The notes below the pieces were generated by a model. The model was not told the origin of the DNA and did not search any database. It was given only the letters and a program-made list of their open reading frames with translations. Below, in pieces: positions 1 to 52,326 of a DNA stretch of 52,326 nt. Location of the stretch: the NCBI GenBank assembly GCA_947624515.1, contig CANQKN010000003.1, positions 1 through 52,326 of the forward strand, read 5' to 3'. The position numbers and the translations under genes were made by a program. This DNA comes from an uncultured Bacilli bacterium (GTDB lineage Bacteria > Bacillota_I > Bacilli_A > RF39 > UBA660). How positions within the stretch are numbered: the stretch's first letter is position 1; each line of letters opens with the position of its first letter.

Positions 1-365
1 TAAGATGGTCCTCCCTTATAAGCATTGCCATCTTTTTCTTGATATTTTGCTCCTAAGTAACTTTCACAGAAAGCATTGATGGAAGTAATGACTCCTACTA
101 CCCAAATCCAAAAAATAGTTCCTGGTCCACCTATATAGATTGCTAAAGCGATTCCTGATAGAGAACCTACACCTACTCTAGCTGCTAATGACATTGTTAG
201 GCTTTTAAAGGGAGATACTTTACTATTTTTGTCTTTCTGAAATCCTTTGAATAAAGATTTTATTTTAAACTGAGGAAATCCTAATTTAATGCTAAAATAA
301 AGTCCTCCTCCTAAAAGAAAAATAATAGCTGTACTCCATAATAGATCTGTTATCACTTTCAGCAT
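1..365 (-). CDS. AGCS (sodium:alanine symporter) family transporter, N-terminal part, runs off the left edge
   Basis: Reverse-strand translation from the ATG at 365: MLKVITDLLWSTAIIFLLGGGLYFSIKLGFPQF...SLAARVGVGSLSGIALAIYIGGPGTIFWIWVVGVITSINAFCESYLGAKYQ, which has AGCS family features. Confidence 0.85.
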   Translation of the reverse strand, partial: MLKVITDLLWSTAIIFLLGGGLYFSIKLGFPQFKIKSLFKGFQKDKNSKVSPFKSLTMSLAARVGVGSLSGIALAIYIGGPGTIFWIWVVGVITSINAFCESYLGAKYQEKDGNAYKGGPS

Positions 366-440
366 ATTATCACCTAGTGAAATTATATAAAATAGAAAAA
401 GAAAAAAATGTCCTTTTCTGACATTTTACCATAATTCTTT

Positions 441-791
441 TTATTTCCAATGATTTCCTATTGCCGCTATAACTCTATCAGGATCTTCTAAAAACTTTTC
501 ATATAATTTGCTATCTTTTTTTAAAGCTTCAATAATTTCAATATCTTTTTCTGATAAACTTACAATTCTATTTTCTGCTTTTGGAAATTCTAATTCCATT
601 CCAATTAACCATAAAAAATCTACTTCTAGGAAATTTGCTATTCGAATTAATACATCAATTGGTGGAGTTCTCTTTCCACTTTCATATAGACATACTTCCT
701 GTTTACTAACATAGATTGCTTTTCCTAAAGATTCTTGTGTTAATGATCTTTGTTTTCTTGCTTCTTTTAGTCGTTTTTGAAATACCACCAT
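441..791 (-). CDS. XRE-family helix-turn-helix transcriptional regulator
   Basis: HTH_3-like N-terminus (FQKRLKEARKQRSLTQESLGKAIYVSKQEVCLYESGKRTPPIDVLIRIANFL). Start trimmed to MVVFQK because GAGGGAT precedes it. Confidence 0.85.
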   Translation of the reverse strand: MVVFQKRLKEARKQRSLTQESLGKAIYVSKQEVCLYESGKRTPPIDVLIRIANFLEVDFLWLIGMELEFPKAENRIVSLSEKDIEIIEALKKDSKLYEKFLEDPDRVIAAIGNHWK

Positions 792-909
792 ACTATCCCT
801 CATTTAGGTTAATTATAAGTTAACAGATATTTAAAATGTTAAAAATTAACTAATTGTATATTTTAAATTTTATAAGAATTTATGCTATAATAAATTCGAG
901 GTGCTTGGT

Positions 910-1536
910 ATGGTAGAATATTTAGATACATATGATGAACAGAGGAACTTTTTAGGAAAAGAAACTAGAGATTTTGTTCACCAAAATGCTATTTGGCATA
1001 AGACTGTACATTGTTGGTTATATGATAAGTTGGGAAATATTTATTTTCAAATTCGACATGATAGTGGTACTTTTTATACTACCGCTAGTGGACATGTATT
1101 AGCAGGAGAAAGTTTAAAGGAAGCTTTTGGTAGAGAAATTAAAGAAGAAATTGGAATTTCTTTGGATTATGAGAAAGCAGAGTTAATAGATGTTGTACCT
1201 TTCCGGATGGATAAAGTTAAAAAAGATGGTTCTATCTTTCGTGATCGTGCTTTTGCCAATGTATTTATTTATCCTATTGATCAACAGAATTTTAAGTTTC
1301 ATTTTGATGAAAATGAAGTTGATGGACTCGGAAGAATGGATGCTAGAGAGGTACTTGAACTTTTAAAACAAGAAAAAAAGGAAATATTAGCTACCATTAT
1401 CACAGAAAAAGAGAGTGCTATGGTTTTTGAAGAAAAGAAGATTACGATTAATGATTTTCTAATTAATCAAGGTGAAACTGGAATTGAAAAATATGGAAAA
1501 GTTTTAGAGTCTATTATTGAAAAAAATTCCAATTAA
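910..1536 (+). CDS. NUDIX hydrolase (isopentenyl-diphosphate isomerase-like)
   Basis: Nudix box GHVLAGESLKEAFGREIKEEIGI. RBS GAGGTG upstream of the ATG at 910. Confidence 0.85.
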   Translation: MVEYLDTYDEQRNFLGKETRDFVHQNAIWHKTVHCWLYDKLGNIYFQIRHDSGTFYTTASGHVLAGESLKEAFGREIKEEIGISLDYEKAELIDVVPFRMDKVKKDGSIFRDRAFANVFIYPIDQQNFKFHFDENEVDGLGRMDAREVLELLKQEKKEILATIITEKESAMVFEEKKITINDFLINQGETGIEKYGKVLESIIEKNSN

Positions 1537-1588
1537 AGATATAAATCAGTACTAAATTTTATAATAATGCGCCAATTGAGGAGATAGT

Positions 1589-2497
1589 ATGCACGATTTT
1601 ATTTATGATATTGATTCTATTTTAGATTCTAAACAAGTACTTTCAAATGATTTTGGTCGTTATTCCAAAATTTATTTAATGACTACGGAGAATATAAAAG
1701 GTTTTTTGCAGCAATATGATCTAACCAATCGAAATATATTAACAGTTACCGGTAGTGGTGATCAGATGTTAAATGCTTTTTTAATGGGTGCTAGGAATGT
1801 TACTTGTTTTGATATAAATCCTCTTACTTTTTTGAATGCGGAATTAAAAAAGGCTGCTCTTTCCACTTTATCTTATTCAGAATTTATTTCCTTCTTTTTT
1901 CAAGAATTTCAAAAATTTTTAGATGTTCATCTATATGAAAAAATTAGATTAGAACTAAAAGATGAAGCTCTAGTTTTCTTTGATTATTTATATTCAAAAT
2001 ATAGAAGTCAAGAAATTTTTGATAAGATTTACTACCGATTTCATACTCCATTTGAGAAAATGAAAACTCTTAATTTCTATTTAGAAGAATCTCATTATGA
2101 AAAACTATCTGATATTTTAAAGAAGAAAAAAGTCACCTATCTTGAAAGTAATATTACTACTTTACGGGAATATCTAACCGGACAAGTCTTTGATATGATT
2201 CTGCTTTCTAATATTAGTGATAGTATTGATGATATTTGGAAAGAAGATGCTTTGAAAAATTTTAAAAGATTTATTCACTCTTTGAGTAAAATTTTAAAAT
2301 CTAATGGTACTATACAAGTTGGTTATATTTATGATTATTATTCTTATCATACTTTTCATTCCTTTCACAATAAAAAGGAAAGGCAAACTATTTTTACAAC
2401 AGATGAGTTTCATACTTCTTTCGTAGAAGGTTTTTCTTATCATGATCAAAGTGATGCTATTATTACATTTCAAAAAATTAAAAAAAGAAAGAGTTAG
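1589..2497 (+). CDS. SAM-dependent methyltransferase-like protein (DUF3419-like)
   Basis: Glycine-rich SAM motif ILTVTGSGDQMLNAFLMGARNVTCFDINP and a later FDMILLSNISDS. Confidence 0.6.
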   Translation: MHDFIYDIDSILDSKQVLSNDFGRYSKIYLMTTENIKGFLQQYDLTNRNILTVTGSGDQMLNAFLMGARNVTCFDINPLTFLNAELKKAALSTLSYSEFISFFFQEFQKFLDVHLYEKIRLELKDEALVFFDYLYSKYRSQEIFDKIYYRFHTPFEKMKTLNFYLEESHYEKLSDILKKKKVTYLESNITTLREYLTGQVFDMILLSNISDSIDDIWKEDALKNFKRFIHSLSKILKSNGTIQVGYIYDYYSYHTFHSFHNKKERQTIFTTDEFHTSFVEGFSYHDQSDAIITFQKIKKRKS

Positions 2498-2646
2498 TGC
2501 TGATTTATTTTTATAGAAGCCAAAAGACTCTTTTTCTTGTGTGAAAATTGTAGTCAAAATAAAGTGCGACTTATCTTTTTTTAGAAAATCTTTACTTTTC
2601 ATTTTATTTTTGATAAAATAAATACCCAATTAAGAGGGGAATTATT

Positions 2647-3798
2647 ATGAATTATAATTGGGATATTGAAAAATTAGAAAAGCAGAAAAAAATCATTCAA
2701 AATTGTATTAGAATAACCAAAGGGTTAACCAAAGAAGAAATTCAATTTTTAAAAAGTAGTATTAAACAAATTAAAGAATTAGAAGATATTTTATTTAATA
2801 GATATCAATTGAACCAACCTCGGAAAATTCATTATATGGACTCCCATAAATTATTACCTATTAAAACTTATCAAGATTTTCAAAGCATTCCCTACTATAT
2901 CAAAGAAACTATTCTAAAAGCAACCAGGTTATTTAAAGATTTAGATGATACTTATGATAATATTCCTTTACCAATATTTAATGTTAGTAATCAAGATTTA
3001 GTAGAGATGTCATATGATTTCTATTCTCTATTACCGGATTCTTCTTTTCTAAAGGACTTTATTAAATATACAGATCCAAAAAAGCATCTGTTACAATTTA
3101 AAAATGCTCAAATGAAAGATATATTTGGAGGACAAACTTATATTTTTTATTATCCAAAGTATATTCCTTATTTTTTAATTTATAGAAGACATGATATTAG
3201 TGATTTTTTATCCTTAAATCATGAAATTAGTCATGCCATTATGTATCAACATGATACTTATACAGTAGATAAAAAAAATCATTATTTTTTAACGGAATTA
3301 GAAGGGTATTTTTTTGATTATCTTTCTATTCAATATCTAAAAAAATTTTATTCGGAAGAGGTAATTAATCAATTAGAGTATGATCGTATTACTGCTGTAT
3401 TAGAAGATTTTGCTACTATTTTTATTGACGATACTGCTATTCAATTATTTGAAAATAATAGAAAGATTACCCTTCATTCTATTAAGAATCGTTTTCAAAA
3501 ATGGAATCTTCCTTTTTCTATAAATTCTGTTCTTTTAAAAGAAACTTTATGGGAAGATGTGAGATATCATAGCTGTTGTATCCTTTCTCTTTTAACCAGT
3601 TTAGATTTAGAAATGATTTATGAAAAAGATCCTGAATATGCTTTCTATTTATTTGAAAAAATTAGAAATAATAAAACTGATCATATATTTCAAAATCTAG
3701 AAAAAAATGGAATCAGTTTTATGGGAGAAAGGGAAAACTATGATCCTTTTCAAAAGAAGATACAGTGGATTAATCAATTAGGAGAAAAAAGAAAATGA
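2647..3798 (+). CDS. Putative zinc metallopeptidase (gluzincin, M3-like)
   Basis: HExxH motif LNHEISHAIMYQH followed by ELEGYFFDYL. RBS GAGGGG upstream. Confidence 0.55.
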   Translation: MNYNWDIEKLEKQKKIIQNCIRITKGLTKEEIQFLKSSIKQIKELEDILFNRYQLNQPRKIHYMDSHKLLPIKTYQDFQSIPYYIKETILKATRLFKDLDDTYDNIPLPIFNVSNQDLVEMSYDFYSLLPDSSFLKDFIKYTDPKKHLLQFKNAQMKDIFGGQTYIFYYPKYIPYFLIYRRHDISDFLSLNHEISHAIMYQHDTYTVDKKNHYFLTELEGYFFDYLSIQYLKKFYSEEVINQLEYDRITAVLEDFATIFIDDTAIQLFENNRKITLHSIKNRFQKWNLPFSINSVLLKETLWEDVRYHSCCILSLLTSLDLEMIYEKDPEYAFYLFEKIRNNKTDHIFQNLEKNGISFMGERENYDPFQKKIQWINQLGEKRK

Positions 3799-3860
3799 TT
3801 CTATATTTTATAGAGTTACTAATAAAATAATTATTGACTTAATTCTTTATCATCATTTAA

Positions 3861-3892
3861 AAAAATACCATATCATTACTTATGGTATTTTT
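3861..3892. terminator. Intrinsic terminator between the convergent 2647..3798 gene and rlmH
   Basis: aaaaataccata-tcattact-tatggtattttt hairpin with A/T tails on both sides. Confidence 0.6.
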
Positions 3893-4331
3893 CATTGTTT
3901 AAAATTTTATAACTTCTAAATAACTGTTCTAATAATAAAATTCTAAATAATTGATGAGGAAAAGTCATTTTTGAAAAAGATAATTTAGCATTAGCCCTTT
4001 CTTTTATACTAGGATGAATTCCGTAAGAACCACCTATTATAAAGGTAATATCACTATTTTGAATCAAAGTTTTATCTAACTTATCGGCAAATTCTAGGGA
4101 AGATAATTCTTTTCCTTCAATCTCTAGTGTAATCAAAAACTCTTTTCCTGTAATGTGTTTTAATAGTTCTTTTTTTTCTTTTTCTAAAGCTACTTTTTCA
4201 TGATCAATTTCGGAATCCGGTAACTCTATTATTTCTATATTTGTATACTTTTTTAATCTCTTTACATATTCTTCTTGTGCTTCTTTTAAATAAGTTTCTT
4301 TTAATTTACCAATACAAATAATTTTAATCAT
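3876..4331 (-). CDS. rlmH: 23S rRNA (pseudouridine1915-N3)-methyltransferase RlmH
   Basis: MIKIICIGKLKETYLKEAQEEYVKRLKKY...FIIGGSYGIHPSIKERANAKLSFSKMTFPHQLFRILLLEQLFRSYKIL. Start trimmed to MIKI. Confidence 0.95.
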   Translation of the reverse strand: MIKIICIGKLKETYLKEAQEEYVKRLKKYTNIEIIELPDSEIDHEKVALEKEKKELLKHITGKEFLITLEIEGKELSSLEFADKLDKTLIQNSDITFIIGGSYGIHPSIKERANAKLSFSKMTFPHQLFRILLLEQLFRSYKILNNEKYHK

Positions 4332-4332
4332 A

Positions 4333-5094
4333 TTAAACCTCAATTTCTTCTAAGGATTCATATTGTTTCGCTACGAGAATTTCTTTATGAATATGATTTT
4401 TTTCTAAAAGATTCTTCGTTGTTTCTAAAGCTAATTCTTCCGTATTATTGTTTTCACTAATATGGGCTAAAATAATTTTTTTGGTTTTTTCTCCTACAAT
4501 ATCTAATAAATAGTTTGCAGTTGTTTCATTGGAAAGGTGACCTTTATCACTAATTACCCTTTGCTTTAATAGATAGGGATAAGGTCCTTCCATTAGCATT
4601 TCTTCATCATGATTACTTTCCATAATATAAATTTCTCTATTTTTTAATAAAGGAAAATATTTTTCATTAATGTAACCAGTATCTGTAATATAGACAAGAG
4701 AATGATTATTTGCCTCTAAAACAAAGCCTACTCCTTCAACATCATGAGAGATTCTAATTAAATCGATTTTTAAATCTTCCAAAACGAAAGAGTTATCATA
4801 GATGAAAATATTTTCTTTCGGTATTCTTTTAGATAATTCCTCTATCATTTCTTTTAGTGCATATACTTTTAAATTAGTTTTTTTCACTAAAGATGCCAAC
4901 CCTTTAATATGATCACTATGCGTATGAGTTATAAAAATAGCATCTAATTCTTTCGGAGAAACACCAACTGTTTCTAATTCGGTTACTAGATATTGATAAG
5001 TTATTCCCATATCAATCAAAATTTTTAATTTTTCGGTTTGGATAAAAGTACTATTTCCTTTTGATCCACTTGCTAATACTTTTACTTTCATCAT
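4333..5094 (-). CDS. MBL-fold metallohydrolase, YycJ/WalJ family
   Basis: VLASGSKGNSTFIQT...IFITHTHSDHIKGL; adjacent to rlmH as in other Firmicutes. Confidence 0.9.
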   Translation of the reverse strand: MMKVKVLASGSKGNSTFIQTEKLKILIDMGITYQYLVTELETVGVSPKELDAIFITHTHSDHIKGLASLVKKTNLKVYALKEMIEELSKRIPKENIFIYDNSFVLEDLKIDLIRISHDVEGVGFVLEANNHSLVYITDTGYINEKYFPLLKNREIYIMESNHDEEMLMEGPYPYLLKQRVISDKGHLSNETTANYLLDIVGEKTKKIILAHISENNNTEELALETTKNLLEKNHIHKEILVAKQYESLEEIEV

Positions 5095-6653
5095 CTAAAA
5101 ATGGTAGTATATGGATTTAAAGCTACCCCTCCTCTAAATGGATAACCACTATATAAACCAAAATGTAGGTGAACTCCTGATGCAAAACCACTTCTACCTG
5201 CAGTACCAATCTGATCATTTGACATAACAATATCACCATATTTTTTCGTACGAGAAGCCATATGAGCATACATCGTATAGTAACCATTACTGTGTTTGAT
5301 AATAATATAATTTCCGTTGGTACTATTATAAGAAGATTCTACTACAACACCATTATTCACAGCTTTAATTGCACTTCCATAAGTAATACCGGAAATATCA
5401 AGTCCCTCATGAAGTTTACCCCAACGCCATCCATAAGGACTACTGATTGTATATGGAGTCATAGTAGGCCATACCCAACTACCAATACCAACTGGTACAT
5501 CAATATTAGGATTATAAACTTGATACTGTTTCGTTCCTCTAGTTACTATCTTATTAATAGTTGGAACTAATTCTACAGTAGATCCGGGAACGGTAACAAT
5601 TTCTTTAATTTCACCATTTACTAACTGAATTTTTTGAGTAATTAATTCTAGTCCATCTTGACCTTCTTGTTCTACTCTCTCATACCCTACATATTGAGTA
5701 TCATCATTTTTATATATAGTTTCCATTGTTTTTACTTTTTTAGAAACAACATGTTCCACTTCTACTAAATCAAAAACAGGAGATATTAATCCTAATTTTA
5801 CTACTTGTCCAGGATATAATAGGTCTTGGGCTGTTTTAAAATTAGTATTAGCAATTAAAAATTCTTCGGTTGATAATTTATTATTATAGGAAATTTCTTC
5901 TATTGTATCCCCTGCTTTTACAATATAAGATTCCTGTTCTTTGGTAGTTCCAAAAAGTAAATATTTACTTAATTCCTCTTCTGTTTGATAGATCATATCA
6001 CCTACGGGAATACGAGTTTCCTTAATCATAATATTATTAGCAATACTGATATTTTCAATAATAGTTCCCTCTTCATTTTCCTCTAATTTTTTTTGAGTAT
6101 CATTTAAGTAACTATCATATTGATCACTATCAATGAAAGCAGTTATTGTTTTTCTAACAGAGTTAGTAAAAATATCTTTGTCTAATACATATAAGGTAAT
6201 ATCAGGAGTTGTAGTAACTGTCCCATCTTCATTTGATTTTTCAATACCATTAATTTTTATCTCATATCCATCAACAGTAAAAGAAGAAGGACCCATAATA
6301 TCTTCTATTTTTTGGTAAATTTCTTCTACCGAAAGAATGGTTTCATTATAAGTAATTTCTTTGATAATATCTAAATCATTGGGAGCATATACTTTATCAA
6401 CTTGATACTTTTCTTTTAATTGTTGTTGTTTTCCATCAATATAATCTAATAATTCTTTTTCTGACTCAATTACGCCAATTGATTTACCTGATAAATAAAT
6501 ACGATATAACTGGCGTGGAGTATTTGTATTTGTATAGATTCCAACAATTTTTGCATAAATTGTATTGGGATTTGATCCAATAAAGATAATTGCACATGAT
6601 AGTAAAAATGCTATTATGACAATTAAAATTTGTTTTTTACTCATTTTTTTCAC
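5091..6653 (-). CDS. M23 family metallopeptidase with LysM and G5-like domains
   Basis: LysM (YIVKAGDTIEEISYNNKLSTEEFLIAN), G5-like region (VSKKVKTMETIYKND...), C-terminal M23 (SPYGWRWGKLHEGLDISG...VHLHFGLY), N-terminal signal anchor. Confidence 0.9.
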   Translation of the reverse strand: MKKMSKKQILIVIIAFLLSCAIIFIGSNPNTIYAKIVGIYTNTNTPRQLYRIYLSGKSIGVIESEKELLDYIDGKQQQLKEKYQVDKVYAPNDLDIIKEITYNETILSVEEIYQKIEDIMGPSSFTVDGYEIKINGIEKSNEDGTVTTTPDITLYVLDKDIFTNSVRKTITAFIDSDQYDSYLNDTQKKLEENEEGTIIENISIANNIMIKETRIPVGDMIYQTEEELSKYLLFGTTKEQESYIVKAGDTIEEISYNNKLSTEEFLIANTNFKTAQDLLYPGQVVKLGLISPVFDLVEVEHVVSKKVKTMETIYKNDDTQYVGYERVEQEGQDGLELITQKIQLVNGEIKEIVTVPGSTVELVPTINKIVTRGTKQYQVYNPNIDVPVGIGSWVWPTMTPYTISSPYGWRWGKLHEGLDISGITYGSAIKAVNNGVVVESSYNSTNGNYIIIKHSNGYYTMYAHMASRTKKYGDIVMSNDQIGTAGRSGFASGVHLHFGLYSGYPFRGGVALNPYTTIFR

Positions 6654-7998
6654 CCTTATTATCCTTAGTCATATTTAGAAATGTACTGGTACTTTTTTTA
6701 AATAATAAATCGATTTTTCCAGTTGGTCCATTACGATGTTTTCCAATAATTAATTCACTTAAACTTGGATCGGCTGCTTCCCCTAACTCTTTTGTATTTT
6801 GATAGTAGTCATCACGATATAATAAAGCAACAATATCGGCATCTTGTTCAATAGAACCTGATTCTCTTAAATCACTCATTTTTGGCCTTTTATCTTCACG
6901 AGATTCTACACCACGAGATAACTGGGCTAACGCAATGACTGGGATTTTTAGTTCCATAGCCATTTTTTTTAGATTTCTAGAAATATCCGTAATTTCTAAT
7001 TGACGATTATTTCCATAGTTACCACCCATTGTTAATAATTGAAGGTGATCGATAATTACTAAATCTAATCCCTCTTCACTAGTTGCTAGACGACGGCATT
7101 TGGATTTGATATCTCCTACTGTTACTCCTGCATCGTCGCAAATGTAAAGTTTAGCTTGTGCTAATTGACTTTTAGCTTCTGTTATTCTTTTCCAATCTTC
7201 ATTTAAAAGATTACCACTTGTTAGTTTGGTACCTTCAATTTGTCCTAAAGAAGAAAGCATACGATTTGCTAACTGTTCAGCACCCATTTCCAAAGAGAAA
7301 ATAGCCACTGTTTTATCAGTATTTATAGCTACACTGGTAGCAAGATTTAAAGCAAAGGCAGTTTTACCCATGGCAGGACGCGCTGCTAAAATCACTAGTT
7401 GATTTTCATGTAATCCTGAAGTTAGACGATCTAATTCATACCAACCTGTAGGAATTCCGGTAATTTCTCCTTTTGAAGATGCTAATTTTTCTAAATTTTG
7501 TTGCACATCATTTAAAATATTTTGAATCGTTCTAAATTCAGAAGAACGACGATTTTTAATAATTCCTACAATTTTACTTTCTACTTGATCTAAAATATCG
7601 GTTACTTCGCCATTATGTTCATAAGCTAATGTTGCAATTTCTGTAGAAGTATCTATTACGCTTCTTAACATATAATTATCTTCTACTATTTTTATGTAAT
7701 ATTCAATATTAGCAGCAGTTGGTACAACATTTATTAATTCTGTTAGATATTCTACACCGCCTACATCATTCAACTTTTTGGTTTGATTTAATTCTGCTGT
7801 AATTGTTGTTAGGTCAATAGGTACCTTTTTATCATGTAAATCAGCAATAGATTGAAAAATAATTTTGTGTTTATCTAAATAAAATGAATCAGCAAACAAT
7901 TTATCTGTTGCTTTTTCTATTGCACTTGGCGATAGAAACATTGCTCCTAATACAGATTGCTCTGCTACAATATCATTAGGAATGGTTTTAATAGCCAT
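6637..7998 (-). CDS. dnaB: Replicative DNA helicase DnaB
   Basis: MAIKTIPNDIVAEQSVLGAM...ILAARPAMGKTAFALNLA...SGSIEQDADIVALLYRDDYY. Confidence 0.97.
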   Translation of the reverse strand: MAIKTIPNDIVAEQSVLGAMFLSPSAIEKATDKLFADSFYLDKHKIIFQSIADLHDKKVPIDLTTITAELNQTKKLNDVGGVEYLTELINVVPTAANIEYYIKIVEDNYMLRSVIDTSTEIATLAYEHNGEVTDILDQVESKIVGIIKNRRSSEFRTIQNILNDVQQNLEKLASSKGEITGIPTGWYELDRLTSGLHENQLVILAARPAMGKTAFALNLATSVAINTDKTVAIFSLEMGAEQLANRMLSSLGQIEGTKLTSGNLLNEDWKRITEAKSQLAQAKLYICDDAGVTVGDIKSKCRRLATSEEGLDLVIIDHLQLLTMGGNYGNNRQLEITDISRNLKKMAMELKIPVIALAQLSRGVESREDKRPKMSDLRESGSIEQDADIVALLYRDDYYQNTKELGEAADPSLSELIIGKHRNGPTGKIDLLFKKSTSTFLNMTKDNKGEKNE

Positions 7999-8011
7999 AT
8001 GATCACCTACT

Positions 8012-8452
8012 TTATTTTACTAATTGTATTTTTAATTCTGCTTTTACCTCTTTGTATAGTGTAATTATTACTTTATGGAATCCTAATGATTGTAAAGAGG
8101 TTGTTAATTCAATTTGTTTTTTATCTATTTTATATCCTTTTTTTAATAATTCTTCTTTGATTTGTTTAGGACTAATACTTCCAAATACTTTATCTTGTTC
8201 TCCTGTTTTTACTTTAAAAGTAAGAGTTATGTTCTCTAATTGTTGTTTTAGTTCATTAGCTTGTTTTGTTAAGGCTTCTTCTTCTTTTCTTTTTGTTTCT
8301 TTTTCTGCTTTTACTTTTTCTAGATTTTTTTCTGTTAGAGGAGTTGCATAACCATTTTTAATAAGGAAGTTTTCAGCATATCCATCTTTTACTTCTTTGA
8401 TATCTCCTTTTTTTGCTTGTTTCTTTAAGTCTTTCACAAAGATTACTTTCAT
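8012..8452 (-). CDS. rplI: 50S ribosomal protein L9
   Basis: [44 protein letters not shown]. Confidence 0.97.
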
Positions 8453-8462
8453 AGAATCCCTC

Positions 8463-9419
8463 CTATTTTAATAATTTTTTTAATTCTTCAGCTGCTTGAT
8501 GCAAAGTAATATCTTTTATTTGGGCAGCAGCATCGTGATTATCACCACCACCACCAAATGTTTCAGCTATTTTACCAACATTGATGGTTCCTTCGCTCCT
8601 TGCACTTAATCCAACTCCTCCATCAGTTCTATTTCCTAATACAAAGGATGCTTCAATATTATTAAATTGAAGAAGGGTATCCGCAATTTTAGCAAGTTCT
8701 TCTCGTTTGTATGTAATTTTATCAGGAGCAATGGATAATGCATATTTATCATTAATTACTTTTACTTCTGTAATGACTTTTTGTCTTATTATATAATCTT
8801 TAATGTCTTGTTTCAAGAAATATTGAACTTTTCTAGGAATTGCACCTTGTTCAGCCAAATAATAAGCAGCTTGATATGTCTTTGTAGTAGTCTTTACAAT
8901 AAAATTATTAGTATCCAATACAATTCCTGCTAAAATGAAGGTTGCTGGTTTTGGTTCCAGTTTTACATGATAAGCTTCTATTAAATTCGTTACAATTTCG
9001 CAAGTACTAGAAGCTTGTTCTTCAATAATTCGATCAGTATGGGAAATTGTTTGATCTGTTTCTTGATGATGATCTAATATGATAATATTTTTAAAATAGT
9101 GAAGGACTTTATCACTTTGTAGTAATTGAGCTTTATTGGTATCTACAATGATTAAAATACTTCTCTTGGAATAGTAGTTGGGAATATTACTACTTTGGAT
9201 GATATGATAGTTATTTCCTATTTCTTTTAATACCTTTTCTACACCTAGTTCATGTTTTTCATCATCGATAATAATATAATTTTTCTTATGAAAATGATTA
9301 CTAATTGCTGATACACCAATACAAGCTCCTAAAGCATCTAAATCAAGATTTTTATGAGCCATAATAAAAATATTTTTACTAAATTTTATTTTTCTTTTGA
9401 TCTTTGTTTCTATTTTCAT
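8463..9419 (-). CDS. DHH/DHHA1 phosphoesterase resembling the C-terminal half of GdpP (c-di-AMP phosphodiesterase)
   Basis: [16 protein letters not shown] motif ILDHHQE, GdpP-like [36 protein letters not shown]. Next to rplI/dnaB as gdpP is in Firmicutes, but without TM/PAS/GGDEF regions. Confidence 0.85.
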
Positions 9420-9500
9420 CAGATTCACCATTTCCTATCAACATTATACAACAAATCCTAGTAGATGTCCAAGTAAGACATCATTTTTAGATGAAAAAAT

Positions 9501-9522
9501 AGAACTTGTGAAAGTTCTATCT
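9501..9522 (-). terminator. Intrinsic terminator after the 9517..10776 gene
   Basis: atagaacttgtgaaagttctat hairpin, T-rich on the minus strand. Confidence 0.55.
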
Positions 9523-10776
9523 TATTTTTCTTGGTTCTTCTATCGTTAAACTTAATTTTTTGATGTCTTCTTCGGAAATATAAATTACTTTACCGCCTGG
9601 TGGATTGATTTTGTTATCACCATAAGCAATCCAAATGGCTTTAACTTCTGTTTTTGGCATAGATGCACAACCATCTGTAAAAATTATTTTATTTTCAGCT
9701 TTTCCTGTAAAAGCATTCACTGCTACCTCAAAGTCAGTTCCACCTCTTCCTATAATAGGAAAATTATCTATATCTTCTTGGGTTTTTATTACTTGAAAGC
9801 CATAGAATTTTGTATCAAAACAACCAACACTAATCTCTGAAGTTTGAAGAATTGTTTTACATTCTCTCAAAGTGCTTCTAACTATGTTATCACTTACTGA
9901 ACTGCTTGTATCGATCACAATCTCTGTTTTTGGTTTCGGCTGTTCTTCTATATGTGGTATTACTACTCCATATTCTATGGTAGCATTTATAAATGACCAG
10001 TCTTCTTCTATTTTAGTAGCATTATAAAGTAATTGTTTCCAATTTAATAAATTACTGGCTTCTCCTATATTATCTAATTTTAGATTTTGTTCATCAGTAT
10101 TATTCCCAGCATTTATCATTTGATTTACCAATTGTTTTCTTAGTTTTTTCAGTTTTTGTTTTAATTCTTGTCTATTTTTTTGGAATATTTCTTTTTCGGA
10201 ACAGTCTTTTCCATTAGGTAGATCTTTTGTTTCTTCTTGATACCAACCACTATGGGTATCATGTCCTACATCATATTGTTTAAAATCTTGAGAGTTTTGG
10301 TATTCAGGAGAATGATTGTTTTTCTCTTTCTGATTATTTTTTGAATTTTTTTGTTTTTGCTTTTGATTCATTAATTTTTGATAATATTGTTCAGCACTAT
10401 AATTAATAGCTTCTGGAATATCAACTAATCCATCTATCAGTTTAAAACCATCTTTTTTTAAGTTTGTATTTATTACAGCATCTGTTGCTATATTCCAAAT
10501 TTTAGGATTTCTATCTTTACTTCTTTCATGATGCTTTAAATGGATATGCATTAGTTCATGAGCAAATAAAAAGGTTCTTTCTTCACGATCTAGGTTAGAA
10601 ACAAAATCAGGGTGATACTTTATTTTTGTTTTACTTGCTGCTGCTGTTGGATTTCCATTAAAATCAAAACAATTATAATCTGGGGCTATTTCTATATTAG
10701 CTAATGTACTTCCAAGAAAACTATATGTGAATAAAACATCTCTTATAATTTCTTCTATATTTATTTCACTCTTCAT
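9517..10776 (-). CDS. DUF2201-type putative metallopeptidase with C-terminal VWA-like domain
   Basis: FLFAHELMHIHLKHHERSKDRNPKIWNIATDAVIN (HExxH-type) and VIDTSSSVSDNIVRSTLRECKTIL...GRGGTDFEVAVNAF (VWA-like MIDAS residues DTSSS and T). Confidence 0.85.
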   Translation of the reverse strand: MKSEINIEEIIRDVLFTYSFLGSTLANIEIAPDYNCFDFNGNPTAAASKTKIKYHPDFVSNLDREERTFLFAHELMHIHLKHHERSKDRNPKIWNIATDAVINTNLKKDGFKLIDGLVDIPEAINYSAEQYYQKLMNQKQKQKNSKNNQKEKNNHSPEYQNSQDFKQYDVGHDTHSGWYQEETKDLPNGKDCSEKEIFQKNRQELKQKLKKLRKQLVNQMINAGNNTDEQNLKLDNIGEASNLLNWKQLLYNATKIEEDWSFINATIEYGVVIPHIEEQPKPKTEIVIDTSSSVSDNIVRSTLRECKTILQTSEISVGCFDTKFYGFQVIKTQEDIDNFPIIGRGGTDFEVAVNAFTGKAENKIIFTDGCASMPKTEVKAIWIAYGDNKINPPGGKVIYISEEDIKKLSLTIEEPRKIR

Positions 10777-10784
10777 AACATCAC

Positions 10785-11189
10785 CTACATTACAGCAACT
10801 AAGGAAGAAATCGTATCATTCATTGTTTCCTGATTAGATTTTCCAGCAATGATTATCACACAGTTTTTTGGTAGATTAAATACATTGACTTTTCTATATT
10901 TTAATAATTCCCCAAATTTTAGTTGTTCTTCTTTTGAAATACTAGATAGATCCTTAATTACTAAGAAGCAATAATTCTCATTCTCATATTGGTTTAATTC
11001 TTGATACCATGATGGTGGTAAAAATTCTTTTTCTTCATAATGCCCTGTTAATTCATTGATGTTGATATCTGCTGGTAAAATGACACTATTTTTATCAAAT
11101 ATATCTGATTGAATATTTTCAAGCAGAATAGGTACATAATGAGTCTTAATATAAGCTTCTATCATTTCTAATCTATCTTGATTTTTCAT
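10785..11189 (-). CDS. Uncharacterised protein resembling the Walker B-sensor 1 part of an AAA+ fold, without a P-loop
   Basis: YCFLVIKDLSSISKEEQLKFGELLKYRKVNVFNLPKNCVIIIAGKS resembles IHILFLDEITNVKSNYILNLAYNLILDRELDGKWKLPENARIVVAGNE of the neighbouring ATPases. No GxxxxGK[ST]. Confidence 0.5.
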   Translation of the reverse strand: MKNQDRLEMIEAYIKTHYVPILLENIQSDIFDKNSVILPADININELTGHYEEKEFLPPSWYQELNQYENENYCFLVIKDLSSISKEEQLKFGELLKYRKVNVFNLPKNCVIIIAGKSNQETMNDTISSLVAVM

Positions 11190-13047
11190 TTTTCGTCTCT
11201 CTTTCTAATTTTTCTAAGCGATGATTATCTCCTTGGGTCCATAAGTTATCAAATAAAGATAAGGTTTCTTCTCCTAATTTTTCTACAAATTCTCTTACAG
11301 TTTCTATGTGCTCTTCATCTACTTGTGATAGGGCTACTGCTGTTACTGCTTTTTCACTAAGATTCATATTTAAATCTTCTTCTGTATAATTTCCATTTAA
11401 AACGTCTTCTAATGTAATTACTCTTTGATTACAGAAGGCTATAAACTCTCTTGTTAGTGCTTCTCCTATTAAAGCTCTTAACATTTCTGGTTTTCCTGTT
11501 GTATATAACATCTTAGATGCCATCTCCCATTTCCTTGGATCGGCATTTGGCTTCTTTCCTGTATATGTCGTTCTTAATGCAGCTTCTCTTCTATAATTGA
11601 TAAAAGCATAAATCGCTGGATGGATCTTCTTTTCGACTTTTCCTTCTTCATAGTCTATCTTTCCATATTCTTCTATTGGTGTTGATGCCCAATTTAACCA
11701 ATCTTCTACTGTTGTATGAATATAAATATGAGCTAGTCTATTATATAATGGCTGTGGTATTTCTATTGCTGATATCGAATCTTCTACTTCATTTCCTGCT
11801 ACTACGATTCTAGCATTTTCTGGTAGTTTCCACTTTCCATCTAATTCTCGATCTAAGATTAAATTATAGGCTAGATTTAGGATATAATTTGATTTTACAT
11901 TCGTGATTTCATCTAAGAATAAAATATGAATTTTATCTTTTTCTTTTTGACATTTTTCTTCTAAACGCTTTAACCAGGTTGGTTTTACATCTATCATTTC
12001 TCCTGTTTCCTGATTATAGACACTTTTTCCTGCAAAGGAATCGGGATTTTGCGTGATCATATAGATGATTTCACAGTCTGGATCAAGTTCTTTTATACGA
12101 GCACTTTTTCCATCACTTGGTAAACCATGTAGAAAGGGGGCAATTCCACTTTTAATAGCTCCTATTATTATTTCTTCTTCGGTTACTTGATCAAAATTCA
12201 AGTTATATAGATTTTTCTTATTGAGTTCTTCTTTTTGTTTTAACATAGCTGTTCTTATATTTTCATTTTGGATATCTCTAATAAAATGAGTATTTAAAAA
12301 CCAGTACAAATTTGTTTGGGTAAAATCTCCTTTATAATTTTCTTCTAAATTAAATTGTACACCTGCAAATAAAATATCTTCTGATATAATTCTATCTTTT
12401 TTCAAATCTCCTAACCATTTAATAGGTTCTACTTCTACCCATACATAATCACCATTTTGATATTTTTTTTTATTAGATAAAGTAAATTCTATTTCATCAT
12501 AAAAATTTGCTTTTACTCTTACATATTTTTTCCCTTGATATTCATATTCAATATGTAATTGAGGTTCAAAATCTCCTTTGTCATCTTTTCTAGAATCTGT
12601 TGTATAGGTTTTTCCCGTCTTTTTTAGAGTTCCTTGATAATATTTTCTTTCTAATACTCTTTGCATATTTTTACCTACTACTGTTTGAGGATATTCTCCA
12701 TACTCTACTTCTAGAATGTTATCATGTGCCAACATTTGATTTGAACAGATGGAAGCGATGGAAGAGTACAGTAAAACTGGACGGCAACCAATATCACGTA
12801 GGCTAGCATTGTAGTTATAACTATTACCAGCACAATTAACAACACGCGCATTATTACCTTCATCGTCTGTTTTGGTCCAATACTGTCCTGTTCTATCTTT
12901 TAAAGCTTTAGATGCATTTCCTCCTAATAATATCGCAAAACCGGTTATTCTAGCACTAGCTCCTCTTTGTTTAAAAATATCTAATCGATTAGTATCATTG
13001 CCATAGATTTGATCTCTTGTTAATATATCAACAATTATATTATTCAT
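11173..13047 (-). CDS. MoxR-type AAA+ ATPase with N-terminal C-type-lectin/DUF6273-like modules (copy A)
   Basis: P-loop GLPSDGKS, Walker B IHILFLDEITN, sensor region ARIVVAGNE. N-terminal ARITGFAILLGG...YWTKT...GCRPVL and GEYPQ...NGDYVWVEVEPIKWL...ILFAGVQFN. Start trimmed to MNNIIVDIL by comparison with copy B. Confidence 0.85.
   Translation of the reverse strand: MNNIIVDILTRDQIYGNDTNRLDIFKQRGASARITGFAILLGGNASKALKDRTGQYWTKTDDEGNNARVVNCAGNSYNYNASLRDIGCRPVLLYSSIASICSNQMLAHDNILEVEYGEYPQTVVGKNMQRVLERKYYQGTLKKTGKTYTTDSRKDDKGDFEPQLHIEYEYQGKKYVRVKANFYDEIEFTLSNKKKYQNGDYVWVEVEPIKWLGDLKKDRIISEDILFAGVQFNLEENYKGDFTQTNLYWFLNTHFIRDIQNENIRTAMLKQKEELNKKNLYNLNFDQVTEEEIIIGAIKSGIAPFLHGLPSDGKSARIKELDPDCEIIYMITQNPDSFAGKSVYNQETGEMIDVKPTWLKRLEEKCQKEKDKIHILFLDEITNVKSNYILNLAYNLILDRELDGKWKLPENARIVVAGNEVEDSISAIEIPQPLYNRLAHIYIHTTVEDWLNWASTPIEEYGKIDYEEGKVEKKIHPAIYAFINYRREAALRTTYTGKKPNADPRKWEMASKMLYTTGKPEMLRALIGEALTREFIAFCNQRVITLEDVLNGNYTEEDLNMNLSEKAVTAVALSQVDEEHIETVREFVEKLGEETLSLFDNLWTQGDNHRLEKLERETKNEKSR
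11224..12152. repeat. Direct repeat, copy A: 929 bp with no mismatches seen against 13115..14043
   Basis: Line-by-line comparison at a constant offset of 1891 bp. First mismatches are at 11223 (g/a) and 12153 (t/g). Confidence 0.95.
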
Positions 13048-14971
13048 CTTGTTTATCACCTAGCTTTTTTTCTTTAGCTTTGACATGATTCTTTATTAAT
13101 CTTTCTAAGCGATAATTATCTCCTTGGGTCCATAAGTTATCAAATAAAGATAAGGTTTCTTCTCCTAATTTTTCTACAAATTCTCTTACAGTTTCTATGT
13201 GCTCTTCATCTACTTGTGATAGGGCTACTGCTGTTACTGCTTTTTCACTAAGATTCATATTTAAATCTTCTTCTGTATAATTTCCATTTAAAACGTCTTC
13301 TAATGTAATTACTCTTTGATTACAGAAGGCTATAAACTCTCTTGTTAGTGCTTCTCCTATTAAAGCTCTTAACATTTCTGGTTTTCCTGTTGTATATAAC
13401 ATCTTAGATGCCATCTCCCATTTCCTTGGATCGGCATTTGGCTTCTTTCCTGTATATGTCGTTCTTAATGCAGCTTCTCTTCTATAATTGATAAAAGCAT
13501 AAATCGCTGGATGGATCTTCTTTTCGACTTTTCCTTCTTCATAGTCTATCTTTCCATATTCTTCTATTGGTGTTGATGCCCAATTTAACCAATCTTCTAC
13601 TGTTGTATGAATATAAATATGAGCTAGTCTATTATATAATGGCTGTGGTATTTCTATTGCTGATATCGAATCTTCTACTTCATTTCCTGCTACTACGATT
13701 CTAGCATTTTCTGGTAGTTTCCACTTTCCATCTAATTCTCGATCTAAGATTAAATTATAGGCTAGATTTAGGATATAATTTGATTTTACATTCGTGATTT
13801 CATCTAAGAATAAAATATGAATTTTATCTTTTTCTTTTTGACATTTTTCTTCTAAACGCTTTAACCAGGTTGGTTTTACATCTATCATTTCTCCTGTTTC
13901 CTGATTATAGACACTTTTTCCTGCAAAGGAATCGGGATTTTGCGTGATCATATAGATGATTTCACAGTCTGGATCAAGTTCTTTTATACGAGCACTTTTT
14001 CCATCACTTGGTAAACCATGTAGAAAGGGGGCAATTCCACTTTGGATAGCTCCTATTATTATTTCTTCTTCGGTTACTTCATCAAAATTCAAGTTATATA
14101 AATTTTTCTTATTGAGTTCTTCTTTTTGTTTTAACATAGCTGTTCTTATATTTTCATTTTGAATATCTTTAATAAAATAAGTATTTAAAAACCAGTACAG
14201 ATTTGTTTGAGAAAAATTCCCTATATAATTAATTTCCTGATTAAATTGTACACCTGCAAATAGAATATTTTCGGCTATCGCGATATTATTTTTACTATCT
14301 ACTAACCATTTAATAGGTTCTACTTCTACCCAAATATAATCACCATTTTGATATCTTACACCATTAGATAGAATAAAGTTTTTTTCATCATAACTAGCAT
14401 TTGCTTTTACTCTTACATATTTTTTTCCTTGATATTCATATTCAATATGAGATTGAGGTTCAAAATCTGCTCCTTCTTCCTCATAGTTTCTAGAATCCGT
14501 TGTATAGGTTTTTCCCGTCTTTTTTAAGGTTTCTTTACAAAGTTCCATTTCTAATACTTCTTGCATATTTTTATCTACTGGTTGTTGAGGATATTCCCCA
14601 TACTCTACTTCTAGAATGTTATCGTGTGCTATCACTTGATTTGAAGAGATGGAAGAGATGGCAGAGTATGATAAAACGGGACGACAGCCAATATGACGTC
14701 TGTTAATATTAGTGCTGTTAAAATAACCAGAATAGTTAACAACTTTCACGCAAATACTTCCATCAGCTTTTTTGGTCCAATACTGTCCTGCTCTATCTTT
14801 TAAAGCTTTCGAATTATTTACATGGTCAATTTCAGATGCAACTCCTCCTAATAATATCGCAAAACCAGTTATTCTGGCTCTAGCTCCTCTTTGTTTAAAA
14901 ATATCTAATCGATTAGTATCATCACCAAATATTTGGTCTTCTGTTAGTATATCAACAATTATATTATTCAT
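13040..14971 (-). CDS. MoxR-type AAA+ ATPase with N-terminal C-type-lectin/DUF6273-like modules (copy B)
   Basis: Same architecture as copy A, with a near-identical C-terminal ATPase part and a diverged N-terminal part. Probable RBS GGGGAG upstream. Confidence 0.85.
   Translation of the reverse strand: MNNIIVDILTEDQIFGDDTNRLDIFKQRGARARITGFAILLGGVASEIDHVNNSKALKDRAGQYWTKKADGSICVKVVNYSGYFNSTNINRRHIGCRPVLSYSAISSISSNQVIAHDNILEVEYGEYPQQPVDKNMQEVLEMELCKETLKKTGKTYTTDSRNYEEEGADFEPQSHIEYEYQGKKYVRVKANASYDEKNFILSNGVRYQNGDYIWVEVEPIKWLVDSKNNIAIAENILFAGVQFNQEINYIGNFSQTNLYWFLNTYFIKDIQNENIRTAMLKQKEELNKKNLYNLNFDEVTEEEIIIGAIQSGIAPFLHGLPSDGKSARIKELDPDCEIIYMITQNPDSFAGKSVYNQETGEMIDVKPTWLKRLEEKCQKEKDKIHILFLDEITNVKSNYILNLAYNLILDRELDGKWKLPENARIVVAGNEVEDSISAIEIPQPLYNRLAHIYIHTTVEDWLNWASTPIEEYGKIDYEEGKVEKKIHPAIYAFINYRREAALRTTYTGKKPNADPRKWEMASKMLYTTGKPEMLRALIGEALTREFIAFCNQRVITLEDVLNGNYTEEDLNMNLSEKAVTAVALSQVDEEHIETVREFVEKLGEETLSLFDNLWTQGDNYRLERLIKNHVKAKEKKLGDKQDE
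13115..14043. repeat. Direct repeat, copy B: partner of 11224..12152
   Basis: As for copy A. Confidence 0.95.
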
Positions 14972-15110
14972 ACTGCTATCTCCCCAGTTTTTTGATTCCT
15001 ATGATATCACTTTTTCTATATTTTTACCAGTATTTTTGAATAAAATTAAGTTTTTAAGATTTTTATTTCTATTCCAATCTTTTTTATTCAATTTTTTTCA
15101 TAAAAAATAA

Positions 15111-15135
15111 AAGATGAACTTTTTTGGTTCATCTT
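15111..15135 (-). terminator. Terminator at the end of the rpsF-ssb-rpsR operon
   Basis: aagatgaacttttttggttcatctt hairpin overlapping the rpsR stop, T-rich downstream on the minus strand. Confidence 0.6.
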
Positions 15136-15349
15136 ACTTAGTATAAGGTAATAAAGCAATTGCACGAGCGCGTTTGATTTGTTCTGCTATATGCCTTTGA
15201 TGTTTTGCACAAGCTCCTGTAATTCTTCTTGGTAAAATCTTACCTTTATCGTTAATATATCTTTTTAAAGTTTCTACATCTTTATAATTGATATCTTTTC
15301 CTGTACACATGTAGCATACTTTTTTCTTTTTCTTATAAAATTCTGCCAT
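15134..15349 (-). CDS. rpsR: 30S ribosomal protein S18
   Basis: [71 protein letters not shown]. The supplied ORF starts too far upstream. Confidence 0.96.
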
Positions 15350-15365
15350 AGTCTTTCCTCCTTCT

Positions 15366-15848
15366 TTAGAATGGTAATTCATCATCACTAATCTCAATAG
15401 AAGATCCGAAATCTGCAAATGGATCATTTGATACATCTGTAGTTTGATTTGGAGTTGATGCAAAATCATATGGAGTTGCATTATCATTAAATGCAGGTTC
15501 CACATTACTTCCACCATTATTTGTATTAGCAGATCTTGTTCCTAAAAATTGAACATTATCAGCAACTACTTCTGTAACATATCTTTTTTGTCCATCTTGA
15601 CCATCATAACTTCTTGTTTGAATACGACCATCAATTGCTACTTGGCTACCTTTTGTTAGATAGTTTTTTACATTTTCAGCTTGTTTTCTCCAAACAACTA
15701 TATTAATAAAATCAGCTTCTCTTTCTCCATTTTGATTGGTGAAATTTCTATCAACAGCTAAACTAAATGTTGCTGTTGCGACATTACTACTAGTATATCT
15801 TAATTCTGGGTCTTTTGTTAATCTTCCGATTAAAAATACTTTATTCAT
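15366..15848 (-). CDS. ssb: Single-stranded DNA-binding protein
   Basis: [36 protein letters not shown]... with acidic C-terminal tip DDELPF. Confidence 0.96.
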
Positions 15849-15861
15849 TTTATTACCTCTC

Positions 15862-16152
15862 TTAATCTTCAACTTTTACTATTAAGTGACGAAGAATATT
15901 TTCATTAATTAATGATAAACGATCAAATTCTTTTGTTGCATTTAAATCTTCTGTTTCAATAGTAAATAAGAAATAATAACCTGTTTTATACTTATTAATT
16001 TCATAAGCTAATTCTTTTTGTCCCATCTCTTTTAGTTCTAACACTTTTGCATGATTAGATTCTAATACTGATTTCATATCTTCTGCTACTTGTTTAATAG
16101 ATGATTCTTCTAAATCAGGTTTTACGATGAACATAATTTCATACTTTCTCAT
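15862..16152 (-). CDS. rpsF: 30S ribosomal protein S6
   Basis: [37 protein letters not shown]...; directly upstream of ssb-rpsR. Confidence 0.96.
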
Positions 16153-16185
16153 TTTCTACACCTCCCTTTGGTCTTTTGGCTATTT

Positions 16186-16214
16186 CTAGCAAGGAGTAAA
16201 TTCATACTCGCTAG
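16186..16214 (-). promoter_or_regulatory. Hairpin in the rpsF leader, candidate ribosomal-protein autoregulatory element
   Basis: Minus-strand CTAGC GAGTA tgaatt TACTC ctt GCTAG, a two-part stem with asymmetric bulge just upstream of the rpsF RBS. Confidence 0.45.
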
Positions 16215-16224
16215 TAATATAACA

Positions 16225-16254
16225 AAAAAAAGCATTTCTGTAAATGCTTTTTTA
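16225..16254. terminator. Terminator between the 16270..17295 gene and rpsF
   Basis: aaaaaaagcatttctgtaaatgctttttt. Confidence 0.6.
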
Positions 16255-16269
16255 ATATTTTTTTCTATT

Positions 16270-17295
16270 TTATTTATTAGGATCTACTAATATCTTAACA
16301 GCAGAATCTGTTCCAGATGTTAATCTTTCATAAGATGCTTGTACTTGATCTAGACCAACGATATCATCAATAAATTTTGTTGCTTCTACTTGTTTGCTAG
16401 CAATTAAATCAATACAAGTTCTAAATTCTTCTTTGGTATAACCTATGGCACCTAATACTTTTAATTCCTTCATAACAGCCATTACCGTATATGTTGAAAT
16501 ATCTTTGGTAGATACTCCTACTAACACAACAGTTCCACCCGGTTTTACTAAAGTTAAAGCACTATTTACAGCAGGAGCATTTCCGACACATTCAATTACT
16601 ACATCAAATCCTCCTTTTGTTTTTTCTAATAAGGTTAGTACTGTATTTTCTAATTTTGCATCATACCATTCATCTGCTACTTGTAATGATACTGACTTTT
16701 TACCTCTTTCTGGATTGGTTTCTGTTAATGCTACAAGACTCGCTCCTTCTTTTTTGGCAAACATGGCAGATACTAAACCAATGATTCCACCACCAATTAC
16801 TAAAACTTTAGCTCCTACTTTGATATCTGCTAAGTGAATTGCATGTAGTCCTACAGCAGTTGGTTCTACCATAGCTCCTTCTTCAAATGTCATAGTATCT
16901 GGTATTTGATATACCATATCGCTCCTTACTTTTAACATAGGAGCTAATCCTCCAGGATAGTCCATAGATAATCCTACAGCATGTGTCCATGTATCCTTAC
17001 AATACTGAACATTTCCTGTTTGGCAGCTATCACATTCTAAACATGGTGAAATTGGTAATGCTGTTACACGATCTCCTACTTTTAAATCTTGTCTAGAACC
17101 AGGATTTACTACAGTACCACTAAATTCATGTCCCATAATTAATCCTTTTGGTTCTCCATTTTCCCAGTAATGAATATCAGAACCACAAATTCCTGTTTTT
17201 GCTACTTTAATTAGAATGTCTTTTTGACTAGGAATTGGTTCTTCTACTTCCTTTATTTCAAATTCTCTGATTCCTTTAATAGCAACTGCTTTCAT
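16270..17295 (-). CDS. Zinc-dependent medium-chain alcohol dehydrogenase (sorbitol/threonine dehydrogenase-like)
   Basis: GICGSDIHYWENGEPKGLIMGHEFSGTV, structural Zn cysteines CLECDSCQTGNVQYC, Rossmann VLVIGGGIIGLV. Confidence 0.9.
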   Translation of the reverse strand: MKAVAIKGIREFEIKEVEEPIPSQKDILIKVAKTGICGSDIHYWENGEPKGLIMGHEFSGTVVNPGSRQDLKVGDRVTALPISPCLECDSCQTGNVQYCKDTWTHAVGLSMDYPGGLAPMLKVRSDMVYQIPDTMTFEEGAMVEPTAVGLHAIHLADIKVGAKVLVIGGGIIGLVSAMFAKKEGASLVALTETNPERGKKSVSLQVADEWYDAKLENTVLTLLEKTKGGFDVVIECVGNAPAVNSALTLVKPGGTVVLVGVSTKDISTYTVMAVMKELKVLGAIGYTKEEFRTCIDLIASKQVEATKFIDDIVGLDQVQASYERLTSGTDSAVKILVDPNK

Positions 17296-17392
17296 AATTT
17301 AGCCTCCTATTTTTATTGTAAACATTTTTCTCATAATTTAAAAGTAAGAATCTGAAATATTCCTGTTTCTTTACACTTTTATTCAAAAAAAA

Positions 17393-17411
17393 GATGACTT
17401 TTAGTCATCTG
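17393..17411 (-). terminator. Terminator of the Bax inhibitor-1-like gene
   Basis: agatgacttttagtcatct preceded on the plus strand by an A-run. Confidence 0.55.
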
Positions 17412-18042
17412 ATTTTCCAAGTAATCTTAATAAATCAATAAAGATATTAATAAAATCTAGATATAATTGAAAAGCACCAAATATTGCTAAATTGCTCTCT
17501 TCCATTACTCCATCCATCTTTTTGATTTTTTGGATATCGTAAGCGATAAAACCGATAAAGATTATAATACTAATTATAGATAGTATAATATCAAAAGTTT
17601 CATTTTTTAAAAATAGATTAACAATTACACATAAAATAACTCCTATTAACATCATCATTAGGAAAGATCCTATTTTACTTAAATCTATTTTAGTATAATG
17701 GCCAATTAAGGCAAATATTAAGAATAGTAAAGCTGTTATTGCAAAAACCATAATGATCGATTCTAATTGATATACAACAAATAATGAAGAGAACGTTAAA
17801 CCACTAAAGAAAGTATATAATAAATAACTAATTTTAGCGGTAGTTGGTTGCATTTTATGAATTCTTATGGATAAAAAGATAGCAAGGCCTAGTTCTATTA
17901 AAACAAAGATCCAGTAATATCCTTTCATAAAAATAACAGAAAAAGCATCTTTATTAGTTGCTGTATAAGCACCTGTGATAAAAGTTACTAATAATCCAAT
18001 AAATAACCATATATAAACTTTAGAATAAATTTTATTTTCCAT
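17401..18042 (-). CDS. Bax inhibitor-1/YccA family membrane protein
   Basis: Multi-TM; YWIFVLIELGLAIFLSIRIHKM...SYLLYTFFSGLTFSSLF...FIGFIAYDIQKIKKM...AIFGAFQLYLDFINIFIDLLRLLG. Confidence 0.9.
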   Translation of the reverse strand: MENKIYSKVYIWLFIGLLVTFITGAYTATNKDAFSVIFMKGYYWIFVLIELGLAIFLSIRIHKMQPTTAKISYLLYTFFSGLTFSSLFVVYQLESIIMVFAITALLFLIFALIGHYTKIDLSKIGSFLMMMLIGVILCVIVNLFLKNETFDIILSIISIIIFIGFIAYDIQKIKKMDGVMEESNLAIFGAFQLYLDFINIFIDLLRLLGKSDD

Positions 18043-18067
18043 AAACGATTCCCCTTTAAATACTATT

Positions 18068-18772
18068 TTATTTTTCTTCTTTGCTAATTATTAATTTTTT
18101 ATATAATGATTCTGATATATTTGGGTTGAAACTTTCAGAATTAGTAGCTTGAAAGAAGGCTTGAATTTGTTCATATAATTGTTGAAATTCTTCTAATTCT
18201 AATATTTCTATTTTAGCTACTTCTTTTAAATGAATGCATTTTAAGACTTCAGAATAATATTCTAAATCTGATTTTTGATTTTTATTTTTTTCTTGATAAA
18301 TTTTATAATCTTTTAGTTCTTGTTTGACTCTTTCTAATTCTTCTACATTAATATCATCTAGTTCCTGCTCAGATAAGGTTTTTAATTTTGCTTTTAAGTT
18401 ATTTTGAACTTGAGGCTTTTTCTCCTCTGCAACGGGATTTCTTAATTGAGAAATGACACTGGTATTACCAGCTAATAAACTCCTTATCAATGTTACTAAT
18501 TTTGTATCTTGATATTCATCATAATCAAATTGATAATAACTTACTTCTAAATCATTAGCAGTTGTAGGATTAGCCTGTTTTCCTAGATATTTAAAATTAT
18601 AATTCTTAATATGAAAATCAGAAACATCAGGTAATTTGCTTGATTGATATGATTTATGAATAATTTCTCCGCATTCATTAACGATTATTTTAATGAAATC
18701 TTCTAATTTCTTTCTATCTAAATTTACCTCATATTTTATTAAACTTTGTTCTGTCTGTTCTATATAGTACAT
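18068..18772 (-). CDS. Conserved hypothetical protein
   Basis: ORF with start trimmed to MYYIEQTEQ (AGGTTTAGGT precedes). No family recognised. Confidence 0.6.
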   Translation of the reverse strand: MYYIEQTEQSLIKYEVNLDRKKLEDFIKIIVNECGEIIHKSYQSSKLPDVSDFHIKNYNFKYLGKQANPTTANDLEVSYYQFDYDEYQDTKLVTLIRSLLAGNTSVISQLRNPVAEEKKPQVQNNLKAKLKTLSEQELDDINVEELERVKQELKDYKIYQEKNKNQKSDLEYYSEVLKCIHLKEVAKIEILELEEFQQLYEQIQAFFQATNSESFNPNISESLYKKLIISKEEK

Positions 18773-18785
18773 ACCTAAACCTCCC

Positions 18786-19886
18786 TTATACATTAAATCT
18801 AAAATGACAGATGTCGCCATCTTGCATTAGATAATCCTTTCCTTCTAATCGAGCTTTTCCTGCTTCTTTTACTTTTAGTTCACTTCCACAAGATATTAAA
18901 TCTTCGTAAGACATTACTTCTGCTCGAATAAATCCTTTTTCAAAATCAGTATGAATAATTCCTGCACATTCCTTAGCATTCATTCCTTTTTTGAAAGTCC
19001 ATGCTCTTACCTCATCTGTTCCTACTGTAAAGTAGGTTGCTAGTCCTAATAAATCGTAAGTAGCTTTTATTAATTGATCTAATCCACTCATTTCAATTCC
19101 TAGAGCTTCTAACATTTCTTTATGATCTTTATCATCTAATTGACTTAGTTCTTCTTCTATTTTAGCACAAACCTTAATTACTTTAGCATTTTCTTTGTTG
19201 GCATATTCTTTTACTATTTTTACATAATCGTTATCTGCTTCTGCTACCTCTTCTTCATTAATATTAGCCATATAAATAATTGGTTTTAGTGTTAAGAAAT
19301 TATAAGATTTGATAGCCTGCTTTTCTTCTTTCGTAAAATCAACTGTTCTTAATGGTTGATTTTTTTCTAGGGCTTCTTTTGCTTTGATCAGAGCATCTAA
19401 TTCTACTAATTCATCTTTATCTTTCGTAGTTCTTACTTTTTTTTCTATTTTTTCGATTCGATTACCAATACTCTCTAAATCAGCTAGTACTAATTCTAAA
19501 TTGATAATTTCAATGTCGCGAAGTGGATCAACTTTTCCTTCTACATGAATGATATCACTATTTTCAAAACATCTTACTACTTCAACAATGGCATCTGTTT
19601 CCCTAATATGAGATAAGAATTTATTTCCTAATCCTTCGCCTTGACTAGCACCTTTTACTAATCCTGCAATATCAGTAAACTCAAAAGCAGTTGGTATCAG
19701 TCTTTCTGGATGATACATTTCATTTAAAGTATCTAATCTTTCATCCGGAACAGTTACAACTCCTACATTTGGTTCAATGGTAGCAAATGGATAATTTGCT
19801 GCGAGAATACTTTTCTTGGTAATGGCATTAAATAAAGTAGATTTTCCTACATTGGGTAAGCCTACAATTCCTGCTGTTAATCCCAT
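18786..19886 (-). CDS. ychF: Redox-regulated ATPase/GTP-binding protein YchF
   Basis: MGLTAGIVGLPNVGKSTLFNAITKK...ANYPFATIEPNVGVVTVPDERLD...HTDFEKGFIRAEVMSYEDL. Confidence 0.97.
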   Translation of the reverse strand: MGLTAGIVGLPNVGKSTLFNAITKKSILAANYPFATIEPNVGVVTVPDERLDTLNEMYHPERLIPTAFEFTDIAGLVKGASQGEGLGNKFLSHIRETDAIVEVVRCFENSDIIHVEGKVDPLRDIEIINLELVLADLESIGNRIEKIEKKVRTTKDKDELVELDALIKAKEALEKNQPLRTVDFTKEEKQAIKSYNFLTLKPIIYMANINEEEVAEADNDYVKIVKEYANKENAKVIKVCAKIEEELSQLDDKDHKEMLEALGIEMSGLDQLIKATYDLLGLATYFTVGTDEVRAWTFKKGMNAKECAGIIHTDFEKGFIRAEVMSYEDLISCGSELKVKEAGKARLEGKDYLMQDGDICHFRFNV

Positions 19887-19944
19887 CTTTATCCCTCATT
19901 TCTTATTTAGTATTATATCATGTAATCTATGATTTTTAAATTTT

Positions 19945-20187
19945 TTATAAATGTTTCTGTTTTTCTGTAATTGGAAATAAACTTTCTTTCCTTTCTAAGA
20001 TCTTTTCTATGGATACATTCGTACCATTATAATGGATATAGCTGATTCATAAAAATAAAAGAAATGTTTATATAATATATTTTTTTTGATATTGAAAAGT
20101 ATTTTTTCCATGTGGTGCATTGGTATGGTTAGTAATTCCAATCATGCATGCAAGCTCACGTACACTAACGCATCGATAAACTAGCAT
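19945..20187 (-). pseudogene. Decayed gene with frameshifts/stops
   Basis: RBS GAGGTGAT then MLVYRCVSVRELACMIGITNHTNAPHGKNTFQYQKKYII*; other frames continue ...KHFFYFYESAISIIM... and ...NGTNVSIEKILERKESLFPITEKQKHL*. Confidence 0.55.
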
Positions 20188-20254
20188 CGTATCACCTCAA
20201 TTTGATTACGACTTATTATAAATTATTATAAGAAAAAAAGCAAGAAATTCTTGC

Positions 20255-21868
20255 TTACAAAGTTGGATAAATATTGGTTCCTACTGGTAATCCTGTTAAA
20301 TACCACAATAGAATGATGGCTAACCATACAAAACTGATAATAAGACAGTATGGCATAATTAATCTTAAAGATCTTCCTATTGTGATTGGTCTTTTCTTAT
20401 TTGGATTATAAATATTTAGGTAACCTACAAATATAACGAAATAAGTTAATAACGGAGTAATTCCTTTTGTCATAGAATCTGTTGCTCTTAAAATAAATTG
20501 AGTAAACTCTGGTGAAATATTAGCTTGCATTAATTTTGGTACCATGATAGGTGCTAATATTAACCATTTAGCTGTTGGTGTTGTATTAAATAAATTAATA
20601 ATGATTAAGATAAAAACAACTAAAATAATTAATGGAATTCCACTAATATCCAACTTACTAATTAAGTTAGCTCCCCATGCTGTTAGTATGGTATCAATGT
20701 TCGTTTTTCTAAATACTGCTATTAACTGTGTAGCAAAGAACACCATAGGAATTAAAGCTGTTACCTCTGTCATATATTTACTTGCTTCTGTTAATAATTC
20801 TTTATCATTTTTTATTGTTTTAGCACCAAAACCATAGGCAAGTCCTGTAGTAATAAAAAATAAGGAAACCATGTAAGTAAAACCATCTTGGAAATAAGAA
20901 TTTGGTCCAAATACTTGACCTAAGTAAGTAGCTTCATTCATATCTAATAACATACCAGAAAAAGGTAAGTTAGGAATTAATGAATAAATAAATATAAGAG
21001 CAAAAATAATAGCAGTAATGGTAGCATATTTCATTCCCTTTTTCTCATGGATTTCAGCAGCTAATTTTCTTTGTTCTTCTTCTTCCACATTTTCAATAAT
21101 TTCTATTTCTCCTGTTCGAATGAAATCATTATTATCTTTGTAACGACCTAATTTAGGAATAATTACCTTTTCAATAATTATGGTACCAACTATTGATAAA
21201 ATAATAGATGTCGTAATAATGATAATTAAATTAGAAGACAAAGAAACATGATAACTAGCATCAATTAACTTTGCTGCTGTTTCTGTTGTGGATATTAAAT
21301 TTACTTCCATTGATCCTACAAATAAAGTTACACCATAACCAAATGCAACTCCACAGAAAGCTGCAATAATTCCAGCTAATGGATTTCTATTATTTTTTAA
21401 AAATACTAAAGCAGCAATGGGAATTAATATTACATATCCAATATCATTAATTAAACTTGCTATCGTTGCTAGAAAAATCACGATAAATGTTATTTTCTTA
21501 TTGTCAATTTTTACTAATACTCTCTTAATAAAAGCATCTAATAATCCTGTTGCTTGGGCTATTGATAATCCAATTAATGAAATTAGTAAAGTACTTAATG
21601 TGGTAAAACTGATAAAGTTTCTAGCTGCATTACTGATTATATACTTTAATCCACTGAAATTAAATAAATTTTCTACTGTTGCTAAAGTATTTTCTAATTG
21701 ACCTGTTGCAACATTAACTGTAGAGTATGTTGCTTGCATCTGTAATAAAGAACAAATTCCACTTATTATCATTACTAAAAAAGTTAATAAAATGTAAGCT
21801 GTAACTGGATGTAGATAAAACTTTTTTAATCTCCATCTTTTTTTCTGTTTCATATTATCAATTTTCAC
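20255..21868 (-). CDS. AbgT-family transporter (p-aminobenzoyl-glutamate transporter-like)
   Basis: HPVTAYILLTFLVMIISGICS...LINDIGYVILIPIAALVF...ATDSMTKGITPLLTYFVIFVGYL; multi-TM. Confidence 0.85.
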   Translation of the reverse strand: MKIDNMKQKKRWRLKKFYLHPVTAYILLTFLVMIISGICSLLQMQATYSTVNVATGQLENTLATVENLFNFSGLKYIISNAARNFISFTTLSTLLISLIGLSIAQATGLLDAFIKRVLVKIDNKKITFIVIFLATIASLINDIGYVILIPIAALVFLKNNRNPLAGIIAAFCGVAFGYGVTLFVGSMEVNLISTTETAAKLIDASYHVSLSSNLIIIITTSIILSIVGTIIIEKVIIPKLGRYKDNNDFIRTGEIEIIENVEEEEQRKLAAEIHEKKGMKYATITAIIFALIFIYSLIPNLPFSGMLLDMNEATYLGQVFGPNSYFQDGFTYMVSLFFITTGLAYGFGAKTIKNDKELLTEASKYMTEVTALIPMVFFATQLIAVFRKTNIDTILTAWGANLISKLDISGIPLIILVVFILIIINLFNTTPTAKWLILAPIMVPKLMQANISPEFTQFILRATDSMTKGITPLLTYFVIFVGYLNIYNPNKKRPITIGRSLRLIMPYCLIISFVWLAIILLWYLTGLPVGTNIYPTL

Positions 21869-22052
21869 TACTTTCTACTTTTTTTAATTTTCGATTAAAT
21901 TCTATCCTTGGTATCATAACTATCCTTCCACAATAACAGCATTTGATTTTAATATCTGCGCCTAAACGGACGATTTCCCAAAGATTGGTACCACAAGGGT
22001 GTCCTTTTTTCATGATGACTTTATCCTTTAATTTATATTCTTTGTTTTCCAT
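21858..22052 (-). CDS. DUF951 family protein
   Basis: YKLKDKVIMKKGHPCGTNLWEIVRLGADIKIKCCYCGRIVMIPRIEFNRKLKKV. In the parB-ychF neighbourhood as in Firmicutes. Confidence 0.9.
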   Translation of the reverse strand: MENKEYKLKDKVIMKKGHPCGTNLWEIVRLGADIKIKCCYCGRIVMIPRIEFNRKLKKVESSEN

Positions 22053-22083
22053 TATTCACCTCATTTTGTGATATGGTTATATT

Positions 22084-22974
22084 TTAATCATCTAATCCCA
22101 TAATTTCTAAAATTCTATTTAAATCATTGAAATTAACAAAATGTAGTTCTACTTTATTGTTTTTTATTTTTACTTTTGTTCCAAATTTTTCTGATAATTC
22201 TTCTTCTATATTTTTATATTCATTTGGTTTTTGTTCATGTCTTATTTGGATATTTTTTCTTTCTAAAGTAGTATCATGAGATAATTCTTCTATTTCACGA
22301 ACACTTAATCCATCTACTACTACTTTTTCAGCAAGCTCTACTACTTTATTATTATCTTCTATTTTACTAAGAACACGAGCATGACTCATAGAAAGTTTTC
22401 CGGATATAATCATATCTTTTACTTTTTCTGGTAATGTTAATAATCCTAGCATATTGGTAATATGACTTCTACTTTTTCCTAATCTATGGGCTAATTCTTC
22501 TTGAGTTAGTGATAATTCTTCTAATAATTTTTTATAAGCTAAAGCTTCTTCTAACGCATTTAAATTTTCTCTTTGTAGATTTTCTAACAATGCGATTTCC
22601 ATCATATCTTGATCTGAAAAATTTCTAATAATAGCGGGGATTGTTTCCTTTCCTGCTATTTTAGATGCTTTTACTCTTCTTTCACCTGCTATGATTTCAT
22701 AACCTTTAATACTAGGCTTTACAATAATTGGTTGAAAGACACCATGTTCTTTAATAGATTCTGCTAATTCTTTTAAGGCATTTTCATCAAAATTTTTTCT
22801 TGGCTGATAAGGATTACTTCTTAATTCTGATACAGGAATTTCAACAATTTCTTCATTGGTAGAAGAATTAATGATTTTTTCTTCCATTTTTTCATAATCA
22901 AGAGGTTCATTATTAAATAATTCTTCTAATCCTCTTCCTAGAGCCTTTCTTCTAGATGTTTCCATTTCTCTCAA
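22084..22974 (-). CDS. parB: Chromosome-partitioning protein ParB/Spo0J
   Basis: ALGRGLEELFNN...VSELRSNPYQPRKNFDENALKELAESIKEHGVFQPIIVKP...IIAGERRVKASK; downstream of parA. Confidence 0.95.
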   Translation of the reverse strand: MREMETSRRKALGRGLEELFNNEPLDYEKMEEKIINSSTNEEIVEIPVSELRSNPYQPRKNFDENALKELAESIKEHGVFQPIIVKPSIKGYEIIAGERRVKASKIAGKETIPAIIRNFSDQDMMEIALLENLQRENLNALEEALAYKKLLEELSLTQEELAHRLGKSRSHITNMLGLLTLPEKVKDMIISGKLSMSHARVLSKIEDNNKVVELAEKVVVDGLSVREIEELSHDTTLERKNIQIRHEQKPNEYKNIEEELSEKFGTKVKIKNNKVELHFVNFNDLNRILEIMGLDD

Positions 22975-23740
22975 TCACTTCCTTTGCTAAATTTATATAG
23001 GCTTCTGTTGCCCTATGTTTTGGGTCATAAGCTATTATTGGTTTTCCATGAGAAGGAGCTTCTGTTAATTTAACAAGTCTTGGAATAATAGTGTTATATA
23101 CTCTTTCTTTAAAAAATCTACGAATATCTTCTACTACTTCTAATCCAAGTAAAGTTCTGGAATCTAGCATAGTTAGTAGGACACCTTCAATATCTAAATT
23201 TGGATTTAAGTTTTTTTGAGCTAACATAATTGTATTAAGTAATTGAGTAATTCCTTCTAACGCAAAAAATTCACATTGAACTGGGATAATAACAGAATCG
23301 GAAGCAGTTAAGGCATTGGTTGTAATTAAACCTAAAGATGGTGGACAATCAATAATAATATAATTAAATAAATTTTTAATTGGATCTAAATATTGTTTTA
23401 ATTGTGCATTTTTTACAAATCCTTGATTTGTTTTACTTTTTTCCATTAGTTCCATATCTAATCCTGCTAAATTTATAGTTGCAGGTAAAACATATAAATT
23501 TTTATATTTTGTTCTAACAATTGCTTGTGTTATTTCACAGTTTCCTGTTAAAACTTCGTGAATACTATTTTCGATATCTCCTTTATTAATACCAATTCCT
23601 GTTGTTGTATTACCTTGTGGATCAAGATCTATTAATAATACTTTTTTTCCTAAATATGCTAAAGATGCAGAAAGATTAATACTTGTTGTTGTTTTTCCTA
23701 CTCCACCTTTTTGATTTACTAATGAAATAATTTTGCCCAT
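22952..23740 (-). CDS. parA: Chromosome-partitioning ATPase ParA/Soj
   Basis: MGKIISLVNQKGGVGKTTTSINLSASLAYLGKKVLLIDLDPQGNTTTG. Confidence 0.97.
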   Translation of the reverse strand: MGKIISLVNQKGGVGKTTTSINLSASLAYLGKKVLLIDLDPQGNTTTGIGINKGDIENSIHEVLTGNCEITQAIVRTKYKNLYVLPATINLAGLDMELMEKSKTNQGFVKNAQLKQYLDPIKNLFNYIIIDCPPSLGLITTNALTASDSVIIPVQCEFFALEGITQLLNTIMLAQKNLNPNLDIEGVLLTMLDSRTLLGLEVVEDIRRFFKERVYNTIIPRLVKLTEAPSHGKPIIAYDPKHRATEAYINLAKEVIERNGNI

Positions 23741-23811
23741 ACTACCACCTTTTCTTTGTACTCTTCTATTTTAACAGAAATTGTTTAAATAGGAAATGTT
23801 TTTCGAAAAAA

Positions 23812-23830
23812 AAAGTAGAAGTTCTACTTT
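23812..23830 (-). terminator. Terminator after the noc-like gene
   Basis: aaagtagaagttctacttt with T-rich minus-strand tail. Confidence 0.55.
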
Positions 23831-24816
23831 TATTTATTTTTTTCAATTTTTACTAGGATTTGATAAGTATTTTCAAAATCCATTTCTTCCATACGAATAT
23901 CAAAACCTTTTGTTTCTAATTTCGTTACGGTATTTTTGATTTCACTAATAGCATCTTTTAATGTATAAGAACGGCTGCTTCTTAATAATTGATCTATTTT
24001 TTTCATACTAGAATCTTCTTCATTTATAGTGTTATTGATACTCTTAGAATCGATTTCTTCTTCTAATTCTTCTATTACATCATCCTCATCTAGACTAGGA
24101 AGTGGTAGATCATCAAGAATTTGATCTGAATCATCATATTGATCAGGATTTTTTACTTCTATTTTAGGGCCAGCTTCTGATAAGATGCTATTTTCTTGTA
24201 CTTCAGGTAAAACAGGCTCTCCTTTTAGCACTCTAATTTCATTATCTAAATCCCTTACAGTCATACGATTATTAATAATTTTTCTTAACATATTAATTTG
24301 TTCTTCACTACTATCTAAATTTAATAAACTTCTTGCATGACGTTCTGAAATTTTATCATAAAGAAGTGCTTCTTGTACTTCATCAGGTAAGGATAATAAT
24401 CTCATTTTATTAGCAATGGCTGCTTGGGATTTTCCTAGTGTACGACCTAACTCTTCCTGAGTCATAGAATCTAACTCTAATATTTTTTGATATGTTCTTG
24501 CTTCTTCAATTGCAGTTAAATCTTTTCTTTGAAGATTTTCTAAAAGGGCAACTTTAGAAGCTTCTTTATCATCTAAATTACGGATAATAGCTGGAATTTT
24601 AGTTAATCCTGCTATAACAGATGCTTTATATCTTCTCTCACCTGCTATAATTTCATATTTATCTCCTATTTTTCTAACAATAATTGGTTGAATAATACCA
24701 TGTTCTTTGATAGAATTAGCTAATTCGCTTAGATCGTTTTCATTAAATACTTCTCTTGGTTGAAAACGATTTGGAATAATATCATCTAAATATAATTCTA
24801 CTACTTCTTTATCCAT
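23830..24816 (-). CDS. noc: ParB-family protein, likely nucleoid occlusion protein Noc
   Basis: Second ParB paralog: GERRYKASVIAGLTKIPAIIRNLDDKEASKVALLENLQRKDL...TQEELGRTLGKSQAAIANKMRLLSLP...ISERHARSLL. Located next to rsmG. Noc-type palindromes occur in the window. Start trimmed to MDKEVV (RBS AGAGGG). Confidence 0.8.
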   Translation of the reverse strand: MDKEVVELYLDDIIPNRFQPREVFNENDLSELANSIKEHGIIQPIIVRKIGDKYEIIAGERRYKASVIAGLTKIPAIIRNLDDKEASKVALLENLQRKDLTAIEEARTYQKILELDSMTQEELGRTLGKSQAAIANKMRLLSLPDEVQEALLYDKISERHARSLLNLDSSEEQINMLRKIINNRMTVRDLDNEIRVLKGEPVLPEVQENSILSEAGPKIEVKNPDQYDDSDQILDDLPLPSLDEDDVIEELEEEIDSKSINNTINEEDSSMKKIDQLLRSSRSYTLKDAISEIKNTVTKLETKGFDIRMEEMDFENTYQILVKIEKNK

Positions 24817-24955
24817 AAAATACCCTCTTTTCATTCTTCTTATTCTTTTACACTATATACATTATAGCATAAATTTAGAAGTAGACAAGAAAAAAAGTCA
24901 AAATTTGTGGTTTTGACTTTAAAAAGGCTTCCTTAATAAAATTTTTGCAAATATA

Positions 24956-25651
24956 TTATTTTTTGATTTGATCTAATTTTCTTGGATAAATGACATTTGT
25001 CTTTTTATCTTTTTGAATTAAAATAATATTTCGAATACTATTTTCTATTGGTAAAGTAAAAGTTTCTATTTTTTCAATATGGCTATCTAATTTATTTAAG
25101 ATATCTTTACTATTTTCTAATTCCTCTTCAATATTTGCTTTCATAGCTATAAAGTGTCCTTTTTCTTTTACCATTGGAATACATAATTCTGATAATACTT
25201 TTAAATTGGCTACTGCTCTAGCGGTTACAATATCAAATTTTTCACGATTTATTTTAGCATAATCTTCAGCCCTGGTATGGATTGTTTCAATATCAGATAA
25301 ATCCAATTCTTGAATAATCGTATTTAAATAATTGATTCTTTTCTGTAGAGAATCGATTAAAGTTATTTTTAAATTTGGAAATACAATTTTTAAAACAATT
25401 CCAGGAAAACCTGCGCCAGTTCCTATATCACATAAAGAATATTCTTGATTTAAATCTATTACTTTCATTAGTGTTAAACTATCATAAAAGTGTTTTAAAT
25501 AAACATCTTCTTTGTTGGTAATTCTTGTTAAATTCATTTTTTCATTCCAAGCAATTAATAAGTTGTAAAATTTTTCTAATTTATTTAGTTGATTTTGATC
25601 TAAAGATATTCCTAGTTTTTTTGTTGCTTCTATAAATAATTCTAAATTCAT
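24956..25651 (-). CDS. rsmG: 16S rRNA (guanine527-N7)-methyltransferase RsmG
   Basis: LLIAWNEKMNLTRITNKEDVYLKHFYDSL...CDIGTGAGFPGIVLKIVFP. Confidence 0.96.
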   Translation of the reverse strand: MNLELFIEATKKLGISLDQNQLNKLEKFYNLLIAWNEKMNLTRITNKEDVYLKHFYDSLTLMKVIDLNQEYSLCDIGTGAGFPGIVLKIVFPNLKITLIDSLQKRINYLNTIIQELDLSDIETIHTRAEDYAKINREKFDIVTARAVANLKVLSELCIPMVKEKGHFIAMKANIEEELENSKDILNKLDSHIEKIETFTLPIENSIRNIILIQKDKKTNVIYPRKLDQIKK

Positions 25652-27507
25652 ATTCTTTTTTCCTTTTTTAAATAGACCATTAGAATGGAAATATCTGATG
25701 GATTTACACCACTAATACGAGATGCTTGAGCTATTGTTGTTGGTCTTACATCTTTTAGTTTTTGTCTTGCTTCACTTGCGAGATTATGTACTTGATCATA
25801 GTTGATATCAGTTGGAATTTTTACTTTTTCTAAATCTAACATTTTTTGTGCTTCTCTATTAGCCTTGATGATATATCCTTCATATTTTATTTGAATTTCT
25901 ACTTGTTCTATTACCTCGTTACTAAAATTAATTGCAAGCCAATGTTTTAAATTTTCAGTAGTAATTTCTGGTCGTTTTAATAAATCATATAGAGTAATTC
26001 CATCCAATATTTTGGTAGAGTGAATACTTTCTAAATAATCATTATTTTCTTTAGTTGGTGTGATTTTATGATTTTTTAGTAAATTAGTTAACTCTTCAAT
26101 TTGTTTCTTTTTTTCTTGTAATTTTTGATATTTTGCTTCTGATATTAGTCCCATTTGATAACCATATTCTCTTAATCTTAAATCAGCATTATCATGTCTT
26201 AATAATAAACGGTATTCGGCACGAGATGTTAACATACGATAAGGTTCTTTTGTTCCTTTTGTTACTAAATCATCTATTAATACCCCAATATAAGCTTCAT
26301 TTCTTTTTAAGATTAACGGTTCTTGATTATGGATTTTACGAGAGGCATTTATTCCTGCAATAAGACCTTGACCAGCTGCTTCTTCATATCCACTCGTACC
26401 ATTGATTTGTCCTGCTGTAAATAAATTTTCTATCACTTTGGTTTCTAGTGACTGTTTTAATTGAAGTGGATCGATTGCATCATATTCAATTGCATAAGCA
26501 TACTTTAATATTTTAGCATGTTCTAGCCCTGGTAAAGAATGAACCATTTTTTCTTGAACATCTTCTGGCATACTTGTTGAAAAACCTTGAATATAGATAT
26601 CATCATAATAAATACTTTCTGGTTCTAGAAATAATTGATGCCGTTCTTTATCTTTAAATCTTACTACTTTATCTTCTATAGAAGGACAATATCTAGGTCC
26701 AATTCCTTCTACATAACCACCATACATACTAGATTTATCTAAATTTTCATTGATAATTTTATGAGTTTCCGGAGTTGTATAAATTAAATGACATGGTACT
26801 TGATCCTCTATTTTATAGAGTGGTTCATTATCATAAGAAAAAGTATATGGTATGGAATCACCTGGTTCTAGACTTGTTTTAGTAAAATCAATACTAGATT
26901 TATCAATTCTTGGTGGTGTACCTGTTTTTAATCTTTGAATGGTAAATCCATATTCTTTTAATTTATTACTTAAAAATTTAGAAGGTTTCTCTCCATGTGG
27001 TCCACTAACTGTTTTAGTAGCACCTCTTAAAATTACTGCTTTTAAATAAGTACCCGTTGTTAAGATAACAGCTTGGGATTTAATTTGTTCATTATTTTCT
27101 AAAATAACCCCTTTTACAATATTATTTTCTATGATTAAATCTTCAACGATTGATTCTTTTATTTCTAGATTGGATTGTTTTTTCATGGTTTCTAACATTG
27201 CTTTCGGATAAGTAATTTTATCACCTTGAGCTCGAAGTGCACGAACAGCAGGACCTTTTTTTGTATTTAGCATTTTTACTTGCAAACAACTATGGTCAAT
27301 ATTATTAGCCATTTCTCCACCTAAAGCATCTATTTCTCTAACAATAATTCCTTTAGCGGGACCACCAATTGAAGGATTACAAGGCATATCAGCAATGTTT
27401 TTAATATTTCCTGTTATTAATAATGTTTTATTTCCTAATCTAGCAGAAGCTAAAGATGCTTCACAACCTGCATGTCCACCTCCTACTACGATAATGTCAT
27501 ATTTCAT
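25648..27507 (-). CDS. mnmG: tRNA uridine-5-carboxymethylaminomethyl synthesis enzyme MnmG (GidA)
   Basis: YDIIVVGGGHAGCEASLASARLGNKTLLIT...DMPCNPSIGGPAKGIIVREIDALGGEM. Confidence 0.98.
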   Translation of the reverse strand: MKYDIIVVGGGHAGCEASLASARLGNKTLLITGNIKNIADMPCNPSIGGPAKGIIVREIDALGGEMANNIDHSCLQVKMLNTKKGPAVRALRAQGDKITYPKAMLETMKKQSNLEIKESIVEDLIIENNIVKGVILENNEQIKSQAVILTTGTYLKAVILRGATKTVSGPHGEKPSKFLSNKLKEYGFTIQRLKTGTPPRIDKSSIDFTKTSLEPGDSIPYTFSYDNEPLYKIEDQVPCHLIYTTPETHKIINENLDKSSMYGGYVEGIGPRYCPSIEDKVVRFKDKERHQLFLEPESIYYDDIYIQGFSTSMPEDVQEKMVHSLPGLEHAKILKYAYAIEYDAIDPLQLKQSLETKVIENLFTAGQINGTSGYEEAAGQGLIAGINASRKIHNQEPLILKRNEAYIGVLIDDLVTKGTKEPYRMLTSRAEYRLLLRHDNADLRLREYGYQMGLISEAKYQKLQEKKKQIEELTNLLKNHKITPTKENNDYLESIHSTKILDGITLYDLLKRPEITTENLKHWLAINFSNEVIEQVEIQIKYEGYIIKANREAQKMLDLEKVKIPTDINYDQVHNLASEARQKLKDVRPTTIAQASRISGVNPSDISILMVYLKKEKRI

Positions 27508-27594
27508 TTTGATACACTTCCTCTTTTTTCTGCATTTTATTATACAATATTTTTCCTTTTTTCGTGGAATTTTTTCATATATTATGAAAAAAAT

Positions 27595-27610
27595 TATTTC
27601 CCGGGAAATA
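27595..27610. promoter_or_regulatory. Noc-binding site (perfect TATTTCCCGGGAAATA)
   Basis: Exact match to the B. subtilis Noc consensus, inside a longer palindrome AAAAATTATTTCCCGGGAAATAATTTTT (27589..27616) between mnmG and mnmE. Confidence 0.9.
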
Positions 27611-27675
27611 ATTTTTAGTGTTAAATTATAATTTTTGTATTATAATTACATTTTTATTAATTAATATTTTATATT

Positions 27676-29031
27676 TTACTTTCCTAAACAAAATTGACTA
27701 AATAATTGATCAATTAATTCTTCTGTATATGTTTCTCCTATTATTTCTCCTAATTTTTCCCATGATCTTTTGATATCAATTTCTATCATATCTATTGGTA
27801 TTTCTTCTTCTATTCCTTTTTCTACTTCTTCTAAGATAGAATAGGATTCTTTAGCTAGAGAAATTTGTCTTACATTACTTAAATAAGTATAATCTTGTTG
27901 CTCCAATTCATTTAGATTAAATAATTCTACTATTTTTTCTTTTAAAGAATCGATTCCATTTAAATCAATGGTATTTGTATAAATAATATTTTTATAAGAA
28001 ATTTCTTCCATATTAATTTTTCTTTCTAAATCATTTTTATTAATTACAACAATTGTTTTCTTATCTTGGCAATAATTTAATATTTTTTGATCTTCTTTCG
28101 TTAATTCTTCATTATTATTTAATACTAGTATGACTAAATCAGCTTCTTGAATTAGATTTAAACTTTTCTCTACTCCTATTTTTTCAACAATATCATTAGT
28201 ATCTCTAATACCTGCTGTATCCATTAAATTTAAAGCCACTCCATGAATCGTAATACTTCCTTCTACTGTATCTCGAGTGGTTCCTTCAATATCAGTAACA
28301 ATTGCTTTTTCTTCATCTAATAAACGATTTAAAATACTACTCTTTCCTACATTTGGTCTACCTATAATAATTGTTTTTATACCATTTGTTAATACTTTAC
28401 CATTTTCTGACTCTGTAATAATTTTTTTTAATTTTTCTTTGATTTCTTTCATTTTTGGTTTTATTTTATCATTGGTCATCACTTCAATATCTTCATATTC
28501 GGGATAATCAATATTTACTTCAATAGATGCTAATAATTCTAATATTTCTTGTCTTAAATTTCTAATAATATTACTAACATAACCATCTAAACTTTTCATT
28601 GCTACTTTTCGTTTTGATTCATTTTTAGCATTAATTAAATCCATTACTGATTCTGCTTGAGTTAAATCAATTCTTCCATTTAAAAAGGCACGTTTTGTAA
28701 ATTCTCCTGGTTCTGCTAGTCTTGCACCATGATTTAAAACTAATTCTAATACTTTATTTGTAGTTGAAATTCCACCATGACAATTAATTTCTACTACATC
28801 TTCTGTAGTAAATGTTTTAGGTGCTTTCATTACTGATACTAATACTTCATCTATTTCTTCTTCTTGATCTATAATATGACCATAATGAATGGTATGAGTA
28901 TCTACTGTTTCTAAATCTTTACCTTTAAATATTTGATTTACAATAGAAATAGCATTTTCTCCACTTACTCTAATAATAGAAATAGCACCTACTCCTAAAG
29001 TTGTAGAAATAGCAGCAATTGTATCATTCAT
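27676..29031 (-). CDS. mnmE: tRNA modification GTPase MnmE (TrmE)
   Basis: MNDTIAAISTTLGVGAISIIRVSGENA...IIIGRPNVGKSSILNRLLDEEKAIVTDIEGTTRDTVEG...C-terminal FCLGK. Confidence 0.98.
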   Translation of the reverse strand: MNDTIAAISTTLGVGAISIIRVSGENAISIVNQIFKGKDLETVDTHTIHYGHIIDQEEEIDEVLVSVMKAPKTFTTEDVVEINCHGGISTTNKVLELVLNHGARLAEPGEFTKRAFLNGRIDLTQAESVMDLINAKNESKRKVAMKSLDGYVSNIIRNLRQEILELLASIEVNIDYPEYEDIEVMTNDKIKPKMKEIKEKLKKIITESENGKVLTNGIKTIIIGRPNVGKSSILNRLLDEEKAIVTDIEGTTRDTVEGSITIHGVALNLMDTAGIRDTNDIVEKIGVEKSLNLIQEADLVILVLNNNEELTKEDQKILNYCQDKKTIVVINKNDLERKINMEEISYKNIIYTNTIDLNGIDSLKEKIVELFNLNELEQQDYTYLSNVRQISLAKESYSILEEVEKGIEEEIPIDMIEIDIKRSWEKLGEIIGETYTEELIDQLFSQFCLGK

Positions 29032-29089
29032 TTTAATCCCTCTTTCGATAGCATTATACTATCACTTTTTTTTAAAAAAGAAAAGAAGA

Positions 29090-29704
29090 TTATTCCTCTT
29101 CCTTTGGTTTAATTACAACACAACGATTTGGTTCTTCGCCTTCACTTTCAGTTGTTACTTTTTTATTTTCTGCTAATATGGTATGAATAATTCTTCTCTC
29201 ATAAGAATTCATTGGATCTAACTTTGCTGGAATTTTAGTATATGCTACTTCTCTAGCAGTTTTTTTAGCAAGTGATTCTAACTTTTGTTCTCTTGCTACT
29301 TTATATTCACCAATATCTAATACGAAAGGAAAATATTCTCCTATTTCATTATGAATCATTTGTTTTACTATTAAAGTAATAGCTTCTAATGTTTTTCCAT
29401 TCTTTCCAATTAAGATTGAATTATTATCAGAAATAACTGTAATATTCATTCCATTTTCTCTTTTCTTTACTTCTAAATTACAACTAAGACCCATATTATG
29501 AATCAATTCTTTTATGTATTCTTTGATATATTCAATCACATCATCTTTTCTAATTACTTCAATTTCTACTTTTTTATTAAATAATCCTGATTTCACTTCT
29601 ACTTCTTTAATATATAAATTTTCTTCTAATTCTTGAAGTGCAATTTTAGCGTTATTAATTGCTTCTTCCTTATTTTTTCCACTATATCTATTTTTTATTA
29701 ACAT
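29090..29704 (-). CDS. jag: RNA-binding protein Jag/KhpB (Jag_N, KH, R3H)
   Basis: RYSGKNKEEAINNAKIALQELEENLYIKEVEVKSGLF...ILIGKNGKTLEAITLIVKQM...SYERRIIHTILAENKKVTTESEGEEPNRCVVI. Confidence 0.95.
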   Translation of the reverse strand: MLIKNRYSGKNKEEAINNAKIALQELEENLYIKEVEVKSGLFNKKVEIEVIRKDDVIEYIKEYIKELIHNMGLSCNLEVKKRENGMNITVISDNNSILIGKNGKTLEAITLIVKQMIHNEIGEYFPFVLDIGEYKVAREQKLESLAKKTAREVAYTKIPAKLDPMNSYERRIIHTILAENKKVTTESEGEEPNRCVVIKPKEEE

Positions 29705-30624
29705 ACTTCTTTACTCCTTTTTACTATTAAATTTTGAATTACAGTAAATAAGTTAGTCGTAATCCAATAAATACATAAAGCTGTTGGCATAAAGAATCCC
29801 ATTACGATAATCATAACTGTCATTACAGTAGTCATATTTTTCATTGGATCATTTTCTGATTGGGCTGTTGTTTTATTTAAACTAAATGAGAAATAAGTTG
29901 TTAATCCAACTAGTAGAATTAAAATGATATAAATCCAATTTCCATTAGTTAATAGTCCAACTGATGGTGTTGTTCCTAATTGTAATCCTAAAAAGTTATC
30001 TTCAAATAATGCTGGAACACGATTGATTGCTTCTAGGAATGCTATAAATAAAGGTAATTGAATAAAACCATATAAACAACCTGATATCGGATTAATATTA
30101 TATTTTTTATAAATCATCGTCATTTCTTGACTTTTTCTCATAATTGATTCTTGATCTGTTTTATTAGCATATTTTTTTTCTAGACGATCTAAATCTGGCT
30201 TCGCTTTATTTAATAATTCTGATTGTAAAGCTGTTTTCTTCGTAATTGGATAAGCAATTAAACGAATTATAATACTGGTAATAATCAATGCTAAAGCAGC
30301 ACTTTTTACATATTTATTAAACCACAAAATAACAAATGCTAATGGTTTAACAAAAATACTATTCCATAATCCTTCATATCCTCCACTGGTAATTTTAAAA
30401 TTACTACATTTTGGATATTTTGATAAATCTACGCCATTTTCTTCATAAGCTTTAATCGTTTCTTTATTTTCCGGTTGGCACAAAATATTTTCTGTTAAAC
30501 TTTGACCAGTTTCTGGATTAATAACTGCTTTCTTATCAGAACCTTTTAAGGTTTTAGTACATCCAGTTGTTAGTAATAAAATTAATACTAGAACAATTAT
30601 TAAACTTTTTTTACTTTTTTTCAT
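29698..30624 (-). CDS. yidC: Membrane protein insertase YidC/SpoIIIJ/Oxa1
   Basis: Lipoprotein-like N-terminus LLTTGCTKT; YPITKKTALQSELLNKAKPDLDRLEKKYANKTDQES...YNINPISGCLYGFIQLPLFIAFLEAI. Confidence 0.96.
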   Translation of the reverse strand: MKKSKKSLIIVLVLILLLTTGCTKTLKGSDKKAVINPETGQSLTENILCQPENKETIKAYEENGVDLSKYPKCSNFKITSGGYEGLWNSIFVKPLAFVILWFNKYVKSAALALIITSIIIRLIAYPITKKTALQSELLNKAKPDLDRLEKKYANKTDQESIMRKSQEMTMIYKKYNINPISGCLYGFIQLPLFIAFLEAINRVPALFEDNFLGLQLGTTPSVGLLTNGNWIYIILILLVGLTTYFSFSLNKTTAQSENDPMKNMTTVMTVMIIVMGFFMPTALCIYWITTNLFTVIQNLIVKRSKEVC

Positions 30625-30967
30625 TTTGTTCTCCTTTATTTTTGCTTTTGTTCATTAATTCAAGAAAGTTATTTTCTAATTCTTGGTAATTAGATTCTAA
30701 ACAACTTCTTTTCATTATTATAATATAATCTTGATTATTTTCATATAGTTTTTTATGATTATCGATAATACTTTTTAACTTTCTTTTTAATTGATTTCTA
30801 ATTACTGCTTTATTAGAAATTTTTTTTCCAACAGAAATTCCAAAACGATAATATGGTAAATGATTTTCTATCCTATATAATATATAAAAATTATTTTTTA
30901 TCAATTTACCTTTATGTATTGCTTTTTCAAAATCTTTGCTATCTTTCACAATATTTATTTTTTTCAT
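30611..30967 (-). CDS. rnpA: Ribonuclease P protein component
   Basis: YRFGISVGKKISNKAVIRNQLKRKLKSIID; between yidC and rpmH. Confidence 0.94.
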   Translation of the reverse strand: MKKINIVKDSKDFEKAIHKGKLIKNNFYILYRIENHLPYYRFGISVGKKISNKAVIRNQLKRKLKSIIDNHKKLYENNQDYIIIMKRSCLESNYQELENNFLELMNKSKNKGEQNEKK

Positions 30968-30999
30968 CTAATCACCTATTTTTAAAAGAAGCAAAAAAA

Positions 31000-31013
31000 A
31001 CCACAATTGTGGT
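31000..31013 (-). terminator. Hairpin/terminator after rpmH
   Basis: accacaattgtggt flanked by A/T tracts. Confidence 0.5.
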
Positions 31014-31016
31014 ATT

Positions 31017-31139
31017 TTATTTAGATAATCTTTTACGACCTTTTGCTCTTCTTTTGTTTAATACTTTACCCTTAACTCTTGAAAAAAAGCCATGTGTTTT
31101 CTTCATTTTACGATTATTTGGTTGATAAGTTCTTTTCAT
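31017..31139 (-). CDS. rpmH: 50S ribosomal protein L34
   Basis: [40 protein letters not shown]; start trimmed from the supplied ORF. Confidence 0.95.
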
Positions 31140-31240
31140 AGTTCCACCTCCAGACATAAAATCTACATTATTATAATAAAATTTAAGAGGTTTTGTCAAT
31201 TCTTTCAAAAAAAAACTTTGAAAAATATCAATTTTCTTAT

Positions 31241-31473
31241 TTTCACAATTTCCACATACCTGTTTATAACTTTATTAACTTTGTGAATTAAAAAAAATTT
31301 TATTTTGTGGAAAAAAGCGTTATAATCAGTATATATAAGTATTTTAATTGTGGATAAGTATGTGCATAACTTGTTTATAAAAAAAATATCATTTTTTTCT
31401 ATTTATTTTTCCACAAAAGTAAGTTAAAATAAAAATTGCAATTTGAAATTATCTTTAGTCAGGGGGGATAATA
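31241..31473. other. oriC: oriC, rpmH-dnaA part: DnaA-box cluster and AT-rich DNA
   Basis: tgtggataa (31349..31357, perfect TTATCCACA), tgtgcataa (31361..31369), tgtggaaaa (31306..31314), ttttccaca (31407..31415), plus tttccaca near 31249. Confidence 0.9.
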
Positions 31474-32868
31474 GTGAATGTAAAAATTATTTGGTCTAAT
31501 TTTTTAAATAGCATTAAAAACGAACTAAATCCCCTATCTTTTGAAACTTGGTTTCAAAGTACTGAATTATATGAATATAAAGATGGAATTTGTAAGATTA
31601 TTGTTCCTATGGCAATTTATAAAAAACATTTAACTACAAAATATTATGACTTAATTGTAAATACTTTAAATCAAGTAGTAGGAGAAATTGTTGATATTCA
31701 ATTTTATACGAAAGAAGAATTAGAAGAACAAGAAGAAATCAAACAAGAAAATCAATATTCCAATTATCATAATAATATAAATGAAAATAGTGATAATAAT
31801 AATTTCGAAACAGATCATTTTGTATCTAATCTTAATAAAAATTATACCTTTGATAATTTTATTGTAGGAAATACTAACAAATTTGCACAGGCTGCTGCTT
31901 TAGAAGTTGCAGAAAATCCTGGGGCTTTATATAATCCTTTATTTATTTATGGAAATAGTGGGTTAGGAAAAACTCATTTAATGCATGCAATTGGAAATTA
32001 TATTACAGAACATTCTAATAAAAAAGTTTTATATGTATCTAGTGATCAATTTATATCAGATTTTTTAGGTATCAATAAAAAAGATGAACATGGAAAAAAT
32101 TTTGATTCAATTAATTATTTTAAAAATAAATATCGAAATATTGATGTCCTGATTGTAGATGATATTCAATTTTTTCAAGGGGCACCACAAACGCAAAATG
32201 AATTTTTTAATACTTTTACGAAATTACATGATGAAAATAAACAAATTATTATTTCTTCTGATCGATCCCCAGATGATTTAAAATTATTAGAAGATCGTTT
32301 ACGAACTCGATTTTGTTGGGGATTAACAGCTGATATTTTTCCACCAGATTTTGATTTAAGAGTTGCTATTCTAAAAAAGAAAATCATAGGGGAGTCTATT
32401 AATAAAAATATTCCTGATGATGTGATTGAATATATTGCTTCTAATGTAGGGAGTGATGTAAGACATTTAGAAGGATCTATTACTAGATTACTTGCTTATT
32501 CTACTATGATGGGCGGATATGAAATTAATTTAGATTTGGCAGTAGATGTATTAAAAGACTTTGTTAATAAAGGATATAGCGAAAAAAATAGTATTAATAG
32601 AATACAAAGAATTGTTGCTGAATACTTTCAAGTATCGGTAGATGATATGAAATCAAAAAAGAGAAGTGCTAATTTAGCATTTCCTAGACAAGTAGCAATG
32701 TATTTATGTAGAAAACTTACTAATGAATCTTTTCCACGAATAGGAATTGAGTTTGGTGGTAAAGATCATTCTACTGTAATGTATTCTGTTGAAAAATTAG
32801 AAAAAGAAATTAGTACAAATAAAGAATTAGCAAATATTATTGAAAAATTAAAAAAAGATATTGTGTGA
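31474..32868 (+). CDS. dnaA: Chromosomal replication initiator protein DnaA
   Basis: NYTFDNFIVGNTNKFAQAAALEVAENPGALYNPLFIYGNSGLGKTHLMHAIGNYI...FGGKDHSTVMYSVEKL. Confidence 0.98.
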   Translation: MNVKIIWSNFLNSIKNELNPLSFETWFQSTELYEYKDGICKIIVPMAIYKKHLTTKYYDLIVNTLNQVVGEIVDIQFYTKEELEEQEEIKQENQYSNYHNNINENSDNNNFETDHFVSNLNKNYTFDNFIVGNTNKFAQAAALEVAENPGALYNPLFIYGNSGLGKTHLMHAIGNYITEHSNKKVLYVSSDQFISDFLGINKKDEHGKNFDSINYFKNKYRNIDVLIVDDIQFFQGAPQTQNEFFNTFTKLHDENKQIIISSDRSPDDLKLLEDRLRTRFCWGLTADIFPPDFDLRVAILKKKIIGESINKNIPDDVIEYIASNVGSDVRHLEGSITRLLAYSTMMGGYEINLDLAVDVLKDFVNKGYSEKNSINRIQRIVAEYFQVSVDDMKSKKRSANLAFPRQVAMYLCRKLTNESFPRIGIEFGGKDHSTVMYSVEKLEKEISTNKELANIIEKLKKDIV

Positions 32869-33007
32869 TGTGGAAAAAAATTAAATATTAAGATTTTTTT
32901 CCACAGGTAAAAATAAGAAAAAACTAAATAAAATATGCTTCTTACGAGTTATACACAATTTTCACAGTAATAATAATAAAAATTAATAAAGAAAGAAGGA
33001 ATTATAT
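32869..33007. other. oriC: oriC, dnaA-dnaN part: second DnaA-box cluster
   Basis: tgtggaaaa (32869..32877), ttttccaca (32897..32905), ttatacaca (32949..32957), then ttttcacag. Confidence 0.8.
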
Positions 33008-34129
33008 ATGAAATTAAAAATTAAAAAGGAGATATTATTAGATGGACTTAATAAAGTATCAAAAGCCTTGTCTAGTAAAAATCTAGTACCAGTTCTTGCA
33101 GGAATTAAATTTGAATTAACGGAAAAAGGATTATTATTAACAGCAAGCGATAATGATATTACAATTCAAGTATTCATAGATAAAACAGATGATATGAATA
33201 TTGAAAAAGAGGGAAGTATTATTATTCAAGGTAAATATATTTTAGATATTGTACGTAAACTTCCAGATGAATTTATTAATATAGAAGTAGTAGATGAATT
33301 AAAAATTACTATTTATACAGATAATAGCGAATTTAATTTAAATGGAATTGATAAAAATGAATATCCTAATATTAATTTAGATTTAAGTAAAAAACCATTA
33401 TCTATTAACAGTAGGATCTTTAGAAGTATTATTTCACAAACTAGTTTTGCAGCATCCAATGATGAGTCTAGACCTATTTTAACAGGAATTAATTTTAAAA
33501 TTATTGGAAATACAATGGAATGTAATTCTACCGATTCTTATCGTTTAGCTAGAAGATTGATTGAATTATCTACTCCAGTAGAAGAAAATTATAATATTGT
33601 AATTCCTAGTAAAAATTTATTAGAATTAGTAAAAATTATGGATGATAGCGAAGAATCTTTAGAATTACACATTTTTAATAATAAAATCTTAATCAAATAT
33701 CAAAATATTTTATTCCAATCAAGATTAATTAGTGGAACTTATCCTAATACAGCAAATTTATTACCAGATGAATTTGTGTTAGATATTAAAGTAGATGTTA
33801 ATGAATTATATAATGTAATTGATTGTGCTAGTATTTTAACAAGTGATAAAGAAAAAAATATTGTTACTTTTGAAATTGAAGGTAATAAATTATTTGTTAA
33901 AAGTAGTTCTGCTGAAATTGGTAGAGTAGAAGAAAAAATGAATATTGAAAAAGAACAAAATGAAAATCTTAAAATATCTTTTGTTGCTAAATATATGATG
34001 GAAGCATTAAAATCTTTTGAAGATGAAAAAGTAAAGATTTCTTTTGTAGGAGAAGTAAAACCAATTATTTTAAAATCTGAAAAAGATGAAGGATTAACTC
34101 AATTGGTTTTGCCAATTCGAACTTATTAA
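33008..34129 (+). CDS. dnaN: DNA polymerase III subunit beta (sliding clamp)
   Basis: Beta-clamp sequence; SFAASNDESRPILTGINFKI...CNSTDSYRLARR...C-terminal LVLPIRTY. Confidence 0.97.
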   Translation: MKLKIKKEILLDGLNKVSKALSSKNLVPVLAGIKFELTEKGLLLTASDNDITIQVFIDKTDDMNIEKEGSIIIQGKYILDIVRKLPDEFINIEVVDELKITIYTDNSEFNLNGIDKNEYPNINLDLSKKPLSINSRIFRSIISQTSFAASNDESRPILTGINFKIIGNTMECNSTDSYRLARRLIELSTPVEENYNIVIPSKNLLELVKIMDDSEESLELHIFNNKILIKYQNILFQSRLISGTYPNTANLLPDEFVLDIKVDVNELYNVIDCASILTSDKEKNIVTFEIEGNKLFVKSSSAEIGRVEEKMNIEKEQNENLKISFVAKYMMEALKSFEDEKVKISFVGEVKPIILKSEKDEGLTQLVLPIRTY

Positions 34130-34151
34130 TCATATAAAAAAAATTAAAAAA

Positions 34152-34186
34152 TGAGTAAATTTTTAATAATTTACTTCTTTTTTTTT
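34152..34186 (+). terminator. Terminator of dnaN
   Basis: tgagtaaatttttaataatttacttctttttttt. Confidence 0.7.
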
Positions 34187-34292
34187 GAAAAAGTAAAATT
34201 TTCTTGTTTATACGACATAAATCTTCTTTTTTCGACTTAATAACTTGCTATGATAAGACTCGCAATTTTAAATTGCACAGGGGGAAAAATAT

Positions 34293-34748
34293 ATGAAACA
34301 ATATGAAGTAAATGATGAAACACTAGCTGTAATTGGAATTAATGAAAATAATTCTAAAGTACTAGAAAAGAAAAAAGAATATCTAATTGAAAATAGTAGT
34401 TATGAAGTTATGGATTATTCTTGCCAATATTTTGGTAGTTCTTATTTAGGTAGGGTAGATGGTAGTAAGAAAATGTTAGGAGCAAATTATAAATTACCTA
34501 TTATTGTAGAAGAAAGTTCTGGATTAATTTTCTTTCCTATTACATCACCTGAAAATAAAGAATGTATTTGGATTTCTTTAAAATGGTATCAAGAAACTTT
34601 AGAATCAAAAGAACATACTTATATTATCTTAAAAAATGGTAAAAAAATATTGTGTTCTATTTCTAAAAAATCAATTGAAAATCAAGTAATGAGAGCTTCT
34701 AGATTAAATTTAATTTTAAATGAGCGAAAATTAGAAAAAATTAACTAA
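34293..34748 (+). CDS. comK: ComK-family competence transcription factor homolog
   Basis: YEVNDETLAVIGI...CQYFGSSYLGRVDGSKKMLGANYKLPIIVEESSGLIFFPITSPENKECIWISLKW resembles ComK landmarks (YFGSSYxGR, PIxIxxxxxxxFFPTxSPxxxxCxWIS). Confidence 0.85.
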   Translation: MKQYEVNDETLAVIGINENNSKVLEKKKEYLIENSSYEVMDYSCQYFGSSYLGRVDGSKKMLGANYKLPIIVEESSGLIFFPITSPENKECIWISLKWYQETLESKEHTYIILKNGKKILCSISKKSIENQVMRASRLNLILNERKLEKIN

Positions 34749-34749
34749 A

Positions 34750-34776
34750 AAAAGAAGAAAAAATCTTCTTTTTTTG
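34750..34776 (+). terminator. Terminator of the comK-like gene
   Basis: aaagaagaaaaaatcttctttttttg. Confidence 0.7.
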
Positions 34777-34871
34777 TGTTTTTAGGCTCATATTATGATA
34801 TAATGTATATGTAGGTATAGGAGTACTTAATAATATAAAAGGTGATAATATGAGTTTTTTGTGGGTTTTTT

Positions 34872-35987
34872 ATGTATTTATCAAAATTAGAAGTTAATCA
34901 TTTTCGAAATTATAAAAAAGAAAAACTATCGTTATGTAATAACATTAATATTTTTATAGGAGATAATGCTCAAGGAAAAACAAATATTTTAGAAAGTATT
35001 TATATACTTGCACTTACGAAATCACATCGTTTAGGTTTCGAAAATAATATCATTCAAAATGGTTTTTCTTGTTGTAAAATAAAAGGAATTTTAAGAGATA
35101 ATGATGAATTAAAAGAGTTAGAAATTCAAGTATCTGAAGAAAAAAAAAGTGTTTTTATTAATCAAAAAGAAATTAAAAAAATTGCATCTTATATTTCTAA
35201 TATGAATGTAATTATGTTTTGTCCAAATGATTTAGATATTATTAAAGGATCTCCACAAGTTCGAAGAAATCTGTTAAATATTCAAATTAGTCAATTATAT
35301 CCATTATATGTCAATTATTTAAATGAATATAATAAAATCTTAAAAAATAGAAATGAATATTTAAAACAAATGAGTCTTAATGGATTTACTGATACTAGAT
35401 ATTTAGATATTATAAATGAAAAACTAGTAGATCGTGGAACAAAAATTTATTTAATGAGAAAAAAATACTTAGATTTTATTAATTCTAAAATAGGACTTAT
35501 TTATGAAAATATTATGAATATTAATCACTTACAAATTCTTTATGAAAATAACTTAGATTTAAAAAATTATCAAGAAGAAGAAATTAAGAAATGTTTCTAT
35601 TATAAATTAAAATCTAATTTAAAAAGAGAAATATCTCAAGGAATGACATTATATGGACCGCATCGAGATGATTTTTCATTTTATATTAAAGATGAAAATA
35701 TGAAATTTTTTTCTTCTCAAGGACAACAGCGTATTGCCATTATTTCTTTTAAATTGGCAGAAGTAGAAATTTTTAATCAAGAAAAGAATAGTAGTCCTAT
35801 ACTTTTATTAGATGATATTTTTAGTGAATTAGATATTGAGAAAAGAAATAAATTAATGAAATATATTCCAAATGATGTTCAAACTATTATTACTACGACA
35901 GATCTAAAAAATATTCAAAAGAAAATGATGAAACAGGCAAAAGTTTTTATTGTTGAACAAGGAAAAATAAGGGAAAAGGTGAAATAA
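34872..35987 (+). CDS. recF: DNA replication/repair protein RecF
   Basis: [53 protein letters not shown]...[11 protein letters not shown]. Confidence 0.97.
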
Positions 35988-35988
35988 A

Positions 35989-37926
35989 ATGAATACAGAA
36001 GAAAAAGAATTAGAACATTATGATGCTTCGGATATTCAAGTATTAGAAGGATTAGAAGCTGTAAGAAAAAGACCAGGTATGTACATTGGTACCACTGATG
36101 TAAAAGGATTACACCATTTAGTATGGGAAATTGTAGATAATGCTATTGATGAAGCATTAGCAGGTTTTTGTCATAATATTGAAGTAATTATTAATAAAGA
36201 TAATTCTATTACTGTAAAGGATGATGGTAGAGGTATTCCAGTAGATATTCATCCTAAAACAAAAATTTCCACAGTAGAAACAGTTTATACAGTACTTCAT
36301 GCTGGTGGAAAATTTGGTGGTGGCGGTTATAAAGTATCTGGAGGACTTCACGGAGTAGGTGCTAGTGTTGTTAATGCTCTTAGTAGATGGGTAGAAGTTA
36401 CTGTGTATAAAGAAGGAAAAATTCATCAAATTCGCTTTGAAAATGGTGGACATACTAAAGAACCATTACACATAATAGGTGAATGTAGTAGTGATAGAAG
36501 TGGAACTACTGTTACTTTTAAACCAGATCCTGAAATATTTGATACAGATATTTATGATTATGATACTTTGAAAACAAGAATAAGAGAACTTGCTTTCTTA
36601 AATAGAGGTTTATCTCTTACGATTCGTGATGATCGCGATTTAGAAGATACTACTGGTGAAACTTTTCTTTATGAAGGTGGAATTAGTGAATATGTTAAAT
36701 TTATTAATCAAGAAAAAACTCCATTACATGAAGATATCATTCATTTAAGTGGGGAAAAAGATAATGTCTTTTTTGAAGTAGCTATGCAGTATAATACCTC
36801 ATATAATCCTAATATTTATTCATTTGTTAATAATATTAATACTCATGATGGTGGTACTCATGAAGAAGGAGTAAAAAGAGCATTAACAAGAGTTATTAAC
36901 AGTTATGCTAGAAAAGCTAATTTATTAAAAGAAAAAGATGAAAATCTAAAAGATGATGATGTCAAAGAAGGTCTTACCATGATTATTTCTTGTAAGCATC
37001 CAAATCCTCAATTTGAGGGACAAACAAAAGGTAGACTTGGAAATTCTGAAGTAAGAAATTTAGCTGATAGTGTATTTAGTGAAGGATTTGAAAGATTTTT
37101 ACTTGAAAATCCAGAAGAAGCTCGAACAATTATTAATAAAGCAATCTTAGCAAGAAATGCTAGAATGGCTGCTAAGAAAGCTAGAGAAGCAACTCGTAAA
37201 AGTGATTTGGCAACTACCAATTTCTTTGGTAAATTGTCAGACTGTAAGAGTAAAGATCCTAGTATTTCAGAAATATTTATTGTCGAAGGAGATAGTGCAG
37301 GAGGGTCTGCTAAAAAAGGTAGAGATTCAATGACACAAGCTATTCTTCCATTAAGAGGAAAAATTTTAAATGTAGAAAAGGCTAGATTAGATAAGGCATT
37401 AGGTAATGAAGAAATCAAAACTATTATTACAGCTTTTGGTACTGGTATTGGAGAATACTTTGATTTATCTAAATTGAGATATGATAAAATCATTATTATG
37501 ACGGATGCTGATGTAGATGGCTCTCATATTCGTGTCTTATTATTAACTTTATTTTATCGTTTCTTTAGACCAATTGTAGAAGCTGGTCATGTTTATGCTG
37601 CGCAACCTCCACTTTTTAGAATTATGCATGGTAAAACAAGAAAATATGTTTTAAATGAAGAAGAACTTGCTAATTATTTGGCTTCACTTCCAGAAAATGT
37701 ACGATCTAAAGCCGAAATTGCTCGTATGAAAGGATTAGGAGAGATGGATGCTGAAGAATTAAATGAAACAACCATGGATATTGAAAAAAGAGTTCTAAGA
37801 AAAATTACAATCAATGATTGTGTAGCCGCAGATTCTGTATTTGAAAGATTAATGGGGGATGAAGTAGATCCTAGAAGAAAATTCATTGAAGAAAATGCTA
37901 GAAAGGTAACAAATCTTGATATTTAG
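35989..37926 (+). CDS. gyrB: DNA gyrase subunit B
   Basis: [46 protein letters not shown]...[14 protein letters not shown]. Confidence 0.98.
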
Positions 37927-37937
37927 GAGGTGAATTT

Positions 37938-40580
37938 ATGGATAACAAAGATGATTTAAATGAGTTATTAAAAAGAGCTGAAATAGAAGAAGAAAACAAT
38001 AATCAAAATGATGATACTTTTTTAGAAATAGAAACATCATTAGAAGATAATTCTAATAATGATGATGAAGGTGGTAATAATTTTAGTGGTTATTTTCATG
38101 AAAGAGATCGATTAGATCATAATAATATTGTTAACGAAGTAGAAACTTCATTTTTGGAATATTCCGTAAGTGTTATTACTTCTCGTGCTTTACCTGATTT
38201 GAGAGATGGTTTAAAACCTGTTCATAGACGTATTTTATGGTCAATGTATGAATCTGGATATACTCCTGATAAACCTCATAGAAAGAGTGCTAAAACAGTT
38301 GGTGAAGTTATGGGTAATTACCATCCTCATGGAGATAGTTCTATTTATGAGGCTATGGTTAGGTTAGCACAAGATTTTAACCAACGTTATATGTTAATTG
38401 ATGGCCATGGAAATTTTGGTAATATTGAGGGTGATGGAGCAGCAGCAATGCGTTATACTGAATCGCGACTTTCTAAAATTTCTTTGGAATTATTACGTGA
38501 TATTGGTAAAGATACTGTTGATATGGATGACAACTTTGATGTGACTAGAAAAGAACCAAAGGTTTTACCTTCTAGATTTCCTAATTTATTAGTAAATGGT
38601 TCTATGGGAATAGCAGTAGGTATGGCAACTAATATACCACCTCATAATTTAGGGGAAGTAATTGATGGTTGTGTTGCATATATTGATAATCCTGATATTG
38701 ATACTCTTGGTTTAATGGAATATATTAAAGGTCCTGATTTTCCGACTGGCGGAATTATTTTAGGAAATTCTGGTATTCGTAAAGCTTATGAAACAGGTAG
38801 AGGATCTATTACAATTCGTAGTAAAGCAACTATAGAAGATGTTGGTAGTCATAGTAATATTATTATTGATGAAGTTCCTTATGGCGTAAATACTATGGAA
38901 TTAAAAAATAAAGTTGCCGAACTTGTTCATAATAAAATTATTGATGGTATTTCTGATTATCATACAGATTTAAAAGATGGCGTTAAAATTACGATTACTT
39001 TAAAGAAAGATGCTAATCCTCAAGTAGTATTGAATAATTTATATAAACATACTAATTTTCAAGTTAATTATGGAATTATCTTTTTAGTATTGGATGGTCA
39101 AACACCTAAGACTTTAGGATTAAAAGATATGATTGCTAAGTATATTGATCATCAAAAAGAAGTTATTATTAGAAGAACTAGATATGATTTAGGAAAAGCT
39201 GAAGAGAGAGTTCACATTTTAGAAGGTCTAAGAATTGCTTTAGATAATATTGATGAGGTTGTACGGATTATTAGAGCTGCTGATAGTGATGAAGATGCTA
39301 GGGCAAATTTAATGGCTAGATTTGAACTGGATGAAATTCAAGCAAATAGTATTTTAGAAATGAGATTACGCAGATTAACTGGATTAGAACGTAGTAAAGT
39401 AGAAGATGAATTAAATGATTTATTGGTTAAAATTGCTGATTATAAAGATATTTTAGCTAATTCTCAAAGAGTTCTAGATATTATTAAAGAAGAAATGTTA
39501 GAAATTAAGAAAAAATATGCAGATGATAGACGTACTAAAATTGATATGACTGCTATTGATTATATTGAAGATGAATCTTTAATACCTGTGGAAAAAATAT
39601 TAATTACTTTAACAAATAAAGGCTATATTAAGAGAGTTGGTATTGATGAATATAGAACACAAAATCGTGGAGGCGTTGGTATCAAAGGAATGGCAACAAA
39701 TGAAGAGGATTTTGTGGAAAAAATGATTAATATGGAAACTCATGATTATATTTTATTCTTTAGTAATAAAGGAAAAATTTATCGTATGAAAGGTTATGAA
39801 ATTCCACAATTTAGTAGACAAAGTAAAGGTTTACCAATAATTAATTTATTACCTGTGGATAAAGATGAAAAAATTAATTCTATTGTTTCCTTGGATGCAA
39901 AAGAGAATAACTATAAATATTTATTCTTTATCACTAAGAATGGTATTGTTAAACGTACTGATTTATCTGAATTTGAAAATATCAGAAGTGGTGGTAAAAT
40001 AGCGATTACATTAAAAGATGATGATGAATTGATTTCTGTTAGTAAGACAATTGGTACAAATGAAATTATTATTGGTGCTTCTAATGGTCGAATGGTTAGA
40101 TTTGTTGAAGATGAAGTTCGTATTATGGGCCGTACTGCTGCTGGTGTTAGAGGTATTGATCTAAGCGGAGCAAAAGTAGTTGGTGGAGAAGTAATTAATG
40201 ATGATGAACAAGTATTGATTGTTACTGAAAAAGGTTACGGAAAGAAAACTCCAATTGGCGAATATAGATTAACTCATAGGGGAAGTAAAGGTGTAAAAGC
40301 ATTAAATGTTACTGAAAAAAATGGTATGTTAGTATCTTTAAAAGCAGTATCTGGTGAAGAAGATTTAGTTATTATTACAGATAGTGGTATTATTATGAGA
40401 ATGTCTATGGATCAAATTTCAACTTTGGGTAGGGCAACGCAAGGTGTTCGATTAATTAAATTAAAAGATGAACAAAAAGTTGCTACTGTTTCTACCATTT
40501 TGAAAGAAGAAACTGATGAAACTTCTAATGAGGTAACTGATTCTGAAACTGAAGAGAGTGTTGAGAGTGTATCTGAATAG
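37938..40580 (+). CDS. gyrA: DNA gyrase subunit A
   Basis: [72 protein letters not shown]...; long acidic N-terminal extension. Confidence 0.98.
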
Positions 40581-40593
40581 TTACACTCTTTTT
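40564..40593 (+). terminator. Terminator of gyrBA overlapping the gyrA stop
   Basis: agagtgtatctgaatagttacactctttt. Confidence 0.65.
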
Positions 40594-40594
40594 A

Positions 40595-40610
40595 TGTTTC
40601 ACGTGAAACA
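40595..40610. promoter_or_regulatory. parS: parS site 1
   Basis: Perfect TGTTTCACGTGAAACA. Confidence 0.97.
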
Positions 40611-40616
40611 TAAAAT

Positions 40617-40632
40617 TATTTCCCGGGAAATA
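40617..40632. promoter_or_regulatory. Noc-binding site next to parS 1
   Basis: Perfect TATTTCCCGGGAAATA. Confidence 0.9.
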
Positions 40633-40661
40633 ATTGTTTGAATTTTTTATTATTAAATTAA

Positions 40662-40677
40662 TGTTTCACGTGAAACA
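40662..40677. promoter_or_regulatory. parS: parS site 2
   Basis: Perfect TGTTTCACGTGAAACA inside the longer palindrome AATTAATGTTTCACGTGAAACATTAATT. Confidence 0.97.
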
Positions 40678-40744
40678 TTAATTTAATATTTAACTATTTC
40701 TAAAATATTTATGAATATTGATTTGATAAATATATAATTGACAA

Positions 40745-40760
40745 TGTTTCACGTGAAACA
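40745..40760. promoter_or_regulatory. parS: parS site 3
   Basis: Perfect TGTTTCACGTGAAACA. Confidence 0.97.
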
Positions 40761-40807
40761 TTGAAAAAAAGTTGTTTTTTTTAAATTTTTATATTAGTAT
40801 ATTATAC

Positions 40808-40887
40808 GTGCAATAAATATGAATGGAAACAGGTCAGGATTGGAAAATAGCAGCCTTAACATTTTATATTTATGTGCACTTTTTTTG
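40808..40887 (+). ncRNA. ffs: Signal recognition particle RNA, small bacterial (4.5S-like) form
   Basis: Domain IV core CAGGTCAGG-ATT-GGAA-AAT-AGCAGCC; outer arms GTGCAaTAAATAT / ATATTTAtgTGCAC close the hairpin; T-run follows. Location near tadA/dnaX matches Firmicutes synteny. Confidence 0.9.
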
Positions 40888-40903
40888 TAGGTGATATTAT
40901 TCT

Positions 40904-41350
40904 ATGAACAATGATCTATTTTTTATGAATGAAGCATTAAAAGAAGCAAATAAAGCATATGATAAAGGAGAAATTCCAATTGGAGCTATAATTGTTAAAA
41001 ATAATAAGATTATTTCGAAGGCTCACAATTTGAAAGAGTCAAAAAACAATGCTTGTAAGCATGCAGAATTAATAGCTATTGAAAAAGCTAGTAGAAAATT
41101 AAAAAATTGGCGTTTATTAGATTGTACTATTTATGTTACAATGTTTCCTTGTCCAATGTGTGCTAGTGCTATTAATCAATCTAGAATTTCTAAATTGGTA
41201 TATGGAACTATTCCAAAATATGCTAATAAAGAACTGATTTCTTCCATTCTAAATGATAAAAATTATGGAAATCCTGTTAAAATTGTTGATAAAATTTTAG
41301 AAAAAGATTGTACACAATTGTTAAAAAAATTTTTTCTAAAAAAAAGGTAA
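40904..41350 (+). CDS. tadA: tRNA adenosine(34) deaminase TadA
   Basis: FFMNEALKEANKAYDKGEIPIGAIIVKNNKIIS...KHAELIAIEKA...TMFPCPMCASAINQSRI. Confidence 0.95.
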   Translation: MNNDLFFMNEALKEANKAYDKGEIPIGAIIVKNNKIISKAHNLKESKNNACKHAELIAIEKASRKLKNWRLLDCTIYVTMFPCPMCASAINQSRISKLVYGTIPKYANKELISSILNDKNYGNPVKIVDKILEKDCTQLLKKFFLKKR

Positions 41351-41412
41351 TAATTGATTATAATTATTACTTTTTTAATGTTATAATATAGATATATTTT
41401 GGAGGTGTATTT

Positions 41413-43092
41413 ATGTCTTATCAAGCTTTGTATAGAAAATATAGACCATCTACATTAGCAGATGTAATGGGTCAAGATATTGTTACTAAAATATTAAAAA
41501 ATGCCGTTCAAAATAATAAAGTATGCCATGCTTATATGTTTTCAGGACCTCGTGGTATTGGCAAAACAACAATTGCTAAATTATTAGCAAAAGCTGTTAA
41601 TTGTTTAGATCCTCACGATGGAGATGCCTGTGAAAAATGTGAAAATTGTATTTCTATTAATAGCGGTTTTAATTCTGATATTATTGAAATTGATGCTGCT
41701 TCTAATAATGGTGTTGATGAAATCAGAGAAATAAAAAGTAAAATTAATTTAGTACCAAATCAATTAAAATATAAAGTATATATTATTGATGAAGTTCATA
41801 TGTTATCAATTGGTGCTTTTAATGCCTTATTGAAAACTTTAGAAGAACCTCCTGAACATATCATTTTTATTCTTGCTACTACTGATTTGCATAAAGTTCC
41901 AAGTACTATTGTTTCTAGATGTCAATGCTTTGAATTTCATAGAATTCAAAATAAGGATATTGTAAAAAGATTGGAATTTATCTGCCAAAAAGAAAATATT
42001 ACTGTGGATAAAAAAGTTTTAGAAAAAATTGCTCAATTATCTGATGGTGGTTTAAGAGATGCTATTGGAATGTTAGATAAATTGAATGCATATTCCAATT
42101 CTAATATTAGCCTAGAGGATTTTGAAAAAGTAAATGGTATTGTTTCTTATGATGAACAAAAACAATTTTTAAATGATGTATATCATAAAAATATTATAAA
42201 TGTTCTTCAATTTCTTGATGACATATATGATAAAGGAAAAGATTTAATTATATTTACTCAAAATTTAATTGAATTATGTAAAGAAATGTGTGTTACTTAT
42301 TATGTAGAAAAAAAGTGCGATTATCCTATTCAATTTCTGTTAGATTTTTCTTCTAATGTTAGTAATTTAGTTAGAAATACTAGTTTTTCATTTAATACAA
42401 AAACATTATTGGAAATCATGATCCTTTCTTTTATTAATAGTCATTCAACTGATTCTACAGAAAATATTGATGAATCTACAAAAATATTAACTTCAACTGA
42501 TAAAAAATTAGAGAAAAAAACTGAAAAAGAATCTACATCAATAAATAAAGATGATAAAATTATTTCCCAGGAAATAAATTCAGAAAAGAATTTAACTTTA
42601 GATGATTCTAAATTTATTATTGAAAATAAACAAATTGTTAATAATTGCTTTGCTCGTGCTGATAAAAATGAAAAAAAAGTTTTTGAGAGTAAGTGGAATC
42701 AATTAAATGATTATGCATTAGATAGTGAATATGGTGCTACAGCATGTTATATTTCTGATGGTAAAATTTGTGCTGTAGGAACTGGTGAAATTATTATATC
42801 TTTTGATTATGAATCTATGGTTAACCGAGGAATTCATTTAATTAATAAGATGGAACAATTATTAGAAAAAATATATAATAAGCATTACGATATTGCTTTG
42901 CTTACTAATGATGAATGGAAACAGGCAAGAGAAGAATTTATTTCTAATAAAAATAATAATATCAAGTATGAATATATTCCTGTACAAAAAGTTCATGCAG
43001 GTTATATAGATAAGAAAAAAGATGTTTCAAATAATACTGTTACTAGTGAAGCAATAGAATTATTTGGAGCAGATATGATAACAATTAATTAG
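41413..43092 (+). CDS. dnaX: DNA polymerase III subunit gamma/tau
   Basis: MSYQALYRKYRPSTLADVMGQDIVTKILKNAVQNNKVCHAYMFSGPRGIGKTTIAKLLAKAVNC. Confidence 0.97.
   Translation: MSYQALYRKYRPSTLADVMGQDIVTKILKNAVQNNKVCHAYMFSGPRGIGKTTIAKLLAKAVNCLDPHDGDACEKCENCISINSGFNSDIIEIDAASNNGVDEIREIKSKINLVPNQLKYKVYIIDEVHMLSIGAFNALLKTLEEPPEHIIFILATTDLHKVPSTIVSRCQCFEFHRIQNKDIVKRLEFICQKENITVDKKVLEKIAQLSDGGLRDAIGMLDKLNAYSNSNISLEDFEKVNGIVSYDEQKQFLNDVYHKNIINVLQFLDDIYDKGKDLIIFTQNLIELCKEMCVTYYVEKKCDYPIQFLLDFSSNVSNLVRNTSFSFNTKTLLEIMILSFINSHSTDSTENIDESTKILTSTDKKLEKKTEKESTSINKDDKIISQEINSEKNLTLDDSKFIIENKQIVNNCFARADKNEKKVFESKWNQLNDYALDSEYGATACYISDGKICAVGTGEIIISFDYESMVNRGIHLINKMEQLLEKIYNKHYDIALLTNDEWKQAREEFISNKNNNIKYEYIPVQKVHAGYIDKKKDVSNNTVTSEAIELFGADMITIN
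42561..42576. promoter_or_regulatory. Near-consensus Noc-binding site inside dnaX (one mismatch)
   Basis: TATTTCCCAGGAAATA vs TATTTCCCGGGAAATA. Confidence 0.45.
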
Positions 43093-43108
43093 AAAAGAGG
43101 AAAAAATT

Positions 43109-43408
43109 ATGAATTTACAAGCATTAATGAAGCAAGCTCAAAGTTTACAAAAAGACATGATGAAAGCAAAAGAAGAGATTGATCATATGACTTTTATAGG
43201 AACTAGTTCTTTTATAAAAGTAGAAGTAAAAGGTACAAAGGAAATAGTTAAAGTTACTATTGATAATGATAATATTACCAATGATGATAAAGAAATGATT
43301 GAAGATATGTTAGTAGTAGCATTAAATGATGCCATGAGTCAAATTGATAAAGTTACTGAACAAAAAATGGGTAAGTTTAGCAGTATGATGCCTGGCGGAT
43401 TATTTTAG
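43109..43408 (+). CDS. YbaB/EbfC family nucleoid-associated protein
   Basis: MNLQALMKQAQSLQKDMMKAKEEIDHMTFIGTSSFIKVEVKGTKEIVKVTID...MGKFSSMMPGGLF; between dnaX and recR. Confidence 0.95.
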   Translation: MNLQALMKQAQSLQKDMMKAKEEIDHMTFIGTSSFIKVEVKGTKEIVKVTIDNDNITNDDKEMIEDMLVVALNDAMSQIDKVTEQKMGKFSSMMPGGLF

Positions 43409-43416
43409 GAGTTTTT

Positions 43417-44013
43417 ATGTATCCTAGTAGTTTACAGAAATTAATTGATTGTTTTAAGTATCTTCCTGGTATTGGTGAAAAAACAGCAGAACGCTTAGCT
43501 TTTTCTATTATGAATATGGATGATGAGAGAGTAGTAGATTTTTCTGAAAGTCTTTCTAAAGTAAAGTCTTCTATTCATAGATGTCCCATTTGTAATGGAT
43601 TAACAGATTTAGATATTTGTAAAATATGTAGTGATAAATCTCGTAGCTCTGATGTTTTATGTGTTGTAGAAGATCCAAAATCTGTATTTTTATTTGAAAA
43701 TTTAGGATTATTTCAAGGAAAATATCATGTTTTGAAGGGATTAATATCACCATTAGATGGTGTAAATCCAGAAGATATTGAATTAGAAAAATTAATTGAT
43801 CGTGTTAAAAAAGAAAATTATAAAGAAATTATTTTAGCATTTAAACCTAGTATTGAGGGAGAAACAACATCTTTATATATAAAACGAATTTTAGGAGATA
43901 TGAAACTTTCTATTACCAAAATAGCTAGTGGTATTCCAATTGGTGCTGATATGGAATATATTGATGCCATGACTTTAGAACGTGCACTATTAGACAGAAA
44001 AGATGTAGAATAA
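43417..44013 (+). CDS. recR: Recombination protein RecR
   Basis: MYPSSLQKLIDCFKYLPGIGEKTAERLAFSI...CPICNGLTDLDICKICSD. Confidence 0.97.
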   Translation: MYPSSLQKLIDCFKYLPGIGEKTAERLAFSIMNMDDERVVDFSESLSKVKSSIHRCPICNGLTDLDICKICSDKSRSSDVLCVVEDPKSVFLFENLGLFQGKYHVLKGLISPLDGVNPEDIELEKLIDRVKKENYKEIILAFKPSIEGETTSLYIKRILGDMKLSITKIASGIPIGADMEYIDAMTLERALLDRKDVE

Positions 44014-44051
44014 AACTTTTCGATCTTCATATTTTTTAATAGGTGATATAT

Positions 44052-44237
44052 ATGAAGAAAGTATTAGAATTGTTAAAAAAAATTCTTTTGAGCTTCGTAA
44101 TTTTATATGGATTTAATACAATTGGTAGTAATTTTAGTTTGGTAATTCCTATTAATGCTATTACCATTACATTAATTACCTTTTTAGGATTTCCAGCTTT
44201 ACTTTCTTTAGTTCTATTATTGGTAATTGCATTTTGA
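44052..44237 (+). CDS. BofA-like small membrane protein (pro-sigma-K processing inhibitor family)
   Basis: MKKVLELLKKILLSFVILYGFNTIGSNFSLVIPINAITITLITFLGFPALLSLVLLLVIAF; downstream of recR as bofA in Bacillus. Start trimmed to the ATG after AGGTGAT. Confidence 0.75.
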   Translation: MKKVLELLKKILLSFVILYGFNTIGSNFSLVIPINAITITLITFLGFPALLSLVLLLVIAF

Positions 44238-44246
44238 GGTGAAAAT

Positions 44247-45125
44247 ATGTTAGAAGTATATAAGGACAAGCAGCCATTATTTTATGAAGAAATTATTCAT
44301 AGTATTCAAAATCAAAAAATGAGTCATGCTTATTTAATTGAAACAAATAATTACCCAGAAAAGGATGATTTAATTCTTTCTTTTATCAAAATGTTATTAT
44401 GTGAAAAGCATTTCTTTAGTTCTCAAAATTGTGAGGAATGTAATATTTGTCATCTCATTGATACAAATACTTTTTCTGATTTTATTATAGTAGAGCCTGA
44501 TGGAATGTGGATAAAAAAAGAACAAATTTTGGATGTGAAAGAAAAGTTTAAAACGACTTCTTTACAAAATAATCCTAGGGTTTATTGGATTAAACAAGCT
44601 GATAAATTAAATAAACAATCAGCTAATTCTCTATTAAAATTTTTAGAAGAACCAGAAGGAAACATTATAGCAATTTTAGAAGTAGTAAATCGCTATCAAG
44701 TATTAGAGACGATTCGAAGCAGATGTCAAATTTATTCTTTTATCAATCATGAATTACAAAGAGAGTTTTTAGATTTTGAATTATTAATTAAGATTATTCA
44801 AGTATTGGAAGAAAAAGAAAATACGGCAATAGCATATCTACCAATTATTTTAGAAAATGATTATCGTAATAAAGATTTTTGGAATACTATTTTTACAGAA
44901 ATGATAGATATTTATGAAGCAGCAATGCGCAAAATGGAAAATGTAGTGTATACTGATTATGGAGATATTATTCAAATTATTATTTCAAAAAATACAATTT
45001 CTAAGATAATTTCAAAATTACATGTACTATTTTCTACTATTCAAAATTTAAATTATAATTTGAATATGAATATGATGTTAGATCAGTTTATTATCGAATT
45101 TTCAGGAGGTGAGTGTAATGAATAA
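44247..45125 (+). CDS. holB: DNA polymerase III subunit delta' (HolB-like)
   Basis: MSHAYLIETNNYPEKDDLILSFIKMLLCEKH...YWIKQADKLNKQSANSLLKFLEEPEGNIIAILEV...TIRSRCQIYSF. Confidence 0.9.
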   Translation: MLEVYKDKQPLFYEEIIHSIQNQKMSHAYLIETNNYPEKDDLILSFIKMLLCEKHFFSSQNCEECNICHLIDTNTFSDFIIVEPDGMWIKKEQILDVKEKFKTTSLQNNPRVYWIKQADKLNKQSANSLLKFLEEPEGNIIAILEVVNRYQVLETIRSRCQIYSFINHELQREFLDFELLIKIIQVLEEKENTAIAYLPIILENDYRNKDFWNTIFTEMIDIYEAAMRKMENVVYTDYGDIIQIIISKNTISKIISKLHVLFSTIQNLNYNLNMNMMLDQFIIEFSGGECNE

Positions 45126-45897
45126 AGTAGTTGGTGTTGTTTTAAATGGTAAAAGTAAAACTTATCTTTTTTCTACTAATCATATTGAGTTAAAGAAAAA
45201 TGATTTTGTGATTGTTGAAACTGATAAAGGTTTTCAGTATGGACAAGTTGTTATACCTCCTTATGAAGTAGCAGATGAAGATGTTGGTTTTACTTTAAAA
45301 AATGTTATTAGAACATCTACTAAAGAAGATGATAAACAATATGAGAAAAATAAAAAGGATGCTGAAATTGCTTTGGCTAAAGCAAGAACGATTGCTGAAG
45401 ATTTAAAATTAAATATGCGCATTATAGATGCACAATATACATTTGATCGGAATCAGTTATTATTTAATTTTTTAGCAGATAGTCGTATTGATTTTAGAGA
45501 GTTAGCGAAAAAGTTAGCACAGATTTATCGTACTCGTATTGAACTTCGTCAGATTGGTGTTCGTGATAAAGCTAAAGAAATTGGTGGACTTGGACCTTGT
45601 GGTAGATTTTTATGCTGCAGTACTTTTTTAACAGATTTTAATAGCGTATCTATTAATATGGCTAAAAATCAAATGCTTGCATTAAATCCAACAAAAATTA
45701 ATGGTATTTGTGGTAGACTTCTATGTTGTTTAAATTATGAAGATGAAATTTATACAGAGATGAAGAAGGATATGCCTTCTATCGGAGAAACTTATAAAAA
45801 GGATGATATAGAAGGCAAGGTTGTTTCTTTAAATTTATTAAAAAGGACGGTAACTTTAGAAACTAAAAATAAAACATTAATTGAGGTTGAAGTTTAA
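45118..45897 (+). CDS. PSP1 domain / RicT-YaaT family protein
   Basis: MRIIDAQYTFDRNQLLFNFLADSRIDFRELAKKLAQIYRTRIELRQIGVRDKAKEIGGLGPCGRFLCCSTFL. Start trimmed to MNKVVG. Confidence 0.93.
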   Translation: MNKVVGVVLNGKSKTYLFSTNHIELKKNDFVIVETDKGFQYGQVVIPPYEVADEDVGFTLKNVIRTSTKEDDKQYEKNKKDAEIALAKARTIAEDLKLNMRIIDAQYTFDRNQLLFNFLADSRIDFRELAKKLAQIYRTRIELRQIGVRDKAKEIGGLGPCGRFLCCSTFLTDFNSVSINMAKNQMLALNPTKINGICGRLLCCLNYEDEIYTEMKKDMPSIGETYKKDDIEGKVVSLNLLKRTVTLETKNKTLIEVEV

Positions 45898-45898
45898 A

Positions 45899-46618
45899 AT
45901 GGAAGTTTTAAATGATTTAGTAGGATATAAAAATTTAAAAATTTTTCAAAATAAAGAATGGTTTACTTTCTCTTTGGATTCTATCTTACTTCCTAATTTT
46001 GTAACTCTTAATAAAAATATTGAAACGATTATTGATTTAGGATGTGGTAATGCACCAATTCCTTTGATCTTATCTACAAAAACAAAAGCAAAAATTATAG
46101 GTGCCGAAATTCAAAAAGATAGTTATGATTTAGCAAAGAAAAGCGTTGAATACAATCATTTGGAAAATCAAATTACTTTACTTCATTTGGATATGAAACA
46201 ATTGAAAAATTATTATTCCAGTGATAGTATCGATGTGATTACTTGTAATCCACCGTATTTTAAATATTTAGAAACTAGTCAATTAAATGATGATATTCAT
46301 AAAATTATTGCTCGTCATGAAAAAATGATTACATTAGAAGAAATCGTTTCTTTATCAAGATATCTTTTAAAAAATAATGGTGTTCTTGCTATGGTACATC
46401 GTACAGATCGTTTAATAGAAATTATTCAATTATTTGAAAAATATGGATTGGAAATTAAAAAATTGCGATTCATTTATCCAAAAGTAGGGTCAGAATCTAA
46501 TATGATTTTAATTGAGGGAAGAAAAAATGGTAATGTAGGATTAAAAGTATTATCACCACTTTATGTTCATTGTGAAGATGGAAATTATACGAAAGAAGTT
46601 TTAAAAATGTTTGAATAG
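45899..46618 (+). CDS. tRNA1(Val) (adenine37-N6)-methyltransferase-like (YabB/TrmN6)
   Basis: IIDLGCGNAPIPLILSTKTKAKIIGAEIQ...DVITCNPPYF (NPPY motif); between yaaT and rsmI. Confidence 0.88.
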   Translation: MEVLNDLVGYKNLKIFQNKEWFTFSLDSILLPNFVTLNKNIETIIDLGCGNAPIPLILSTKTKAKIIGAEIQKDSYDLAKKSVEYNHLENQITLLHLDMKQLKNYYSSDSIDVITCNPPYFKYLETSQLNDDIHKIIARHEKMITLEEIVSLSRYLLKNNGVLAMVHRTDRLIEIIQLFEKYGLEIKKLRFIYPKVGSESNMILIEGRKNGNVGLKVLSPLYVHCEDGNYTKEVLKMFE

Positions 46619-46630
46619 GAGGATTTTAAT

Positions 46631-46972
46631 ATGAATATAAACATTGATCAAGTAAAAATATTTGTAACTGTTCCTTTAAAAAATGTGGATGAGGTTAGAA
46701 ATGCTATGTGCAAAGCTGGTGCTGGAATCATTGGCAATTATTCTTTTTGTTCAACTTCTACAAAATCAATTGGTACTTTTTTACCTAATGATAATGCAAA
46801 TCCCTATATCGGAACTAATAATCAATTAGAATTTGTGGAAGAAGAAAAATTAGAGGTTGTGTGTGATATTAAACTGGTAAAAAAAGTAATATCTGAACTC
46901 AGAAAAGTTCATCCATATGAAGAGCCTGCTATAGATATTATTCCGTTAATAGATGAAAAGACTTTTTATTAA
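46631..46972 (+). CDS. Stand-alone NIF3/YqfO-insert-like (PII/CutA-type fold) protein
   Basis: VKIFVTVPLKNVDEVRNAMCKAGAGIIGNYSFCSTSTKSIGTFLPNDNANPYIG...LEVVCDIKLVKKVISELRKVHPYEEPAIDIIPL. Confidence 0.8.
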   Translation: MNINIDQVKIFVTVPLKNVDEVRNAMCKAGAGIIGNYSFCSTSTKSIGTFLPNDNANPYIGTNNQLEFVEEEKLEVVCDIKLVKKVISELRKVHPYEEPAIDIIPLIDEKTFY

Positions 46973-47005
46973 ATTCGTATATTATGAAAATGTAGAGGTG
47001 ATAAT

Positions 47006-47845
47006 ATGAGCCAAAAAAGTTATGATAATAGTCCAAGTTTATATTTAATACCTACTCCAGTTGGAAATATGGAAGATATTACATTGCGTAGTATCAATAC
47101 TTTAAAAATGGTAGATTTATTACTTTGTGAAGATACTAGGGTAACATCAGAATTGCTTCATAAGTTAGATATTAAAAAGAAATTAATTCATTCCGATGAT
47201 CATAATGAAGATAGTTTGAAAGAAATGGTTCTTACTAAACTACAAGAAGGGCTTAATATTGGACTTGTTACAGATAGAGGAACTCCGATTATTAGTGATC
47301 CAGGTTATAAAATAGTAGAATTCATTAGTAAAAATGGATTTAATGTTATTAGCTTACCTGGACCAACTGCTTTTGTTCCGGCTCTAACAATGTCAGGAAT
47401 TCGTCCAGCACCATTTTTATTTTATGGATTTCTAAATAGTAAAGAAGCAAAAAGAATAAAAGAACTTGAAACTTTAAAAAAATTACCTTATACTATCATT
47501 TTGTATGAAGCTCCTCATAGAATTTCAGAAATGTTAAATTCTTTACTACAAGTATTTGGCAATCGAAAGATAGCTTTATGTAGAGAAATTAGTAAAAAAT
47601 ATGAAGAAATCATTCGTGGTACTATTACCGAAGTATTGGAAGTTTTTGATACATTAAAAGGGGAAATGGTTGTTGTTGTAGAAGGTAATTTAGAACAGGA
47701 AGATTATTCAAATATGACGATTCTAGAACATGTTCAATTATATCTAGAAGATGGTATGAGTGAAAAAGAGGCAATTAAAAAAGTGGCAGTTGAAAGAGAT
47801 ATTCCTAAATCAATTGTTTATAAAGAATACCATATCAATCATTAA
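47006..47845 (+). CDS. rsmI: 16S rRNA (cytidine1402-2'-O)-methyltransferase RsmI
   Basis: SLYLIPTPVGNMEDITLRSINTLKMVDLLLCEDTRVTSELLHKLDI...LPGPTAFVPALTMSGI. Confidence 0.96.
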   Translation: MSQKSYDNSPSLYLIPTPVGNMEDITLRSINTLKMVDLLLCEDTRVTSELLHKLDIKKKLIHSDDHNEDSLKEMVLTKLQEGLNIGLVTDRGTPIISDPGYKIVEFISKNGFNVISLPGPTAFVPALTMSGIRPAPFLFYGFLNSKEAKRIKELETLKKLPYTIILYEAPHRISEMLNSLLQVFGNRKIALCREISKKYEEIIRGTITEVLEVFDTLKGEMVVVVEGNLEQEDYSNMTILEHVQLYLEDGMSEKEAIKKVAVERDIPKSIVYKEYHINH

Positions 47846-47848
47846 AAT

Positions 47849-47864
47849 TATTTCCCGGGAAATA
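47849..47864. promoter_or_regulatory. Noc-binding site between rsmI and pth
   Basis: Perfect TATTTCCCGGGAAATA within AAAATTATTTCCCGGGAAATAATTTT. Confidence 0.9.
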
Positions 47865-47886
47865 ATTTTAGAATAGAGGTGAAGTT

Positions 47887-48447
47887 ATGAAATTAATAGT
47901 TGGACTAGGAAATCCTGGTCGTGAGTACGAAAATACTAGACATAATATTGGATTTCGTATGATTGATCAGTTTGCTAGTAAATTAGGAGTAACTATTAAC
48001 AAATCAAAATTTAATGGTCTTTATGCTGAGGCAGTAGTTAATCAGGAAAAAGTAATTTTATTAAAGCCACAATCTTATATCAATCTTAGTGGAGAAGTGA
48101 TTCGTAAATTTGTGGATTTCTATAAAATATCTATTGATGATATATTAATTATTCATGATGATTTAGATTTACCTGTAGGGGTTTATAAAATTAAACAAAA
48201 GGGTTCTAGCGGTGGGCATAATGGATTAAAGAATATTGAACTTCATTTAGGTACTCAAGATTATAAAAGAATTAAAATTGGAATTTCTAATAATAAAAAT
48301 ATCGATACTAAAGATTATGTTTTAGGAAAACTATCTAAAGAGGAAGAAACTATTTTTCATAAAATAGAAGAAATGATTTTGGTAATATTAGATGATTATT
48401 TTCAAGTATCATTTTCAGAATTGATGTCAAAATATAATCATAGATAG
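47887..48447 (+). CDS. pth: Peptidyl-tRNA hydrolase
   Basis: MKLIVGLGNPGREYENTRHNIGFRMIDQFA...IIHDDLDLPVGVYKIKQKGSSGGHNGLKNI. Confidence 0.97.
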   Translation: MKLIVGLGNPGREYENTRHNIGFRMIDQFASKLGVTINKSKFNGLYAEAVVNQEKVILLKPQSYINLSGEVIRKFVDFYKISIDDILIIHDDLDLPVGVYKIKQKGSSGGHNGLKNIELHLGTQDYKRIKIGISNNKNIDTKDYVLGKLSKEEETIFHKIEEMILVILDDYFQVSFSELMSKYNHR

Positions 48448-48459
48448 ATGGTGATTGAA

Positions 48460-51400
48460 ATGGATTTATTTTTTAAAGATATTCCTATTCAAAAGATTAA
48501 TAATATAGCTTTATCTGGTTTAACAGATGAGCTTTTTTGTCGTTATCTTCATACTGTTTATGAAAATAATTCTCAATCTATTTTGTTAGTTACTTCAAGT
48601 TTATTTGAAGCAAATCAATTATATGATAGTCTTTCTAATTATCAAGATCATGTTTTACTGTTTCCTATGGATGATTTTTTAACAAGTGAGGCTATTGCTA
48701 CTAGTCCTGATTTAATGGTAACTCGTTTAGAAACAATTAATTCTATTTTAAAGGCTGAAAAAAATATTGTTGTTACTAATTTAATGGGATATCTAAGATT
48801 TTTACCAACCGTTACAGTTTATCAAAATAGTATTCAAACGATTACTTTAAATCAAGATTTTGATCAAACTAAATTTTCTAAATATTTAAATCAAGTTGGA
48901 TATCATAGGGAATCTATGGTAACTAAAACTGGCGAATATGCTGTACGTGGTTTTATAGTAGATGTCTTTCCTTTAGGTGAAGAATATCCAGTTCGTTTTG
49001 AATTTTTTGGAGATACAATTGATTCTATTCGTTTTTTTGATGAAGATACTCAAAAATCAATTTCTCCTATTAATTCAATTACGATTCATCCTTATAGTGA
49101 ATTTATATTGGATTCTGATGTCGAAGTAGAATCTAAACAAAAATATTTAAGTCAATATTCAAAAGTATCTTCTATACTTGATTATTTAAAAGATGCCATC
49201 GTCTTTTATAAAGACCAACCTCAACTCGAAATTACTTATCAAAATATTATGAAGGAAACTTTAGAATATCGTCTAGAAAAAGATAAAGATTTTTCTGGTA
49301 ATTACATGTTTGATTTTTTTAGTTTAATTCCTAAATATTTAAATCATTATTTAACGATCGATAATATTTTAAAAGATAAAACTATTACTGTTTACTATTT
49401 TGATTGTAAAGAAATTCCTTCTTTTCATGAAAATATGAATGCTATTAATCATTTTTTATCTGAACAATTAGGTTTAAATAAAATGATTCTTATCTATTTA
49501 AAAGAAATCCAAATAAAAAACTTTGTGAAAGAGCTAACTTGTCCTTATATTATTACAGATGAAGAACATCTTCAAAAGGGAATTGTTAATATTATTAAAA
49601 AAACTATAAATAAAGGTTATTTATATCAAAATGTAGTTGTATTAACTGATAAAGAATTATTTCATTACACTAGTAATCATAAAAAATATAAAACAAAGTT
49701 TAAGTATGCTTCTAAAATTAAAGATATTCGAAAATTAGAAATAGGAGATTATGTTGTTCATGCTGTTAATGGAATTGGAATTTATCAGGGAATCAAAACA
49801 CTTACTCATGGTGATTTAGTAAAAGACTATATTGAAGTTAGTTATGCTGGAAATGATAAGCTTTATATTCCTGTTGAAAAGATTGATCTCATTAGTAAAT
49901 ACTCTGGTAATGAAGGGGTCAGTCCTAAAATTAATAAATTAGGGGGATCTGATTGGAATAAAGTAAAAGCAAGAGTTAAAAGTAAAATTCATGATATTGC
50001 AGATAAGTTATTAAGACTTTATGCAGAACGAGAAATGAAACAAGGTTTTTCTTTTTCTAAAGATACAGAACTTCAAAAACAATTTGATCAAAGCTTTGAA
50101 TATACAGAAACTAAGGATCAGTTACTTGCTATTGAACAAATCAAAGAAGATATGGAGTCTAGTCATCCAATGGATAGACTTTTATGTGGTGATGTAGGTT
50201 ATGGAAAAACAGAAGTTGCATTTCGTGCCGTATTTAAGGCTGTGATGGATTCAAAACAAGTTTTATATTTATGCCCAACTACGATTCTTTCCAATCAACA
50301 ATATCAAAATGCTTTAGAAAGATTTTGTGATTTTCCTATTAATATAGGACTTTTAAATCGTTTTACAACTCCAAAAGAAAAAAGAAGAATTCTAGAAGGT
50401 CTTAAAGATGGTACAATTGATTTTGTGATTGGAACTCATCGTTTACTTAGCAATGATATCAAACCTAAGAATTTAGGACTTTTAATTATAGATGAAGAAC
50501 AGAGATTTGGAGTTACTCATAAAGAAAAAATTAAGGAATATAAAAGTAATATTGATGTTTTAACCTTAACAGCAACACCTATTCCTAGAACATTACAAAT
50601 GTCTATGGTTGGTATTCGTAGTTTATCTTTAATTGAAACTCCGCCAGTAGATCGGTATCCTGTTCAAACTTATGTAATTGAAGAAAACCAACAGATTATT
50701 AAAGATGCAATTTATAAAGAAATGTCTAGAAGTGGACAAGTATTTTTACTTTATAATCGAATTGAAAGTATTGAAAAAAAAGTTTATGAAATTCAAAATC
50801 TTGTTCCAGAAGCTAGAATTGTGTTTGCACATGGAAGATTAACAAAAGAAGAATTAGAAGATAGAATGATGGCTTTTATCAATCATGAATATGATGTATT
50901 AATTTGTACTACTATTATTGAAACGGGAATTGATATTCCTAATGCCAATACTTTAATTATTTTAGATGCAGATCATTTTGGTCTTAGCCAGTTATACCAA
51001 ATTCGTGGTAGAGTAGGAAGAAGTAATAAAATAGCTTATGCTTATTTGATGTATCATCCTTCTAAAATGTTAAATGAAGCAGCTGTTAAAAGATTAAATG
51101 CTATTAAAGATTTTACAGAACTTGGTAGTGGTTTTTCTATTGCAACAAGAGATTTATCTATTCGTGGAGCAGGGGATATTTTAGGTAGTGAACAGGCAGG
51201 GTTTATTGATACAGTAGGAATTGATTTGTATTTGAAAATGTTACAAGATGAAATTGATCGTTTAAAGGGAATTACTCCAAAAGAAGAAATTATTCAGAAT
51301 GAAAAGCCTCTTTTAGATGTATCTACTCATATTTCTGATAATTATACTGATGATGATCAATTAAAAATTTCTATTCATAAAGAAATTAATACTATTGATT

Positions 51401-51753
51401 CTTTAGAAAAATTAAAAGAGGTACAACTAGATTTGGAAGATCGTTTTGGTAAACTTGATGAAACAATTATTATTTATATGTATCAAGAATGGTTTGAAAA
51501 AATGGCAAAAGATTTAGAAATAGAAAAGGTTAATTCTACTAGAAATTCTATAGAGTTAATATTTAGTCAGAATATGACTAAACAATTAGATGGGGAAGCT
51601 TTATTTATGGATGCTTTTCATATTACTCCTATGTTTCGTTTTAAAATGATGCATGATAGACTTATCGTTATTCTTGATACCATTAAATTAGAAAAACATT
51701 ATATTTATTATTTAGTAGATTTATTAAGCAAGATTAAAAAGAAAAATAACTAG
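48460..51753 (+). CDS. mfd: Transcription-repair coupling factor Mfd
   Basis: LEIGDYVVHAVNGIGIYQGIKTL...DRLLCGDVGYGKTEVAFRAVFKAVMDSKQVLYLCPTTILSNQQ...LYQIRGRVGRSNKIAYAYLMY. Start trimmed to MDLFFKD. Confidence 0.97.
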   Translation: MDLFFKDIPIQKINNIALSGLTDELFCRYLHTVYENNSQSILLVTSSLFEANQLYDSLSNYQDHVLLFPMDDFLTSEAIATSPDLMVTRLETINSILKAEKNIVVTNLMGYLRFLPTVTVYQNSIQTITLNQDFDQTKFSKYLNQVGYHRESMVTKTGEYAVRGFIVDVFPLGEEYPVRFEFFGDTIDSIRFFDEDTQKSISPINSITIHPYSEFILDSDVEVESKQKYLSQYSKVSSILDYLKDAIVFYKDQPQLEITYQNIMKETLEYRLEKDKDFSGNYMFDFFSLIPKYLNHYLTIDNILKDKTITVYYFDCKEIPSFHENMNAINHFLSEQLGLNKMILIYLKEIQIKNFVKELTCPYIITDEEHLQKGIVNIIKKTINKGYLYQNVVVLTDKELFHYTSNHKKYKTKFKYASKIKDIRKLEIGDYVVHAVNGIGIYQGIKTLTHGDLVKDYIEVSYAGNDKLYIPVEKIDLISKYSGNEGVSPKINKLGGSDWNKVKARVKSKIHDIADKLLRLYAEREMKQGFSFSKDTELQKQFDQSFEYTETKDQLLAIEQIKEDMESSHPMDRLLCGDVGYGKTEVAFRAVFKAVMDSKQVLYLCPTTILSNQQYQNALERFCDFPINIGLLNRFTTPKEKRRILEGLKDGTIDFVIGTHRLLSNDIKPKNLGLLIIDEEQRFGVTHKEKIKEYKSNIDVLTLTATPIPRTLQMSMVGIRSLSLIETPPVDRYPVQTYVIEENQQIIKDAIYKEMSRSGQVFLLYNRIESIEKKVYEIQNLVPEARIVFAHGRLTKEELEDRMMAFINHEYDVLICTTIIETGIDIPNANTLIILDADHFGLSQLYQIRGRVGRSNKIAYAYLMYHPSKMLNEAAVKRLNAIKDFTELGSGFSIATRDLSIRGAGDILGSEQAGFIDTVGIDLYLKMLQDEIDRLKGITPKEEIIQNEKPLLDVSTHISDNYTDDDQLKISIHKEINTIDSLEKLKEVQLDLEDRFGKLDETIIIYMYQEWFEKMAKDLEIEKVNSTRNSIELIFSQNMTKQLDGEALFMDAFHITPMFRFKMMHDRLIVILDTIKLEKHYIYYLVDLLSKIKKKNN

Positions 51754-51783
51754 TATAAACAATTTGTACTAGTTATTTTTTTG
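51745..51783. terminator. Terminator between mfd and the convergent XRE gene
   Basis: aataactagtataaacaatttgtactagttattttttt. Confidence 0.7.
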
Positions 51784-51994
51784 GATACGGAGTTTTAGTA
51801 TTTGTTCTTCCTATTATGTAATCTACCGAAGTATTATAAAAGCTTGCTAGTTTATCCAGTCTATCTATTGGCATTAGTCTAATTCCTAATTCATATTCAC
51901 TATATGCCTGTTGGGTAGTATTTAATAATTTAGCTATGTCTTTTTGATATAGATCATGATCTTCTCTTAAATCTTTTAGTCTTTTAATGTTCAT
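51773..51994 (-). CDS. Small XRE-family HTH regulator
   Basis: MNIKRLKDLREDHDLYQKDIAKLLNTTQQAYSEYELGIRLMPIDRLDKLASFYNTSVDYIIGRTNTKTPYPKK. Confidence 0.9.
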   Translation of the reverse strand: MNIKRLKDLREDHDLYQKDIAKLLNTTQQAYSEYELGIRLMPIDRLDKLASFYNTSVDYIIGRTNTKTPYPKK

Positions 51995-52041
51995 TTTATC
52001 ACACTCTTATCTTTATTTTCACATACATAAAAAATAGTGTA

Positions 52042-52069
52042 TTGATTATACATAATATTTGTGTATAAT
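52042..52069 (+). promoter_or_regulatory. Putative sigma-70 type promoter, rightward
   Basis: ttgatt - 16 bp - tataat (52042..52047 / 52064..52069). Confidence 0.45.
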
Positions 52070-52120
52070 ATATCTGAAAGTAAACTTTGAAGGAGTGATT
52101 TTATGATTAAAAATAAGAAA

Positions 52121-52183
52121 AAGGAACCGTCCTAGGTAAATTATGTTTATCTATTATGGCTGAAAAACAGCCAACGGTTCCTT
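52121..52183. repeat. Inverted repeat with nested hairpin
   Basis: AAGGAACCGT (52121..52130) / ACGGTTCCTT (52174..52183) enclosing GGCTG-aaaaa-CAGCC. Confidence 0.75.
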
Positions 52184-52193
52184 AATTAATGCC

Positions 52194-52222
52194 AATATAA
52201 CATAATCTAAAGATAAAGTCAA
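52194..52222 (-). promoter_or_regulatory. Putative sigma-70 type promoter, leftward
   Basis: Minus strand TTGACT - 17 bp - TATATT. Confidence 0.45.
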
Positions 52223-52326
52223 ATTATCTACTATATATTCTATGAAAATATTGTAGTGTTACAATTGATGTGACACCAATTAATGTATACAAAAAGCGAT
52301 TGATCCAGTAAAATGTTAATTGAAAC

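What the first reader, a model, noticed from the sequence alone, without database searches (positions are those of the whole stretch)
9517..14971. Four-gene MoxR-AAA+/VWA-metallopeptidase cassette with lectin-like sensor modules, in the core oriC neighbourhood
Seen: same-strand, overlapping or tightly spaced genes (13040..14971, 11173..13047, 10785..11189, 9517..10776) sit between a gdpP-like gene and rpsR, among housekeeping genes. They encode two AAA+ ATPases (GLPSDGKS, LFLDEITN), a small AAA-like protein, and a protein with a FLFAHELMHIHLKHH HExxH motif plus a VWA-like domain. Known: MoxR ATPases often pair with VWA proteins, including DUF2201-type ones, as chaperone-like modules. Inference: the N-terminal modules (YWTKT...GCRPVL; NGDYVWVEVEPIKWL...ILFAGVQFN) look like C-type-lectin/DUF6273 folds. 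Fused directly to MoxR cores and duplicated in tandem, they could form a recognition-coupled remodelling or defence-like system. I do not know of a described system with this architecture.
Basis: partly seen in the sequence, partly recalled or inferred. Interest (0 to 1): 0.8.

Follow-up and report, generated by a model that had tools for sequence, protein, structure and literature searches.

The report
Retroelement-diversified lectin-ATPase-protease gene cassette
Next to ribosomal genes, this uncultured gut bacterium carries a four-gene machine that joins a protein-remodelling motor and a metal-dependent protease to a lectin-like sensor, and in several relatives a dedicated reverse transcriptase rewrites part of that sensor, which suggests a self-diversifying recognition (probably defence) system whose copy here has lost the rewriter and kept two variants.

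Summary
The four genes are real, co-directional and overlapping: two 624/643-aa AAA+ proteins (A, B), a 134-aa protein C, and a DUF2201 HExxH/VWA metallopeptidase (D). The order [N-module–AAA+]n–(C)–D recurs in about 50 uncultured Bacilli/Clostridia loci, so it is an accessory family, not unique to this window. The N-module is a DUF6273-type C-type-lectin domain whose halves are in swapped order, so its hypervariable strip lies inside the gene at about codons 70–105. In six relatives (L036, L037, L038, L042, L132, L149) a dedicated reverse transcriptase lies upstream of the AAA+ gene, preceded by a template repeat. In the five loci counted in full, 52 mismatches to the strip fall at template adenines and 8 elsewhere (Fisher 4e-22). 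These RTs form one clade (100/100); RT remnants sit in the same place in four other loci. The window's genome (89% complete) shows no RT or template. Its two copies differ at 13/17 template-adenine codons versus 57/254 elsewhere, while 929 nt of the AAA+ core are identical: a DGR-less derivative holding two sensor variants. Closest known: DGR-linked MoxR–vWA conflict systems, where the variable lectin is reported on vWA or other target proteins. A defence function is inferred, untested.

The parts
13040..14971 (-). Gene A: permuted DUF6273/C-type-lectin N-module (res 1-278) fused to MoxR-like AAA+ core (res ~290-636)
11173..13047 (-). Gene B: tandem paralogue of A (ATG at 13047; a GTG at 13059 is also possible)
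14138..14971 (-). N-module of A (AlphaFold2 mean pLDDT 94.8, pTM 0.93)
14669..14767 (-). Strip in A (res 69-101) homologous to the DGR variable repeat of relatives
12769..12867 (-). Strip in B homologous to the DGR variable repeat; 13/17 template-adenine codons differ from A
13115..14043 (-). 929-nt AAA+ core block of A, identical in B
11224..12152 (-). 929-nt AAA+ core block of B, identical in A
10785..11189 (-). Gene C: P-loop-less fragment homologous to the Walker-B-to-sensor-1 part of the AAA+ core; likely non-catalytic adaptor or ring subunit (inferred)
9517..10776 (-). Gene D: DUF2201_N metallopeptidase fused to DUF2201 VWA-like domain
10546..10560 (-). HExxH of D (HELMH)
9898..9912 (-). 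MIDAS DxSxS of the VWA-like domain of D
15134..15358 (-). rpsR, upstream border of the accessory slot (context)
8463..9431 (-). DHH-DHHA1 gene (GdpP/NrnA-like), downstream border of the slot (context)

Best explanation
The cassette is a cytoplasmic recognition-and-remodelling machine of the MoxR-VWA type. SHOWN by sequence: an N-terminal lectin-like module with a hypervariable strip is fused to an AAA+ motor with intact Walker A/B, sensor and arginine-finger residues; its operon partners are a P-loop-less AAA fragment and a VWA-metallopeptidase. SHOWN in relatives: a dedicated DGR (template repeat, then RT, 50-90 nt upstream of the target gene) whose template differs from that strip almost only at adenines. 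SHOWN for the window: no RT or template in the 89%-complete genome; two gene copies whose sensor strips differ at the DGR-type positions while their cores are identical. INFERRED: A and B form (mixed) AAA+ rings; ligand binding by the variable face, probably of a foreign or phage protein inside the cell, triggers ATP-driven remodelling through C and the VWA domain, which unleashes or delivers substrate to the D peptidase and gives a defence or abortive response. INFERRED: the window lineage lost the DGR and keeps diversity as a fixed two-sensor repertoire, with recombination homogenising the shared core.
For: Conserved gene order in about 50 loci. DUF6273/C-type-lectin match with permuted order: first half matches profile 87-170, second half 3-53; the VR half matches the C-terminal end of ordinary DGR targets in the same genomes; high-confidence model. 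TR-VR pairs with adenine-specific mismatches next to a DGR-type RT (LGNQSSQ): L036 12 A / 1 other, L037 9/2, L038 10/1, L042 10/0, L132 11/4 (pooled 52/8, Fisher 4e-22), plus L149 10/1 over 60 nt, from an independent collection. Near-identical cassettes L036/L037/L038 differ at 7-10 of 17 template-A codons but 2-10 of 283 other N-module codons. Cis RTs monophyletic 100/100; remnants at the same position in G051, L043, L046 and a truncated copy in L044. Window: no RT (best E 0.03), no template, A/B differences 13/17 vs 57/254 (p 9e-6), identical core. The same constant-core/variable-sensor pattern recurs in L051, L082, L048, L058.
Against: No experiment and no PADLOC match; no known toxin or effector other than the putative peptidase. 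D could be a processing factor. The identical 929 nt in A/B come from a draft assembly (72 contigs) and could partly be an assembly artefact. The RT could lie in the missing 11% of the genome; the template was sought with the strip of B only. RT-less loci also show a variable strip, so selection on a lectin surface alone may explain part of the pattern. The site test treats codons as independent. L049's pair shows no excess (1/17). RT state is scattered on the core tree (5 changes), so repeated gain or transfer is not excluded.
Confidence: 0.62

Rival explanations
1. Diversified client adaptor for a housekeeping or surface-related protein-processing machine: the variable lectin module selects endogenous or environmental clients, and MoxR-VWA-peptidase remodels or processes them; not defence.
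For: MoxR-VWA pairs act as assembly chaperones; the jumbo-phage MoxR plus metallopeptidase-vWA pair is proposed to assist virion assembly and processing (PMC7824862). The locus sits among housekeeping genes and has no PADLOC match.
Against: Patchy distribution (about 8 of 145 relatives with a fused N-module+AAA gene), deletion in a congener and adenine hypermutation of the sensor fit conflict with changing ligands better than a fixed client.
Confidence: 0.25
2. Mobile-element or prophage cargo: a phage-derived MoxR/DUF2201 module with a DGR-diversified tail-type lectin, decaying in the chromosome.
For: Core and D match phage families phrog_1297/1314; 107 phage records match, the best at 24-30% identity over the core; DUF6273 lectins are DGR targets in gut phages (PMC10743442); one complete RT-TR-cassette lies on an IMG/VR contig (L149); several RT remnants.
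Against: No phage record covers 80% of the fused protein; in the window, L033, L043 and L046 the cassette sits by rpsR; catalytic motifs and reading frames are intact in the window.
Confidence: 0.18
3. The window lineage never had a DGR: A and B diverged by ordinary duplication with relaxed or positive selection on the lectin surface, and the DGR was gained separately in other lineages.
For: No trace of RT or template in own genome; dS is also raised in the strip (0.41); RT labels need 5 changes on the core tree.
Against: Cis RTs are one clade, including the same-family G051 remnant; loci bearing the RT or its remnant fall on both sides of the window lineage; A/B differences concentrate at template-adenine codons.
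Confidence: 0.25

Closest known systems
VMAP-type MoxR-vWA ternary conflict systems with DGR (Kaur et al. 2020, PMC7159879; Dore et al. 2024, PMC10907252)
   Same: MoxR AAA+ plus vWA protein, a C-type-lectin sensor diversified by a linked DGR, peptidase components
   Different: There the variable FGS/CLec is mostly fused to the vWA protein or sits on separate targets, with the variable region C-terminal, mainly in multicellular prokaryotes. Here it is N-terminal on the AAA+ motor itself, permuted and internal, with a DUF2201 metallopeptidase-VWA and a P-loop-less AAA subunit; no VMAP was identified; most host genomes are ~1-2 Mb uncultured gut Bacilli and Clostridia
Jumbo-phage MoxR plus metallopeptidase-vWA pair (PMC7824862); phrog_1297/phrog_1314
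   Same: Same core pair: AAA+ ATPase next to a metallopeptidase-vWA protein
   Different: No lectin N-module and no DGR link found; proposed virion-assembly role; 24-30% identity over the core only in the best phage matches
DUF6273 phage receptor-binding proteins (Tentaclins, PMC10743442) and other DGR lectin targets
   Same: DUF6273/C-type-lectin fold, DGR-variable strip; 5'-located variable regions are noted there as rare
   Different: Here the domain halves are swapped and fused to an AAA+ core in a cytoplasmic operon
NorQ/NorD and other MoxR-VWA chaperone pairs
   Same: AAA+ fold (Foldseek hits to NorQ) next to a VWA partner gene
   Different: No sensor module, no peptidase domain, specific metalloenzyme client (from general knowledge)

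Membership tests
Diversity-generating retroelement (cassette family, seen in relatives) | DGR-type RT ([LI]GxxxSQ motif, YxDD) beside the target | tested here: met
   L036, L037, L038, L042, L132, L061 (cut by contig end): LGNQSSQ or LGNQTSQ, one clade 100/100; L149 RT 59-63% identical to these
Diversity-generating retroelement (cassette family, seen in relatives) | Template repeat matching the variable repeat with mismatches at template adenines | tested here: met
   52 A vs 8 non-A mismatches over five pairs, p 4e-22; sixth pair 10/1
Diversity-generating retroelement (window copy) | RT and template present in own genome | tested here: not met
   Best RT E 0.03; template pattern finds only gene B itself; genome 89% complete
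DUF6273 / C-type-lectin domain | Profile match above the gathering score | tested here: inconclusive
   Members L079 and L077 pass; 19 of 61 match weakly or well; window A/B do not
DUF6273 / C-type-lectin domain | Canonical order of the fold | tested here: not met
   First half matches profile 87-170, second half 3-53 (weak, E 0.07): permuted; order-dependent Foldseek finds nothing at E<0.001, BFVD top hit is a DUF6273 protein at E 0.06
MoxR-type AAA+ ATPase | Walker A/B, sensor 1, arginine finger, AAA_5/AAA_3-like fold, VWA partner | tested here: met
   Invariant G319/K325, D390-E391, N430, R448; AAA_5 in 13/36; NorQ fold hits; D adjacent. MoxR versus other AAA+ clades was not resolved by a tree
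DUF2201 VWA metallopeptidase | DUF2201_N with HExxH plus DUF2201 VWA with MIDAS | tested here: met
VMAP ternary conflict system | VMAP protein plus MoxR plus vWA | tested here: inconclusive
   No third large VMAP-like gene among the four; C is a 134-aa AAA fragment; no specific VMAP profile was run
Anti-phage defence system | Protection from phage | not testable with these tools
   No PADLOC match; needs an experiment

The most novel reading that the evidence does not exclude
A DGR that diversifies the AAA+ motor subunit itself through an internal, circularly permuted lectin domain, feeding a VWA-metallopeptidase: an anticipatory, self-rewriting intracellular immune receptor in small-genome gut Bacilli, which in some lineages (the window) is replaced by a fixed repertoire kept by duplication and core gene conversion.
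Probability: 0.42. Interest if true: 0.86.

Novelty: new variant of a known kind. Interest (0 to 1): 0.7.

Why it matters
A global survey reports DGR variable regions typically at protein C-termini, explained by the need for intergenic cis elements (PMC8144416). Here a permuted lectin puts the strip near codon 70-105 of a ~640-codon gene and couples it directly to an ATPase and a protease. That makes the idea of DGR-based anticipatory immunity testable on a compact operon in gut bacteria outside the multicellular lineages where it was proposed, and offers natural RT-intact, RT-decaying and RT-free states of one system.

Tried and rejected
Defence-family lookup gave nothing. Foldseek of the N-module against PDB and BFVD gave no significant hit, explained by the permuted order. 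A hand-permuted copy of the window N-module did not reach DUF6273, so the permutation claim rests on other family members. An RT or template in trans in the window's genome: rejected as far as the 89% assembly goes. Trans targeting by other DGRs in the same genomes: a partial match only, L079 strips vs a template on L114 with 8-9 A but 4-5 other mismatches (that scan kept only the best place per job, so cis pairs were masked by self-matches). 'Ubiquitous housekeeping MoxR-VWA operon': rejected by patchy distribution and empty sites. Window-specific oddity: rejected by conservation. Whole-genome download was not available.

Full report
1. What is there. Four co-directional, overlapping or abutting genes fill the gap between rpsR and a DHH-DHHA1 gene. 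A (13040-14971) and B (11173-13047) are paralogues: N-modules about 73% identical in protein, then 929 nt of AAA+ core with no difference at all, then diverging tails. C (10785-11189) aligns by profile with the Walker-B-to-sensor-1 part of the A/B core and lacks the P-loop (hhalign E 4e-7). D (9517-10776) is a DUF2201 metallopeptidase-VWA protein with HExxH in 44/47 and MIDAS in 47/47 homologues.

2. It is a family. A genome-collection scan returned 51 loci from uncultured Bacilli/Clostridia. Most show [N-module-AAA+]n, then C (absent in a Clostridia-rich clade), then D. Some have several tandem copies (L034, L040, L045, L048, L051, L058, L082). Among 145 relatives 23 match at all and about 8 have a fused N-module-AAA+ gene. 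Most congeners without it have rpsR and the DHH gene adjacent, and G003 keeps 245 nt matching the D end and its downstream gap, joined to the rpsR side: a deletion scar.

3. The N-module. 19 of 61 members match DUF6273, a domain with C-type-lectin resemblance (PMC10743442). The halves are swapped: residues ~8-100 match profile 87-170, residues ~220-264 match profile 3-53, the latter weakly. The variable half matches the C-terminal end of ordinary DGR targets in the same genomes. AlphaFold2 gives pLDDT 94.8 and pTM 0.93; order-dependent Foldseek finds nothing significant, as expected for a permuted fold.

4. The retroelement. RT-family hits are common in these genomes (24/37), and several are DGRs with other targets. 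But one RT clade (100/100) sits 50-90 nt upstream of the N-module-AAA+ gene, with a template 110-180 nt further upstream. Template and strip differ at adenines: 52 A vs 8 other mismatches over five loci (p 4e-22); a sixth, from a viral-contig collection, shows 10 vs 1. Near-identical cassettes from different samples differ mainly at these codons. Remnants or truncated RTs lie at the same place in G051, L043, L046 and L044.

5. The window copy. No RT (E 0.03) and no template were found in its genome. A and B nevertheless differ at 13 of 17 template-adenine codons against 57 of 254 other N-module codons (p 9e-6). The reading is loss of the DGR after past diversification, with two variants kept and the core homogenised by recombination. 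The core-identical, sensor-divergent pattern also occurs in L051 (100% over about 900 nt vs 87%) and, over shorter stretches, in L082, L048 and L058. Caveat: draft and metagenome assemblies.

6. Mechanism. Shown: domain make-up, intact catalytic motifs, operon, template-directed variation in relatives. Inferred: ring assembly, ligand-triggered remodelling through the VWA domain, release or feeding of the D peptidase, defence outcome. The absence of an obvious signal peptide on A or B (sequence reading only) argues for an intracellular ligand.

7. Known kinds. MoxR plus metallopeptidase-vWA pairs are reported in jumbo phages (PMC7824862), and DGR-linked MoxR-vWA conflict systems by Kaur 2020 and Dore 2024. 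In the passages read, the variable lectin there belongs to the vWA or other target proteins, and a global survey reports typically C-terminal variable regions (PMC8144416). Searches of the held library for DGR plus Mollicutes, and DGR plus circular permutation, gave no description of this arrangement; subscription papers are not covered. I file it as a new variant of a known kind.

Noticed in passing
L149 (IMGVR_UViG_3300006217_003178), 4611-9607: A template-RT-target-D cassette on a 40-kb contig of the viral collection; could be a provirus or host DNA called viral.
   Followed up: partly
L013 (G041), 805-2325 and 2335-3825: Two tandem genes encode an N-module; the first has ankyrin repeats in front of it (Pfam), the second was not scanned. 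The sensor is used outside the AAA+ cassette.
   Followed up: partly
L079, 3-5255: Three N-module genes (the first cut by the contig end) followed by an AAA+ gene without N-module, C and D; the two complete strips differ with dN/dS about 3.9 and third codon positions nearly constant.
   Followed up: partly
L045, 3043-8866: Three tandem N-module-AAA+ copies identical or nearly identical at nucleotide level, either recent amplification or an assembly effect.
   Followed up: no
L158 (G007) and L167 (G002), between rpsR and the DHH gene: A different open frame of about 320-340 codons occupies the same slot; the slot seems to host varied accessory genes.
   Followed up: no
L131 (G153): Another DGR-type RT gene lies on the same contig stretch as the rplI and DHH genes of that genome.
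   Followed up: no
window 22721-22815 and 24677-24771: A 95-nt repeat at 78% identity links two neighbouring minus-strand genes, apparently paralogues; products not examined.
   Followed up: no
G146 (L117, L118, L119): Three separate DGR-type RTs with template-variable pairs in one genome, in addition to two N-module-AAA+ genes on a contig too short to show whether an RT is linked (L034).
   Followed up: partly

Follow-up and report, generated by a model that had tools for sequence, protein, structure and literature searches.

A probable orphaned variable region of a diversity-generating retroelement in tandem MoxR-type ATPase genes of an uncultured Bacilli bacterium

Diversity-generating retroelements (DGRs) of the Bordetella phage BPP-1 type possess a reverse transcriptase (RT) with a GxxxSQ-type motif, an Avd protein, and a template repeat (TR) that differs from the variable region (VR) of a target gene specifically at adenines. 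DGR surveys explain the C-terminal location of the VR by cis-acting homing elements that are needed after it. This location is near-universal among published targets (PMC8144416).

DGR-associated MoxR-vWA (VMAP) ternary conflict systems carry a DGR-diversified domain, presumably a sensor, within a MoxR/VWA gene set. The variable lectin domain is C-terminal and is usually fused to vWA or located on a separate target (PMC7159879; PMC10907252). MoxR-VWA systems have hitherto been described mainly from multicellular bacteria. Inactivated DGRs, where the RT is broken or lost and the target is left, have also been reported, and these retained intact TR/VR pairs (PMC3521204).

The window analyzed here is a stretch of 52,326 nucleotides from an uncultured Bacilli bacterium (contig CANQKN010000003.1). 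It carries two tandem target genes; in related genomes, such genes are accompanied by an RT with the GxxxSQ-type motif, an Avd-like protein, and adenine-specific TR/VR differences. Unlike the BPP-1 type, the VR of this family is found mid-gene near the N-terminus, and the genome of the window lacks RT and TR. Unlike in the MoxR-vWA conflict systems, the MoxR ATPase itself carries the variable domain, at its N-terminus, and the VWA partner is a DUF2201 protein. In contrast to the reported inactivated DGRs, the window's genome lacks the TR as well, and its orphan target is present in two copies. A search of the open-access literature found no description of a DGR that diversifies a MoxR ATPase at its N-terminus, and the N-terminal MoxR target is thus regarded as a new variation on known DGRs. 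The family is a clear natural exception to the C-terminal VR: homing is directed to the first fifth of a long gene, and such a mid-gene site could reveal the true cis requirements of DGRs. In this family, moreover, it is the MoxR ATPase of a MoxR-VWA set in gut Bacilli that is diversified by a DGR.

Tandem target genes and their variable segment

Both target genes are on the minus strand. Copy 1 (13040-14971) encodes a protein of 643 aa composed of a lectin-like N-terminal domain with the VR, a middle domain, and a C-terminal MoxR-type AAA+ ATPase. Copy 2 (11173-13047, with an alternative GTG start at 13059) is its tandem paralog. In each, the lectin-like N-terminus spans ~118 aa. The order on the minus strand is ssb (15366-15872), rpsR (ribosomal protein S18, identified by Pfam; 15134-15349, minus strand), target 1, target 2, a gene of 134 aa, and a DUF2201 metallopeptidase/VWA gene.

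The VR core of copy 1 is made up of codons 79-93 (14693-14737, minus strand; NYSGYFNSTNINRRH), which align with the TR/VR codons of relatives and precede a conserved IGCRPVL motif. The core of copy 2 (12793-12837, minus strand; NCAGNSYNYNASLRD) is placed by alignment with copy 1 and with the relatives. The initial annotation of this DNA described two 93-bp segments that align without gaps, change the amino acid at about 15 codons with few synonymous changes, and adjoin GCRPVL. The segments are indeed gapless, offset by 1900 bp on the minus strand inside the tandem paralogs; 15 of 31 codons carry replacements and 4 have synonymous changes, and IGCRPVL follows the core of copy 1.

Between the two copies, 11 of the 15 amino acids of the core differ (73%); to either side of it within the N-terminal half, the figure is 20-23% (Fisher p ~1e-4). 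The same annotation held that changes fall mainly on codon positions 1 and 2. This stands as a count, since 15 changes in the core affect positions 1/2 and 3 affect position 3, but not as an excess over the flanks (61:28, p=0.26). The density of replacements is therefore the real signal, and the position bias alone was dropped as proof since it is not significant against diverged flanks. Third-position (T/C) changes are also present in the VR. With only two copies in the window and no significant position bias, the pattern could be read as chance or an alignment artefact in two diverged paralogs. That reading is hardly credible in view of the replacement density, and it is already refuted by what the relatives independently show about the DGR, presented below.

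Divergence extends beyond the 93-bp segment. The copies share 74% identity over the first 129 aa and differ by ~14% at the DNA level over codons 1-290, while codons ~312-611 have 0 DNA differences. The identical stretch is the ATPase part (13139-14038 in copy 1, minus strand; counterpart at ~11248-12147). The identical ATPase halves are probably the product of recent gene conversion. Tandem paralogs with ~900 bp of DNA-identical ATPase and diverged N-termini have a near parallel at locus L033 (1.7% versus 18%).

The retroelement in related genomes

Relatives of the target are found in 6 of 17 genus genomes (the window's own counted), in 54 of 291 family genomes, and at 51 further loci. Hosts are mostly uncultured Bacilli, and the more distant ones are Clostridia. 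Copy 1 is 53% identical to RT-adjacent targets of the family. The cassette in relatives is composed of an Avd-like gene, the TR, the RT, the target, the 134-aa gene, and the VWA gene, in that order, and in several relatives the RT is directly upstream of the target. The VR occupies codons ~79-93 of ~640, near the N-terminus and not at the C-terminus. Family RTs match RVT_1 and contain the motif LGNQ[ST]SQ together with YMDD. Every family RT that is 60-100% identical to that of L020 has a target of this type next to it or, where the contig breaks off, is accompanied by Avd and TR. The adjacent Avd-like protein matches NF033474 over the full profile (E=4.5e-5, below the curated cut-off) and bAvd weakly.

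Templates in relatives are ~75-100 bp long and translate to the form ARVVN-x-N-G-N-R-N-N-N-N-V-N-K-R-N-G-G-ARP. This form lines up with the window segment as 15 variable codons followed by a constant stretch ending in RP. Across nine TR/VR pairs (L018, L019, L020, L024, L159, L160, L162, L163, and L164), 91 of 224 template adenines are changed versus 8 of 424 other bases (p=8e-39), and five of those eight belong to L160. The template of a tenth locus, L198, is laid out in the same way. L018, L019, and L020 have one common template and three different VRs; L018 and L020 differ at 12 of 45 bases in the 15 core codons but share 99% identity over the remainder of the gene. Among near-identical orthologs (the L018-L020 and L024-L026 groups), DNA divergence is 27-38% in the VR versus 0-3% in the rest of the gene in most comparisons. 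The highest value outside the VR is 9%, in the middle domain of L018/L019. The proposal of the initial annotation that this is DGR-type variation is thus supported: the orthologs are bona fide DGR targets over exactly the same codons, as shown by a DGR-type RT and an Avd-like gene next to them and by a TR whose differences from the VR are almost confined to adenines.

Two close pairs from Clostridia whose fetched loci contain no DGR cassette served as a control. These have 0 amino-acid changes in the equivalent 15 codons, versus 16-19% in the preceding stretch, so the segment is not variable by the nature of its fold. Pairs of more distant Clostridia show divergence throughout and are little informative. 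In the close comparisons made, variability accompanies the DGR lineages.

A template was sought for the group with L004, L005, and L016 and was not found. Other RTs in these genomes are 31-38% identical and have no template of the family type alongside in the loci scanned; action in trans is thus not supported. L198 corresponds to IMG/VR contig 3300006217_003178, which is listed as viral and reads Avd (split in two frames), TR, RT, target, 134-aa gene, and VWA gene. This one contig does not show a viral origin. Phage records contain no match to the N-terminal domain, and phage and plasmid matches are limited to the ATPase part.

Loss of the retroelement in the window lineage

The window's genome (89% complete, 72 contigs) contains no RVT_1 domain, family RT, or Avd-like protein. 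No template was found in it, either as DNA or as a pattern (N at variable positions, ≤3 mismatches). The earlier observation that the window lacks an RT and a template is borne out and, after a genome-wide check for both, holds for the 89%-complete assembly. The site where relatives have Avd, TR, and RT is an intergenic stretch of 162 bp between rpsR and copy 1 (14972-15133) that is empty of all three. L015, from the same genus, has the identical ssb-rpsR-target order without an RT. Among the 17 genus genomes there is no close RT, and the best match is 32% identical and contains stops.

An RT and TR in the missing ~10% of the genome could still act in trans on both copies. The incomplete, fragmented assembly leaves room for this, and a TR serving both genes would be expected to leave them with different patches. 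The cassette of relatives, however, is directly upstream in cis, and the equivalent site is assembled here and empty. The genus has no close RT, and the VR contains T/C changes at third positions, which are not A-directed. A DGR that is still active is thus very unlikely.

Phylogeny of the ATPase part places the window pair on a deep branch between RT-bearing lineages, with support of 98/94 and 100/100. One bracketing group includes L043, where the RT is present, and L167, where it is a pseudogene of which fragments are left. The other includes L159-L162, with the RT present, and L168. Relatives display several stages of loss. In L026 (4445-5932), the RT is truncated at its 5' end and joined to a MobV-like plasmid mobilization gene, and Avd and TR are gone. 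In L168 (minus strand, ~3690-5477 in reverse-strand coordinates), the template leader is joined directly to the VR, with loss of the RT and of ~80 codons at the start of the target, apparently by TR-VR recombination. In L025/L028, the cassette is gone and the target alone remains. This series from intact to lost allows the fate of a diversified sensor to be traced after loss of its mutator.

Differences between the window copies fall on 12 of 22 family TR adenine columns versus 13 of 50 elsewhere (p=0.03), which is modest support for a former target. The window lineage may instead never have been a DGR target, its variation arising in an exposed sensor loop through diversifying selection and domain swapping between tandem paralogs. 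The flanks and middle domain have also diverged (14%) with many replacements, and tandem paralogs with differing N-termini and near-identical ATPases recur, e.g., at L033. Nevertheless, this origin is improbable because the divergence peaks exactly on the DGR codons, the segment is conserved in the two close cassette-less Clostridia pairs, and the lineage is bracketed by DGR-bearing relatives.

The initial annotation offered a DGR target, a former target, or a site under strong diversifying selection. With no RT, Avd-like protein, or TR in the 89%-complete genome, the second of these readings, a former target, fits best, as also indicated by the empty cassette site, the tree bracketing, and the loss stages in relatives. 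The segment is probably the orphaned, frozen VR of a DGR target that lost its DGR, subject to the 89% completeness of the genome. Since no DGR component is found in this genome, it is the relatives that point to past activity in the lineage. Third positions and flanks differ between the copies as well, so decay of the VR or ordinary divergence contributes.

Domains, partner proteins, and proposed mechanism

The ATPase part of copy 1 matches phrog_1297 (E=2e-42), and its sequence matches MoxR family ATPases and phage ATPases. Foldseek matches it to NorQ (9qhd, 9qh8) and MCM AAA+ proteins. Walker residues G319/G324/K325 and D390/E391 are invariant. The target thereby resembles the NorQ/NorD MoxR-VWA chaperone pair, which also has a VWA partner; however, the matched NorQ chains are ~255 aa and thus have no counterpart of the N-terminal sensor half.

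The model of the N-terminal 285 aa is confident, with a pLDDT of 91.7. Residues 3-103 weakly match the C-type-lectin-like proteins rhodocetin and bitiscetin (Z 2.1-2.2), and L163 has a weak DUF6273 match. The model thus lends weak support to a C-type-lectin fold. Foldseek against PDB and BFVD gave no significant match for the N-terminal model, and a sequence-profile search of PDB gave weak partial matches at most. Pfam, NCBIfam, and PADLOC returned no confident domain in the window target.

Downstream, the DUF2201 protein (9517-10776, minus strand; Pfam DUF2201_N 1e-26, DUF2201 5e-12) contains metallopeptidase-like and VWA-like domains and is conserved at this place in relatives. It supplies the vWA component and is the presumed partner of the MoxR ATPase. 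From the ATPase matches and the VWA protein downstream, the two likely form a MoxR-VWA pair. PADLOC had no match for the target and VWA proteins of the window, and no VMAP or effector domain was recognized in the system. The 134-aa gene (10785-11189, minus strand) follows the target in many relatives and is conserved. The window's protein has no Pfam match, and the L020 ortholog matches AAA_5 weakly (E=0.088). This protein and its orthologs resemble a shortened AAA fragment without Walker A, possibly an inactive partner of the MoxR ATPase.

In the proposed mechanism, the RT of relatives would make random errors at adenines as it copies the ~75-100 bp template. The TR/VR anatomy and the adenine differences are observed in the loci themselves; by analogy with known DGRs, the cDNA would then take the place of the corresponding sequence in the early part of the target gene. 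An exposed patch of the lectin-like N-terminal domain would thereby acquire new forms. This patch, fused to the MoxR-type AAA+ ATPase, most likely recognizes a changing ligand, and the ATPase and the DUF2201/VWA protein would pass the signal on. Both steps are suggested by DGR biology and the published MoxR-vWA conflict systems (PMC7159879, PMC10907252). In the window lineage, the cassette would have been lost. The gene is present twice there, with a different, frozen patch in each sensor and an ATPase half made identical, probably by recent gene conversion.

In-frame TAA, TAG, or TGA is present in five of nine distinct templates (L159, L160, L162, L164, and L198, the last counted among the nine). 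A stop is also located inside the VR of three assembled targets (L159, L161, and L164). Judged from these sequences, DGR rewriting may also switch the gene off and make OFF alleles. A broader model can be put forward tentatively: a Bacilli DGR lineage rewrites an N-terminal MoxR sensor mid-gene, its often stop-bearing templates yield OFF alleles, and after frequent loss of the DGR the targets duplicate and survive as a small frozen-sensor repertoire with a homogenized ATPase.

Four small genomes of the set (G019, G020, G025, and G028) have four to five RVT_1 matches each, and some of these proteins may be DGR-type RTs with other targets. Genomes G120 and G246 have 26-33 first-look candidates for the target protein each. 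Several of those scored match the N-terminal and middle domains only, and the candidates are possibly a separate expansion.
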